Shown in pieces: positions 1 to 45,347 of a stretch of 45,347 bases of DNA. How positions within the stretch are numbered: the stretch's first letter is position 1; each line of letters starts with the position of its first letter. Position numbers and translations under genes: made by a program. The notes beneath the pieces were generated by a model. That model was not told the DNA's origin and did not search any database. It saw only the letters and a program-made list of their open reading frames with translations. This stretch comes from a virus, in the IMG/VR virus record IMGVR_UViG_3300006803_000028, positions 1-45,347 of that record; one strand, written 5' to 3'.

Positions 1-27
1 ACTTCATTTTAGTTATTTTTATTTTTT

Positions 28-37
28 TTATATATCC
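28..37 (-). promoter_or_regulatory. Candidate late promoter for the next gene off the left edge
   Basis: On the minus strand this reads GGATATATAA followed by an A-tract. It is one copy of the TATATAA motif found before several genes here. It lies after the uvsW stop codon, and an ATG (plus-strand positions 5-7) follows about 20 nt downstream, which probably starts a gene continuing beyond position 1. Only two codons of that gene are visible, so I do not call it as a CDS. Promoter function is inferred from recurrence and position. Confidence 0.4.
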
Positions 38-63
38 ATGTCTTAGTGAAAAGATATTCTATA

Positions 64-1569
64 TTAGAATCTTATGTTCTGAACTTCGAATGGAAACTTT
101 TCTTCTTTATATATTGTTCGCCTGGCAATACCGTGGCGGTAGATATAATTAACCCAATCGTGGTCTTCGGTTTTATATCTAAAATCATCTATAAAATCAT
201 AAATTTTAACTACGTCTTTAGATGCATGCTTTCTTAATCCTCTACCAATACTTTGTCTAATAATTACTTCAGACTTAAAGCTTTCGGTAAAAAAGATATT
301 ATGTATGTTTTTAATAGAAATACCAGTAGAAAATGTACCATAAGAGGCTACAATGATAACATCATCATTCTTTTCCATTCTACTTTTAAATTCTTCTCTT
401 ATATCAACATTAACTGAACCGTCTACATAATATACCTTTTTATCAGTTATATGTCTTAATTTATTATATAGCTTTTCACCGTATGCAATTTTATGAAATA
501 GCACTAGGGAATTTGATGTAGACTTTTTAATTACTTGACAAACAAAATCCAACCTCTTTTCACTTTGATTTATAAAGTTTTGTTCTAAACTAAATAATTT
601 TTGTCTATCTTGTGGATTTTTAGATAAAAAAGAAAATGATTCTTTTTGTGCATCAGTTGCATAATCCATATGAAGCTGCATAACTTTACAGCTAGCAATA
701 AAGCCTTCTTGTTGTAATTGGTTTGCTTTAACTTGAGTAACCAAAGGACCCATTGCAGACATTAAACTTAATCTATTAACAGTTCCTTTTTTAGGTATAG
801 TTCCACTTAAACCAAATCTAAAATCACAATGCCAACATTTATCCATAATTTTTTGAATAGAATTAGCTTTTGCTTTATGTGTTTCATCTACAAATACTGC
901 ATCAAATTGGCTAAAGTATTCCTCATCTTTTTTAACTAAAGACTGATAAGTACCAATAACTAAATTGGAACTCTTCCTTATTTTTACACCTGCATATATT
1001 TGCTGAGTCTTTAATGGAACGCCTACTTTATTATATTCATCAAAATCACCAGTAGCCTGTAATACTAAATTCACATTAGGAACAATCATTAAGATTTTTT
1101 TCTTTCCTAGTTTATCCATAAGATAAGCAACAACCATAAATGATATTAATGTTTTACCAGCAGATGTTGCTAATTCGGCTAAACACCTACGATACTTTAA
1201 AATCTTAAAAGCAGCATCTATCTGATATTCTCTAGGTTTAAAATCTGGTTGTTTTTTAAATATTTTCGTAACCCATTTTCTAAATTCATCTTCTTTAATT
1301 TCTTTATCAAAAATATTAGTAATATTATTAAGAGAACACTGAAAGTCATAATCTTTACATATATCTAATATTTCTTTCCATAAACCTGCGGGTATTTTAT
1401 TTCTTTTTACAAATGATACATTACCATCCCACACTCTTTTTTTAACTAAAGGATGAAAGCGCCAGCCTTCAATTTTTTTAGTCAAACTACTTTTTAGTTG
1501 TTCATACTCTAATTCAGTACAAGCATCAATAACCAAAAACTTTTTATTTTCCGAGAGGGATAGTTCCAT
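64..1569 (-). CDS. uvsW: UvsW-like superfamily 2 DNA/RNA helicase
   Basis: Phage recombination helicase of the UvsW type, expected to unwind R-loops, branch-migrate Holliday junctions and remodel stalled forks in the infected cytoplasm. The 501 residues match T4 UvsW in length. Visible motifs in order: Walker A ATSAGKT (about residues 134-140), DEAH-type box VDETH (227-231), motif III SGT (255-257) and motif VI QSIGRGLR (439-446). The first 110 residues correspond to the N-terminal substrate-binding part of UvsW. The ATG overlaps the stop of the upstream uvsY-like gene by one base (TAATG), so the two are probably translationally coupled, and the uvsY-uvsW neighbourhood is the same as in T4. 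Related SF2 enzymes such as RadD-like helicases are the main alternative, but the context favours UvsW. Confidence 0.92.
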   Translation of the reverse strand: MELSLSENKKFLVIDACTELEYEQLKSSLTKKIEGWRFHPLVKKRVWDGNVSFVKRNKIPAGLWKEILDICKDYDFQCSLNNITNIFDKEIKEDEFRKWVTKIFKKQPDFKPREYQIDAAFKILKYRRCLAELATSAGKTLISFMVVAYLMDKLGKKKILMIVPNVNLVLQATGDFDEYNKVGVPLKTQQIYAGVKIRKSSNLVIGTYQSLVKKDEEYFSQFDAVFVDETHKAKANSIQKIMDKCWHCDFRFGLSGTIPKKGTVNRLSLMSAMGPLVTQVKANQLQQEGFIASCKVMQLHMDYATDAQKESFSFLSKNPQDRQKLFSLEQNFINQSEKRLDFVCQVIKKSTSNSLVLFHKIAYGEKLYNKLRHITDKKVYYVDGSVNVDIREEFKSRMEKNDDVIIVASYGTFSTGISIKNIHNIFFTESFKSEVIIRQSIGRGLRKHASKDVVKIYDFIDDFRYKTEDHDWVNYIYRHGIARRTIYKEEKFPFEVQNIRF

Positions 1570-2018
1570 TAGTATTCTTTATCATCCAAGCTTATTCTAT
1601 TGCGAATAGCAAATGCTAAGTTATCACAAGTCTTTATACATTCTTGGTAATAATCCATGTGAGATTGTAACATTTCCATTTGTGTTCTTAAATGAGATAA
1701 GTCAGCTTTAATAAAAGCAACCTTTTCTCCGCTTGTTAATTTAACATCATAGTCAATTGAATATTCCCTATACTTAATTTTATAGTATCTGTCATATGCA
1801 CCTTGTCTTTTTTGTTTTGTAGTTTTAAAGTCAGTAATCTTGTCTAATAAAATTTGTCTATAAGATAGCATGTTTACTTGGCATTCTGCCAGATTACGGA
1901 CTTCTTTTAATAAGCTAACTAAGTGGCTTATTTTTAATTTCCAATCATCTCTATCTTTAGCTAATCTTTTTGCTAATTCCTCATTAGCCTCTCCTGTTGC
2001 AGTGTCATTATACTCCAT
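1569..2018 (-). CDS. uvsY: UvsY-like recombination mediator
   Basis: Probable recombination mediator that loads the phage recombinase on gp32-coated single-stranded DNA. The 149-residue protein is helical and charged. Its second half carries the pattern I recognise from T4 UvsY (137 residues): a basic helix (about 60-80), then a segment around KLTSGEKVAFIKAD (about 94-107), then a long helix ending in a FAIRNRI-like sequence that parallels the UvsY C-terminus. Similarity is by eye, with only a handful of aligned residues, but immediate adjacency to uvsW, with primase and gp32 genes just upstream, strongly supports the call. The start abuts the stop of the 73-residue gene with no gap. A weak AAGG lies about 11 nt before the ATG, one of the few Shine-Dalgarno-like sequences here. 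Confidence 0.7.
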   Translation of the reverse strand: MEYNDTATGEANEELAKRLAKDRDDWKLKISHLVSLLKEVRNLAECQVNMLSYRQILLDKITDFKTTKQKRQGAYDRYYKIKYREYSIDYDVKLTSGEKVAFIKADLSHLRTQMEMLQSHMDYYQECIKTCDNLAFAIRNRISLDDKEY

Positions 2019-2240
2019 TTAAAATATACCTTTATCTTTATTAATCTTTTTATAGCCCTTTACTTTAGGTTGAAACTTCTTTTTAGGTACTTCTGTAATA
2101 GAAAAATTAGTTTTTACATTAGTTAATTCTGATTTATTAAATGTAGAAAATAATTTTAATCTCTTATTACTATTTTCTAAATCTTTATAAAAGTCATCTA
2201 CTTCTTCACTCACAAAATTATTGTAATTTTTTAAACTCAT
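2019..2240 (-). CDS. Small protein with a possible capsid-targeting N-terminus
   Basis: I do not recognise this 73-residue protein as a family. It is very charged, with a Lys-rich second half and a Phe at its C-terminus. Its N-terminus, MSLKNYNNFVSEE, aligns with the capsid-targeting sequence of T4 internal proteins (MKTYQEFIAE) at K, Y, F, a V/I and the final E. It might therefore be packaged into the head, although VSE is not an ideal (I/L)XE protease site. It could equally be a small DNA-metabolism accessory protein, since it sits between the primase and uvsY genes. It overlaps the primase stop by one base and touches the uvsY start, so it is translated with them. The gene itself is well supported; its role is not. 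Confidence 0.65.
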   Translation of the reverse strand: MSLKNYNNFVSEEVDDFYKDLENSNKRLKLFSTFNKSELTNVKTNFSITEVPKKKFQPKVKGYKKINKDKGIF

Positions 2241-3313
2241 TATATAAAAATAATATCTAATGAATCCTTTGTAAAATATTTATCAAGGTCTCCTAAGCAC
2301 CCGGATCTATTACTGAACTCCCATTTAACTAAATCATTTAAATCTTTAACCTTTCTTGGTGGAATATTAAAATCCTTTAAAAACTTATCCCACATAAATA
2401 CAGTTTGACCGCTCTTTAATTTATCAATCATTCTGGTTTTACCTTCCATATCATTATCAAAGAAATATCTTGCTGTAGGTATTTCATTAAATTCAATAAT
2501 TTGTTTTTTAACTCCAGTTAAGCCAATCGAGTTATTCATAAACATTGCATCAATAGGACCTTCAAATATTGAAAAATCTCGAGACATATCAACAGTTAAA
2601 ATTCCAAATAACATTGATATCTTATTTAGGTTATCTAATTCTTCCTCCGTAACTTTTAATGGTAATTTTAATCTGTCATAAATTCTTTCTATATTCCAAG
2701 TTTTATATTTAGGACCACCGCTACCACCTAAGTCTCTAGTTTGGAATCCTAATATTTTACCTTCAGGCGTTAAATTAAAAACATATAGTTCTCTACGTCT
2801 TGGATCAAAACCAAACCTTTCAGTTTTATGATGTAATAATCTACTCTTTAAGTAAGGATATGCCTGGTAAGTTAAAGTGTTAATTGGATATACATTAAAT
2901 CCTAAAGCTATTTCATCAAAAGTTAATGATAATTCTTTTGCTTTATCAAAAAGATAAAAATCTAAATTTTCACCTAATGAAAAATGTTTGCGATTTTCTT
3001 TAATATAATTAATTACATCGATTCTGTCATCTCCTTCAAAGTTTTGGTTATGCTCAGCTAAGAAAACATCTAATGATGCATGAGCTGAACAATTATAACA
3101 ATGAAAGTATAAATCATTCCAATAAAGATTGCCTCTCTTCTTTCTAACATTATCATGAGAATCTCCACAATAAGGGCAAGCAAAGTTTAGCCTACCTTTA
3201 CTCTCCAGCAGTCTTCTTTTTTCTGGGTGAGTATGGTTAGTATGAAGAACTCGGACCACCTTATCAATGATCCGAGCTTTCATTTCAGAAGATATTGTTA
3301 CTTCTGTTGCCAT
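2240..3313 (-). CDS. 61: DNA primase, T4 gp61-like (zinc ribbon plus Toprim)
   Basis: Primase that makes RNA primers for lagging-strand synthesis together with the phage helicase. The N-terminal CHC2-type zinc ribbon is clear: CPYC at residues 46-49 and CYNC at 72-75. The Toprim catalytic core shows FEGPIDAMF (E251, D255), followed by FDND (285-288), the acidic metal-binding positions. At 357 residues it is close to T4 gp61 (342) and much shorter than bacterial DnaG, with no helicase-interaction or helicase domain. The start ATG has no Shine-Dalgarno sequence. It follows the gp32 gene by 5 bases and overlaps the next small gene by one base. The usual T4 partner gp41 is not in the window. Confidence 0.88.
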   Translation of the reverse strand: MATEVTISSEMKARIIDKVVRVLHTNHTHPEKRRLLESKGRLNFACPYCGDSHDNVRKKRGNLYWNDLYFHCYNCSAHASLDVFLAEHNQNFEGDDRIDVINYIKENRKHFSLGENLDFYLFDKAKELSLTFDEIALGFNVYPINTLTYQAYPYLKSRLLHHKTERFGFDPRRRELYVFNLTPEGKILGFQTRDLGGSGGPKYKTWNIERIYDRLKLPLKVTEEELDNLNKISMLFGILTVDMSRDFSIFEGPIDAMFMNNSIGLTGVKKQIIEFNEIPTARYFFDNDMEGKTRMIDKLKSGQTVFMWDKFLKDFNIPPRKVKDLNDLVKWEFSNRSGCLGDLDKYFTKDSLDIIFI

Positions 3314-3318
3314 ACTTA

Positions 3319-4242
3319 TTAAAGATCTAAGCCATTAATGAAATCATCAAAGTCATCTTTCTTTTCTTCACCTTTTGCAGGTTCAGATTTTTGAGTGTCC
3401 TTTGTTTCGGTTGTTGCTTTTGTTGCAGCAGCTTCAGTAACTTCAGTATTTACCGGTGCTGGTTTTGATCTTGTGATATTTTGGATTGAATCACCAGGAG
3501 ATGTAAATTGAGATAATACATTCATTACCTTTCCTCTTATAACATCATCCCATGATTTGTAACCCCACGTTGATAAATCTGGTGCATCATTTAATAAACC
3601 TAATATCGCTTTACGGCTTTCGTCACTATCAGTAACAGGTTCACCGTCAATTGTCATTGGAGATTTATTTCCGTGAAATTTACTAGAATCATAATTAGGG
3701 AATCCACCTTTCTTTGAAATCACTAATTCAAAATTCTTTCCTTCAAACGGATCAAATACTTGAGTAGGTTCATCAAATTGTGGATTTAGTTCTTCATCAA
3801 TTTTAGTTTTGATTTTATAACCAAACTTCATGATTTTAACCTGTCCTTCTAGATCTCTGTTCTGTGGATCTTTCATGATTTGTACCAATGCATAGAATAC
3901 TTCTCTACGCTTTAAACCTTCTGACATCTTTTTATCTACAGCAGATTCAGAGTTTCTTAATTTAAAGAACATATCCTGTACAGGACATTTTTCTCCAACC
4001 GTTGAAGGGGAATCAGCAAAAAAGCCGTTTCCTTCTCTGTCTTCTAGCCAGTAAACATATTTACGCTCGAATGGTTTTCTTGGGTTTTTAGCATTAGGTA
4101 GAAACCTAATTAAAGAACGGTAAGTTCCGTCCTGTCCTTGATCTGGTTTAGGTGAATAAAGATCACTACCCGCGGTAGATTTTCTTTCACCAGTGTCTAA
4201 ATCTTTTACACTTACATTAAAAATGTCGAATTCATTTGCCAT
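3319..4242 (-). CDS. 32: Single-stranded DNA-binding protein, T4 gp32-like
   Basis: Replicative single-stranded DNA-binding protein that coats DNA during replication, recombination and repair and contacts the UvsX/UvsY and primase machinery. The OB-fold core aligns with T4 gp32 at CPVQDMFF, at a DPQNRDLEGQVKIMKFGYKI-like stretch (about 125-145) and at GGFPNYDSSKF (about 179-189). The C-terminus is acidic (DDFDDFINGLDL), matching the gp32 tail that recruits partners. Length is 307 residues against 301 in T4. Oddity: T4 gp32 binds zinc through one His and three Cys, whereas this protein has only a single Cys (about residue 86, CPVQ instead of CPVC), so the zinc site appears lost. A long AT-rich leader with a hairpin precedes it, suggesting T4-style translational autoregulation. 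Confidence 0.9.
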   Translation of the reverse strand: MANEFDIFNVSVKDLDTGERKSTAGSDLYSPKPDQGQDGTYRSLIRFLPNAKNPRKPFERKYVYWLEDREGNGFFADSPSTVGEKCPVQDMFFKLRNSESAVDKKMSEGLKRREVFYALVQIMKDPQNRDLEGQVKIMKFGYKIKTKIDEELNPQFDEPTQVFDPFEGKNFELVISKKGGFPNYDSSKFHGNKSPMTIDGEPVTDSDESRKAILGLLNDAPDLSTWGYKSWDDVIRGKVMNVLSQFTSPGDSIQNITRSKPAPVNTEVTEAAATKATTETKDTQKSEPAKGEEKKDDFDDFINGLDL

Positions 4243-4257
4243 GTTAATTGCCTTTTT

Positions 4258-4299
4258 TTTGTTATTATTAATTTATGATAACAAACCTCCGTATATAAA
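4258..4299 (-). promoter_or_regulatory. Leader hairpin / possible pseudoknot upstream of gene 32
   Basis: The mRNA leader of the gp32 gene contains an 8-bp perfect inverted repeat, TTTGTTAT and ATAACAAA (plus-strand 4258-4265 and 4278-4285), with a 12-nt loop. GGAGG sits directly 5' of the hairpin (4286-4290), about 44 nt before the ATG and too far to act as a normal ribosome site. UUUAU upstream (4295-4299) can pair with AUAAA in the loop (4272-4276), so an H-type pseudoknot is possible. An A-rich unpaired stretch follows up to the ATG. T4 gp32 mRNA uses a 5' pseudoknot plus an unstructured A/U-rich operator for autoregulation; equivalence here is inference. Confidence 0.35.
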
Positions 4300-4381
4300 C
4301 GCCTTTTAATTTTTTATTGCCTATTTACTTCGCCTTGTTATCGCCTTTAAAAGGTACCAATAAATTATTGATTCCTTTGTT

Positions 4382-4395
4382 TATTATATATCCCC
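4382..4395 (-). promoter_or_regulatory. Candidate late-type promoter upstream of gene 32
   Basis: The minus strand reads GGGGATATATAATA, carrying the TATATAA core shared by other gene-start regions of this window. It lies between the stop of the groES-like gene and the gene 32 start, leaving a leader of about 135 nt, which is unusually long for this genome and contains the possible gp32 operator. Promoter activity is inferred. Confidence 0.4.
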
Positions 4396-4409
4396 TAAGT
4401 CAGTTTGTT

Positions 4410-4694
4410 TCAGACTACTTTAACATTTTTATCTATTATTGCTGTTATTTCTTTTTCTCTTAAACTAATTATTATTTCATCTTTATATTTTATTTCCATA
4501 CCTGCTAAATCATGAAAAAGAACATGAGATCCAATTTTATAATCATTATCATTTACCTCATCACCAATACCTATTATTGTACCTGCATAAGGTGGTGCAT
4601 ACTTGCCTTCTTTTTTTAATAAAAGTATACTACCTTTGCTCTCTGGTTGAGGGTCTTGTTTTATAAATATTCTATTTCCTATGGGTTTTATCAT
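4410..4694 (-). CDS. groES: GroES-like co-chaperonin (functional analogue of T4 gp31)
   Basis: Cpn10-family co-chaperonin that should cap the host GroEL ring and, as T4 gp31 does, allow folding of phage proteins such as the major capsid protein. The 94 residues follow the GroES plan: an N-terminal strand IKPIGNRIFIKQD (residues 2-14), a short mobile-loop region around PESKGSILLL, the PPYAGTIIGIGD strand, GSHVLFHD, and a C-terminal strand ending in AIIDKNVKVV. Unlike T4 gp31, which is GroES-like only by structure, this one looks like ordinary GroES in sequence and was perhaps acquired from a bacterium. The ATG has no Shine-Dalgarno sequence. It lies between the RuvC-like nuclease and gp32 genes. 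Confidence 0.88.
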   Translation of the reverse strand: MIKPIGNRIFIKQDPQPESKGSILLLKKEGKYAPPYAGTIIGIGDEVNDNDYKIGSHVLFHDLAGMEIKYKDEIIISLREKEITAIIDKNVKVV

Positions 4695-4728
4695 TTTATT
4701 TTAATTTTTTTTATAGAAAGCTGAAACA

Positions 4729-4741
4729 ATGTTAACATGTT
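4729..4741. other. Overlapping short palindromes before the groES-like gene
   Basis: The 85-base gap between the RuvC-like gene and the groES-like start contains the perfect palindrome ATGTTAACAT (4729-4738) overlapped by a second one, AACATGTT (4734-4741). They lie about 35-45 bases upstream of the ATG and could form an operator or a processing site. There is no TATATAA motif in this gap. Short palindromes arise easily in AT-rich DNA, so support is weak. Confidence 0.2.
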
Positions 4742-4779
4742 GCAATATAATTTTTAACTATTCAGAGTCAGAAAAGTAT

Positions 4780-5439
4780 TTAATTGTTAGCCTTTAAGGC
4801 TTTAAGTATAAAGTAGGCATCAATGATGTCATCGATAGGTTTAGGTATTTTAATGCTGAAGTCTTTTCCTTGAGTCCATTTCCAAAGTTTAGTGCTCCTT
4901 AGGTTCTTATCTTTAAGGACATCATCTTGAAATGCTTTAGCCATGTAATGTTTATTTGCATTTCCTTTACCTGCTAACTTTTTTACATGAGATGGTTGAA
5001 ACACAGATAAATTTTCTATAGAGTACTTATCTATTAGTTCCTTTCTTAAAAATGTATTGTATTGAATGATATCTATAAATGAATTACCTTTAGATCCATA
5101 AGAAAATCCTTCTAGTGCAACCGATACTTTATCACCTTCAAACAGGGTTGAAAATATATTAACCATAAGTGAACTGATATTTCCGGCATCTTCTAATTTT
5201 TGCCTTTCTCTAGGTAAGAATTCTTTACTTGTAACTTCTCTATTATAAGGAAATCCTAATAATGCGTTATCATCCATTAATTCCTTATGTATACTAAATG
5301 CTTTAGGTATTTTTCTACCTTCATCATCCCATATTCTATTACCGTAATTAAAAAAAGTTATAAAGTGATATTTGCCATCAGCTGTTTCAACACAAGCACC
5401 TGGACTGTTTAATGAAAAGTCAATTCCTATATGAATCAT
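4780..5439 (-). CDS. RuvC-like Holliday-junction resolvase (RNase H fold)
   Basis: Probable junction-resolving endonuclease that trims branched DNA before packaging, the job done by endonuclease VII (gp49) in T4. The 219 residues begin with the RNase H-fold strand HIGIDFS, giving the first catalytic Asp (D7). SVALEGFSYGSKG supplies the second acidic residue (E110), and KPIDDIIDAYFI near the C-terminus supplies D203/D204 and D207, as in RuvC-type nucleases. Length is slightly above bacterial RuvC (about 170-190). It is the first gene of the replication/recombination group and follows the small internal-protein candidate by 5 bases. The fold is clear from motif order; junction specificity is inferred from RuvC relatives and context. 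Confidence 0.75.
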   Translation of the reverse strand: MIHIGIDFSLNSPGACVETADGKYHFITFFNYGNRIWDDEGRKIPKAFSIHKELMDDNALLGFPYNREVTSKEFLPRERQKLEDAGNISSLMVNIFSTLFEGDKVSVALEGFSYGSKGNSFIDIIQYNTFLRKELIDKYSIENLSVFQPSHVKKLAGKGNANKHYMAKAFQDDVLKDKNLRSTKLWKWTQGKDFSIKIPKPIDDIIDAYFILKALKANN

Positions 5440-5444
5440 TCTAA

Positions 5445-5801
5445 TTATATTCTCTTACCGATGACTGCACCTAATGCAGCACCAACAAGACGTGAGGTTA
5501 ATAAATCGTAAAGAGCACCCTTTGTAACTCCTAATACTTTAGCTACTGCTTTACCTATTGTCTTACCTAATGCAAAACCAGTAAGACCGCCAAATATACT
5601 TCCTAAAACACCTTCATTAATAATCTCCTCAACACAATCTTCTAAATTCTTTCCATTTTTTTGAGCTTCGATTATTCTATCTACTGTGGAATCTATTGCA
5701 TCTTCTTGCTCTTTTGATAAATCATGTGATTCATTCAATAGGTTTTGAACATCAACACTCTGATTATGAGATTCTTGTAAATAGTCTTTAAAGGTTTTCA
5801 T
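5445..5801 (-). CDS. Putative internal head protein with capsid-targeting peptide and glycine zipper
   Basis: No family name can be given with certainty, but the layout is telling. The N-terminus MKTFKDYLQE matches the capsid-targeting sequence of T4 internal proteins (MKTYQEFIAE) and ends in LQE, which fits the (I/L)XE cleavage site of the T4 prohead protease gp21. Further candidate sites are LNE (22-24) and INE followed by Gly (61-63). From residue 64 the protein is Gly/Ala-rich (GSIFGGLTGFALGKTIGKAV, and later VGAALGAVIG), typical of glycine-zipper membrane segments. I infer a protein packed in the head, matured by the protease, and perhaps injected to act at the host membrane. A strong TATATAA motif sits 18 bases before the ATG. 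Alternatives are a lysis-related or scaffold-core protein. Confidence 0.7.
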   Translation of the reverse strand: MKTFKDYLQESHNQSVDVQNLLNESHDLSKEQEDAIDSTVDRIIEAQKNGKNLEDCVEEIINEGVLGSIFGGLTGFALGKTIGKAVAKVLGVTKGALYDLLTSRLVGAALGAVIGKRI

Positions 5802-5817
5802 TTGTATACTTTATTTG

Positions 5818-5830
5818 TTTTATATATTAG
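5818..5830 (-). promoter_or_regulatory. Candidate late promoter before the internal-protein gene
   Basis: The minus strand reads CTAATATATAAAA. The TATATAA core ends 18 bases before the ATG at 5801 and overlaps the stop codon of the tail-tube-like gene. It is one of the best copies of the recurring motif. With a start site about 6-8 bases downstream of the core, the leader would be only about 10 nt. This is inferred from repetition, not measured. Confidence 0.5.
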
Positions 5831-6381
5831 ACCACATTAACAACAACATCTAAGATGTTATAACCAAAAGTAATATCAAAAGTTTGAAATTCAATAGTAT
5901 TACTTGAAAAATTTAAATCTAATGCGCCTACTTCAGAAATAAACATATCTTTTAATTGAACAGTTACAAATACAGTTCCATCAGCATCAAGCATTTGTAC
6001 ACCAACACCTTCTGGTAAATATGGATGCTTGCCACTTAATTTATAATAATAATCAAACATTTCTACTGCCATCCAATAATTTACATAACCATCAAATGCC
6101 TGCATTGTAACAGTCATAGTCTTATCAAACAATTGTTGCTTTGGTAAGCTAGCTCTAAATGCTCTTTGATTACCTGGATAATCTACTTGAGTAACAGCAT
6201 CAAATGAAGGGCCTGGTAAATTTAAAGATTGTATTCCATAATTCCAATAATCAATAGGTTCTTTAATTAGCCCACCAGGAATTCTAGTAAGAAAAGGTTT
6301 ATACTTTTTAGCAATTGGCTCAGGTATAAAATTTCTTGGAAAATCAAATTTAAATTGATTATTTCTTGCACTTAATATCAT
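5827..6381 (-). CDS. Tail-tube-like protein (gp19/gp54 type fold)
   Basis: Probably forms or caps the inner tail tube. The 184 residues show the pattern of contractile-tail tube proteins: an N-terminal arm, SLNLPGPSFDAV (about 52-63), a strand-helix unit KTMTVTMQAFDGYVNYWMAVEMF (split across about 87-109), and a closing beta pair around GALDLNFSSNTIEFQTFDIT (about 152-171). The ending FDITFGYN resembles the last strand of tube proteins, where F(D)hxFxYD is common. T4 gp19 has 163 residues. It sits at the end of the fibre region instead of beside a sheath gene, so it might be a specialised tube or baseplate-tube component. The ATG overlaps the upstream gene's stop by 4 bases (ATGA). The gene is certain; the role is moderately supported. 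Confidence 0.6.
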   Translation of the reverse strand: MILSARNNQFKFDFPRNFIPEPIAKKYKPFLTRIPGGLIKEPIDYWNYGIQSLNLPGPSFDAVTQVDYPGNQRAFRASLPKQQLFDKTMTVTMQAFDGYVNYWMAVEMFDYYYKLSGKHPYLPEGVGVQMLDADGTVFVTVQLKDMFISEVGALDLNFSSNTIEFQTFDITFGYNILDVVVNVV

Positions 6382-7262
6382 AATAAATTATTTTTAAAAT
6401 CTCCATCACCGAAGAAACTTTTGCCTATTGTAAAATTTTGTAAATTTCTAGCAGCTTGTCTAAAAAATAATCTGCTTCTCCTACCAGTTCTTGCAGATCT
6501 TGCAGAAACCTTAAGTGCGTCTACTTGTTGTCTTCTTTTTAATTGAGCATTAGCAAATGATTGAGCATTTTTTGCATTAAGAGTAATGGTATTATTAAGA
6601 CTTCCAATTTCAGCTGATAATCTTTCTACCTCATTTGTTAATTCTAAATTACTTTGTTGTAATGCTTGTATTGTTAATAAATCCTCTGCTGCTGAATTTA
6701 CCAATTCTGCGTTCTCTGCTTTAAGAAGAGTATTCTCATCTTGTAATTTTGCTAACTCAGTACTATATTCTATTCTTTGGTCTTCTATTTGAGAAGTTAA
6801 TGTAGTTCTATTTGCAGCATCAGCAGCTAACCATAAACCTTGATAAAGAACAGATTGATCTGAAGCAGATTCATCAATTGGATCTACCATTTTAGAAGAA
6901 ATATAAAAATTATTATTATCTAATGCTAAAATCTTTTTACTATCGGATCTACTAATTTTAAATAATACTTGCCCTTGTGATAAATTAACTTCTTCAACCT
7001 GAGTATGATTTTTTATATCTATATCATCACTTGATCCAATAAAGTTAATAAAAATATCCCCTACATTACTTAAATCTATAGGTGTATCTTCTCCGCCTAT
7101 TTCATCAAATAATGTAAATAGAAAGAAATCATCAAACGGTGTTATTCTAATTGTAGCATCACCCTGTGGTAATGGTTCTTCATTAACAGATAAATTAACA
7201 AATCTTTGATAATATTGTTTCTCTGTGGAATTTAATGCTATGTTAGTTTCTATCGAAGGCAT
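6378..7262 (-). CDS. Virion structural protein with coiled coil and basic C-terminus
   Basis: Unrecognised. The first 150 residues are beta-rich and acidic (motif PFDDFFLFTLFDEIGGEDTP near 42-61). A long heptad-patterned coiled coil follows (about 155-235, rich in Glu, Leu and Asn), then a strongly basic segment (KVSARSARTGRRSRLFFRQA, about 251-270) and a short Gly/Phe tail. This layout suits an elongated trimeric or dimeric tail appendage or an adaptor. It lies at the downstream end of the tail/fibre operon and overlaps the tube-like gene by 4 bases, and the next upstream gene ends 12 bases away, so it is co-transcribed with structural genes. The basic patch could contact nucleic acid or an acidic partner; that is speculation. 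Confidence 0.7.
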   Translation of the reverse strand: MPSIETNIALNSTEKQYYQRFVNLSVNEEPLPQGDATIRITPFDDFFLFTLFDEIGGEDTPIDLSNVGDIFINFIGSSDDIDIKNHTQVEEVNLSQGQVLFKISRSDSKKILALDNNNFYISSKMVDPIDESASDQSVLYQGLWLAADAANRTTLTSQIEDQRIEYSTELAKLQDENTLLKAENAELVNSAAEDLLTIQALQQSNLELTNEVERLSAEIGSLNNTITLNAKNAQSFANAQLKRRQQVDALKVSARSARTGRRSRLFFRQAARNLQNFTIGKSFFGDGDFKNNLL

Positions 7263-7274
7263 ATCTATAATTTA

Positions 7275-8678
7275 TTATTCATTTACAGCTGAGAACGAAT
7301 CATTATTAGAATCATCTGAATCATCTGTTATTGTTTGTATTTTTACTGGTGAGATAGCAGCTTTAACTTTTATTCTATCTCTAAATGTAGTTACATAGTT
7401 TACTTTAGTTACTAACTTCTCTACTATTTGTTCAGAGGTATCTACATTTAAAGTATCACTTCTACCTCCACCTACAACAATTTGGTTGCCATTATCATTA
7501 TTTACTTGGTTATAAACATTTGCAACAGTTGGCACTACCCCTAAATTTATAGTAAGCATTTGCGGTCCATATTTTTGAGCCTCAAATGAAGTCAACTTTG
7601 CATTCTTTAAAATTTGTGTAGCATCAACTCTATTATATAATCGTAATACATAATTAATAGAAAAAGATATTGCACTATTTGCATTTTTAATTATTGGTCT
7701 AAATAATATAGGTTCATCAAAATCTGTAGTCTGTGTAAACACTTGAAAGCTAGATTGATTAAACGTTGTACCTATTTGCTCAGTAACACTTATTTCATGA
7801 AACACTGTATAATTTCCACCAGATGAATTTAACTGAGCTATAAAATTACTAAACGTTGATCCTGCTACTTGCCCTGACAATTCAAAATAATCACCTGCGG
7901 TTGAAGGTTTTATTTCAGCATATAAATTATCATAAATATCTCTATTTAATATGGACACAGAATTAATTTCTTGCATTTCATAAAAACTGTATGCATTCTC
8001 TACAATAGTTTGAAAAATACCAGTTGCTCTTAATGTAATTGGTGGTGTTCCTAAAAAGCCTTGTCCTTCAGTTATCTTATATGCTAAACCATTTGAGTCA
8101 GATGTAGTAAAAGCATTATTCATATAAAATAAAGAAGGGACTCTCCATTCAATAAATGTTGCATATAAATTATCTCCTAATAATAAAGGGTCAGGGTTAA
8201 ATGTTGGAGTATCACTTTTTAAGAAGTTAATTGAACTTAAGTTCATCATAACCTCATCTCTCCTAGGAGCTAATACTTCAAATACTATACCATCATAATT
8301 TTCAAAATTAAATCCAGCAACAAAATGAATTCTTATTTTGTCATAGACTACATCTAGCTGTGGATTAAATGTTTGTAAAAGATTAGCACTATCTGTTAAT
8401 GCAGGACTGTAATCATTATAAGGAACACCTATATCTGTATCGAGAGAAACATACTGAGTTCTTGTTTCATTATTAGACACAGCGGAACCATCCCTCTCAT
8501 TTCCCATAACACCAGCCACAGTATCAGTATTAAAAAAATATGTACCTTTAGTATTAGCGTCTCTCATTAATTCAATAGGGTAATTAGCCGTATTAAATGT
8601 AACGGGAGTTGCTTGGCTTGCATAAGTATACTCTATAAGTATTTGCTCCGATATTTGTATAAACCTTGATGATTCCAT
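7275..8678 (-). CDS. Hypothetical virion structural protein (467 residues)
   Basis: I do not recognise a family. The sequence has the low-Lys, Asn/Thr/Ser-rich, beta-strand-prone composition of tail or fibre proteins, with no transmembrane segment, no catalytic motif and almost no Cys. It ends in a very acidic Asp/Ser-rich stretch (DDSDDSNNDS about 453-462). Aromatic-rich beta segments recur, such as FIEWRVPSLFYMNNAF (about 172-187). It lies between the membrane-anchored coiled-coil gene and the coiled-coil structural gene, in the same run as the large fibre genes. It is probably a receptor-binding or baseplate-periphery component. No Shine-Dalgarno sequence precedes its ATG. Confidence 0.65.
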   Translation of the reverse strand: MESSRFIQISEQILIEYTYASQATPVTFNTANYPIELMRDANTKGTYFFNTDTVAGVMGNERDGSAVSNNETRTQYVSLDTDIGVPYNDYSPALTDSANLLQTFNPQLDVVYDKIRIHFVAGFNFENYDGIVFEVLAPRRDEVMMNLSSINFLKSDTPTFNPDPLLLGDNLYATFIEWRVPSLFYMNNAFTTSDSNGLAYKITEGQGFLGTPPITLRATGIFQTIVENAYSFYEMQEINSVSILNRDIYDNLYAEIKPSTAGDYFELSGQVAGSTFSNFIAQLNSSGGNYTVFHEISVTEQIGTTFNQSSFQVFTQTTDFDEPILFRPIIKNANSAISFSINYVLRLYNRVDATQILKNAKLTSFEAQKYGPQMLTINLGVVPTVANVYNQVNNDNGNQIVVGGGRSDTLNVDTSEQIVEKLVTKVNYVTTFRDRIKVKAAISPVKIQTITDDSDDSNNDSFSAVNE

Positions 8679-8692
8679 TCTATTCTATTTAT

Positions 8693-9478
8693 TTACCATT
8701 GCAAAAGCTTTGGGTTCCACGAAACACCTAATCCGATATAAGGGCCAAAATTACCTTCACCAGTAATTCCCATCCCCACATTAATACCAAAACCAAAAGG
8801 TTTTCTATTTTTCATTTGTATACTTTTAAACTCAGGACTATTTTGATCAATCATAATTCCTTGAGTATTATTAAATGTTGTACCAGGATAATCAGAAGTT
8901 AATTTAATAAAAACTTCTTTTGTATTTAAGTCCTGTGACAGCGTAGCATCTAACCATATATTTTGTTTCAATCCTATAGTAGCAGAACCAAACATTAAAC
9001 TATCAGTAAATGTGTAAGGTAAAGATACATCAATTAATCTTGAGCTCTTTTCCCAATCACTCTTAGAATTAAAACTTAATACTGATTTAAAATCCACACC
9101 ATCTTGTTTAACAACAGTATCTTTAGTTTTTACTGGAACTTCTACAATTCTTTCCTCTACAATTGTTTTATATTTTACAATTGTTATAGGAGGCCTGCTC
9201 TTTTCATATTTTAAACTATCTCTTAGTTCTTCTAAGGATAAATTTAACCCCTTAATCTCACCGACCGATTCACCATTTTCATTTACATAATTGAGAATAG
9301 TATCATTAGCTGCCTCAAGATTATTCTGAAATCGAGTAACTTCTCCCTTAGCCTGTTCAGTTTCATTACACTGTCTAACTAGTAAAAATAATAACACTAC
9401 TATCCCTCCTAATAAAAACATCCTAGTGTTTTTTGGATCGGTTAAAATACCAAGAATATTTTTAATAATTAATATCAT
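8693..9478 (-). CDS. Membrane-anchored coiled-coil protein, possible spanin-like lysis protein
   Basis: One clear N-terminal membrane segment (about residues 20-34, FLLGGIVVLLFLLV) is followed by RQC, a coiled-coil region (about 38-90) and a Val/Lys-rich linker (TIVEERIVEVPVKTKDTVVK, about 105-124). The beta-rich end closes with GFGINVGMGI and YIGLGVSWNPKLLQW, which resembles the alternating Gly/aromatic strands of Bacteroidota surface proteins. Domain order suggests inner-membrane anchoring with a periplasmic body reaching toward the outer membrane, as in spanins; this is an analogy only. The ATG overlaps the stop of the upstream 78-residue coiled-coil gene by 4 bases (ATGA), so the pair is coupled. 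No holin or endolysin is recognisable nearby, which weakens the lysis reading. Confidence 0.6.
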   Translation of the reverse strand: MILIIKNILGILTDPKNTRMFLLGGIVVLLFLLVRQCNETEQAKGEVTRFQNNLEAANDTILNYVNENGESVGEIKGLNLSLEELRDSLKYEKSRPPITIVKYKTIVEERIVEVPVKTKDTVVKQDGVDFKSVLSFNSKSDWEKSSRLIDVSLPYTFTDSLMFGSATIGLKQNIWLDATLSQDLNTKEVFIKLTSDYPGTTFNNTQGIMIDQNSPEFKSIQMKNRKPFGFGINVGMGITGEGNFGPYIGLGVSWNPKLLQW

Positions 9479-9711
9479 TCTTTTATATGAGGAAGTAACT
9501 TATTAGGTGTAACTTCAGATGCTCCGTATTTTTTTGTAATTTTATCCATGAATTTTTTTTCTTTTAATTTCATGCCATCTACTTCAGTAAAAAGATTATC
9601 TCTTTTCTTCGCTAAACTTTCAATACTTTTTTGCATTAAGTCCAATGAGAGTTGTATTTCCCTATATCTAGATACAAAATTATTTAATTCTTTTATTTCT
9701 TTTTTTGTCAT
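9475..9711 (-). CDS. Small coiled-coil protein
   Basis: Seventy-eight residues, almost all predicted helical with heptad spacing (SRYREIQLSLDLMQKSIESL, about 14-33) and many Lys and Glu. It has no signal peptide and no Cys. It is coupled by a 4-base ATGA overlap to the membrane-anchored coiled-coil gene that follows, suggesting that the two products interact or act in the same step. It comes 24 bases after the 919-residue fibre gene. It could be a fibre assembly chaperone, since such small helical proteins often accompany fibre genes, or a lysis partner. I cannot decide between these. Confidence 0.6.
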   Translation of the reverse strand: MTKKEIKELNNFVSRYREIQLSLDLMQKSIESLAKKRDNLFTEVDGMKLKEKKFMDKITKKYGASEVTPNKLLPHIKE

Positions 9712-9735
9712 TTTTAACTTTTCTTTAAATATTTA

Positions 9736-12495
9736 TTAATTTGGATAGCGACCTCCTAATAAAACTTCTTCAGAACCTGCACTATAGGATTTACTCAAGA
9801 CCCTCCATCCTGCTTGATATTCAACATAAGCACTGGTTGGTGGTGGCGGCGCTGGAAAATTGTTGAGATCACCGTTTCCATTAGCAATAAGCGTAGTAGT
9901 AGTACCATCCCATACCATATCAAATATTGCCTCAGCAACCTGAGCGTCATATCCTCTATTAGCGCTTACATTCACAGTCAGAGAATGATACCCTCTTTCA
10001 GCACTATTGAACATGCCAGCAGGATATAAATTTCCCCACCAACTTGTCCAATTTCCATTTCCTGAATTACCATTAGATTGTAAAGATCTTCTTCTAGCCT
10101 TAGGTATTAAAAGTTGAATATTACCATAAACCAATAATTGATTCGATCCACCACCTGGCCTAGCGGTGTTATATTGTGTACTAAAATGTCTTACTATTAA
10201 ACAAATTCTCTGTCCAGGATATGCACCTACTGGAAAACGGAATCCTCCTTGTGCTGCACCAATATTCCAATCAACCACCACTGGGCCGTTCGCAGAACCA
10301 GGCCTAGGCAAAATACCCATTGGGCTAGTTTCCGGTTGGTAAAGATCAGCAGCTGGTGCTGAAATAGCTAAAGGTGTTTGGTTTGTAGACGGGGCAAAAG
10401 TTATTTGAACTAAAGGTGGAGATTCTGCCAAGTCTGCTTGTGTTGGCATACCGGCAGTGTTCGTAGGAGAATTCTTTATTAGTGTATTAACACCATAAGT
10501 TGCTGAGTTTGCCTGATTATCAGGATCACCAGCAGACTTAGTAAGATGAGTAGCTGGGTTGTAATTCTGTGCTCCTAATTCTGAACCAATCTTTTGGCTT
10601 CTACCAAATACTAGTGGATTATTAAAAGATATTTTATTCCTACTAAAACTAAAATATTGATTTGATCCTCTTCCATAATTATCAATGCCTACATTTTGAG
10701 TTAAGCTTTCAAATGACTGAAGGCCTATTGTTCTGTTAAAAGCACCCGTTGGATAGCCTAGCGGTTGTAGTGCTCCAGGATCAAATGAGTTTATACCCGT
10801 AGCTTCATCGCCTATTCTTATGGACATTACACTAGCATCGCCTTGTGATGTTGATTGTGGTATAAAGTCATCTGCTCTAACCATCAGGCCAGGTACTGCA
10901 TTCTCTGTAGTAGTAAGGTCATATATACCTTCTAACATGGCTTTTAGATCGTTTGTCTTTTGTACGTTCTGTTGTGGCAATACTGAAGATTCTCCTTGTA
11001 ATGCCCACGTTTGTCTTCCTACAAACCTAGTATGCATTCTTGCAGCTCCACTACTATCTACAGATTTATAATCTAAAACAATACTCGGTCCTCTTTGAGT
11101 AATCGGTAAACCAACATTACCAGGTAAATTATCCAATCCTCTAAGAATTGTTTGTGTACCAGATTTTATATAGAGTTCTCCACCTGATCCTAATGAATTA
11201 GGTCTCTCTGATTTTTGTTCAATAATTACATTTTGTAAGAGTGTAGCAACAGCTCCTGTAGTTTGTAATATTATTGGCCCGTTTGTCGCTGTTCCAGTTA
11301 TTCCACCACTTGCAGCTGCCATTCTTATTTTACCTTGATCAATTGCATTATCAGCAATAAGGTTAATTTGTGAACCAGTTCGTAATGAAATATCATTATT
11401 ATCTCCTGCTCCAGCAAGTGGGGTAACTAAGTTTATTGTCTTTGCAATTAATTGTTGTTGGCCTGTGAACGTATTTACACCCGCCGAACTTGGAAGTAAT
11501 GGCGTAATTCCATTTCCTGATTCTATTATAGTTTTTCCAGCCAATCCTTGAGTAAGCATTTCAAATTTATTTCCTGCTGGTGATGCCGCACCACCTGAGC
11601 CTACGTTTATTTTAAAATCTCCACCACCAAAAGGTAATGCTGGTGATGAACCGCTTTCCATAATAATCTCGCCACCTGCATAAAAATACTGAGATCTATT
11701 TTGTGTTAATAACTCAAACCCATACATATCAGTAACGTTAGTCGCACCCGTGGCTGGAGTAGGAACATCTAAAATTAATCTATCTCGTTTACCAATCCTT
11801 ATATTAGTTAATATGGCCGGGTCTGTTTGTTCAAATCCATCATTAAACCCAGGTGTTACACCACCATGAAAAACAATAGCTCTACTATTAGAATTTCTTT
11901 GATGAATTAACATAGAAGTTTGATCTGAACCGTTTCCAACTATAATATCTTCTGGTACTATGTAAGCTGAAGTAAAAGGTATTGCATTAAAAGGTATTGT
12001 TTGTGATGTAACACCTGCTACCATAATTGCAGGTACACCTTCATTTGTTGTATTAGCACCGTTATTTAAACCTATCGGTCCATTATATAAAATATTTTCC
12101 TGATTAAAGATAGGCGCACCTGTGGCTAAACCAAAACCACCACTTATTCCTGCATCACCTTTAGGCCCTTGTAGGTCAATTGTTGTTATAACCCAGGTTG
12201 TCCCATTGTATTCCCAAACCTGTCCATTAAACTGTAAATAATAATCTCCTACTAGTGGGGTTGGTGTTGGGGGAGCAGTAAGAGGAGTTGCACCCGGCGA
12301 TGTTATTGAAGTATCTTCATACCATCTTGTACCTTTAGGTCCTCTACCACCAGCCGGCCCAGTAGGTCCTGGAATACCTTTAGGCCCAGCAGGCCCACCA
12401 CCATTTAGTAATATTTGGTCAAAATTAAAATTGGTCTTATCAACCAGTTGTGAAATAGTATCTGATGCTATTATTTCTTGTATAGTGATTGGCAT
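9736..12495 (-). CDS. Tail fibre protein with short collagen-like N-terminal segment
   Basis: A 919-residue fibre-type protein. Residues 1-30 form a head peptide (ITIQEIIASDTISQLVDKTN at 3-22, then FNFDQI). A Pro-rich collagen-like run with Gly every third residue follows (about 33-57, with GPKGIPGPTGPAG), and a second short Gly-X-Y patch (GPKGDAG) lies near 110-116. The long body is Gly/Asn/Thr-rich with beta-helix-like strands, and the C-terminal part (about 730-919) is aromatic and probably the receptor-facing domain. The head peptide is shared with the 219-residue protein encoded at 23274-23933, pointing to a common docking site on the virion. No chaperone-type peptidase triad is visible. 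It is followed by a small coiled-coil gene that may assist folding. Confidence 0.75.
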   Translation of the reverse strand: MPITIQEIIASDTISQLVDKTNFNFDQILLNGGGPAGPKGIPGPTGPAGGRGPKGTRWYEDTSITSPGATPLTAPPTPTPLVGDYYLQFNGQVWEYNGTTWVITTIDLQGPKGDAGISGGFGLATGAPIFNQENILYNGPIGLNNGANTTNEGVPAIMVAGVTSQTIPFNAIPFTSAYIVPEDIIVGNGSDQTSMLIHQRNSNSRAIVFHGGVTPGFNDGFEQTDPAILTNIRIGKRDRLILDVPTPATGATNVTDMYGFELLTQNRSQYFYAGGEIIMESGSSPALPFGGGDFKINVGSGGAASPAGNKFEMLTQGLAGKTIIESGNGITPLLPSSAGVNTFTGQQQLIAKTINLVTPLAGAGDNNDISLRTGSQINLIADNAIDQGKIRMAAASGGITGTATNGPIILQTTGAVATLLQNVIIEQKSERPNSLGSGGELYIKSGTQTILRGLDNLPGNVGLPITQRGPSIVLDYKSVDSSGAARMHTRFVGRQTWALQGESSVLPQQNVQKTNDLKAMLEGIYDLTTTENAVPGLMVRADDFIPQSTSQGDASVMSIRIGDEATGINSFDPGALQPLGYPTGAFNRTIGLQSFESLTQNVGIDNYGRGSNQYFSFSRNKISFNNPLVFGRSQKIGSELGAQNYNPATHLTKSAGDPDNQANSATYGVNTLIKNSPTNTAGMPTQADLAESPPLVQITFAPSTNQTPLAISAPAADLYQPETSPMGILPRPGSANGPVVVDWNIGAAQGGFRFPVGAYPGQRICLIVRHFSTQYNTARPGGGSNQLLVYGNIQLLIPKARRRSLQSNGNSGNGNWTSWWGNLYPAGMFNSAERGYHSLTVNVSANRGYDAQVAEAIFDMVWDGTTTTLIANGNGDLNNFPAPPPPTSAYVEYQAGWRVLSKSYSAGSEEVLLGGRYPN

Positions 12496-12504
12496 CTGTT
12501 TTTA

Positions 12505-15500
12505 TTATTTTTTAACTATAGTAACACTGAACCCATACGATTCAGAGAAACCTGTTCTTTTATTATATATTAGCCTTAAATCAAATGGATTTGTATTTAA
12601 GGTTTTTGATGATACATTATCATTAATACTTAGTCCTGCTGCTGTTTTTTGTAAGTTAGTTAATTCAGCTGTAGTATAAACATCAGGCTCATTTTCTCTA
12701 GATGCTAAATTATAAAAATCTACATTTCCTACTTTATATAATTTTAATATATTTTGTCTAATATATTGTCTAACATCATCATCTAAAGTTTCCAAATCAC
12801 CAAAACCGTATAAAGGATTTACATACTTTAAGAACTCTTTTTTAATCGGTTCAAATAAATATTCGACTAATCTTTTTTCAATAAATAAGTAAAATGCTAC
12901 AGTAGCCGAAGAAGACTGTTTCTTTATACTATTAATCTGTGTAGTTCCTAAACTCTTTATAACTTTTTTATTTACAGTAACTGACGGTGTATCTTGGTAC
13001 ATAAAGGTACCTGGAATTAAACTAGGTTGCCTAATTGCACGTTTAACAAAAGGGTCTGGTTGAAACGTATCTAGTATAATAGATTCTGGAACTTTTAAAT
13101 ATTTAGAACCAAAAAATGATTTTCTTTCTTTCATTGATCTTGTACCAATAATATTCTCTATTAAAGTTTTATCAATACTTTTTATAAAATATGAAGGCTC
13201 CCAGTTAGATGAAAACATATAAAAATCTTTATAATCAATTCCTACTTCATTAATAAGAGGATATAAGCTTGAAAATGCACTATCATTAGATAACTCTAAT
13301 ATAGTAGACGGATCTTGTTCATTTACCTTATGATAAAAGAAATTTTGAATTTGCCCAAAATTAGGATCACTACTATTAAATTGAGTGTTTTTATATTTAC
13401 ATAATTCTAATACCTTTAATTTATAAGCAGCATCTGGGATATTATTAGACCCAGTAGTACCACCTGTTACAGTTTCATTAAAATCTATATTCATATAAGG
13501 ATCTCTAAAGAAAATTAAAGGTAATGAATAAGGTTCATAATAACCTGCATGTCTAGCAATAGGAGTTACATTAGGTACACGTTGTAAAGATAAATCATAT
13601 CCTATAACATCTGTTAGATTAAATTCAGTAGGTTTATTAGGATCAGGTAATATTCCAACATATAAAGATTTAAGTATATCAGCCTGTGCTCTTAGTGTAA
13701 TATTAAAAGTTTGGGCTAGCGTACCATCGCTGTTTCTTGCCTGTGTACCATCAGCTTTAACAGTTTCATAAATAACATTAGGATTACCATCATTTACCGC
13801 ATCAAATATTTCGCCAAAACCAATTGATAATAATCTATTTTGATATTCTAAATATCCACTATCTTGAATAGTATAGGTAGCGGTTCCTAAATTTGCTTGT
13901 GATGGAATTATAGAAGGTAGGTTTACACTCAGGCCATTAGCTGTAACTTTACTGCATTGAAATTTATCTGAACTAAGAACCTTACTAATACCACTAACTA
14001 CATAATTAATCCCAGCAATAGAAAAAGTTATTGTGCCGTATGTTCCATCTTCTAATATCCTTATGTCATTAATAAAATCAGTTGGTTGCCCAGCGGAATT
14101 TGGTAAACCTTTTATTGTGTATATTCCAGTAATTGAATTTTGCGATGATAAATTAAAACTTAAAGCCCCTCTTAACGTTCCATCTGTATAATCAAAGGAA
14201 CCTGTTGCAGGATCTTTTACAGGTGAACAGTCAGTATTTGTTACATAAGAACTATTTAAAGAATATAAAGTAGTTCTATCTATGGTAGATTTATTTATAT
14301 TATTAAAGCAAGCTTCATCATAGTCTACTGAAATAAGCATAGTAACAGTTTTCCATTTTTCATTTTTTATAAACTTAACTTGGCTCTCGGGCTTATCTGG
14401 TAAATTAGGAACTAAAATAGCAGAAAAACGATAATCATTAAATGTACCATTAGTTACGTATGATAACGAAGCAGTATCAAAATTTGGTTTTTCAGTACCT
14501 ATAGCTTTTTCTTTTACTGTTACTCTTACCCCTCTTAAGAAAGTTTCTGAAAAATTTTGCTCATCACCACCGCTAAATCTACCGTATCTTAATTGCCTAT
14601 CAATTTCAGTAATGCCACCAGTAGTAAATTTCTCTACAATAAAATATTCATCAAAATAATTTCTATTAACATTCTGAAATGTACCTGGAACAAATTTTTG
14701 TCCAGTAATTAAATTTGCAGCTGTATTATCAACAGGTGCAGTATCTATATAACTCCAAGAACTTTCTATAGCTGACTTTGTAAAATAAGTTGGGAATTCA
14801 GAAAGATAATACCACTCATGAGTAAATCCGCTAGCCTCTTGTATCTTATCATATTTGGAAGGTGCAAAATTATTTAAACCAAATGCTAAATTTACATTTA
14901 ATCTATAAGGGTGATTTCTTACATCCTTTCCATTATTTATCCATGCCCATTTATTTATGTATGGAGCTATCCTGGATATTGTAGCTTGTGATGTTAAAAA
15001 GTTTTCTTCTAATCTAATATATTCACTAAGAATATATTCATCATCAGGATTTTGATCCTCTGCATCATTAAGTAATCCTATTAAATTGTAAAAGCCACCG
15101 TTATCATAAAAGCTTCTAATTTCAGGATTAGAACTAATTCCAATATATTGGGGTGGATTACTTCCAGGCGATGATTGATTATATTCAGCATATTCAAAAT
15201 CTAATTCCCCTTCTTGGCTATATAAAGTACTATAAAAATCTACATCAAAATCCTTAACATCAAAAAATGAAAATCTACCAAACGAAGGCCTATAATCTGA
15301 ATATAATGCAACTTGGTTAGATCCTGTAACCATAATCTGATTATCATTACATGTAATAATTACATACTTATCAATATTATTATAACCTATTATATTATCA
15401 AAGCCATCATAAATAGGTTCTTCAGTATATGGTACCCAATCTCCAATTTGTGCAAAATCACCAGTAGTCTGAACAAAATTACCTTTTATAAATCTGTCTT

Positions 15501-17208
15501 GATCGCCTTGTTCTACTTTTAATAAGCTATTCTTAGTATCATTTCCACCAACAAAAGTTTGAGATGGTTTAGCTATGGTTGTAGTAGGATATGTTTGTAT
15601 TTGTGAAAATACTTCAGGATATTGTGCATCTAATTCAAAACCCATTCTATTAAATCGTGTACCACTAAATCTTGACTTAACGTAAACAGTACTATCATTA
15701 TAAGAAGCAGTAAAGAATCTACTATTTTCATTTATTCCATTATTAATAGCAGATGTTATTGATTGTGCAACTTCTTGTATAGTACCGTTAGGATTAAAGA
15801 ATGCCTCAAATGATTTACCTGGTGTTGGTGCAAGTACGCTATTAGCAAATATTTTACCTACAACATCTACACCATCATAAAAAGTTATACTAAAACCATC
15901 TTCTATATTATCTAATATCTTTATGTACATTTGTGCAAACCCTGCATGTTGAACAATACTAGCATTAGCAAAAGTATCAGGTTCTTTATAACCCGCAAAT
16001 AAAGATATATCAACCTTAGTATCAAATAATCTTATTTGATCTTTACTCCATAATGAACCTTTTTTTATTGTATGATAATCATCTTCTTTATCTTTAACAT
16101 AAAATATAGATTCAACCTCATCTACTCGAGTAGGTGTAGGCAAACCTGTAACTGTTGTAGTTTTTGTAGGATCTAAGAATAATAAAATACCTTCTTCATT
16201 GGTCATTTCAAATGGGGTATTTAAATACTGTGAAACTTCAGTTATAGTATTTATGTTAGGTAATTGGCTCTTTTCTGTATTTTTATAAAACCCTTCTCCA
16301 GAAATATCAAATTTACCTTCTTCAACTTCATTAACATACATACCAAAATATCTGTTAATAGAATAATCGTTAGCAGTTGGATCATCAAATAAAAATTCAA
16401 TATTTAAAAGATTAGCTAAAAGTATACCATTATTTTGAAAGCCTTGGGTAAATAGGTATTCGTTTTCCATAATGGTACCATCCTTCCCAACTAAATCTTT
16501 ATATGCAAAATTACCTGAGCTTGTAAACCCACCACTTTTGTAAGAGATACCATTCCAAAGAATAGGTTCATCTGGTCGCCAAGTTATATTAAGTGGTACT
16601 TCTGGGAAATTTTCTTGATTTCTATAATTTCTAATATAAGAACCTAATGCCGTACCTTCAGTCAAATCAAATGTTTTAATTGCAGTACAATTCTCTAAAA
16701 CTTGTTTTGTGAAGTTAGCTGAGGTTTGGGCATTTATAGAATTTTCATTCTGAGTTAATGCCCTGTAATTATTAATAGCTGCTGGATTATCCATCCTAAA
16801 CACAACAAAAGAATTTGGCAATTGCTCATTTAACCAGAGTGGTGCCAAAGTTCCCAGGCTTTGTGGATATGTTTCAGATGCAATAGATCTAGTACCACTA
16901 CAATAAAACATTTCATACTGATTACCATAATCTGACAATACAGCAGTATTTTCATATTCCTGAAATACCTCATATGCAGACTCTATTGGAAACTTCCCAA
17001 AATCAAAAAATCTAAAAACATCTTGGTCATAAGTAGCACGACCATCAACTTTAAATGCTTTAAATTTCTGAGATGATAATCTATTGTTAGCACTAAATGA
17101 TTCTAAGTAAATATCAGTACCATCTGATACTACTTTAACATTAGCAGTTAACTTAGGGTTTGTTCTAATTAAACTATATGAAGCTTTATCAAGCAATTGT
17201 TCAGCCAT
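12505..17208 (-). CDS. Giant virion structural protein (1567 residues)
   Basis: Not assignable to a T4 gene. The protein is long, Asn/Ser/Thr-rich and beta-prone through its first 1,250 residues. The C-terminal 300 residues are more helical and Lys-rich, with KKEFLKYVNPLYGFGDLETL and DDVRQYIRQNILKLYK. There are few Cys and no transmembrane or enzymatic motifs. Size and position between the 1280-residue and 919-residue genes suggest a baseplate arm or long appendage. The start codon is reached by a 9-bp AT-rich inverted repeat that includes the A of the ATG (17208-17246), which may affect initiation. No Shine-Dalgarno sequence is present. Products of this size encoded in series are much larger than T4's short-tail-fibre/gp10/gp11 set. 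Confidence 0.75.
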   Translation of the reverse strand: MAEQLLDKASYSLIRTNPKLTANVKVVSDGTDIYLESFSANNRLSSQKFKAFKVDGRATYDQDVFRFFDFGKFPIESAYEVFQEYENTAVLSDYGNQYEMFYCSGTRSIASETYPQSLGTLAPLWLNEQLPNSFVVFRMDNPAAINNYRALTQNENSINAQTSANFTKQVLENCTAIKTFDLTEGTALGSYIRNYRNQENFPEVPLNITWRPDEPILWNGISYKSGGFTSSGNFAYKDLVGKDGTIMENEYLFTQGFQNNGILLANLLNIEFLFDDPTANDYSINRYFGMYVNEVEEGKFDISGEGFYKNTEKSQLPNINTITEVSQYLNTPFEMTNEEGILLFLDPTKTTTVTGLPTPTRVDEVESIFYVKDKEDDYHTIKKGSLWSKDQIRLFDTKVDISLFAGYKEPDTFANASIVQHAGFAQMYIKILDNIEDGFSITFYDGVDVVGKIFANSVLAPTPGKSFEAFFNPNGTIQEVAQSITSAINNGINENSRFFTASYNDSTVYVKSRFSGTRFNRMGFELDAQYPEVFSQIQTYPTTTIAKPSQTFVGGNDTKNSLLKVEQGDQDRFIKGNFVQTTGDFAQIGDWVPYTEEPIYDGFDNIIGYNNIDKYVIITCNDNQIMVTGSNQVALYSDYRPSFGRFSFFDVKDFDVDFYSTLYSQEGELDFEYAEYNQSSPGSNPPQYIGISSNPEIRSFYDNGGFYNLIGLLNDAEDQNPDDEYILSEYIRLEENFLTSQATISRIAPYINKWAWINNGKDVRNHPYRLNVNLAFGLNNFAPSKYDKIQEASGFTHEWYYLSEFPTYFTKSAIESSWSYIDTAPVDNTAANLITGQKFVPGTFQNVNRNYFDEYFIVEKFTTGGITEIDRQLRYGRFSGGDEQNFSETFLRGVRVTVKEKAIGTEKPNFDTASLSYVTNGTFNDYRFSAILVPNLPDKPESQVKFIKNEKWKTVTMLISVDYDEACFNNINKSTIDRTTLYSLNSSYVTNTDCSPVKDPATGSFDYTDGTLRGALSFNLSSQNSITGIYTIKGLPNSAGQPTDFINDIRILEDGTYGTITFSIAGINYVVSGISKVLSSDKFQCSKVTANGLSVNLPSIIPSQANLGTATYTIQDSGYLEYQNRLLSIGFGEIFDAVNDGNPNVIYETVKADGTQARNSDGTLAQTFNITLRAQADILKSLYVGILPDPNKPTEFNLTDVIGYDLSLQRVPNVTPIARHAGYYEPYSLPLIFFRDPYMNIDFNETVTGGTTGSNNIPDAAYKLKVLELCKYKNTQFNSSDPNFGQIQNFFYHKVNEQDPSTILELSNDSAFSSLYPLINEVGIDYKDFYMFSSNWEPSYFIKSIDKTLIENIIGTRSMKERKSFFGSKYLKVPESIILDTFQPDPFVKRAIRQPSLIPGTFMYQDTPSVTVNKKVIKSLGTTQINSIKKQSSSATVAFYLFIEKRLVEYLFEPIKKEFLKYVNPLYGFGDLETLDDDVRQYIRQNILKLYKVGNVDFYNLASRENEPDVYTTAELTNLQKTAAGLSINDNVSSKTLNTNPFDLRLIYNKRTGFSESYGFSVTIVKK

Positions 17209-17246
17209 TTATCTTTCACTTTTTTTATTTATTCACCAAAGATAAA
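17208..17246 (-). promoter_or_regulatory. AT-rich inverted repeat covering the start of the 1567-residue gene
   Basis: Plus-strand 17208-17216 (TTTATCTTT) is perfectly complementary to 17238-17246 (AAAGATAAA), with a 21-base loop. In the minus-strand mRNA the second arm runs into the ATG. The stem has only two G-C pairs, so it would be weak and might act as an adjustable structure at the ribosome entry site. There is no T-run after it on the minus strand, so it is not an intrinsic terminator. Chance occurrence is possible. Confidence 0.2.
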
Positions 17247-17270
17247 GTTAAAATAAACTAAGATTACCAA

Positions 17271-20200
17271 TTACTGACCTAAGGGTCCTATACCACCATC
17301 AACATTCTGAAGATCAGACCCTGCAATAAAAGTTTGATTTAATGAAGGCCTTAATGAAGATACAACTTTTTCTAAATCATTTAGACTTTTTGTTACTGTA
17401 GCTTTAGGGAAATTGTCAATACTTAATCTATCAGATCTATACTTAGCAGAAATCTCAATATCAAATTGTACAACATCTGAATTATTAGGATATAAATCAA
17501 AACCTATTCTTTTAGCATACGTTAAGTTTACTGTTGAGCCTGAGGTATCACCCCCGATATTTCCTAAACCACTACCTGTAGTTACACCAAAGTAATCAGT
17601 CATTCTATACTGAAATACTAAAGGAATATTTACAGAATTTTGTTGGCCAAAGTTTATAAGTTCTCTGGATTGTGAAGCATCACCGTCTACTTGAATATTT
17701 TCATGATTGTCAGAAGATATAAATAAGTAAGATCCACATGATTGCTGACCTAGTGTAAATTGATCAAAACCATCAAATGAAGTTTTTGCATTTCTGGAAT
17801 AACCTCCAGGTAATGCTAATAAACTAGGTATTGAAGTTATTGACGGACTAGCTTGAAATGGTTGAGTTGTATCAAAATTAATAAGAACACCCGTCGGAGT
17901 AGCTGCAAATGCAGATAAATCCGTAGCATTTTCATTTAAATAAATGCCTTGCTGTTTTCCAAAAGAATTTGTAGATTTAAGAGGTGAAAATTTAGATGCT
18001 CTAAACATTACTCTACTTGTACCATTACCTGCAACAGTACAGTCAACACCACCAGCAGCTGTAGCAGGTAATGTTGTAATATCACTAGTTAAAGATTCAT
18101 ATGCTGCTTTATATGCAGCATAATTAACTAAACTTGGGTGAGATATTGAAACAGATAATACATCATCAGTACCACCAGCAAAATTTGCTCTAGTTGTTGG
18201 TTGTCCTGTATTATCAAAACCACCACCCCATATAAATTCTGTTACGGGTGTAGCTATACCAGAGTCAGTTGATGCATTGTAAAAATTCTCGGCAGTATCT
18301 AAATTAATAGTAAAATTACCATCGGGATTTATATAACTATAAAAATCACCATCATTTGAAACATCACTAAATCTACTATAAATAAATTGATTTCTATTTT
18401 GGGAAGACTGAAACGGTGGTAATGAAACAGTCTGCCCATACTTTGTTGTAGATGTAACATCTGGGTTAGTTAATAATATAGGAGTAAGATCATATTTTCT
18501 AATTGTATCATAATCAACATCGTCTGCTCTGTATGTAGCCCTACCATTAGATTGATTTATAGCACTGTTATCTAACCATGAATATGTTGCTGGTAAAATG
18601 GTAGTACCATTATTAACGCTTCCAGTATTTGTACTACTGTATGAACCAGGATTTTCAGATTGTCTAACCATTCTTGATCTATTTCCAGAAATCCTGGCTA
18701 CTAATTGTAAAGTGGTTTGAGATTTATTACCAATTTGAATAAAATATGTTTTTGATACTATTGCTCCTCTAGGATCATCTAAACCTTTAACTTCTTGTCC
18801 ATAAAATCCAGCAAATATTTTAGTTACTGCATTCTGTCTTAATGGATAAGTATTACCAGTATCATCTACCAGCGTTGTTTGCATTTCACCTTGTGCATTA
18901 TTTAATATTTCTGCAAATAGATCTAATTGATTTTGCATTTCATTTAATTTAGTAAACAAATCAATCGGTGTTTGGTTTTCTGATAAAAAACCAGATGCAA
19001 TAACTGGTGTAGAGTGAGCATAATATGTTTCATTTGCAGTAAAAGAACTACTTAAATGAGTAGGTAATGCAATTGATTCTAAATTTTCATTTAATGCAAC
19101 CTGTGCCAGATCTTCTTGGTTTTGTGCAAGTATAGATTCTATAGCACTATCAGAACTTAAGTCGGCTGGAAATTCAACCCTAATAGGAGTACTATATTCA
19201 CTCTCTAATGGATTAGCTGGCCACCCTGCTTCTGAAATAGATTTTACTTGTATTTCTACTTGCTCTCCTTTTCTAATTGGAATATCTAATTGATTAATAT
19301 TTACTGAATCTGCATTATCATCATCAATAGGAGTCCATTCATATAAACCAGTTATTGGATTTTTTGTTCTAGGTCTTACAACACTATCTACAATTATATA
19401 GTTAGAAAATGCCCCTTGGCTAGTTCCACTGCCATCAGTAAATGTAAATTGATCAACCGGGTTAGCTGCACCATCAGCAGATAAGTATCTATATCTATAT
19501 TTAAATTTTATTATATCTTGTAAGCCAGTATCTGGAGCTGATTTTTCTTTTGGCATTGACCAAAATCCTCTTACTCTATACTTAGGCGTTATGCTGCTTA
19601 CTGAATTATCAGATGCAAATGAATCTATCTCTGTTACAACTGAAGAATATAATTTAGCTTGTGATGCCCTCTCAGTGATAAGACCCTGTAAAGCATTCTT
19701 ATCAGCATCTCTTGCTACTTCAGTTTTATAATTTGTTGTCTGTATTTTAGTTCTGCTTTGGGCAATAGCAACATCCAATTCGGATAATGTTGATTGAATA
19801 GTGTTCTTTTGATTATTTAAATCTTTTAGTTGTACTATTGCATCCGAATTACTAACTTGACCATTTATTAAAGCAACATTAAAATCATCGGAATTTAACA
19901 CTGGTGAATTAGGTATTAATCCTTCTCTACTTGTAGGAATCTTATCTTGTGCAAATGATAAAAGATACCTACCAAAGTCTACCGCATTCTGTTGATAATA
20001 ATCAGCTAATGATTCTTCATTACCAGCAGCATTAATAGTTGTTAGGTCATTAGTATAAAAACCACTACCGGGTGACCAATTAACAGCAGGCATTTTTGAA
20101 TCTGGATCAATCGGCTTAATAAAAGTAACACATCTTTCATTAAATCCAACAGTAACATCTACTTCAACATTATTATTTAATGAAGATCCTATTTTTAAAA

Positions 20201-21113
20201 TATCAGCACCAATTGAAATTGGCTTAGACCCTTCTTGTAATCTTACAGTTATTGAATTAGTGCTTGAATCAATTTGTGTAATTGTATATCTTGTATCAAT
20301 AGGATCAGAATTAACTTCTAAACTATCTCCAACTTTAAGTTGAACTGTATCAGCAAAATCAGCTTCAGCATCTGTATAAAATATCTTATTAAGTTTATAA
20401 AGTTTTTGAATTGTTGTTTGTTCAACACCGTTCACTGTTTCAGTTACACTCTCTTCTCCTATTCTTATTACACTAAAATTACCTGAATATCTTTTGTCTC
20501 TAGGAGGTAAATCTACTACAGCTTCATCTAGTACATAAGAAATATTTCTTTCAACTATTTGTTGCAAAAATGTATTGTAATCAATTTCAGAATTTCCATT
20601 ATATTGATCTTGAAAATAATTAACTTTAGTTTGTGAATTTGTATCTAAAATATATCTTTGGATTATTGCTCTCTCCGTATCAATCGGAGCTTGGCCTGTT
20701 ATATTAAAAGATACATAAAGTAAAGGATTAATTAATTCCTCAAAAAACCAATTAGGTTTAATATCAAATTGATTAACTGAATTAATATTAGTTAAGTCCT
20801 TAGCTTCTGTTGGTAGCTTAGCTAAAACTAATTTTCTAAATGTACCATCAGCTAATCTTATAGAGCTATCAGATCCATTAAAATTAGTAATTGTATTAAT
20901 GTTACTATTTAATCTATCTACAGAATTTTTTAAAAACCCAAAACTAGGAATAGTAATCCTAGAATTAGTTCCATCATTATTCTGTATGTTAACAGTTACA
21001 GAATCTCTGCTTGATGTAATAGCCTGGTTCACTTTCTCAAAGCTCTCCAGAGAATTGTTAAAAAGTCTTAACAGTTCTGGGAGTAAAGTTTGTATTGAAT
21101 TATTTTCAGCCAT
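17271..21113 (-). CDS. Giant virion structural protein (1280 residues) with internal coiled coil
   Basis: Unrecognised structural protein. The N-terminal 110 residues are helical and Asn/Ser-rich, followed by beta-rich regions. A clear coiled coil lies at about 420-500 (LKDLNNQKNTIQSTLSELDV and onward). A region of fibronectin-like appearance follows (about 510-640, with FKYRYRYLSADG and a GEQVEIQVKSISEAGWPANP strand pair). The C-terminal third carries tail-like strands such as VVQFDIEISAKYRSDRLSID. It is probably an elongated baseplate or side-tail component and is transcribed with the 704- and 1567-residue genes at spacings of 23 and 62 bases. No Shine-Dalgarno sequence precedes the ATG. 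No T4 counterpart can be named. Confidence 0.72.
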   Translation of the reverse strand: MAENNSIQTLLPELLRLFNNSLESFEKVNQAITSSRDSVTVNIQNNDGTNSRITIPSFGFLKNSVDRLNSNINTITNFNGSDSSIRLADGTFRKLVLAKLPTEAKDLTNINSVNQFDIKPNWFFEELINPLLYVSFNITGQAPIDTERAIIQRYILDTNSQTKVNYFQDQYNGNSEIDYNTFLQQIVERNISYVLDEAVVDLPPRDKRYSGNFSVIRIGEESVTETVNGVEQTTIQKLYKLNKIFYTDAEADFADTVQLKVGDSLEVNSDPIDTRYTITQIDSSTNSITVRLQEGSKPISIGADILKIGSSLNNNVEVDVTVGFNERCVTFIKPIDPDSKMPAVNWSPGSGFYTNDLTTINAAGNEESLADYYQQNAVDFGRYLLSFAQDKIPTSREGLIPNSPVLNSDDFNVALINGQVSNSDAIVQLKDLNNQKNTIQSTLSELDVAIAQSRTKIQTTNYKTEVARDADKNALQGLITERASQAKLYSSVVTEIDSFASDNSVSSITPKYRVRGFWSMPKEKSAPDTGLQDIIKFKYRYRYLSADGAANPVDQFTFTDGSGTSQGAFSNYIIVDSVVRPRTKNPITGLYEWTPIDDDNADSVNINQLDIPIRKGEQVEIQVKSISEAGWPANPLESEYSTPIRVEFPADLSSDSAIESILAQNQEDLAQVALNENLESIALPTHLSSSFTANETYYAHSTPVIASGFLSENQTPIDLFTKLNEMQNQLDLFAEILNNAQGEMQTTLVDDTGNTYPLRQNAVTKIFAGFYGQEVKGLDDPRGAIVSKTYFIQIGNKSQTTLQLVARISGNRSRMVRQSENPGSYSSTNTGSVNNGTTILPATYSWLDNSAINQSNGRATYRADDVDYDTIRKYDLTPILLTNPDVTSTTKYGQTVSLPPFQSSQNRNQFIYSRFSDVSNDGDFYSYINPDGNFTINLDTAENFYNASTDSGIATPVTEFIWGGGFDNTGQPTTRANFAGGTDDVLSVSISHPSLVNYAAYKAAYESLTSDITTLPATAAGGVDCTVAGNGTSRVMFRASKFSPLKSTNSFGKQQGIYLNENATDLSAFAATPTGVLINFDTTQPFQASPSITSIPSLLALPGGYSRNAKTSFDGFDQFTLGQQSCGSYLFISSDNHENIQVDGDASQSRELINFGQQNSVNIPLVFQYRMTDYFGVTTGSGLGNIGGDTSGSTVNLTYAKRIGFDLYPNNSDVVQFDIEISAKYRSDRLSIDNFPKATVTKSLNDLEKVVSSLRPSLNQTFIAGSDLQNVDGGIGPLGQ

Positions 21114-21136
21114 TATCTAGGTTTCAATTTTATTAT

Positions 21137-23251
21137 TTATTTGACTATATCATAAACAAAATTTAATACACCTTGTTCTGTACAAATTAAATCAATAATT
21201 GGCAGTGTGCTTAAATCAGTATTAGGAATAGTTGCAGCCAATTTACCATAAGAACCATTATTTAGTCTACTAGGTGAATCGGTATATATTTTTATGTTTC
21301 TTGATCCCATAAGAGGAACGTTATTAAATGTTAATCTCACAGTTTGGCCAGTTCTCCATTGGACACTTAAATCATCAATGAAAATATTTAAATCCCCACC
21401 TGCTTGATTTATAGTATCTAATCTTAGCATGTTTGTAAATGTTCCTAATTCTACAAAAACTCTAGGGTCTACTACATTTAAGTTTAAAGGGTTTGTTGGA
21501 TTAATTGGAAGATCACTAATATCTAATGGCACCATAAAATTATATTCCTGAACATTATTAGAAATATGAATTTGGTTCGGTGTGTTAGTATTTACAGTTA
21601 TACCAGTTCCTTGTCTAACCACGGAAGTGTTATATTGCAATGTTTCAGAAACTTCCCCATTTGCTAATGCCTGAATTTCATCTGAGTTTTTAGCAATAAG
21701 ATCCAACAAAGTAGTACTGCTTGCAAAAGCTAACGAAGCATTATCAACTTGTGTTTGTAAACTGTTAATCTGAGACTGTAAAAATGCAGATGTACTTACA
21801 GAATTTAAAGTATTTTCTACGGCAGCCAATCTAAGCTCAAGATTAGCTATCTCTACCTGCTGTCTTTGGAAAATTTGGGCAGATGATTGCAATTGAGCAG
21901 ATGCATCTGAAAATAATCCCATAGAAAAAGTATTATAATCATTTACAATAGTATCAATTCCTGATGTCCCAGGGGATGCATCAAATCTTAAATTAATCTT
22001 AAATCCATAACTATTACCATTTTGCCCAGTTACAACATTGGGTTTAAATTTTGGATATCTTTGAATGAACCCTCCATCTGTTGTAGGAGTTACATTATCT
22101 AGTAATAAAAGGCCATAAAGATTAGTTGTAGTATTAGCACTATTACTTAAATCTACCATATCATAATAAACCAATACTGCATTAAATTCAAATGATTCAG
22201 CTAAATCAGTTCCATTAAATTGTGGTATAGTACTTATAGCAGCATCTGTAGCAATTTGCTGATAATCATTAGGATTAAAATCTACACTAATACCATCTAA
22301 TTGGCTTCTTACGTATGCAGATCCATTATAACCAGATGGGTTACCGTAATCGGCAGGATATTTTATAATGTTAGCATTTAATACACTCGTAAAAGTTGTA
22401 GGCTCTGTAAAGTAAGCATCAGTTGTACTAGGTGGTGTTGACTCATTCATCCAGTTTGCATTAGGATCAGTATATCCTGCAGGACCTGGTCCTTGTAAAG
22501 GTTGGTCATAATCGTACCATGCCAATATATCTAAACCTTGCGGATGAATAGTTGCAGCATTTCTTCCTAATATAAATTCGTCTTTGCCTTGTATTTTTAA
22601 TGAAGGTTGATAGTTATTATCAGATATAGATTCAAAGAGGATTGTAGGTGTTCTACCTACTTCTGTCGGTACATTAATATATAATTCTGTATAAGCTTCT
22701 CCGGCCTTATCTACATTATTTACTATATCAATTTCACCAATATATTTAACTACTCTTCTATACTGTCGAGTACCCGTCGTTATTTCATCTTCTTCAACAA
22801 ACCTAGGGGTAGTTAAACCACTAACCTGTTCTAATGCAGTAGCTTCTCTAAACCTCATTGCACCAGTTTCCTTTAACCATTTAAAGAATACTCTTTCAGT
22901 TACAGATAAGTTTGTAGTGTTATCATAGTTAACATCGCTGATAATTAATTCTTCTAAATTTAGCGCGTAATTTTGAAGACTCTCAGTAAAATTAACATTA
23001 GGATCGCCTTTAAGACCTCCACTCCATATAGCACCATCAATAGTATCAAATTGCATATAATTTTCAAACTGACTAAATGTATTTGGATCTAACCTATCAA
23101 AATCTGGTAGATTAAGAAGCACAAACTTAGAAAAGACTAATTTAAGCTCGTCATTATTGAGAGTCCTAGATAAGTCTTTTGCGGCCGATGAGAACGTGTA
23201 AAATGTTCCACCATCAGCTTGGGGTGTCTTTATTAAGGGCGTTGTTGCCAT
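21137..23251 (-). CDS. Phage structural protein with GGTFYTFSSA N-terminal motif
   Basis: A 704-residue tail protein. The N-terminus contains ADGGTFYTFSSAAKDLSRTL (about 12-31) and FSKFVLLNLPDFD (about 40-52), a signature I associate with conserved structural proteins of aquatic tailed phages, although I cannot give it a function. The middle is beta-rich, a coiled coil spans roughly residues 450-530 (heptads around IFQRQQVEIANLELRLAAVE), and the C-terminal 170 residues form a compact beta domain. It lies just downstream of a small fibre gene and upstream of the 1280-residue gene. A role in the baseplate rim or in holding fibres is plausible. The gene is certain; the function is open. Confidence 0.72.
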   Translation of the reverse strand: MATTPLIKTPQADGGTFYTFSSAAKDLSRTLNNDELKLVFSKFVLLNLPDFDRLDPNTFSQFENYMQFDTIDGAIWSGGLKGDPNVNFTESLQNYALNLEELIISDVNYDNTTNLSVTERVFFKWLKETGAMRFREATALEQVSGLTTPRFVEEDEITTGTRQYRRVVKYIGEIDIVNNVDKAGEAYTELYINVPTEVGRTPTILFESISDNNYQPSLKIQGKDEFILGRNAATIHPQGLDILAWYDYDQPLQGPGPAGYTDPNANWMNESTPPSTTDAYFTEPTTFTSVLNANIIKYPADYGNPSGYNGSAYVRSQLDGISVDFNPNDYQQIATDAAISTIPQFNGTDLAESFEFNAVLVYYDMVDLSNSANTTTNLYGLLLLDNVTPTTDGGFIQRYPKFKPNVVTGQNGNSYGFKINLRFDASPGTSGIDTIVNDYNTFSMGLFSDASAQLQSSAQIFQRQQVEIANLELRLAAVENTLNSVSTSAFLQSQINSLQTQVDNASLAFASSTTLLDLIAKNSDEIQALANGEVSETLQYNTSVVRQGTGITVNTNTPNQIHISNNVQEYNFMVPLDISDLPINPTNPLNLNVVDPRVFVELGTFTNMLRLDTINQAGGDLNIFIDDLSVQWRTGQTVRLTFNNVPLMGSRNIKIYTDSPSRLNNGSYGKLAATIPNTDLSTLPIIDLICTEQGVLNFVYDIVK

Positions 23252-23273
23252 GTATATTCTTTATCTTTAATTA

Positions 23274-23933
23274 TTATGTAGTTGTATATCCTACTCCACC
23301 AACAACGTACCAAACGCCGACGCCTGATCCATTATCAATACATAAGAGATGTACACTTTCACCAATTTGGTTTAAATTTAAATTTGTTACAGCTACACCG
23401 GTAGTGTTATTACGCAATACCAAGTTTCCTGATACTCCATTAATTGTTACCAAACCACTCCCAGTAGTATATACAAAGAAAATTTCTTGTCCTATACTTC
23501 CATTAAATAATGATAAAGTTAAAGTGTTAGTTGTATCGGAATTTCCAACTCTGTTAATTGTATAAGGAGGGATAGCTGTTGTAGTTCCTATGTTGATAGT
23601 AGCAGGCATTGATTGCCCGATATCATCTAAAGTAACTGGATTAGTATCATTTCTAAATACACCACCACCGGTCATATTTAAATTTCCTGTCATCTTAACA
23701 TTTGTTAAAATATCGAATGTGCTTGCATTAATATCTAATAATATTGTACTTAAACCAACTCTTAACGCTTCTGATGAAAGATTTGCTAAATTGGTTATGG
23801 TACCAGCAGCAGGTGCAAAGTAAACCTCCATTGCATTAATTTCGCTGGTAAGAACATTAAAATTATCATTAATTACTAGTCTTGATCCTGATAAAGAATC
23901 AGTTCCTAAAATTTCTGTTACGCTAATTGCCAT
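23274..23933 (-). CDS. Small fibre/tip protein sharing the fibre head peptide
   Basis: A 219-residue beta-rich protein. Residues 1-30 read ISVTEILGTDSLSGSRLVIN followed by DNFN, matching the head of the 919-residue collagen-like fibre (ITIQEIIASDTIS ... NFNFD) in pattern: I-[ST]-x-x-E-I-[IL]-x-[ST]-D-[ST]-[IL]-S, then N-F-[DN]. The rest is Gly/Asn/Thr-rich with short strands and ends in GVGVWYVVGGVGYTTT. It is probably a short fibre or cap that docks on the same virion site as the large fibre. The start is one base from the stop of the 1380-residue gene, indicating tight co-translation. Confidence 0.68.
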   Translation of the reverse strand: MAISVTEILGTDSLSGSRLVINDNFNVLTSEINAMEVYFAPAAGTITNLANLSSEALRVGLSTILLDINASTFDILTNVKMTGNLNMTGGGVFRNDTNPVTLDDIGQSMPATINIGTTTAIPPYTINRVGNSDTTNTLTLSLFNGSIGQEIFFVYTTGSGLVTINGVSGNLVLRNNTTGVAVTNLNLNQIGESVHLLCIDNGSGVGVWYVVGGVGYTTT

Positions 23934-23934
23934 T

Positions 23935-26900
23935 TTATTTTGTTTGTTTTATATTTAAGATATTTCTATCTTTTTTATATTTATTCCCATTCGTATCAGT
24001 AAGTTCTAATGTTATCATATACTTTCCTGGGTCTTTAAAAAGATATGTTAGATACTTGCTATCAAAATATATATCAGCCACTGATGAGTTAGTAGTATTA
24101 GAGATAGTCCATCTTGGCTCTGCTTTACCAACTATTCTACATTTATCATATACAAACATAGCCCATGTCATAGGAGGTAACACTTTTCCATTATTAATAA
24201 ATAGAGCAGTATTCCATGTTGGGTTGTTTGATATGCTTTGGCTACTTTTATAAATTTTACTTAAACAATCAATGTTTCCACCTACTGGACTATCTTCAAA
24301 TGGTATATATCCTGATAGCCCATCTGTTGCAAACATACTGTCTAGAATACTTGTACTTGGTTTTGCCAATACTGTGCTTATATAACTTACATACAATGCA
24401 TGCCCTAATGGATTTGTATCTTTTACATCTGTCGCTGTTATTGCTGTCCATTCTGGTGCTAAAGTTCCACCACTAATGTAAGGTGCAATAAATCCCCACT
24501 CTGCATAAATTAATAAGTATAAATACTCTCTCATTAATAATGCTTGGAACTCATCGTTAGTATCACCAGGTTGAGGACTGTAACCAGAAATATCAAACAC
24601 TCCATTATTTATTGCCTCAGTCATAGCATTATATGTTGGACCATACGGCGATGTTTGATTAAATTCTGTTGGAAATGCACCAGGTAATCCAAATGTTGTT
24701 AAAGTATGTAAAGCATGTTCTAATACTTCTGTGATTTGTGATTCTGGTGAAACATTATCTAATTCCCAAATAAAATCAACGTTTGCATTAGTATCTCGTG
24801 TTTCATCCCAACCAACATAAGAGTCTAGTGGTGGATTATATGCAGCCATACTTTCATAGCCTATCATCTGTATAGTTTTCTTTGATCGTAATGATTGTAA
24901 GACAGCTGATTGTTTATTATAATTTATTCCAACACCATTAGGATCTAATATCATTTCATATACTCTTGCTATCTTCTTAACATATTCATCAGATACTTTT
25001 TCAGTTCCACCTAATGATGGTAAAGCTACTAATGTAGTTCCGTTTATTGAGAGTGATCTATCGAATGGTGGATATAATGTCGTTGGAGTTAAAGGGCCGC
25101 CTACATATTCTGTAGCACTACCAGTTCCTTCCGCACATATTCTAACACCATCAACATCAACCATGTCTATTGAAGTAAAATCACCAAATTTTCCATAATA
25201 TCGAGATACAGCTTGTACAAATATTTGACTACTTGCAGCATTCATCACTAAGTTATATACATATTTATTAATTACAGGATCAGTACTTACATTAAGAATG
25301 TCTACCGCATCACCTAAAGTAGTTACAGAAAAATCAAAGTATTCTAATCCTACTTTACCATCTTTATCTATAATCTTTAAATAAGTATTTGGTTTGATAG
25401 TACTAAATTCAAAAAATGCTGGGGTGTCACCAGTCGTGGCTGTCATATCCCACCATAAGTGATAACCATTATCCCAAGTACAGCTAAGATCATTTAAATT
25501 TTTCCATTGATAAGGTCCACTAAAACTAGCCTTTCCACTGTTTTGAAAATTCATTAGCTGAAAGTCTGTGCTTGTACCTATACCAAAATTATTAAGAATA
25601 GCATTTACTCTATCTAAGGATTCATATAAGCTTGGTGTTTCTTCATCCCATGTAGTTCTAGGTTCAATTGGTAAATCCCATAATGAACCATAGTCTTTCC
25701 AGGTATATTCACCTTCTTCACTCCAAGTATATTCTTTTTTCCTAGCTTGATACCATCCTGAATATTGTACTTCTCTAGCCTCAACACAAATTGCATCAAC
25801 CTGTATAGAAGAAGATATACTATTATACATATCAAACAGTTTTAGTTCTACTGAATAATTTCCAACATAAGGGAGTGTAATAGGTAAAGTATTATATTTT
25901 GCTACAGGACCTCTTACACTAAAGAAATAAGCAGGTGATACACCTGGATCTTCATCTTTATAAACAGTCCATTCTATTTCATCAATGTTAGCAAAGTTTA
26001 CACCATCCCAAGTATATAAAGTTTCACCTGGTTGTTGTACTGTAGTAAATTGGCCACCACTACTTGAATCTGCTAAAATTACAGAAGCTTTAAATCTACT
26101 AACATTATTACCATAACACCTAATAGAAGGTCCGAATGTAGCGTCATCAATTTGAGACCAATCAAACCATAACCAAGGATCAATTTGATTTTTCTTTTTA
26201 TGTACTATTTGATTAAATAATGATGTTGTAATTGTTTGAACAGTATCAGTAGCTGTAACTGTATGGGTAGCACCAGTAGAAGTAGCAGGATCTGTGAATT
26301 GGTAAATATCTCCAACATTAGGACCTTGTACATTAAAATCAAACGTAAAATAATCATTAGCATTACTTACTTGATTCCATGTACTACCTATATTATTCCA
26401 AGTAATATTATTAATGCTTGTATTCTTTAATGTTATTAAAGCTCCACTAGGAATACCTGGTTGATCTGGTAAAGATTTAGAAGATTCTCCTGGTACAAAT
26501 TCAGCCTGTGTTCTATTTAAATTTGGGGCATATCTTGCAAAATAAGAAAGGTACACACCAGCACAGTCTGAAACACTAACATTTCCACCATTTTGTAATG
26601 CGCCTAAAACACTATTAGGGTCTGGGCCAATTGGAGGAGGTGGTAAAATCTCACCTGGAACATAATCTACAATCATATTTTGTCCAACTGCAACCTTTCC
26701 AGCTTTAAGTGGAGCAACGTATGCATTACAAAAATCAATTACAGCTTGTCCAGTGACAGCGCCTATTTCTAAACAAAATTCATTAAAGTCTCTAAGGTCT
26801 TCTAAATATGTACATGACTTAGGACCTACTTCAAATGTTGCATTAATACCAGCTCTAATCGTGTTAGTATCATTTCTGCTTATTGTATTTGTAACTTCTA

Positions 26901-28077
26901 ATAAACCGAAGTAATCTGCTTCTGCTGTAATTCCTTGGATTCTTGCATTAAGTGGAAGATATTCATTTTCTAATTTTCTTTTTAATCCAAATAATTTAAT
27001 TAGAATTTCTTCAATAGTAAAATCTTGTAATTCTTCAGTCTTAGGTAAATCATCTTCAATAAAAGTATTAGGTACAATTCTATTAATTCTGTAAATAAGT
27101 TCAAATAAACTAGTCTTTCTAAAATTTTTATTAGGCAAAGTTATTTTCCTATCATCAAATTGAACAGTAGGAGAAAATAAATCAATAGTATTACTTTGGA
27201 TATACTTACCAAACTGCGCAGAGTTTGCATTTACATTTCTCCAGAATTCTTTAAGCTTTAAATTATTATATCCAAAAAACTTAATGGCATTTATTAAACC
27301 TTTATAGGAACCAATGAATGGGTAAATGCTACTACCCTCCATCATTATTTCTTTACGCTTTGTATTAATTTCTATGTAATTAGGTAAAGCTTCTTTTATA
27401 TTTGTATCTCTAAATACAGTACTATCTGATGCAATAACATTATAACCCATATTTTGAGTCATGACTCTTAATCGTTCATCTTCTTCAATACTTTCTGCAT
27501 AAACTGTAAATTTTGCAACTAAACTGTTTGTACAGGTATCTGTAATTTGTAATGTTCTTTTGTAAGTATCTTCATCAGCAGAACTAAATGTAATATTTAC
27601 TTGTAAAGCAGACGATATTATTTTATCTGTAATAATATACCCCTCTCCATCTACTGTTTGATTATCATCAAAATCTAAAGGTATCTTTAATTTTTCTACT
27701 TTAACTAAAGATGGACCATCAGGTTCTTGTACTAATGCCGACTGAGTCCCAGTATTAAAATCTTTATCAAATTGAAAAAGAAATATTTCTTTAGGAGTAT
27801 TAGTCTCCCAATCAACTACCCAGCCACAACCACCTTTCCCTGTAGGATCACCAGAACTTGGATCAACATAATCATGAGGTGATCCAAACTCAAAAGCCTT
27901 TGTGGTTGCATTTATCATTTTTTGCAAAATAAATATTTGCCCTACTTCAAATAAATCAATAGAAACCTGAGGAAGAAATATATCACCAGTCCACATGTCA
28001 GCAGTACTGTCATATTTCATGTTATAATTTTTCCCTTCCTTATCGAAGAAATATAAATGTTTCAAATTATTGGCCAC
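23935..28077 (-). CDS. Large baseplate wedge-type protein in the gp7 position, with PKD domains
   Basis: A 1380-residue protein encoded immediately downstream of the gp6-like gene (one small gene between), where T4 has gp7 (1032 residues). An N-terminal segment, IGSYKGLINAIKFFGYNNLK (about 254-273), resembles the GTKKGLxxALKxFGY motif of wedge proteins such as P2 gpI. PKD/Ig-like modules are visible near 740 (VGNYSVELKLFDMYN) and at the C-terminus (about 1295-1375, FKDPGKYMITLELTDTNGNK). A Trp-rich stretch between them contains YTWSEEGEYTWKDYGSLWDL. The start is GTG, the only non-ATG start I noticed, with a weak AAGAGA before it. The next in-frame ATG would lose 19 residues. Assignment as gp7-like rests mainly on synteny. 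Confidence 0.65.
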   Translation of the reverse strand: MANNLKHLYFFDKEGKNYNMKYDSTADMWTGDIFLPQVSIDLFEVGQIFILQKMINATTKAFEFGSPHDYVDPSSGDPTGKGGCGWVVDWETNTPKEIFLFQFDKDFNTGTQSALVQEPDGPSLVKVEKLKIPLDFDDNQTVDGEGYIITDKIISSALQVNITFSSADEDTYKRTLQITDTCTNSLVAKFTVYAESIEEDERLRVMTQNMGYNVIASDSTVFRDTNIKEALPNYIEINTKRKEIMMEGSSIYPFIGSYKGLINAIKFFGYNNLKLKEFWRNVNANSAQFGKYIQSNTIDLFSPTVQFDDRKITLPNKNFRKTSLFELIYRINRIVPNTFIEDDLPKTEELQDFTIEEILIKLFGLKRKLENEYLPLNARIQGITAEADYFGLLEVTNTISRNDTNTIRAGINATFEVGPKSCTYLEDLRDFNEFCLEIGAVTGQAVIDFCNAYVAPLKAGKVAVGQNMIVDYVPGEILPPPPIGPDPNSVLGALQNGGNVSVSDCAGVYLSYFARYAPNLNRTQAEFVPGESSKSLPDQPGIPSGALITLKNTSINNITWNNIGSTWNQVSNANDYFTFDFNVQGPNVGDIYQFTDPATSTGATHTVTATDTVQTITTSLFNQIVHKKKNQIDPWLWFDWSQIDDATFGPSIRCYGNNVSRFKASVILADSSSGGQFTTVQQPGETLYTWDGVNFANIDEIEWTVYKDEDPGVSPAYFFSVRGPVAKYNTLPITLPYVGNYSVELKLFDMYNSISSSIQVDAICVEAREVQYSGWYQARKKEYTWSEEGEYTWKDYGSLWDLPIEPRTTWDEETPSLYESLDRVNAILNNFGIGTSTDFQLMNFQNSGKASFSGPYQWKNLNDLSCTWDNGYHLWWDMTATTGDTPAFFEFSTIKPNTYLKIIDKDGKVGLEYFDFSVTTLGDAVDILNVSTDPVINKYVYNLVMNAASSQIFVQAVSRYYGKFGDFTSIDMVDVDGVRICAEGTGSATEYVGGPLTPTTLYPPFDRSLSINGTTLVALPSLGGTEKVSDEYVKKIARVYEMILDPNGVGINYNKQSAVLQSLRSKKTIQMIGYESMAAYNPPLDSYVGWDETRDTNANVDFIWELDNVSPESQITEVLEHALHTLTTFGLPGAFPTEFNQTSPYGPTYNAMTEAINNGVFDISGYSPQPGDTNDEFQALLMREYLYLLIYAEWGFIAPYISGGTLAPEWTAITATDVKDTNPLGHALYVSYISTVLAKPSTSILDSMFATDGLSGYIPFEDSPVGGNIDCLSKIYKSSQSISNNPTWNTALFINNGKVLPPMTWAMFVYDKCRIVGKAEPRWTISNTTNSSVADIYFDSKYLTYLFKDPGKYMITLELTDTNGNKYKKDRNILNIKQTK

Positions 28078-28083
28078 TGTCTC

Positions 28084-28353
28084 TTAATTTATTTTTTGAT
28101 ACCACTTAGGAACTGCAAAGTTAAAATAAATTCTTAAGTACTTAACTCTATTAATATAAAAAACCATTATAGGATTTAAATACTCAGTTAAGAATTTTGA
28201 TAAGTGCCTATTTTTAAACATATAATTTGACATAGTATTCCTTAATAATCCTGGAGCATAATCATATCCTGTATTTTTTAAAAGCCAACCTTCTTCATAA
28301 GTAGCTCTATATAAGCTAGGAAACCCTTTTCTATTGTCTTTAACTGTCGCCAT
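28084..28353 (-). CDS. Small basic aromatic protein between gp6 and gp7-like genes
   Basis: Eighty-nine residues, rich in Tyr, Phe, Lys and Arg (FNFAVPKWYQKIN at the C-terminus), with no Cys and no convincing membrane segment, although MVFYINRVKYLRIYF (about 63-77) is hydrophobic and aromatic. I do not recognise it. Position between two baseplate wedge genes, with gaps of 6 and 4 bases, argues for a small wedge component or assembly factor made in similar amounts. The absence of a Shine-Dalgarno sequence is typical of this genome. A T4 equivalent cannot be named. Confidence 0.65.
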   Translation of the reverse strand: MATVKDNRKGFPSLYRATYEEGWLLKNTGYDYAPGLLRNTMSNYMFKNRHLSKFLTEYLNPIMVFYINRVKYLRIYFNFAVPKWYQKIN

Positions 28354-28357
28354 CTTT

Positions 28358-30211
28358 TTAATTATTTAGATTTTCAAGTGTTGGGGAATTTTCTAATCTA
28401 CCGGTATTCAGTCCTCTGGCATTTGTACCTGTCGCAATTGTAGTTCCTCTATTTCTTTGAACTTTATTATATTTTTCTTGTTGAATTTTATTGTAAAGAT
28501 TATCAGCAATAGCTTCTTTATAAAATACATTAAGTGAACTAATTTTATTAGCTTCTGGGATCGGTTCATAATACGTACCATTCCTATCTTTCCATCCACC
28601 TCTAATAATTGCTAAATCATTATTATCAATAACAATATCACCAAAACTATCTAAACCTATATTAGGATCTTCTCCTTCTTTTAATACTATCTTTTTATTT
28701 TCAATTAATACCTTTTGATCCGTAACAGGGTCTGTGCCATATACTGGAACAAAATAAAAACCATCTCTTATTGCTTGTTCGTTTGCTTCTGATATAAAGA
28801 ATACATTTACAGAATCAATCCCTTCTACATTTTCAATAATTGAAATAATGTCAGATCTTGGTATTCTATCTCTTCTATTAACATTTAAAAAATAATCATC
28901 TAAATTTTTTCTTATTGCTATTCTTATTTCATCTTTATCATAATTATCAAACCATCTTATAACTATATTAAGAGCGTATCTTTTAATAATAGGATCTATT
29001 ATTCTAGTTTCAGCAGTAACTACTTGTCTTCCACTAGAATTTAATATCTCGTAAGTCATTTCTTTTTCATCAGCAGTCATAATAAATTCTATTTCAGGTA
29101 TACTAAAATAATCAAAATCACTAGTTATTTTCTTTTTTATATCTGGAATTAAGAAAAGGTAAATAATATTATCATCATTTAAATATTCATCATTTTTAGT
29201 ATTATAAGCATCTATGAAAGACCAAAAGTCATACTTACTTAAATAGTAAATATAATTATTAGGATTTGCTAATACAAATGAATTACTTTGGTATGGTGCA
29301 ATTAATCTAGTAAATGCTGGATCTTCACTATTAGATCCAAACATTGGATTTCTTGTAATGTTAATGGAAAGAATTTCGTTTAAATCTACTTGCTCACCAG
29401 ACTGGTCTGTCGCTGGTGTTGAAAATTTTAAATCCAATTGCTTACCTCCAATATTTCCTGCAGTTCCTCTAGTCGTTACATAAGTACATTTAATACGAGA
29501 ACCTAATGCAGGAGGCCTACCAAATTGATTATTTCCAAAAAATATACTTAATCCACCGTTAACACTAGTTTTTACCATTACTGTCTTTTCACCAGGACCC
29601 ATATCATACAAAGAATCAACATTTTTCCATAGTTCACCATCAACATTAACGCTTACTAAAAATTGATCAGTAGGGCTTTTTGTAGTTAAGTTATAACTTT
29701 GTAATGTTAACCCACTACCAGTAAATGATTGGTCTTCTTTTTCACCTTCTATCAATTCAACATTAACAAATTCTGTATTACTTTTAGTTAATCTTATAAA
29801 GTCACTATTGAAATTTAAAAAATAAGTTAATCCGTTTTGGCCTAACTCACAAGATGACCCATTCATAATTTGTACATAATCACCAGTAACAAGAGTAGAT
29901 GCACTGGTATTTAATCTTAATCCAATTATACCTCTTGCTGATATACCTCGAGTAGGATCATGGCCTGTTAATCTAGATAATCCATATATAGATTCAATAT
30001 TTCTTGCTCTCGAAATATTTAGTTCTGTAGCAACTGCCTCTATGTAGAAAAATATTAATTCTCCTAAATTAGAAACCACGGTTAATATTTGACCATAAGG
30101 GGAAGCAGGAGTAAATGTTTCAACTGCTTGGCCATAGGTACGCTGCAAGTATTCAAATGAATCTTCAAATAACTGAGTGGCCTTTATTCTTGTTTTACTA
30201 AAAAATGACAT
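28358..30211 (-). CDS. 6: Baseplate wedge protein, T4 gp6-like (Baseplate J family)
   Basis: Forms the ring that holds the wedges around the hub and changes shape on infection. The 617 residues (T4 gp6: 660) show Baseplate-J features: an N-terminal helical part with LSRLTGHDPTRGISARGIIG (about 74-93), a beta sandwich with DYVQIMNGSSCELG and FGNNQFGRPPALGSRIKCTY, and a C-terminal region with DRIPRSDIISIIENVEGIDS (about 456-475), which matches the common R..I..s.i...i..i.gV.sv pattern. The extreme C-terminus is Asn/Gly-rich and likely flexible. It is encoded 13 bases after the gp25-like gene, the arrangement seen in many contractile injection systems (gp25 next to gp6). Confidence 0.85.
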   Translation of the reverse strand: MSFFSKTRIKATQLFEDSFEYLQRTYGQAVETFTPASPYGQILTVVSNLGELIFFYIEAVATELNISRARNIESIYGLSRLTGHDPTRGISARGIIGLRLNTSASTLVTGDYVQIMNGSSCELGQNGLTYFLNFNSDFIRLTKSNTEFVNVELIEGEKEDQSFTGSGLTLQSYNLTTKSPTDQFLVSVNVDGELWKNVDSLYDMGPGEKTVMVKTSVNGGLSIFFGNNQFGRPPALGSRIKCTYVTTRGTAGNIGGKQLDLKFSTPATDQSGEQVDLNEILSINITRNPMFGSNSEDPAFTRLIAPYQSNSFVLANPNNYIYYLSKYDFWSFIDAYNTKNDEYLNDDNIIYLFLIPDIKKKITSDFDYFSIPEIEFIMTADEKEMTYEILNSSGRQVVTAETRIIDPIIKRYALNIVIRWFDNYDKDEIRIAIRKNLDDYFLNVNRRDRIPRSDIISIIENVEGIDSVNVFFISEANEQAIRDGFYFVPVYGTDPVTDQKVLIENKKIVLKEGEDPNIGLDSFGDIVIDNNDLAIIRGGWKDRNGTYYEPIPEANKISSLNVFYKEAIADNLYNKIQQEKYNKVQRNRGTTIATGTNARGLNTGRLENSPTLENLNN

Positions 30212-30224
30212 TTACTTTATTATT

Positions 30225-30596
30225 TTAAAAAAGAGCTCCTATAACTCTTTGTTCATTTACAAAGATATCAACAAAAGCCCCGTTCCTTCCTTCATTAGTA
30301 AAAAACTTTACTTCAGATTGAACATTATAATTACCAGTTCCTGGCAAACAGAATGCGGAAATTTGACCATTAATTCTTTGTTGTATAGTGTTAGCATTTA
30401 ACGTTAATGAAAAAATTAATTCATCTAAATTACATCCCATTCCTGGACTTCCTAAAACTTCACCTTTCCTAGTAAATAAAACATTATCTATTTTAATGAT
30501 TAATTGAGATAACCCATCGGTAACTTCTAATGTATCATCATTAAACTTAGGAGCATCAGCGCTTCTACTATAAATATCTCTTATTCCTCCGCTCAT
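30225..30596 (-). CDS. 25: Baseplate wedge protein, gp25-like
   Basis: Small wedge protein with the gp25/lysozyme-like fold that joins gp6 to the sheath. The 123 residues (T4 gp25: 132) carry the family pattern: DGLSQLIIKIDNVLFTRKGE (about 28-47), GSPGMGCNLDELIF (about 50-63), and a C-terminal beta segment VDIFVNEQRVIGALF. The LFT-kGE-P-G-G stretch is the hallmark that starts polymerisation of sheath in T6SS, R-type pyocins and phages. In these baseplates the family is structural, and lysozyme activity is not expected. Two TATATAA motifs lie upstream (at 21 and 39 bases), suggesting that it heads a transcription unit with gp6 and the following wedge genes. Confidence 0.9.
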   Translation of the reverse strand: MSGGIRDIYSRSADAPKFNDDTLEVTDGLSQLIIKIDNVLFTRKGEVLGSPGMGCNLDELIFSLTLNANTIQQRINGQISAFCLPGTGNYNVQSEVKFFTNEGRNGAFVDIFVNEQRVIGALF

Positions 30597-30614
30597 CTGA
30601 AAGCACTAATTTTT

Positions 30615-30643
30615 TATTATATATTCTCTTTTTATTATATAGC
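30615..30643 (-). promoter_or_regulatory. Tandem candidate late promoters before gene 25
   Basis: The minus strand carries two copies of the motif 18 bases apart: GCTATATAATAAA (core at plus-strand 30635-30641) and GAATATATAATAAAAA (core 30617-30623). The proximal core ends 21 bases before the gp25 ATG. They lie in the 60-base gap between genes, one of the few non-coding stretches in this region. Two copies in one gap argue for function; use as promoters is inferred. Confidence 0.5.
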
Positions 30644-30656
30644 TTTCAGATTATAA

Positions 30657-31520
30657 TTATCCTGTGAAAAAGTAATCAACACCTTCGTCTCCTTTAATTT
30701 CTTCAACTATTCTATCAACTTCTTCTCTTCCTTCAGATTGTACTAAATCATAATTAATTGTAATGTTACCTGGAAGATTAAATGAAAAGGTTCCTAGTAT
30801 TCTAGATAATTGAATTTTAGCTTGACCTATAACATATCTTTGGAATGCTTCATCCTCAAATAATGCACAATCAGGAATGGTAGAAAATATTTCAAATATA
30901 ACTGCATTTTTAGGAAGCTCTCCTTGAAATCTAAACTTCTTGGTTAATCTATTAAACGTATATGATATTTGTGGTAAAAGAACTTGTCTTGCATTATCCA
31001 TAAATAATGAATTAACAACATAGTACATTAAATTTTCACTACCTATACCTGCGCCGTAAACATCATCATATATAAATTTGTCAATTGAAAAATCTACATC
31101 ATCTGCATTAAAGCTCATTTGACCGAATCCACCATCTTCTCCACTAAATCCACCAATCTCAAATACATCATTAACTGAATAAACCCTAGAAGGCATTTTA
31201 ACTATACCTCTAGGATTATCAATATTGCCTTTATTAGTTATAGTTTCTTTGTCTTGTCCTTTTCCGTAAGGTACTCCTTGTTTAAAGGATGGTTTATGTA
31301 AAGCACCTGCAGGTAAGGCAATATACATTTGCTCTACACTATCTTCATATATTTTATAAAAATATTTTTTTGCTCTTTGTATAATATTGTTTATTTCCTT
31401 TTTAGGAACTGTGAATGGAATTTGACAGGCAATAGTTAGTTCATCATTAACTAATTTAATTAATTCATCTAAACATGCAGCCTCACCTGGATCATTACAA
31501 TAAGTATTCTTGTTAGCCAT
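30657..31520 (-). CDS. Virion structural protein upstream of gp25 (287 residues)
   Basis: I do not recognise a named family. The N-terminal half is helical (LIKLVNDELTIACQIPFTVP, about 20-39, and IIQRAKKYFYKIYEDSVEQM, about 47-66), the middle is Gly-rich (FEIGGFSGEDGGFGQMSFNA), and the second half is beta and helix mixed, with FQRYVIGQAKIQLSRILGTF (about 224-243). It ends in acidic VDRIVEEIKGDEGVDYFFTG. Proteins of this plan occur next to baseplate genes in distant T4-like phages, so a neck, tail-terminator or baseplate role is likely. It is separated by 6 bases from the amidoligase-like gene and lies just before the gp25 promoter region. Only a structural role can be inferred. Confidence 0.6.
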   Translation of the reverse strand: MANKNTYCNDPGEAACLDELIKLVNDELTIACQIPFTVPKKEINNIIQRAKKYFYKIYEDSVEQMYIALPAGALHKPSFKQGVPYGKGQDKETITNKGNIDNPRGIVKMPSRVYSVNDVFEIGGFSGEDGGFGQMSFNADDVDFSIDKFIYDDVYGAGIGSENLMYYVVNSLFMDNARQVLLPQISYTFNRLTKKFRFQGELPKNAVIFEIFSTIPDCALFEDEAFQRYVIGQAKIQLSRILGTFSFNLPGNITINYDLVQSEGREEVDRIVEEIKGDEGVDYFFTG

Positions 31521-31526
31521 ACTATT

Positions 31527-32819
31527 TTATATTTTTTCTATTTCAATTATTTCTGTATTTTCAAACCTTGCCATTTTAGTAGCTCTACCTTTTCTAAAAA
31601 TACCACCTTCCATTTCTCCACTAAATACTCCTCTAGGTCCAAAGACATAAGAATCTTTACACATTACATTTTTACTAACATAAGAATCTTCTATCTTACA
31701 ATCAGCAGCATCAGTTGCACCAAATAAGTTACTCTCAAATAAAGATGAATTTACTAGTTCTGAACTAAAGACATCGCAATTCAAAATGTTACCTTGAATT
31801 TTACAGTCTACAATATCAATTCCTTTTATTTCAAAACATCTCATCAGTTCTGCATTCTTTAATTGCATTCTACCAGTATCAGCATCATAGTTAATTAAAC
31901 CTTCCTTTAACCCAGCTAAAGTTAAAAGCTTAAAAACTTCTTCTCTCATTTTAGGATAAAATGTTTCAACTATCTGATCATACGTTTGAAGATCAACCAT
32001 TAATTTTATCTTTGGAAATTTTTTCTTAAATGTTTGATAGTCTTTATAAGATTCAACTATACTACTATGCTTTTCTAAAACAACATCTAATTGTTTAATA
32101 TCTTTATCTGTATATTGAGGATACATTAAAGTTTCATATAATGATATAACAAAATGTTCTGTTAAATTCATTATTGTATTATACTTCTTTTCGTAATCTT
32201 TTCCACCAAGATATCTAAATTCAATATAATTCTTAGGTAACTTAGAAAAGTTTACACCATAATACTTTTCAGATACAAACATATAATTTTTCCATGAAAC
32301 TTTTTCAGGTGAAGGTTGAGTCATTCCACTTAAAGGAACAATAAATTTTATTGACTTAGCATAAACAGAATCTTTTCTGTTAGGAAATGCTTCATAAATT
32401 TTATTCTCATCAAAATTTAATACGAATTTACCAATATCTAAACTTGATACATTTGTTGGTGTACCTAATTTCTTTCCATCAAAAGCTACATTGATATGAA
32501 TAGAACATCGTTCATTAGTAGACCCATTTTCACGGATCCATTTTAAAGTTTTTGCAATAATAAGTTTTGATTCAACAAACGGCATTGGTCCAGTAACCAA
32601 TTCAATCATTCCGGTTCCACCAGAATTATCAGGCTCTAATTTAAATGTTTCATTGCTAGGAGTAAAATCACTATGAGCCTTTTCCTCTATTTGTATTCTT
32701 TTATTTAAAGCATTAGAAAGACTTCTTTTAACCTCTTCTACTCCTTCATTGGCAAAGAATTCAAATTCTAATCCAATCTTGGATGCATATATAGCATTTA
32801 ATTGTTCGTTAGTGTACAT
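31527..32819 (-). CDS. Amidoligase-like (glutamine-synthetase fold) protein with pentapeptide-like C-terminus
   Basis: Looks like a member of the GS-fold amidoligase group (Pfam Amidoligase_2 type), enzymes thought to form amide bonds using ATP. Motifs appear in the expected order: GLEFE (residues 16-20), DNSGGTGMIELVTGP (64-78, acidic residue then E73), CSIHIN (105-110) and YIEFRY (198-203, the E-x-R strand). From about residue 320 the sequence changes to short repeating units with alternating Cys/Asp/Ser and bulky residues (GIDIVDCKIQGNILNCDVFS, 333-352, and onward to about 420), as in pentapeptide or right-handed beta-helix repeats. Such helices often mediate trimerisation in tails. Substrate is unknown: a virion protein, host peptidoglycan or a small metabolite are all possible. 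It is encoded between the S1-like gene and a structural gene, with its own TATATAA motif. Confidence 0.65.
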   Translation of the reverse strand: MYTNEQLNAIYASKIGLEFEFFANEGVEEVKRSLSNALNKRIQIEEKAHSDFTPSNETFKLEPDNSGGTGMIELVTGPMPFVESKLIIAKTLKWIRENGSTNERCSIHINVAFDGKKLGTPTNVSSLDIGKFVLNFDENKIYEAFPNRKDSVYAKSIKFIVPLSGMTQPSPEKVSWKNYMFVSEKYYGVNFSKLPKNYIEFRYLGGKDYEKKYNTIMNLTEHFVISLYETLMYPQYTDKDIKQLDVVLEKHSSIVESYKDYQTFKKKFPKIKLMVDLQTYDQIVETFYPKMREEVFKLLTLAGLKEGLINYDADTGRMQLKNAELMRCFEIKGIDIVDCKIQGNILNCDVFSSELVNSSLFESNLFGATDAADCKIEDSYVSKNVMCKDSYVFGPRGVFSGEMEGGIFRKGRATKMARFENTEIIEIEKI

Positions 32820-32833
32820 GTAGTTCCTGATTT

Positions 32834-32845
32834 GTTTATATATTC
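32834..32845 (-). promoter_or_regulatory. Candidate late promoter before the amidoligase-like gene
   Basis: The minus strand reads GAATATATAAAC, with the TATATAA core ending 17 bases before the ATG at 32819. An AGGA sequence lies between core and ATG (about 9 bases before it), one of the few Shine-Dalgarno-like sequences in the window. The motif lies in the 40-base gap after the S1-like gene. Promoter activity is inferred. Confidence 0.45.
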
Positions 32846-32859
32846 AAACCAGGAATAGG

Positions 32860-34002
32860 TTATGCTATGTTCATTGTAATCTTACGATCACTAACATTCA
32901 CACTACCAATTTTTACATTTATTGTATCACCTTTGCTTAAATCGGCACCCTTTAGCTTAGACTTATGAATTAAACCACTAATACCTTTCTCTAATTCAAC
33001 AAAGGCACCATAAGAAGTAATCTTAGTAACTTTACCTTCAGCTATCATCATAGGTTTATATTTTTCATCTATCCCATCCCACAAGTCAATTTTAGGACCT
33101 AATTGACTTAATATAATTTTTCTATCAGATATAATTTCTTTAACCCAGAATTCTATTTTGTCGCCCGGTTTAATAGACCTATCATCTAAAGATTTTTGGA
33201 ATTCTTCAGTTAATTCTGCTTTAGGTATTAGTCCAGTTAAACATTCATCAAATTCAGCAAATACACCAAACTTAGTAGTACCTGTTACAAAACCAATTCT
33301 AGATTCTTTTATAGTTTCATTTAAGTTTTCAATTGTAGTAGGAATCATAGTTCTTAAATATTCTCTATGAGATACCACTAATGTATCTTTTTCTTTAGAA
33401 AATGTTATTGGCATAACAACTATTTCTTTACCTACCAATACACTAAAATCGTGTAATTTATTTAATCCTCCTAATGAACCTGGCATAAAACATTTAATAC
33501 CTGCAACATCTACCCAATAACCCCCATGAATTAATTCTTTAACCTTAGCAGTAAAACCTACAGCTTTATTACCAATTGCTTCTTTAATTTCTTTTAACTT
33601 AACTTCTTTAATTGCATCAGATATAGAAGCAATAACATCTCCAGTTTTTGGGTTTGTTTTGATCTTAACATCAATTTCCATATCTACCTCTAATTGATTT
33701 ACAATATAGTCATGTTCTTTGGTTAAAGTACAGTAAGCAGTAAATTTAGATTCTATGTCAATTAAAGCCTTTGATTTATCTTCTGATATAAATGATACAA
33801 TACCCCTAGTGGTATATGAAACATTATCTTCAATTAATTGTGTCTTTTGTAAAGTTGAATCGGTAAGACCGTATAATGATAAAGCATCAGCAGCATATAT
33901 TTCATTACACATTAATTTTGTGCCTTCAGGAACTTGAACTTTTATTGTTTTAGTATCAAATGGATCATCACTCAATTGAACTGTGATTTCTTGTTCGGTC
34001 AT
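32860..34002 (-). CDS. Ribosomal protein S1-like protein with four S1 domains
   Basis: Predicted RNA-binding protein made of four OB-fold S1 repeats: about 64-130 (divergent), 148-213 (GFTAKVKELIHGGYWVDVAG, then CFMPGS), 235-300 (GFVTGTTKFGVFAEFDECLT, then GLIPKAEL) and 319-380 (GKVTKITSYGAFVELEKGIS, then GLIHKSKL). The last is the best match to the bacterial consensus GxVxxixxyGaFVxl..gxxGLxHxS. About 60 N-terminal residues precede them. Host bS1 normally has six repeats, so this is a shorter, phage-specific version. S1 recruits mRNAs that lack Shine-Dalgarno sequences; nearly all genes here lack them, so I infer that the protein helps load phage mRNA on host ribosomes. A role in RNA decay or transcription antitermination is possible. 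It lies oddly among baseplate genes. Confidence 0.85.
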   Translation of the reverse strand: MTEQEITVQLSDDPFDTKTIKVQVPEGTKLMCNEIYAADALSLYGLTDSTLQKTQLIEDNVSYTTRGIVSFISEDKSKALIDIESKFTAYCTLTKEHDYIVNQLEVDMEIDVKIKTNPKTGDVIASISDAIKEVKLKEIKEAIGNKAVGFTAKVKELIHGGYWVDVAGIKCFMPGSLGGLNKLHDFSVLVGKEIVVMPITFSKEKDTLVVSHREYLRTMIPTTIENLNETIKESRIGFVTGTTKFGVFAEFDECLTGLIPKAELTEEFQKSLDDRSIKPGDKIEFWVKEIISDRKIILSQLGPKIDLWDGIDEKYKPMMIAEGKVTKITSYGAFVELEKGISGLIHKSKLKGADLSKGDTINVKIGSVNVSDRKITMNIA

Positions 34003-34028
34003 TTTTTATTTTTTACGAGGTTATTATA

Positions 34029-34042
34029 GATTATATATTTGT
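34029..34042 (-). promoter_or_regulatory. Candidate late promoter before the S1-like gene
   Basis: The minus strand reads GTACAAATATATAA, with the TATATAA core (plus-strand 34031-34037) ending 29 bases before the S1-like ATG. The 83-base gap between the small Gly-tailed gene and the S1-like gene otherwise holds only AT-rich sequence and no clear terminator. The leader has no Shine-Dalgarno sequence and runs into an A-rich start context (AAAAAATAAAAAATG). Promoter use is inferred. Confidence 0.42.
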
Positions 34043-34085
34043 ACATCTAGTATTAGTTATACATATAAGTTAGTAGATTGTTTCA

Positions 34086-34385
34086 TTATGAAATTGCTGT
34101 TCCTGGTGTACCAGTCCCAGCTCCAGTACCAGTCCCAGGTCCACCACTAGTTGCTACAACAGTTGTAACGGCAGTAGTAACTGTCGCTGTTTTAATCCAA
34201 GCATCTATTGCAGCAGATGCTTCTTCACCAAAAGTTGCACCAGCAGCAGTCCTAATAGCAGCTTCAGATTTTACTTCCTTTAGTGCCTTAACATTTATTT
34301 GTGCTTCATCATCTAATGTTTTTAATCCTGCTGCAAACGCAGCAGCTAAATCAGCTTTAAGTTTTTCAGTTTGGAGTGTTGCCAT
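34086..34385 (-). CDS. Small conserved-type phage protein with Ala-rich helix and Gly/Thr tail
   Basis: A 99-residue protein. The N-terminal 55 residues are Ala/Lys/Glu-rich and helical, followed by FGEEASAAIDAWIKTATVTT (about 52-71), then ATSGGPGTGTGAGTGTPGTA with a final IS. The plan of an Ala-rich helix, AIDxWIKxATVTT, then a Gly/Thr repeat ending in PGT-I is one I associate with small proteins encoded beside spike or hub genes in several tailed phages. Its function is unknown to me. It directly follows the gp5-like spike gene, where many contractile systems encode a tip (PAAR) protein, but no PAAR motif is present. A TATATAA motif sits 20 bases before its ATG. An overlapping plus-strand reading frame is rejected because it is antisense to this gene. 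Confidence 0.65.
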   Translation of the reverse strand: MATLQTEKLKADLAAAFAAGLKTLDDEAQINVKALKEVKSEAAIRTAAGATFGEEASAAIDAWIKTATVTTAVTTVVATSGGPGTGTGAGTGTPGTAIS

Positions 34386-34402
34386 GTTTAGATTAGTTTA
34401 TA

Positions 34403-34416
34403 GTTTATATATTAGT
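34403..34416 (-). promoter_or_regulatory. Candidate late promoter before the small Gly-tailed gene
   Basis: The minus strand reads GACTAATATATAAA, with the core at plus-strand 34405-34411, ending 20 bases before the ATG at 34385 and overlapping the stop of the gp5-like gene. A second partial copy, CTATAAAC, follows. Strong copy of the recurring motif; activity inferred. Confidence 0.48.
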
Positions 34417-35329
34417 CAGTTGTATTCTTTGTACTTAATGCAGGATTTCCTGGTGCCATTGGCGGACTGGTTGGTGCACCATGATTTCCAATATGAGTAT
34501 GGTTATTATAAAGATCATTGATAAACTGAGTACCTTTAAGTACAGCATCGGTTCCCTGTTCACCTAAAATAATCTTAGGAGAATTTACATGAGTTTTACC
34601 GGTAGCACTTATAACAGCATCAACACAATTAATAAGACAATTAGTATCTGCATTAATTACAGTATCAGCTCCACTATTAATTGTAAATTGAGCAGAATGA
34701 GTAAATGTTATATTTCCATCATTAAGCATTACAATTGTATCACCATTTGCATTTATTACTTCAACTGAATTATCAGGTTTTATATTAATAGTGGTTGGGC
34801 CTTCTGTTGTAGTATAGTCCATCATTATACCTTTTTCTTCTGTAAAGAAAATCTTTACATGTTCGCCTTCTCTATCATTTGTTACTTCTGAAACACCATC
34901 TTGTAACTCACCAGTTAAACCGAATGCTGTATCATATATTAATACATGTGAATTTTGATATGAGGCTTCTATCTCTGCCTTTGTTTCATCTGAAGGGTAT
35001 ATGTTTTCATGATATACCGGTTGATAAAAATTTCCATTGTCAAATGTTACTCTAACTATAGATCCTAATTTTGGTATTTCAAATTTACCGCTACCAGTAT
35101 TACTACCACCATACATTAACTGATGAGGTCTTGACCATGGCAGCGAGGCAGTTGGAATAATGTATGCACTTTGTGGATCTTCAGGATCTACACGATCATC
35201 CATTTTTCCATATACTCTTATCTTACATCTACCTTCAAAGATATCATCATTACTATCCTCGACAATTCCTACCCATTGAGTAGTTCTTAAATTATCGGCG
35301 TTAAACTGTTTTGGATCTACCTTTCCCAT
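34412..35329 (-). CDS. 5: Baseplate spike protein, gp5/gpV-like, without lysozyme domain
   Basis: Central membrane-puncturing spike. Residues about 18-115 form the OB-fold typical of gp5/gpV/VgrG (WVGIVEDSNDDIFEGRCKIR, then GSGKFEIPKLGSIVRVTF). Residues about 135-265 are a beta-helix of alternating residues (TINIKPDNSVEVINANGDTI and onward, with INCVDAVISATGKTHVNSPK). The C-terminal NNHTHIGNHGAPTSPPMAPG (about 274-293) carries an HxH motif like the metal-binding tips of gpV-type spikes. T4 gp5 has 575 residues with a lysozyme domain between the OB-fold and the helix; here 305 residues leave no room for it. The ATG overlaps the stop of the repeat-tailed gene by one base. Wall penetration must use another enzyme or none. 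Confidence 0.85.
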   Translation of the reverse strand: MGKVDPKQFNADNLRTTQWVGIVEDSNDDIFEGRCKIRVYGKMDDRVDPEDPQSAYIIPTASLPWSRPHQLMYGGSNTGSGKFEIPKLGSIVRVTFDNGNFYQPVYHENIYPSDETKAEIEASYQNSHVLIYDTAFGLTGELQDGVSEVTNDREGEHVKIFFTEEKGIMMDYTTTEGPTTINIKPDNSVEVINANGDTIVMLNDGNITFTHSAQFTINSGADTVINADTNCLINCVDAVISATGKTHVNSPKIILGEQGTDAVLKGTQFINDLYNNHTHIGNHGAPTSPPMAPGNPALSTKNTTD

Positions 35330-36897
35330 TAGTCAAATACATTTTCATTACCGCCTAAAGTAGAAGGTATTGGTCCAGATGGAGGAAATGCAGGCGTTGA
35401 TTGTAAACCTGATCCTACAGGTGGTACTGGTGGAAATAAATCAGTTGATTGTAAACCTGTTCCAACAGGTGGTACTGGTGGAAATAAATCAGTTGATTGT
35501 AAACCTGTTCCAACAGGTACTGCTGGATCAAAATTTTGTGTTGATTGTAAACCTGTTCCAACTGGTGTAGCTGGATCAAAATTACCAAAAGATTCAAATG
35601 GTGGTTCACTGACACTTTCTGCGAATAAAGCATCACCTATTTTTTGAGTTGTATTTCTACTGCCAACATCGCTAAGAGTACCTGGTATAGCTGCACCTAA
35701 TGCTGCATTTGCTAATGCCTGTGGATTTGATATAGAACTTAATAAATCATTTCTTGCACCAAACACATTACCAAATGTGAACCCTGAAATTATACTTGCA
35801 CCAGCTCTACCTGCTAAATTAATTGCTCCCTCTACTTGACCCATTACTTGATCCTTACCAAATTGTTTTAATTTACCTAGAAAACCTGGGTCGGTACTTC
35901 TCTGTAATTTACTTTCATCTAATTTACTGTCATAGCCAGAAAATTGAGAAACATTTTCCATTACAGCATAACTAAATTTAATTTCAGTTGATGCAATATC
36001 TGCACCAGCATTAGTAACCCCGCCAAATAATTTACCACACGCAGCTGCATCCCATTCACATTCTCTAAATCTAAATCCAACTTGTGAAGTATTTTCATTT
36101 ATAAAATCATTCCTATCTTGTGTATTCAAAGCCCCAATACCTGCCCCTAACCAATTCCTAACTGTTTGAAATTTTCTAATTTCTTGTACATAAACATAAA
36201 CATCGAACCTCATTAAATTTTTAGGCAGAACAAACCTCTTATGCATATTATCATAAACAGCCATTTTATATAAATTAAATAATGCTGTCATTTTTAAATC
36301 TAAAGCTTCAAGGCATCCAATAATAATACCTTCTCCTGGTACTGTTCCTTGATAAGGGTCTATATCAAAACTTGAGGATTTTTTCCAAGCATCTTCTAAT
36401 CCTACTATTGTTTGAAAATAATAAGGTCTTGTTTTATTAACTTCTTGAATACCTTGGATAAATGCTTTTAAATAATTTGCTCTATTAGTTTCACCAATTT
36501 TTTCTAAGTATGCAACGGCTGAAGGTTCAGACGGATTAGAACTACCGCCACTAGGAGGAGATTCTAAGTTAGTTGTAAGACCTTCTGTTGTAGTATCACC
36601 ACTAACAGTTGATGGATTAGTTGGTACAGTAGCTGGTATGCCGGTATTACCAGATGTTGCCCCATTGAATAAAGGGCTTTTAATATCAAACATTAATGTA
36701 AATCCAAGATAAGTAGGATCATCCATTGAAGTAACCCCATTGGTACCAGAACCGTATGCACTTTCAGATGCTACAAATCTTTTGGCAAATTCATAACTTC
36801 TTGGAAATGTACCACCTCCTAAGTATGAACCGAAAGGTCCAGCTAATTGAGCTAACCCATCACTACCGAAAGGACTTCCTAAATCTATTAAAGGCAT
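35329..36897 (-). CDS. Baseplate/tube-associated protein with C-terminal 16-residue repeats
   Basis: A 522-residue protein encoded between the hub- and spike-like genes. The N-terminal region has DDPTYLGFTLMFDIKSPLF (about 59-77), followed by a Pro/Ser/Gly-rich linker (about 85-125). The central domain contains FVLPKNLMRFDVYVYVQEIR (about 223-242) and later EIKFSYAVMENVSQFSGYDS, strand patterns typical of tube-like baseplate proteins, so a gp48/gp54-type role is possible. Residues about 443-506 are four 16-residue repeats of the type PVGTGLQSTDLFPPV. I have no family name. A motif related to the late promoter (AATAAATATAA) lies 14 bases before its ATG. The repeats are Pro-rich and probably form an extended flexible arm. 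Confidence 0.65.
   Translation of the reverse strand: MPLIDLGSPFGSDGLAQLAGPFGSYLGGGTFPRSYEFAKRFVASESAYGSGTNGVTSMDDPTYLGFTLMFDIKSPLFNGATSGNTGIPATVPTNPSTVSGDTTTEGLTTNLESPPSGGSSNPSEPSAVAYLEKIGETNRANYLKAFIQGIQEVNKTRPYYFQTIVGLEDAWKKSSSFDIDPYQGTVPGEGIIIGCLEALDLKMTALFNLYKMAVYDNMHKRFVLPKNLMRFDVYVYVQEIRKFQTVRNWLGAGIGALNTQDRNDFINENTSQVGFRFRECEWDAAACGKLFGGVTNAGADIASTEIKFSYAVMENVSQFSGYDSKLDESKLQRSTDPGFLGKLKQFGKDQVMGQVEGAINLAGRAGASIISGFTFGNVFGARNDLLSSISNPQALANAALGAAIPGTLSDVGSRNTTQKIGDALFAESVSEPPFESFGNFDPATPVGTGLQSTQNFDPAVPVGTGLQSTDLFPPVPPVGTGLQSTDLFPPVPPVGSGLQSTPAFPPSGPIPSTLGGNENVFD
35380..35571 (-). repeat. Four tandem 48-bp coding repeats
   Basis: Four copies of a 48-bp unit encode 16 residues each with the invariant core PVG(T/S)GLQST followed by a variable two-residue spot and F(P/D)P. 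The second and third copies (counting from the left) are nearly identical at the DNA level, indicating recent duplication by slippage. They stay in frame, so only protein length changes. Copy number is likely to vary between related phages. Confidence 0.85.
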
Positions 36898-36908
36898 ACT
36901 ATATTATT

Positions 36909-36922
36909 TTTTATATTTATTA
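36909..36922 (-). promoter_or_regulatory. Weak late-promoter variant before the repeat-tailed gene
   Basis: The minus strand reads TAATAAATATAAAA, resembling the T4 late promoter TATAAATA as much as the local TATATAA form. It ends about 12-14 bases before the ATG at 36897 and overlaps the stop of the hub-like gene. Support is weaker than for the exact copies. Confidence 0.25.
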
Positions 36923-38422
36923 GGTCGTAGGCGTGAACTCTCGACGCTGTAATTTTAATCTCATTTTAAGCTGTTCACTATTAACACCTGTACCATTAGA
37001 ATAAAAATATGTAACACCAGTTACAACATAAAATCCCGTTAGGTATTCATTTAAAATAAAACTAGCTTCTTCATTATTTAAAAATTCTTCTGATTGTCTG
37101 GTTTGAGGTTCTATGTCACCTTCAATTTCACCTAAAGAAGGTTGTAGTAAAGCAGTTTTTGCATCATCATTATATTCTAAAACTAAACAATAAATTCTAC
37201 TATATCTTACTATACCTGGATTCACTGTCTGTAATTCTACAGTCATTCCCATCTTATTAATTTCAGTATTATTTTGATAATTTAATACTGTGCTATATTG
37301 AAACTCAGAATGTACATTATCGCCTTGTGTACCTAAATATTTATATTTAACTTGTTCATTTCTTGGGCCTTCTGTTTCACCATTTAATATCCTACCTTTT
37401 GTTGCAGGTATCATACCAGGAGTATCATTAGTAAAAGGATCAACAAATTCACTGACCCATTCCTTAGCTTCTAGATCCCAATACTGTGTATATCTTTTAT
37501 AACCATTTGCTTTACTAATTTTGCCTGTATTATTTGTTAATTGAAAGGAACTCATATATCTAGAGTTTCCTTGCATCTGCACTAAATTAGTTAATATATT
37601 TGGCATTGTAGTTTCTTCACTTACAATATCCTCAGTAAAGGTATCTGCAGAACCTCTCATAAAATCTTGACTTATTTCAATTGCACCTTCTTGGCTAAAT
37701 AATCTATTTACATCAACCATTGTCAAATAATAATATGGATCAATATAAGAAGTAAAAAAACTTTCATCATTTAAATAACTATTAGATACTATGTTTTGTA
37801 TCCAAGTTTCATTGGTATCATTAGGATTAGTCCAAGTCATCTGGTCGGCAGTTTCTTCAACATTAGATGCATAACCTAATTTTAGTTTTTCTGCAATATT
37901 TAATAAAGCATCCCAGCTTGTAACATTTTCCTCATAAGATACATTTTCAGTAAATAGATTAGGAATAAACATTCTACCCGTAAGTAAATATTCATTAGCA
38001 ACTAATCGACCACCACCTGCATTACCATTAATTGGCTTACATTCAATAATAGTAAAATCTATTCTTATAGGCTTAAATGTAGTTTCATCACCTTGGGATC
38101 TGATGTTTATTTTAATGATATCACCATCCTTAGGGTAAAATCTACTAGTAAACATATTGTCTCTATCTGCAAATATTAATTTAATAGTTGGATAAAAATC
38201 TTCATTCTTTACCTCAAAGTAGCGTAATTTAGTAAAGTCTACTTCATATCCATTTACTATAACATAAGGAACTATAGAAGAAAATTTAGATGGCCTAACT
38301 TCCATTGCTAGCCCGTTTGAATTATCTGAATTACTTTCTCTATCTAATATAGTAAGAGCATCTAATTCTATAGTAGGCTCTATTATTGTTAATATATTTC
38401 TTTCAACTATACTTTCAGACAT
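36920..38422 (-). CDS. Baseplate hub protein, gp27-like
   Basis: Probable hub subunit that joins the spike to the tube. The 500 residues include a beta-rich first domain (KLRYFEVKNEDFYPTIKLIF, about 65-84, and DGDIIKINIRSQGD) and the region SWDALLNIAEKLKLGYASNV (about 168-187) followed by ADQMTWTNPNDTNETW. This NxAxxLxLGxAxN...W.NP...W pattern is common in hub proteins of distant T4-like and jumbo phages. A C-terminal beta domain carries SRIYCLVLEYND. T4 gp27 has 391 residues. It is encoded 3 bases after the gp53-like gene and 22 bases before the next, within the hub/spike cluster, which supports the role. Sequence similarity to T4 gp27 itself is not visible. Confidence 0.65.
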   Translation of the reverse strand: MSESIVERNILTIIEPTIELDALTILDRESNSDNSNGLAMEVRPSKFSSIVPYVIVNGYEVDFTKLRYFEVKNEDFYPTIKLIFADRDNMFTSRFYPKDGDIIKINIRSQGDETTFKPIRIDFTIIECKPINGNAGGGRLVANEYLLTGRMFIPNLFTENVSYEENVTSWDALLNIAEKLKLGYASNVEETADQMTWTNPNDTNETWIQNIVSNSYLNDESFFTSYIDPYYYLTMVDVNRLFSQEGAIEISQDFMRGSADTFTEDIVSEETTMPNILTNLVQMQGNSRYMSSFQLTNNTGKISKANGYKRYTQYWDLEAKEWVSEFVDPFTNDTPGMIPATKGRILNGETEGPRNEQVKYKYLGTQGDNVHSEFQYSTVLNYQNNTEINKMGMTVELQTVNPGIVRYSRIYCLVLEYNDDAKTALLQPSLGEIEGDIEPQTRQSEEFLNNEEASFILNEYLTGFYVVTGVTYFYSNGTGVNSEQLKMRLKLQRREFTPTT

Positions 38423-38425
38423 ATC

Positions 38426-38962
38426 TTAAGAATTATTATTACGTATTGGTAAATTTGCACCTAAGGTTATATTTCCTCCTTCGTATATTTTAGATTCTTG
38501 GCCTTGTTGTAGCACATTAGGAGGTATAGGTGTATCAACACCGCTCTTTTTTGTTTTTGCTTTTTCTATTAATCTTTGTATTCTGGCTTGATCTTTTTCA
38601 CTTTGTCTATCTGTATTAACATAATCCTCTAAAACAGGGTTAGGTCTAGACGCAGCATTAGGTCTACTATAAACCGCTGCTAAATCAGACAAGTTAGGAA
38701 TAATTATAACATCTCCTTCATTTAATGAAAAAGGATTAAATATATTATTAACTATACAAAGAGCATCCACATAATCACTTTTACCAAAATATTGAAGTGA
38801 TACTTTATCCATTCTTCCTACTTGATCCTGCTTAATATAATGTAATGCCTTAACACCCAGCTCTGTCTTATATCTAAACGAAGGAGCAGTTAAATCAAAA
38901 TACTGCTGACCAGTTCTTTCAATTGTCAATTTATTTTTTAAAGTAAGAGATTTAATATTCAT
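38426..38962 (-). CDS. 53: Baseplate protein with LysM-like domain, gp53-like
   Basis: A 178-residue baseplate component. Residues about 45-92 form a LysM-type fold: GRMDKVSLQYFGKSDYVDAL (49-68), CIVNNIFNPFSLNEGDVIII (69-88), then PNL. The R-x-D-x-(L/V)-S...YFG...Y...L...N.I.NPF.L..GD.I.IP pattern is that of gp53/LysM tail proteins. In T4, gp53 (196 residues) anchors wedges to the hub. The C-terminal third is charged and helical, then Pro/Gly/Asn-rich (INNNS-like tail). Neighbours are the hub-like gene and a conserved baseplate/tube gene. The gene symbol is given by analogy; a gpX-type LysM tail protein is the alternative. Confidence 0.62.
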   Translation of the reverse strand: MNIKSLTLKNKLTIERTGQQYFDLTAPSFRYKTELGVKALHYIKQDQVGRMDKVSLQYFGKSDYVDALCIVNNIFNPFSLNEGDVIIIPNLSDLAAVYSRPNAASRPNPVLEDYVNTDRQSEKDQARIQRLIEKAKTKKSGVDTPIPPNVLQQGQESKIYEGGNITLGANLPIRNNNS

Positions 38963-38977
38963 TTTAAATTAATTTAA

Positions 38978-40819
38978 TTATGCATCTATAACACTTGCTT
39001 TTGTACCTTCAAATAAGTTAATAGGAATACCTAAATTATCAGGTGCTGTATTAATATTTTTTATTTGTTCTTCAGGAAATGCAGATGCCGGTGCGCCTGC
39101 ATTATATCCATTAGTAGCGGTACCTCCTTGTAATTGAGAACTCTGTTGAATATCATTAGTCCCCGTTGGAATATTTCCATAAGTTTGTACGTCTGTATCT
39201 GTTGTATCTAAATTTAAATAATCAGATTCATTTTGTATTGCTGCGTATATTCTACCTTGTCCTGCATTAAACATATTTTCTATATCACCTTTATCTCTAG
39301 GCTTACCATGTTTTAAATTTATGTTAAATTTTACTTCCATAGGAAAATCATCATATCCTAATCCTTGGCCTAATTCCATTTCAGTACTATCACAAATCAT
39401 ATTACCCATCATACAAATAGGATTAAGAGGATTACCTACTGTCACATGCCAATCACCCGTTGGTTCTCCACTAATAAAAGATCTAGTAGCAGCTGTTGCC
39501 GTATTACCAATTCCCATATTGCCTAAAAACCCACCCATCATATTTCCTAATAGATTAGTTCCTACTGTTTTTAAAGCTTCTTTTATCTTATTACTATCAA
39601 ATTCACCATCAGCTCCACCAAATAAACCAGTAAAACCAGATTTTATATCTGAAGCAATACTTTTAAAATATCCTACAAAATCTCCGTTTTGCAATGCACT
39701 AGTATCGCCTAATGCTGTACCAACATCACCGGCAGATCCATAGTACCTATGACCTCCACCAAAAAATGCTGCGTTGTTAGTTGTCATAGTTAACATATTA
39801 CTCATAATATCAATCATAGCAACCTTTGGATTAATAAATGCTAAAGATCTGAGCTCATATTCAAATTGTAATCTCATATCATTTTGAAAATTTATTCCTC
39901 TATCTCTAATCGTTGTATTATCTACAACATTCACTGGTCCTAATACAAAGTCGGCATATGTAGTACCTAACTTATCACCTGTTAACGCACCTTTACCATA
40001 TTTTGCTGCATGTCTTTCTTTGTATGACCTTCCTTGTGCAGCATCTCCAAGTGCGTTTACAGCATTACCAGCAATTCCTCCTATTCCCATATTACCTGCA
40101 CTAAAGCCACTCATTCCTTTAGCTAATTCTATTTCTTCAAATTTAGCATCAAGTTGTTTCCACTTTAAACCAAAACTCATTTTTAATAATTCCTCTAACT
40201 GATTACCTGCGGTTGCTCCCATATAAGTTATAGCAGTTACACCAGCAGCCATTGTTGCATCTGTTGTAGTTTGTGAATCTGGTGTACTATCCTCAGAAGC
40301 AGTCATTGTTTGATAATTATAAATGTTATCAGTTACAGGCATTGGAAACCTTCTTAATGTAATTAAATGATTAAGTGGAATCTTCTTGTAATATTTAGAA
40401 TATAAAAATTCTGAGGGTGAATATTGTATTTTTGGATATTTTTCTGTAAACCAGTTTATCATACTCGGAAGTGAAAGACTTTTTGCACCTTCGCCTCCCA
40501 TTAAAAAATTATCAGGTTGATCAGTATAAAACTTTGTAGCTGCCTCTGAGCCTGACCCATTAAATCCTTGAAAATTAAATAAAGCATATTTATTACCAAT
40601 AGCAGTAGGAATATCCTGGTCTACCATATTAGTAGGCACAGTTGCACGAGCAGGCCTACCACCAGTTGCATAGAATCCTTTTGCATAAGCAGCTGATACA
40701 TCAGCAGCAAAACCAACGGACTCACCGCCAAAAGCTGGAAGTGTTGCGCCCGAGTTACTGTTTGGTGATTGAGGCAGTGCGCTATTTAAATCACTAATGG
40801 CAGTTTGGACTAGTCCCAT
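38978..40819 (-). CDS. Conserved baseplate/tail-tube structural protein (613 residues)
   Basis: First gene of the hub/spike run. Two distinctive regions are visible: FVLGPVNVVDNTTIRDRGIN (about 289-308) with a following FEYELRSLAFINPKVAMIDI, and WHVTVGNPLNPICMMGNMIC (about 461-480) with a following LGYDDFPMEVKFNINLKHGK and IENMFNAGQGRIY. The second (W-x-V-T-V-G-N-P-x-N-P ... DDFP ... L-x-H-G-K-P-R-D) is the kind of beta domain found in tube-like baseplate proteins of distant T4-like phages. Gly/Met/Phe-rich linkers lie between. I suggest a tube-initiator role (gp48/gp54 position), unproven. A strong TATATAA motif sits 18 bases before its ATG. Confidence 0.6.
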   Translation of the reverse strand: MGLVQTAISDLNSALPQSPNSNSGATLPAFGGESVGFAADVSAAYAKGFYATGGRPARATVPTNMVDQDIPTAIGNKYALFNFQGFNGSGSEAATKFYTDQPDNFLMGGEGAKSLSLPSMINWFTEKYPKIQYSPSEFLYSKYYKKIPLNHLITLRRFPMPVTDNIYNYQTMTASEDSTPDSQTTTDATMAAGVTAITYMGATAGNQLEELLKMSFGLKWKQLDAKFEEIELAKGMSGFSAGNMGIGGIAGNAVNALGDAAQGRSYKERHAAKYGKGALTGDKLGTTYADFVLGPVNVVDNTTIRDRGINFQNDMRLQFEYELRSLAFINPKVAMIDIMSNMLTMTTNNAAFFGGGHRYYGSAGDVGTALGDTSALQNGDFVGYFKSIASDIKSGFTGLFGGADGEFDSNKIKEALKTVGTNLLGNMMGGFLGNMGIGNTATAATRSFISGEPTGDWHVTVGNPLNPICMMGNMICDSTEMELGQGLGYDDFPMEVKFNINLKHGKPRDKGDIENMFNAGQGRIYAAIQNESDYLNLDTTDTDVQTYGNIPTGTNDIQQSSQLQGGTATNGYNAGAPASAFPEEQIKNINTAPDNLGIPINLFEGTKASVIDA

Positions 40820-40835
40820 ATTTAAGTCTTATTTT

Positions 40836-40849
40836 TATTATATATTCAA
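40836..40849 (-). promoter_or_regulatory. Candidate late promoter heading the hub/spike genes
   Basis: The minus strand reads TTGAATATATAATA with the core at plus-strand 40838-40844, ending 18 bases before the ATG at 40819. It overlaps the TGA stop of the preceding gene. It probably drives the run of baseplate genes that follows. One of the best copies; activity inferred. Confidence 0.5.
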
Positions 40850-41409
40850 CTTAGGCTGTCGAGGTACTTATCAATATTAAGGTCACCCTTTTCAAATTTA
40901 TCTAACCAGCCTTTTTTATATCTTGCATCAAATTCTTTTATACTATCTAATGAAAGTGGACCTTTAAAAAATGGTCTTGCAGAAATTTCTCTTATTTCTT
41001 TTAGATTTTTAGATATCATATAAAGTTGTACCTTTTCAAATAATTCTGATAATCCAACTTTTGTTTTGGTACACATAACCGATTCTATAACTACATAAAA
41101 CCTTTCTCTATCTTTTTCATTTAATCTATCTTCTAATACTTTTGCTGTTTTGTAATCATCAGCTTTAAGAATCATTTTTCTTGCTCTATTTTCAAACACA
41201 TGCCTGAAATTCATATCAAAGAAATGTTGTTTTAAAAATTTCATATTATCATAGAACTTAATAATACGAATTTGATAAAGAGGATTTACTGGATCCCATT
41301 TGGAATCTAAGATTTTACCCTTAACCGGTAAAAGTATGTTAGGATTAGTGTGAGATGCTAATAAGCAGTATACATTTTGTCCTTTATTAAATATTCTGTG
41401 AGTTTTCAT
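40846..41409 (-). CDS. Hypothetical protein (187 residues)
   Basis: Unrecognised. A mixed alpha/beta charged protein with a beta-like start (RIFNKGQNVYCLLASHTNPN, then ILLPVKGKILDSKWDPVNPL), a Lys/Arg/Phe-rich middle (FFDMNFRHVFENRARKMILK, about 62-81) and a helical end. It is soluble, without membrane segments or known catalytic motifs. It is coupled to the 130-residue gene by a 4-base ATGA overlap, and its stop lies inside the promoter motif of the 613-residue gene. As part of the small-gene group before the baseplate run, it may be an assembly factor; the evidence is positional only. Confidence 0.6.
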   Translation of the reverse strand: MKTHRIFNKGQNVYCLLASHTNPNILLPVKGKILDSKWDPVNPLYQIRIIKFYDNMKFLKQHFFDMNFRHVFENRARKMILKADDYKTAKVLEDRLNEKDRERFYVVIESVMCTKTKVGLSELFEKVQLYMISKNLKEIREISARPFFKGPLSLDSIKEFDARYKKGWLDKFEKGDLNIDKYLDSLS

Positions 41410-41798
41410 TCAAATTCTATTATGTCATCAAATAGCTCAGCTGTGCCATTGACCATAATATCCGGTGAATGATAAATTTTATAAGTAATAGGTTTAGATG
41501 ATAATGATTCTACATAACTTTGTATTCCTCCAACCGTCTCTGTATTTAAATTGCCTAAAACATAAAATATCGTTGTGGATATATTACGATTAATTGCATT
41601 CTGTAATTGCCTCATTAAATAAGATGATACTACTGCATCAGATGGCTCATATTGATAAAAATCATTTTTTGTAAGCTTGTTAAATATATCCATATAATTT
41701 ATACACTCTATACTTCTAGGAACATTTCCCAAAAATGTTTTAACACGTAGTGCATCATTAGAGTATATGAAATTAAATTCTATATGTTCTTCTTCCAT
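41406..41798 (-). CDS. Hypothetical protein (130 residues)
   Basis: Unrecognised acidic alpha/beta protein. Visible features are FNFIYSNDALRVKTFLGNVP (about 8-27), YLMRQLQNAINRNISTTIFY (about 60-79), then VLGNLNTETVGGIQSYVESL. The strand-turn-helix order (IFYVLGNLN...) looks like a Rossmann-type half-fold without a P-loop, which is speculative. It overlaps the upstream 110-residue gene by 19 bases and the downstream 187-residue gene by 4, so the three are tightly coupled. An AAGGA sequence about 12 bases before the ATG is one of the few Shine-Dalgarno-like sites, useful because this start lies inside the upstream gene. Confidence 0.6.
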   Translation of the reverse strand: MEEEHIEFNFIYSNDALRVKTFLGNVPRSIECINYMDIFNKLTKNDFYQYEPSDAVVSSYLMRQLQNAINRNISTTIFYVLGNLNTETVGGIQSYVESLSSKPITYKIYHSPDIMVNGTAELFDDIIEFE

Positions 41799-42112
41799 TC
41801 TTCTAGTTCCTTAAGCTCATTCTTAAGAGATTTTATTTTAAATTCAATATCCTTAACTGTTGGTTCAAAATGAGTACCCCAACGTGTATTAATATCTAAT
41901 ACATTTTTATCAAATTTACTACCTGGTTCTAGCCCAATGTCATCGCATAAATCAAAAAAGAATCTTTTTATATAACTAAATTGATTCTTATCATTTTCAT
42001 TTGATTCATAAACATCAGTTGAGGTAAAATGTTCTCTTCCTCCACCATGATTATCATCAATAACTTTTTTAATAACACCATTTCTTGCTGGCTCTAAAAC
42101 TATTTTAATCAT
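41780..42112 (-). CDS. Hypothetical protein (110 residues)
   Basis: Unrecognised. A beta start (MIKIVLEPARNGVIKKVIDD) is followed by His/Gly-rich NHGGGREHFTST, a Phe-rich helix (FSYIKRFFFDLCDDIGLEPG, about 45-64) and a C-terminal coiled coil (DIEFKIKSLKNELKELEEWK, about 88-107). It overlaps the next gene by 19 bases and starts directly after the stop of the 128-residue gene with no gap. It is part of a cluster of small genes between the collagen-like fibre and the baseplate genes. No function can be supported. Confidence 0.58.
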   Translation of the reverse strand: MIKIVLEPARNGVIKKVIDDNHGGGREHFTSTDVYESNENDKNQFSYIKRFFFDLCDDIGLEPGSKFDKNVLDINTRWGTHFEPTVKDIEFKIKSLKNELKELEEWKKNI

Positions 42113-42499
42113 TTACGATTTTCTTTTATATAATGCAGATGTTAATTCTTTAATTGTTTTTCTTGCTAATTTTTTATCAGCATGCCAAGTAGATTTATCT
42201 TTAATCATTATAAGAGAATAGGCTTCTCTTAACTTTTCTATTTCTTTATCTGTATAACCTTCTTCTTTCCATTGAGATATTTTATTACTCTCAATTTTTT
42301 CTAAACTAGCATAAATAGATTTGTCAGCAGCTTCAACATTAGCTTCATGTATCTCTTTGCCTTTTTCTCTAGTTTGTTTACAGATTTCCAACCATTCTTT
42401 AAATGATAATTTACTTTTCATTTTTAAGATTCCTTGATTTTTCATTGCCGCTCTTCTTTGGCGACGATTAGGTATAGTTTGTTTTGCAGTCTCGCTCAT
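42113..42499 (-). CDS. Hypothetical basic helical protein (128 residues)
   Basis: Unrecognised. It starts with a very basic segment (PNRRQRRAAMKNQGILKMKS, about 10-29), followed by long charged helices (LSFKEWLEICKQTREKGKEI, about 31-50) and an Arg/Lys-rich end. The basic N-terminus suggests contact with nucleic acid or an acidic partner. Size and composition would suit a tail assembly chaperone or scaffold-like factor. A good TATATAA motif lies 23 bases upstream of the ATG, so it likely heads a unit with the three small genes that follow. Confidence 0.6.
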   Translation of the reverse strand: MSETAKQTIPNRRQRRAAMKNQGILKMKSKLSFKEWLEICKQTREKGKEIHEANVEAADKSIYASLEKIESNKISQWKEEGYTDKEIEKLREAYSLIMIKDKSTWHADKKLARKTIKELTSALYKRKS

Positions 42500-42520
42500 A
42501 TGATTAATTTTATTATATAT

Positions 42521-42532
42521 TACTAGTTATAA
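42521..42532 (-). promoter_or_regulatory. Candidate late promoter before the 128-residue gene
   Basis: The minus strand reads TAATATATAATA, with the core at plus-strand 42523-42529, ending 23 bases before the ATG at 42499, in a 39-base gap. No Shine-Dalgarno sequence follows it. Activity is inferred from the recurring motif. Confidence 0.47.
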
Positions 42533-42538
42533 AGTGTG

Positions 42539-43081
42539 CTATTCACCTTTATACTTGCTCTCAATTAATGATTGTACACTGTTATGTAAACAGTCTAATA
42601 TTTCATCTTCAGATAATTGATCTAAAATAAATGATTTTAGTTGTTCATTAACTTCTTTTTCATCAAATGATGTACTCATTAATTCATACACACCTTTTGT
42701 TGGAATGTTTACAGGAAATTCTAAGAGAAGTTTTACTTTATTATTTTTCTTTTGCTTATCAAACAAAATTCTAATAGGTGATTTAACCTTTTCTAATATT
42801 TCTATAGGTTGTGTATTGTTTGGTATAATAGCCCCTCCAGTATTAAGAGGGCCAGTATTATTCGTTGAACTAACAAATTCTCCTGCTATATCAGAGTCTA
42901 ATTGTTGTATAAATTCATTTTGTAAATCTTTTGATAATCTACCGCCTTCATTAAAGTTTATCCACTTATCGTCAATATTCTTAATAGTAACTACATCACC
43001 AGATTTTTCTCCTTTAACCCATTGCCAATATTTATTTTCATGGACTTCCTGTGGAGTTTCCTCAATATTATCTTTTTGCAT
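42539..43081 (-). CDS. Hypothetical acidic protein, possible assembly factor (180 residues)
   Basis: Unrecognised. The first 45 residues are polar with aromatic KYWQWVKGEKSGD, the middle holds a flexible Asn/Thr/Gly/Pro stretch (FVSSTNNTGPLNTGGAIIPN, about 69-88), and the C-terminal part has paired strands and helices (KVKLLLEFPVNIPTKGVYEL, then acidic LDQLSEDEILDCLHNSV). The overall plan of a beta sandwich followed by an acidic helix would suit a baseplate assembly or chaperone protein such as T4 gp26 or gp51, but no sequence match supports this. It sits just downstream of the collagen-like fibre gene with a 54-base gap that lacks a clear terminator. Confidence 0.58.
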   Translation of the reverse strand: MQKDNIEETPQEVHENKYWQWVKGEKSGDVVTIKNIDDKWINFNEGGRLSKDLQNEFIQQLDSDIAGEFVSSTNNTGPLNTGGAIIPNNTQPIEILEKVKSPIRILFDKQKKNNKVKLLLEFPVNIPTKGVYELMSTSFDEKEVNEQLKSFILDQLSEDEILDCLHNSVQSLIESKYKGE

Positions 43082-43135
43082 TTGTTGTCTATTTATTATT
43101 ATACCTTAAATATAATAATTGTTTAATAACCTAGT

Positions 43136-45347
43136 TTATACGATACAATATTCCATTCTCCATTTAATAGACCATGGGCCACTAACATCTAATGTAATTG
43201 GGTTCCCTCCAGTATCTTCTACTTCATAACTAAATCCTAATTTAAAGATATCGTTACGAGTCATAGTAAGTGGATCAGACTCTAGAGTAAAACTCCATGA
43301 ATATGCTCCTAATGGACCAGGAATAGTATTAGGTGCTATTTGATATGAAGTATTATCTATAATTGTAGCAGTAGGAGAAGTTGTTGGTGTAGCAAGTCCA
43401 GCAGTATTTGGTACAACATCAAATTTCTTTACTGATATTCTAACTCTACCTAAATAAGTAGGATTAGATACTTGATCCGACATCCAAGCCAATGCAGTTA
43501 CTCTTATAAAACCTCCAGTCAAATCCCCACCTGGTGTTGCTTGGCCATGAAACCCAGAATCTAAAACATCTTCCGTGTTAAAATTATCTGTTTGAGCCGT
43601 CTCCATTTGATAGTATACTTGAGTTGATGCATTAGGTGAACCCCAGTCAGGAACATTACCACCTACTGAATATTTACCATTACTTAGACCTCCACCATTC
43701 CAATCAGGTACGCTAGCCCTATATCCTGAAAATCTTTCTTGTAATAATGTTGATTGGCCAACTACTGCACCTTGTGAACCTTGCGGACCAGTTAAACCTT
43801 TATTACCATTTATACCCCAGCCAAATAAAGGTTTACTAAACGTAGTAATACCTGATCCTCCTATATAAGAACCTTTAGCTAATTCTATACCACCACCGGC
43901 TCCATTTGTAGTTGTAATATTAAAATATTCAAATTCATAATAATTTACTTTATGTGGATCACCATATTCCCAAACTCTAACAAAAGCTTTATTTTCAGAA
44001 GCTGTGACTGTTGAATTCCAGGTTGAGTATACTGTATTGTTATCCTGATAATCAATTGAATTACCAGTTTCAGGATCATTACCTTCAGCAGCTAAAAAGA
44101 ATGTTTGCGAACCTGTTACCCAATTAACTGCTGTGTTAATTGCTTTGTTAGCTTGGAATGCACCAGGCTGGGCAGCAGCAGCATTATTATATACTGTAAG
44201 ATATCCTCCGTAATCACCCGCAACACCGGTTGCACCAGTTGCTCCTAGTACTATACCAGTAGATCCTTGTTGACCAGTTAATCCTGTGGCTCCTTGTGTT
44301 CCTGTAGCTCCTTGTAATCCTATAGCACCTTGTTCTCCATTAGCACCTTGTCCACCAGTTGCACCTTGTAATCCTACAGCACCATCAGCACCAGTTGCGC
44401 CTTGTTTACCAATAGCACCCTGTTCACCGTCAGCACCTTGTGTTCCAGTTGCTCCTTGTTGGCCTATGGCACCACTTGCTCCTTGTCCACCTATGGCACC
44501 TGTTGCACCTTGTTGGCCTGTTAAACCTGTTGCTCCTTGTGTACCTGTTGCACCCTGTGTTCCTGTTGCTCCTTGTCCACCTATGGCACCTGTCGCACCT
44601 TGTTGGCCTGTTAAACCTGTTGCTCCTTGTGTACCTGTTGCACCTTGTGTACCTGTTGCACCTTGTTCACCAACTGCACCAGTTGCTCCTTGTTGACCTG
44701 TTAAACCTGTTGCTCCTTGTCCACCTATTGTACCAGTTGCTCCTTGTTGGCCTGTTAAACCTGTTGCTCCTTGATTACCTACAGCACCGCTTGCTCCTTG
44801 TCCACCTATTATACCAGTTGCTCCTTGTTGGCCAGTTACTCCAGTTGCACCTTGGATACCTACGGCTCCAGTTGCACCTTGTAATCCAGTGGATCCAAAC
44901 AGCCCATCGCTTCCAGGTTCTCCAGTTGCTCCTATTGTACCGCTTGCTCCCTGTTGACCAGTTGGACCTAGATCACCTGTAGCTCCTTGTTGACCAACTG
45001 CACCGGTTGCACCAGTGGATCCTGTAAGTCCACTTGCACCTTGTCCGCCTGTTGCACCTTGAGTTCCTGTTGCTCCCTGTAATCCTGGATCACCTTCTGA
45101 ACCTTGTGTACCTGTTGCACCTTGTGTACCTGTTGCACCTTGTGTACCTGTTGCACCAATACCTCCTTTTATTCCTGTCGAACCAATAAATCCAGTAGCT
45201 CCTTTAAAACCATCACCACCTTGAGTACCAGTAGCACCTTGTTGACCGATAGCACCAGTTGAACCTGTAAACCCAGTTGATCCCTGAGTACCTGTTGCTC
45301 CTTGTTGGCCTGTTAAACCTGTGGCTCCTTGGTTACCTACAGCTCCA
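43136..45347 (-). CDS. Collagen-like fibre protein, 5' end beyond the window
   Basis: At least 736 residues, open to the right edge. I read the frame codon by codon from the stop at 43136 to 45347 and found no internal stop. From the edge to about 44255, Gly occurs at every third residue without a break (about 121 triplets), of the type GATGxQGATG: rich in Thr, Ala and Gln and nearly free of Pro. One phase slip (GIVLG) lies near 44243-44257 before the collagen ends. The C-terminal ~360 residues are a globular, aromatic beta domain that may bind the receptor or trimerise the helix. A start at the internal ATG 43606 would cut off the repeats and is rejected. Likely a tail or capsid fibre. Confidence 0.85.
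44225..45347 (-). repeat. Collagen-like Gly-X-Y coding repeat
   Basis: A 9-bp periodic region (plus-strand TCC/ACC/GCC glycine complement every ninth base) with exact phase from 44255 to 45308 in all positions I checked. Glycine is coded by GGA, GGT and GGC in mixture, so DNA repeats are imperfect although the protein period is strict. Higher-order units of 18, 27 and 90 bp are visible. The antisense strand yields long Pro/Cys/Leu-rich frames that are by-products of this repeat. Confidence 0.92.
44481..44660 (-). repeat. 90-bp tandem duplication inside the collagen repeat
   Basis: Positions 44481-44570 and 44571-44660 are nearly identical 90-bp direct repeats (30 residues, ten Gly-X-Y triplets). 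They differ at a TGTTGC/TGTCGC site, a CACCC/CACCT site and at the last few bases. This high identity among otherwise diverged triplets points to a recent in-frame duplication that lengthened the fibre. Confidence 0.8.

Follow-up and report, generated by a model that had tools for sequence, protein, structure and literature searches.

A conserved candidate internal head protein with a glycine-zipper domain in marine T4-like phages

A 118-aa protein that begins like an internal head protein of phage T4 and ends in a glycine-spaced domain is encoded at positions 5445..5801 (minus strand, 118 codons plus TAA) of the window, by which we mean the whole 45-kb virus-record fragment analysed (45,347 nucleotides), and its gene is flanked by tail and recombination genes, not by head genes. 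The tail tube gene (5827..6381, minus strand; T4 gp19-like, phrog_45 tail tube, E 2.3e-8) comes first, followed by the 118-aa ORF and a RuvC-like gene on the other flank (4780-5439); all ORFs were called mechanically (60 aa or more) and are not annotated genes. Just upstream of the start codon, TATAAAACAAATAAAG (5809..5824, minus strand) may represent a promoter and/or translation element, and in the related contig G001, 41 of 183 genes have a TATAAA no more than 40 nt before them, compared to 9.5 expected. The phage is T4-like, its host probably belonging to the Bacteroidota. From our point of view, the best explanation of the locus, which we hold to be moderately likely, is a core internal head protein that would be cut and thereby release a DNA-entry peptide.

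A first scan of IMG/VR yielded 152 relatives; the 80 retained from these all showed the MKTF start, with 44 distinct 118-aa sequences among them. Because the N-terminus had been among the patterns of that scan, it was repeated with the tail tube as bait. Among the 138 relatives found in this way, the 118-aa gene stood beside the tail tube in 80/80 kept loci, all from a marine T4-like clade, and MKTF[KN]DYLxE was kept in 79 of them, the exception (L167) being truncated. A profile-type scan reached at least 474 relatives. As such, the gene belongs to the conserved content of this phage clade. Beside the tail tube of the more distant phages Tenacibaculum PTm1 and pT24 and Chryseobacterium MA9V-1, which have the same tail tube, and beside that of the very large phage records LR756501 and LR745206, no zipper gene was recognised, and a pattern scan of genome contigs gave 60 pattern matches and no relative.

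Constraint is unevenly distributed along the protein. Over the 44 distinct sequences, mean column entropy amounts to 0.15 bits for residues 1-10, 1.61 for 11-20, 0.19 for 21-25, 0.63 for 26-60, 0.18 for 61-64 and 0.23 for 65-118, and the corresponding pN/pS values, which are uncorrected with synonymous sites near saturation, are 0.068, 0.584, 0.069, 0.246, 0.069 and 0.194. Since both measures are lowest there, the tag and the predicted downstream sites at residues 24 and 63 are the most constrained parts, and residues 11-20 (5742..5771, minus strand) form a variable linker. Compared to the zipper, the remainder of the mature or middle protein is less conserved.

The original prediction had read residues 1-10, MKTFKDYLQE (5772..5801, minus strand), as a T4-type capsid-targeting sequence (CTS) ending in an (I/L)XE site, and this reading is supported by sequence: F4, Y7, L8 and E10 are invariant in 44/44 distinct sequences, whereas position 9, the X of the L/I-X-E motif, takes six residue types. 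In T4 IPIII, residues 4 and 7 matter most for targeting, and residues 8 and 10 for processing (PMC9026906). T4 ipII and ipIII both start with MKTYQEFIAE and ipI begins MKTFKEF; our pattern R2 found ipII and ipIII among 251 T4 ORFs (2/251, versus 2/2519 internal windows) and missed ipI and alt. Head packaging is well supported at the level of sequence, and we regard it as probable that the protein is targeted to the head.

Three (I/L/V)xE sites had been proposed as positions of prohead protease cleavage, and all three are present and conserved. Their glutamates lie at residue 10 (LQE|S), at 24 (LNE|S; residues 21-25, LLNE|S, 5727..5741, minus strand; N23 and E24 in 44/44) and, for INE|G, the main predicted site, at 63 (residues 61-64, 5610..5621, minus strand). 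At the latter, the zipper follows directly as foreseen, E63 and G64 being found in 44/44 sequences with position 61 restricted to [IV] and position 62 to [NS]. At a further match, IIE|A at residue 45, the next residue varies (A in 26, E in 17 and D in 1 of the 44). In total, the protein has four [LIV]xE[SAGN] sites, while 20,000 shuffles average 0.76 (P = 0.0042). The aligned N-terminal place in the capsid proteins reads LNE|S in G001 and LYE|N in the 462-kb phage LR756500, which suggests that the protease preference may be the same as for the 118-aa protein. A cut at INE|G is predicted, and we consider it likely. The part that would be removed is strongly acidic, residues 1-63 carrying a net charge of -10 to -15 in the 44 relatives, and in an alignment-based AlphaFold model of moderate confidence (mean pLDDT 65.8, superseding a single-sequence model at 58.8) it contains helices at 30-48 and 53-63, residues 26-60 (5622..5726, minus strand) being read as an acidic helical segment.

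Such processing calls for a gp21-like protease, for which a search of the genome had been suggested. Peptidase_S77 was found in one of 16 relative contigs, namely G001 (181,663 bases, E 6e-16; the other 15 span 44-84 kb), and in all three records searched of other lineages (LR756500 and the megaphages Lak-C1 and Lak-B5), but is absent from the window's own 45-kb fragment (0/1). In G001, the protease ORF (L086 18182-19903) joins the S77 domain and a scaffold-like part in which a unit of 14 residues is repeated. The motif [FYW]xx[YFH][LIV]xE occurs 27 times in all G001 ORFs together (56,395 aa) and nine of these matches fall within the protease ORF, eight of them (243 to 355) at a spacing of 14 or 28 residues; the corresponding LR756500 ORF holds 3 of 55. 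By eye, the repeat core YSEYLGEN resembles the tag FKDYLTEN, and we infer that the tag may imitate the scaffold repeat. These CTS-like repeats would also fit a role of the 118-aa protein in the prohead core, comparable to that of T4 gp67/gp68, with the protein serving head assembly and the zipper as a left-over or a core-packing helix; the same tag and protease sites would then be expected, and the acidic helical segment is reminiscent of core proteins. Yet the most conserved of the long domains lies past the last site, and its cationic, glycine-spaced design is kept across lineages, so that we consider a purely architectural role unlikely and favour the cut internal head protein whose mature part matters.

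This predicted mature part comprises residues 64-118 (5448..5612, minus strand), a cationic peptide of 55 residues and a charge of about +6 (+4 to +6 among the relatives for residues 64-118). The glycine zipper noted in the original prediction stands as a spacing: twelve glycines (64, 67, 71, 72, 75, 79, 83, 91, 95, 107, 111 and 115) are invariant in 44/44 distinct relatives, and five of them stand at a spacing of four (67-83), in the manner of GxxxG. As a family assignment it does not stand, because the Pfam families that share this spacing all score below their curated cut-offs (PF13488, Gly-zipper_Omp, 18.1 versus 25 bits; PF05433, 14.9 versus 24.2; PF13441, 9.8 versus 28.9), and "glycine zipper" is used here in the sense of spacing only. 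The best 19-residue Kyte-Doolittle mean is 1.45, borderline for a membrane helix and below the usual transmembrane threshold of 1.6; in the model, helix 65-90 has sufficient length to cross a membrane, with lysines inside. Fold and sequence searches against solved structures gave nothing useful (no fold match at E < 0.001), and among the phage records that tblastn listed up to E 10, none was of the T4 group. A match of residues 64-118 to phrog_22557 (E 5.3e-4) was set aside as uninformative, the family also matching 4/14 control genomes. The glycine-rich hydrophobic helices, together with weak holin-labelled rows among the non-significant viral fold matches, would fit a holin or another late membrane protein whose likeness to a CTS arose by chance. 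The four invariant CTS positions, the tags on other proteins and the co-occurring protease make this reading extremely improbable.

The zipper is not confined to the marine clade. With tblastn it was found in LR756500 at 47% identity (E 4e-24) and in 15 Lak records at 36-40%, and contigs L277 and L278 carry it too; the zipper-bearing very large phages are those of gut and marine bacteria. In these lineages the domain is preceded by EINEG, [IV]VDEG or ELNEG, that is [IVL][ND]E|G, and the pro-regions differ. The zipper matches that of L277 from the Gly after the predicted cut onwards (59% over 44 residues, BLASTP E 1e-11), whereas residues 1-63 of the window protein give no match to L277 (BLASTP E 38); the conserved module hence starts at the predicted cut. 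In LR756500 and in L277/L278 the zipper gene again adjoins the tail tube gene, and this constant place, shared with the marine clade, could point to a tail-tube or neck-associated entry protein outside the head. Such a location would leave the T4-type head tag and the prohead-protease sites unexplained, and no tail tube gene was recognised by eye beside the zipper homologue in the Lak-C1 stretch, which makes it very unlikely compared to a place inside the head.

For the head-borne protein, the following course can be imagined. By analogy with T4, residues 1-10 would attach to the prohead core as it grows and so bring the protein inside, where the acidic middle may hold the cationic, glycine-rich domain in solution and prevent it from acting while the head is assembled. 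A gp21-type protease would then cut after E10, E24 and E63 and leave the 55-residue peptide of about +6 with the packaged DNA. Upon infection, the peptide might be ejected and aid the DNA across the inner membrane by helix-helix packing, which is the weakest step; to a membrane or DNA-entry function of the predicted peptide we assign not quite an even chance. Against the explanation as a whole count the tail and recombination genes on either side, the protease seen in one of 16 relative contigs and not in the 45-kb fragment, the borderline hydropathy with lysines in the helix, the moderate model that has no significant fold match, and the more distant phages in which no such gene accompanies the tail tube. 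The original prediction, largely right on the sequence, had left the choice between host takeover, anti-defence and DNA entry. Given the conserved zipper, the gene in 80/80 anchored loci and a domain that reaches Lak, a core role in DNA entry fits better than an accessory one in host takeover or anti-defence, because the T4 internal proteins form a highly diverse set with only the CTS in common (PMC3012670). An injected factor like T4 IPI or Alt would reach the cell by the route that T4 IPI takes, which inhibits the gmrS/gmrD nuclease (PMC3012670). Arms-race proteins diverge, however, and here twelve glycines are invariant in 44 sequences, the zipper extends to Lak and the gene is present in all kept anchored loci, so that we regard such a factor as decidedly unlikely; the conservation of the zipper led us to rank lower an arms-race inhibitor as the mature part.

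Compared to known systems, the protein proposed here is closest to T4 IPI, IPII and IPIII, with which it shares the MKT[FY]xx[FY] tag, residues 4, 7, 8 and 10 as in IPIII, a predicted cut after (I/L)xE and a basic mature part. It differs from them in that its mature domain is highly conserved and glycine-spaced, and in that some 50 additional acidic residues, which hold two more sites, stand before this domain. An ejection candidate of the giant phage SPN3US, gp47, is similar in having a propeptide with several prohead-protease sites, a predicted membrane helix in the mature part and inferred ejection (PMC5694885), but both the protein and its propeptide are much larger and the sites are of the AxE type. 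In phage P1, an N-terminal signal likewise directs cargo, DarB, into the capsid, although P1 appears to do so without a separate scaffold and DarB is a 250-kDa anti-restriction protein (PMC9024508). Internal head proteins with a CTS are already known; the zipper, conserved and presumably masked, and the dialects of the tag in very large phages appear to be new variations on them. A literature search, for which subscription journals were mostly out of reach and which is hence weak evidence of absence, found no glycine-zipper ejection protein and, within the same reach, nothing that joins a capsid-targeting sequence with metagenomes.

A search for further tagged proteins had been suggested, and at the level of sequence similar N-terminal tags are found on many other proteins of these phages. 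In the window itself, a 73-aa protein (2019..2240, minus strand), encoded between primase-like and UvsY-like genes, has a similar tag (MSLKNYNNFVSE|E, the cut being predicted; start MSLKNYNNFVSEE) that is kept in its homologues in G001, G002, G003 and G005. Pattern R2 matches 5/203 N-termini in G001 versus 1/2845 internal windows; as the design of R1 and R2 followed the inspection of G001 and the window, the tag counts for both are post hoc, and a loose G001 list of 16 rows was drawn up without a control. The two patterns were then applied to LR756500, of which the 30-kb stretch L082 had already been read, and gave 27/634 N-termini versus 71/6772 internal windows for R1 (p 2.6e-8) and 10/634 versus 6/6772 for R2 (p 1e-7). 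A pattern derived de novo from LR756500, K#xxx#xx# (# = F/Y/W), occurs at 31/625 N-termini versus 5/2196 internal windows, far beyond chance. The best de novo p values for G001 (1.9e-9) and Lak (6.8e-12) were judged no stronger than T4's own (1.9e-10), and pattern strength at this T4 level reflects a general N-terminal bias.

Twenty-eight LR756500 proteins (L252-L275) start with MK[FYH][ILV]xx[YFH]xx[FY], and most of them share only this start, because 18 BLASTP clusters remain once the first 15 residues are removed. Three of ten of these proteins scanned against Pfam scored above the cut-offs, with matches to a putative metallopeptidase with a VWA-like domain, leucine-rich repeats and an ATP-grasp domain. 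One cluster of the set has eleven members, with leucine-rich repeats in the one member scanned. In Lak-C1 the form KALYExIM...INE|[NSA] occurs at 10/576 N-termini versus 0/2458 internal windows, a post hoc pattern of which one or two of the ten matches (150690, 513987) are unlike the rest, and this start is possibly a Lak-specific head tag. About eight Lak-C1 proteins (L284-L311) have a KALYExIM..SKxIKxxINE-like start and differ afterwards. Directly beyond the zipper gene of L277/L278, MKSLxxYLTE-like starts are found.

Taken further, one could speculate that large Bacteroidota phages mark many unrelated proteins with a genome-wide N-terminal address label, its dialect differing between lineages, and so have them loaded into the head and injected. 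The label of G001 looks like one unit of the 14-residue protease-scaffold repeat, and cargo would therefore join the core by imitating the scaffold; the cargo would include one old, shared zipper peptide that is released by the protease and aids DNA across the membrane. We put this forward tentatively, as somewhat more doubtful than the DNA-entry function itself. If true, it would provide a readable list of injected proteins for a widespread marine clade and for the Lak and LR756500 phages, offer one conserved peptide for studying how DNA crosses the membrane in T4-like phages, and suggest a testable rule for the entry of tags into the prohead core.

Several minor observations concern individual proteins. 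A tagged 442-aa protein of G002 (L096 11815-13143, minus strand) has a cytidylyltransferase-like domain (PF01467, E 7e-7) and is possibly a packaged enzyme. Related-looking proteins with GGxxGHxxHPF are encoded in G001 (L094 15985-17256) and LR756500 (267941-269206), the latter copy with a clear tag, MKFLKSYEEFLNEN, and the former with an EKTDGQN stretch that we take to resemble a nucleotidyltransferase/ligase motif. A copy of the capsid N-terminal arm followed by a lysine run is found in small proteins of G005 (4999-5124, minus strand), G002 (11513-11638, minus strand) and G003 (67717-67860, plus strand); the proteins have 131 aa in G002/G005, where the arm is 76% identical over 42 residues. 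At positions 43136-45347 (minus strand) of the window, a long collagen-like GATGxQG repeat probably belongs to a fibre protein. Finally, the 735-kb and 635-kb phage records (L318, L319) hold several MK[YK]... N-termini with FxE endings.

Follow-up and report, generated by a model that had tools for sequence, protein, structure and literature searches.

A phage-lineage relative of ribosomal protein bS1 with a possible role in translation initiation

Bacteroidota start translation without Shine-Dalgarno (SD) pairing, and bS1 is the main suspect as the substitute. The locus investigated here raises the question of what a phage does with a bS1-like protein of its own. The window, i.e., the whole stretch of 45,347 nucleotides that was analysed, is a 45-kb linear IMG/VR fragment with all large ORFs on the minus strand, and its genes at low coordinates encode a T4-like UvsW helicase, a primase, a gp32-like SSB and a RuvC-like protein. 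As synteny with a 181-kb relative (G001) spans nearly the entire window, the source is probably a jumbo myovirus; it is marine and probably infects Bacteroidota. This host, implied in a preliminary description of the sequence, is the most likely one given the Bacteroidota-type bS21 described below, the A-rich SD-less starts and the cultured relatives, which come from Tenacibaculum, Chryseobacterium and Prevotella. Elsewhere in the window, Gly-X-Y repeats at 43607-45347 (minus strand) point to a collagen-like protein that the end of the contig apparently truncates, and the 294-aa product of 6378-7262 matched the RRXRR family below threshold (19.5 bits versus 25).

Domain composition of the phage protein

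The boundaries of the S1 ORF are exact, with the ATG at 34002 and the stop at 32860, and the encoded protein divides as follows.

32860..34002, minus strand: phage bS1-like protein of 380 aa, in which an N-terminal segment specific to the phages precedes D1-D4 of bS1
33832..34002, minus strand: N-terminal segment (residues 1-57), made up of a pair of strands and a pair of short helices; Tyr36 invariant, Tyr44 conserved
33607..33831, minus strand: D1-like OB-fold, residues 58-132; Asp82/Lys86 correspond to E. coli Asp39/Lys43
33355..33567, minus strand: D2-like OB-fold, residues 146-216, with bS1 D2 as its sole match and the highest domain conservation within the phage family
33094..33315, minus strand: D3 OB-fold, residues 230-303, aromatic pair kept; closest to bS1 D5/D4
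32863..33063, minus strand: D4 OB-fold, residues 314-380, a canonical S1 domain

The protein had been described as a shortened bS1 with four S1 OB-folds, the last nearest to the consensus, and our searches bear this out. The Pfam S1 model matched the 380-aa protein at 6e-22, with two repeats passing singly (D3 with 37 bits and D4, the most canonical S1 domain, with 48 bits). D1 and D2 have diverged beyond the reach of Pfam; every bS1 family model picks both up (best 5.6e-40, residues 66-379), and they fold as beta-barrels in AlphaFold (mean pLDDT 82), in whose model the relative domain placement is unsure given a pTM of 0.49. Using phmmer, phage residues 58-351 aligned with residues 17-310 of E. 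coli bS1 collinearly and without rearrangement (1.2e-29), and residues 51-368 aligned with 39-352 of the bS1 chain in 9zcd (2.6e-26), which we took to be that of Flavobacterium johnsoniae because 9zcd and 7jil have the same bS21 sequence. Domain-specific HMMs assigned phage D1 to bS1 D1 (weakly), D4 to D4 and D3 to D5/D4. D2 (GGYWVDVAGIKCFMPGSL), the most bS1-specific repeat, matched bS1 D2 at 28-35 bits with the next domain at 7 bits or less, and its conservation is the highest in the protein (0.85).

A grouping with RNase, PNPase or Nus proteins, named beforehand as the result that would speak against bS1, was seen neither with NCBIfam nor with the domain HMMs or Foldseek. The top eleven NCBIfam models are all bS1 (5.6e-40 to 4.7e-20, up to 137 bits), and the margin of the bS1 models over every non-bS1 model is about 78 bits. 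PNPase (7.5e-11, 41 bits) and RNase R (1.7e-9, 37 bits) also matched; on these scores an affinity to either enzyme was rejected, and so was one to NusA, which has no model among the matches. The best PDB match in Foldseek, at E 5e-23, was the bS1 of 9gut, a '30S mRNA delivery complex', with weak NusA fold matches in addition. In Pfam, NCBIfam and Foldseek we found no best similarity to the S1 domains of RNase, PNPase or NusA, nor to their catalytic or KH domains, and PHROGs yielded no family for the protein. All bS1 equivalog cut-offs were missed (137 bits versus 624, 130 versus 524 and 129 versus 368); as no curated cut-off is reached, we term the protein bS1-related rather than bS1 proper. 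Compared with bacterial bS1 (E. coli, Flavobacterium), it shares the D1-D4 order, a bS1-type D2 and the equivalents of Asp39/Lys43, but is missing D5 and D6, has another N-terminus and a D3 without the RNA-binding His, and is about 20-26% identical in structure and profile alignments. Tyr331, Phe334 and His346 of D4 are invariant across the close clade, and D3 carries an invariant Pro260 at the usual His position, sites that we take to be RNA-binding positions of S1 domains.

D1-D2 form the ribosome-facing pair of E. coli bS1. Asp39 and Lys43 of E. coli D1 contact uS2, and the N-terminal helix with Phe5/Phe9 is essential for uS2 binding (PMC4288201). The Asp39 equivalent, Asp82, is kept in 29/30 close relatives and the Lys43 equivalent, Lys86, in 30/30, or in 13/13 proteins when huge phages are counted; D1 conservation as a whole is weak. 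In sequence, phage residues 1-57 resemble none of the bS1 N-termini compared, including the anchor helix of E. coli. The AlphaFold model places a helix at residues 37-43, flanked by the conserved Tyr36/Tyr44, and this element could be analogous to the E. coli uS2 anchor.

Relatives, gene neighbourhood and a second ribosomal protein

A profile scan showed that at least 580 viral contig stretches encode S1 relatives; close relatives were retrieved separately from 66 viral loci. Relatives in INPHARED are the metagenomic phages LR7565xx and LR745206 (0.46-0.74 Mb) and the Prevotella Lak phages; judging from their sizes (735 kb), the LR7565xx records are presumably the huge phages of Al-Shayeb et al. 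The S1 of LR756500 has 46% identity over 96%. A DNA-level search of INPHARED gave no match, and no prophage or host copy of the phage S1 was found in a protein search of genome contigs. The tree places the window S1, the S1s of the 0.46-0.74 Mb phages and those of Lak in one clade (support 100/100), separate from Bacteroidota, E. coli, mycobacterial and Clostridia-type bS1. The clade is an ancient, single lineage apart from the sampled cellular bS1; as the tree samples few bacterial phyla, it speaks for one old phage lineage and not for where S1 originated. In the comparison with Bacteroidota bS1 proposed in the preliminary description, a tie to that group's bS1 emerges from neither tree nor scores. 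With a dN/dS of 0.08-0.13 between close relatives, S1 is a strongly conserved core gene under purifying selection. The S1 of the 'gut phage' MT835478 was set aside, being read as a bacterial bS1. Three contigs labelled Lentimicrobium, Limnohabitans and Chlorobiota (L196, L211, L245) carry Flavobacteriaceae-type bS1 (85-97% identity), which is probably MAG contamination.

The surroundings of the gene comprise the following features.

28358..32819, minus strand: downstream conserved structural genes, encoding a 430-aa protein, an Ad2-like head-tail adaptor and gp25-like and gp6-like baseplate wedge proteins
34412..38962, minus strand: upstream conserved structural genes, including baseplate hub/lysozyme-like and baseplate wedge-like proteins
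34030..34037, minus strand: TATATAAT promoter-like box, beginning 35 nt upstream of the S1 start codon

We retrieved 80 loci via the neighbouring adaptor gene, 7 of which stop before the S1 position. In all 73 with sufficient upstream sequence, S1 lies beside the adaptor in the baseplate operon, which agrees with its earlier placement among structural genes. Gene order around S1 is the same in LR756500 as in the window. Other genes flank S1 in the 0.63-0.74 Mb relatives and the Lak phages, an arrangement that speaks against its depending on a baseplate partner. Positions 5827-8678 of the window encode a 184-aa and a 467-aa protein whose homologs adjoin S1 in LR756504 and/or LR756501 (0.64-0.74 Mb), so S1 has changed gene blocks. 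The 430-aa protein (31527-32819), adjoining S1 in the window clade, has relatives in huge phages and a weak match in Agrobacterium phage Atu_ph07. Directly upstream of S1, a 99-aa ORF (34086-34385) is present in 7/68 related loci at ~95% identity, and we read it as a possible recent insertion or fast-changing gene.

The late-type motif noted earlier is real and conserved: the TATATAAT box, TATATAA(T), stands 31-39 nt before the S1 ATG in 31/33 relatives. Between genes, its heptamer core favours the sense strand (8:1 in the window, with further counts of 30:6, 8:0 and 10:3). In G001, it precedes 8 of 22 structural-block genes as opposed to 21 of 142 elsewhere (Fisher p = 0.03, with an analyst-chosen block boundary), a modest signal. 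The box looks like a late promoter of this phage group. Because S1 lies in the structural block behind a conserved box that is commoner there in G001, it would be expressed late, with the structural proteins. A T4-type TATAAATA box was considered as well and rejected, being absent from the window's intergenic regions and without sense bias in the 181-kb relative.

A second ribosomal protein accompanies S1 in many relatives. The Pfam bS21 gene is present in 11/18 partial relatives, several others being too short to reach its position, and in LR756501, LR756502, LR756504 and LR745206; LR756500 and both Lak genomes searched gave no match. In G001 the following gene lies ~25 kb upstream of S1.

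G001:114138-114287: bS21 (in locus L165), beside tRNA-Leu and tRNA-Arg genes

From this spacing, the bS21 of the window phage would lie outside the fragment. Bacteroidota-type bS21 with Tyr54 also occurs in other relatives (L158, L340-L347). The closest solved relative of the phage bS21 is that of the F. johnsoniae ribosome (7jil), with Tyr54 aligned, a residue that helps to hide the anti-SD.

Translation starts and leaders

We scanned starts for a 4-nt SD core at -20..-4, using -60..-44 as control stretch together with shuffles. For every ORF the first ATG served as the start, so that some starts are misplaced, equally in every genome. SD cores occur at 3/32 starts in the window (9%), compared with 9% in the control and 8% in shuffles, so that the near-absence of SD described earlier is confirmed as background level. 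The corresponding values are 2% in G001, 0% in LR756500, 60% in T4 and 26% in crAss001, the last against 18% in its control and thus little signal. Tenacibaculum phage pT24, a Bacteroidota-host phage in whose genome neither S1 nor bS21 was found, has 0% SD. The proposed tie between S1 and missing SD is therefore unsupported, as phage S1 is not required for SD absence, which is most likely a host trait judging from this one host-matched control phage.

The starts of G001 show an A peak at -15 to -11, as in F. johnsoniae, and D4 of bS1 has been located near mRNA positions -12 to -15 (PMC6847099). The A content at -16..-10 is 0.67 for late genes and 0.62 for others (p = 0.24), i.e., no late-specific leader signature was found. 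As late leaders do not differ from the others in this respect, the earlier suggestion that S1 steers ribosomes to late mRNAs is unsupported.

A possible role in initiation and its alternatives

On balance, we lean slightly towards reading the gene as a phage-lineage bS1 paralog with a part in starting translation during the late phase of infection. Phage S1 would be produced together with the structural proteins, and D1-D2 with the phage N-terminal segment would dock near uS2 on the host 30S. D3-D4 would then hold unstructured A-rich leaders around their -15 to -11 peak, which may serve Bacteroidota ribosomes in place of SD pairing. In this way phage S1, alongside phage bS21 on host 30S subunits, might provide or substitute for the loosely attached host bS1 at a time when ribosomes are contested by many phage mRNAs. 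The effect would be more initiation on SD-less A-rich mRNA generally, since the leaders give no sign that S1 distinguishes late phage mRNA from other mRNA. Docking, exchange and any phage-mRNA preference are predictions. In F. johnsoniae, bS1 is bound loosely, and supplementary bS1 leads to two-fold initiation on SD-less mRNA by its ribosomes (PMC9976891), so that an additional or substitute bS1 could plausibly be of advantage once phage mRNA abounds. The bS1 order of D1-D2 followed by two mRNA-type OB-folds, with a canonical D4, supports the initiation reading, as do the invariant Lys43 equivalent, the purifying selection, the fixed place in the structural block behind a conserved box and the bS21 of relatives; against it count the want of a recognisable Phe5/Phe9 helix, the weakly conserved D1, the missing tie to Bacteroidota bS1 and leaders that carry no late-specific signature.

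The want of a recognisable bS1 anchor helix, with OB-folds of RNA-binding type well kept (D4 above all), would also suit a bS1-derived protein that serves as an RNA chaperone or protects mRNA, covering A/U-rich transcripts of the phage and melting structure or blocking RNases without stable 30S docking, and Al-Shayeb et al. admit a role 'on or off the ribosome' (PMC7162821). A pure RNA binder could dispense with D1-D2, however, and these are retained, with D2 the most conserved domain and the Lys43 equivalent invariant; we regard such a protein as unlikely. Quite improbable, in our estimate, is a dominant-negative S1 that takes the uS2 site, displaces host bS1 and stops host initiation. The absence of D5-D6 and the altered D3 (His to invariant Pro) mean that the protein could bind without full function, but blocking S1-dependent initiation would hurt a phage whose own starts are SD-less and A-rich, and a position in the structural module is late for host shut-off. 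A virion protein, either a baseplate or injected part with structural OB-folds or one that enters with the DNA to act immediately, would explain the fixed position within the baseplate block in the window clade and LR756500; it is made similarly improbable by the other gene neighbours and inconstant baseplate partners in the 0.63-0.74 Mb relatives and Lak, and by sequence and RNA-binding residues that fit bS1 and not phage hub OB-folds. A transcription-side factor, e.g., an antitermination or NusA-like protein, is hardly credible, as the S1 domain of NusA and the weak NusA fold matches stand against NCBIfam matches that include no NusA and put bS1 far ahead of everything else.

Returning to initiation, a more far-reaching version, which we put forward as possible though doubtful, is a two-part platform of Bacteroidota jumbo phages. 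Its bS1, passed on by vertical descent and consisting of D1-D4 and an anchor peculiar to the phages, would join a bS21 with Tyr54 in remodelling the site of mRNA entry on the 30S subunits of SD-blind host ribosomes while virions are being made. As relatives encode this second ribosomal protein, the phage may adapt host ribosomes to its own mRNAs. A conserved phage bS1, often beside phage bS21 in relatives, is in any case a natural probe of SD-free initiation, and can be put to a direct test with the in vitro system of F. johnsoniae.

Al-Shayeb et al. (2020) reported that huge phages encode S1 proteins and have few SD sites, and the idea of phage S1 in translation was already published there (PMC7162821). 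The window protein, from the same clade as the LR7565xx phages, with SD-poor starts and the same proposed role, is a better-resolved example in terms of domain homology, putative docking residues, operon place, promoter-like box and bS21 partner. The one host-matched control phage shows here that the S1/SD link is unnecessary. This weakens the published argument, as SD scarcity in S1 phages need not reflect S1, and the correlation may be a host effect. Effectively the same protein, 89% identical and 380 aa long, is A0A7S9STL2 of Virus NIOZ-UU157 (UniProt, S1 motif domain-containing protein); the literature that we found on this virus concerns abundance only, with no functional study of A0A7S9STL2. 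The Bacteroidetes phages with bS21 that Chen et al. described in 2022 (PMC9723584) share the Tyr54 bS21, the myovirus type and the Bacteroidetes host, and their late-stage ribosome take-over model resembles the present proposal; bS1 is unmentioned in the main text of that study, and here, unlike there, bS21 lies near tRNA genes ~25 kb from S1. Cyanophage PhiMa05 likewise encodes a bS1 homolog (PMC13157829), but in our tree this protein falls among cellular bS1 on a long branch, apparently representing a separate acquisition.
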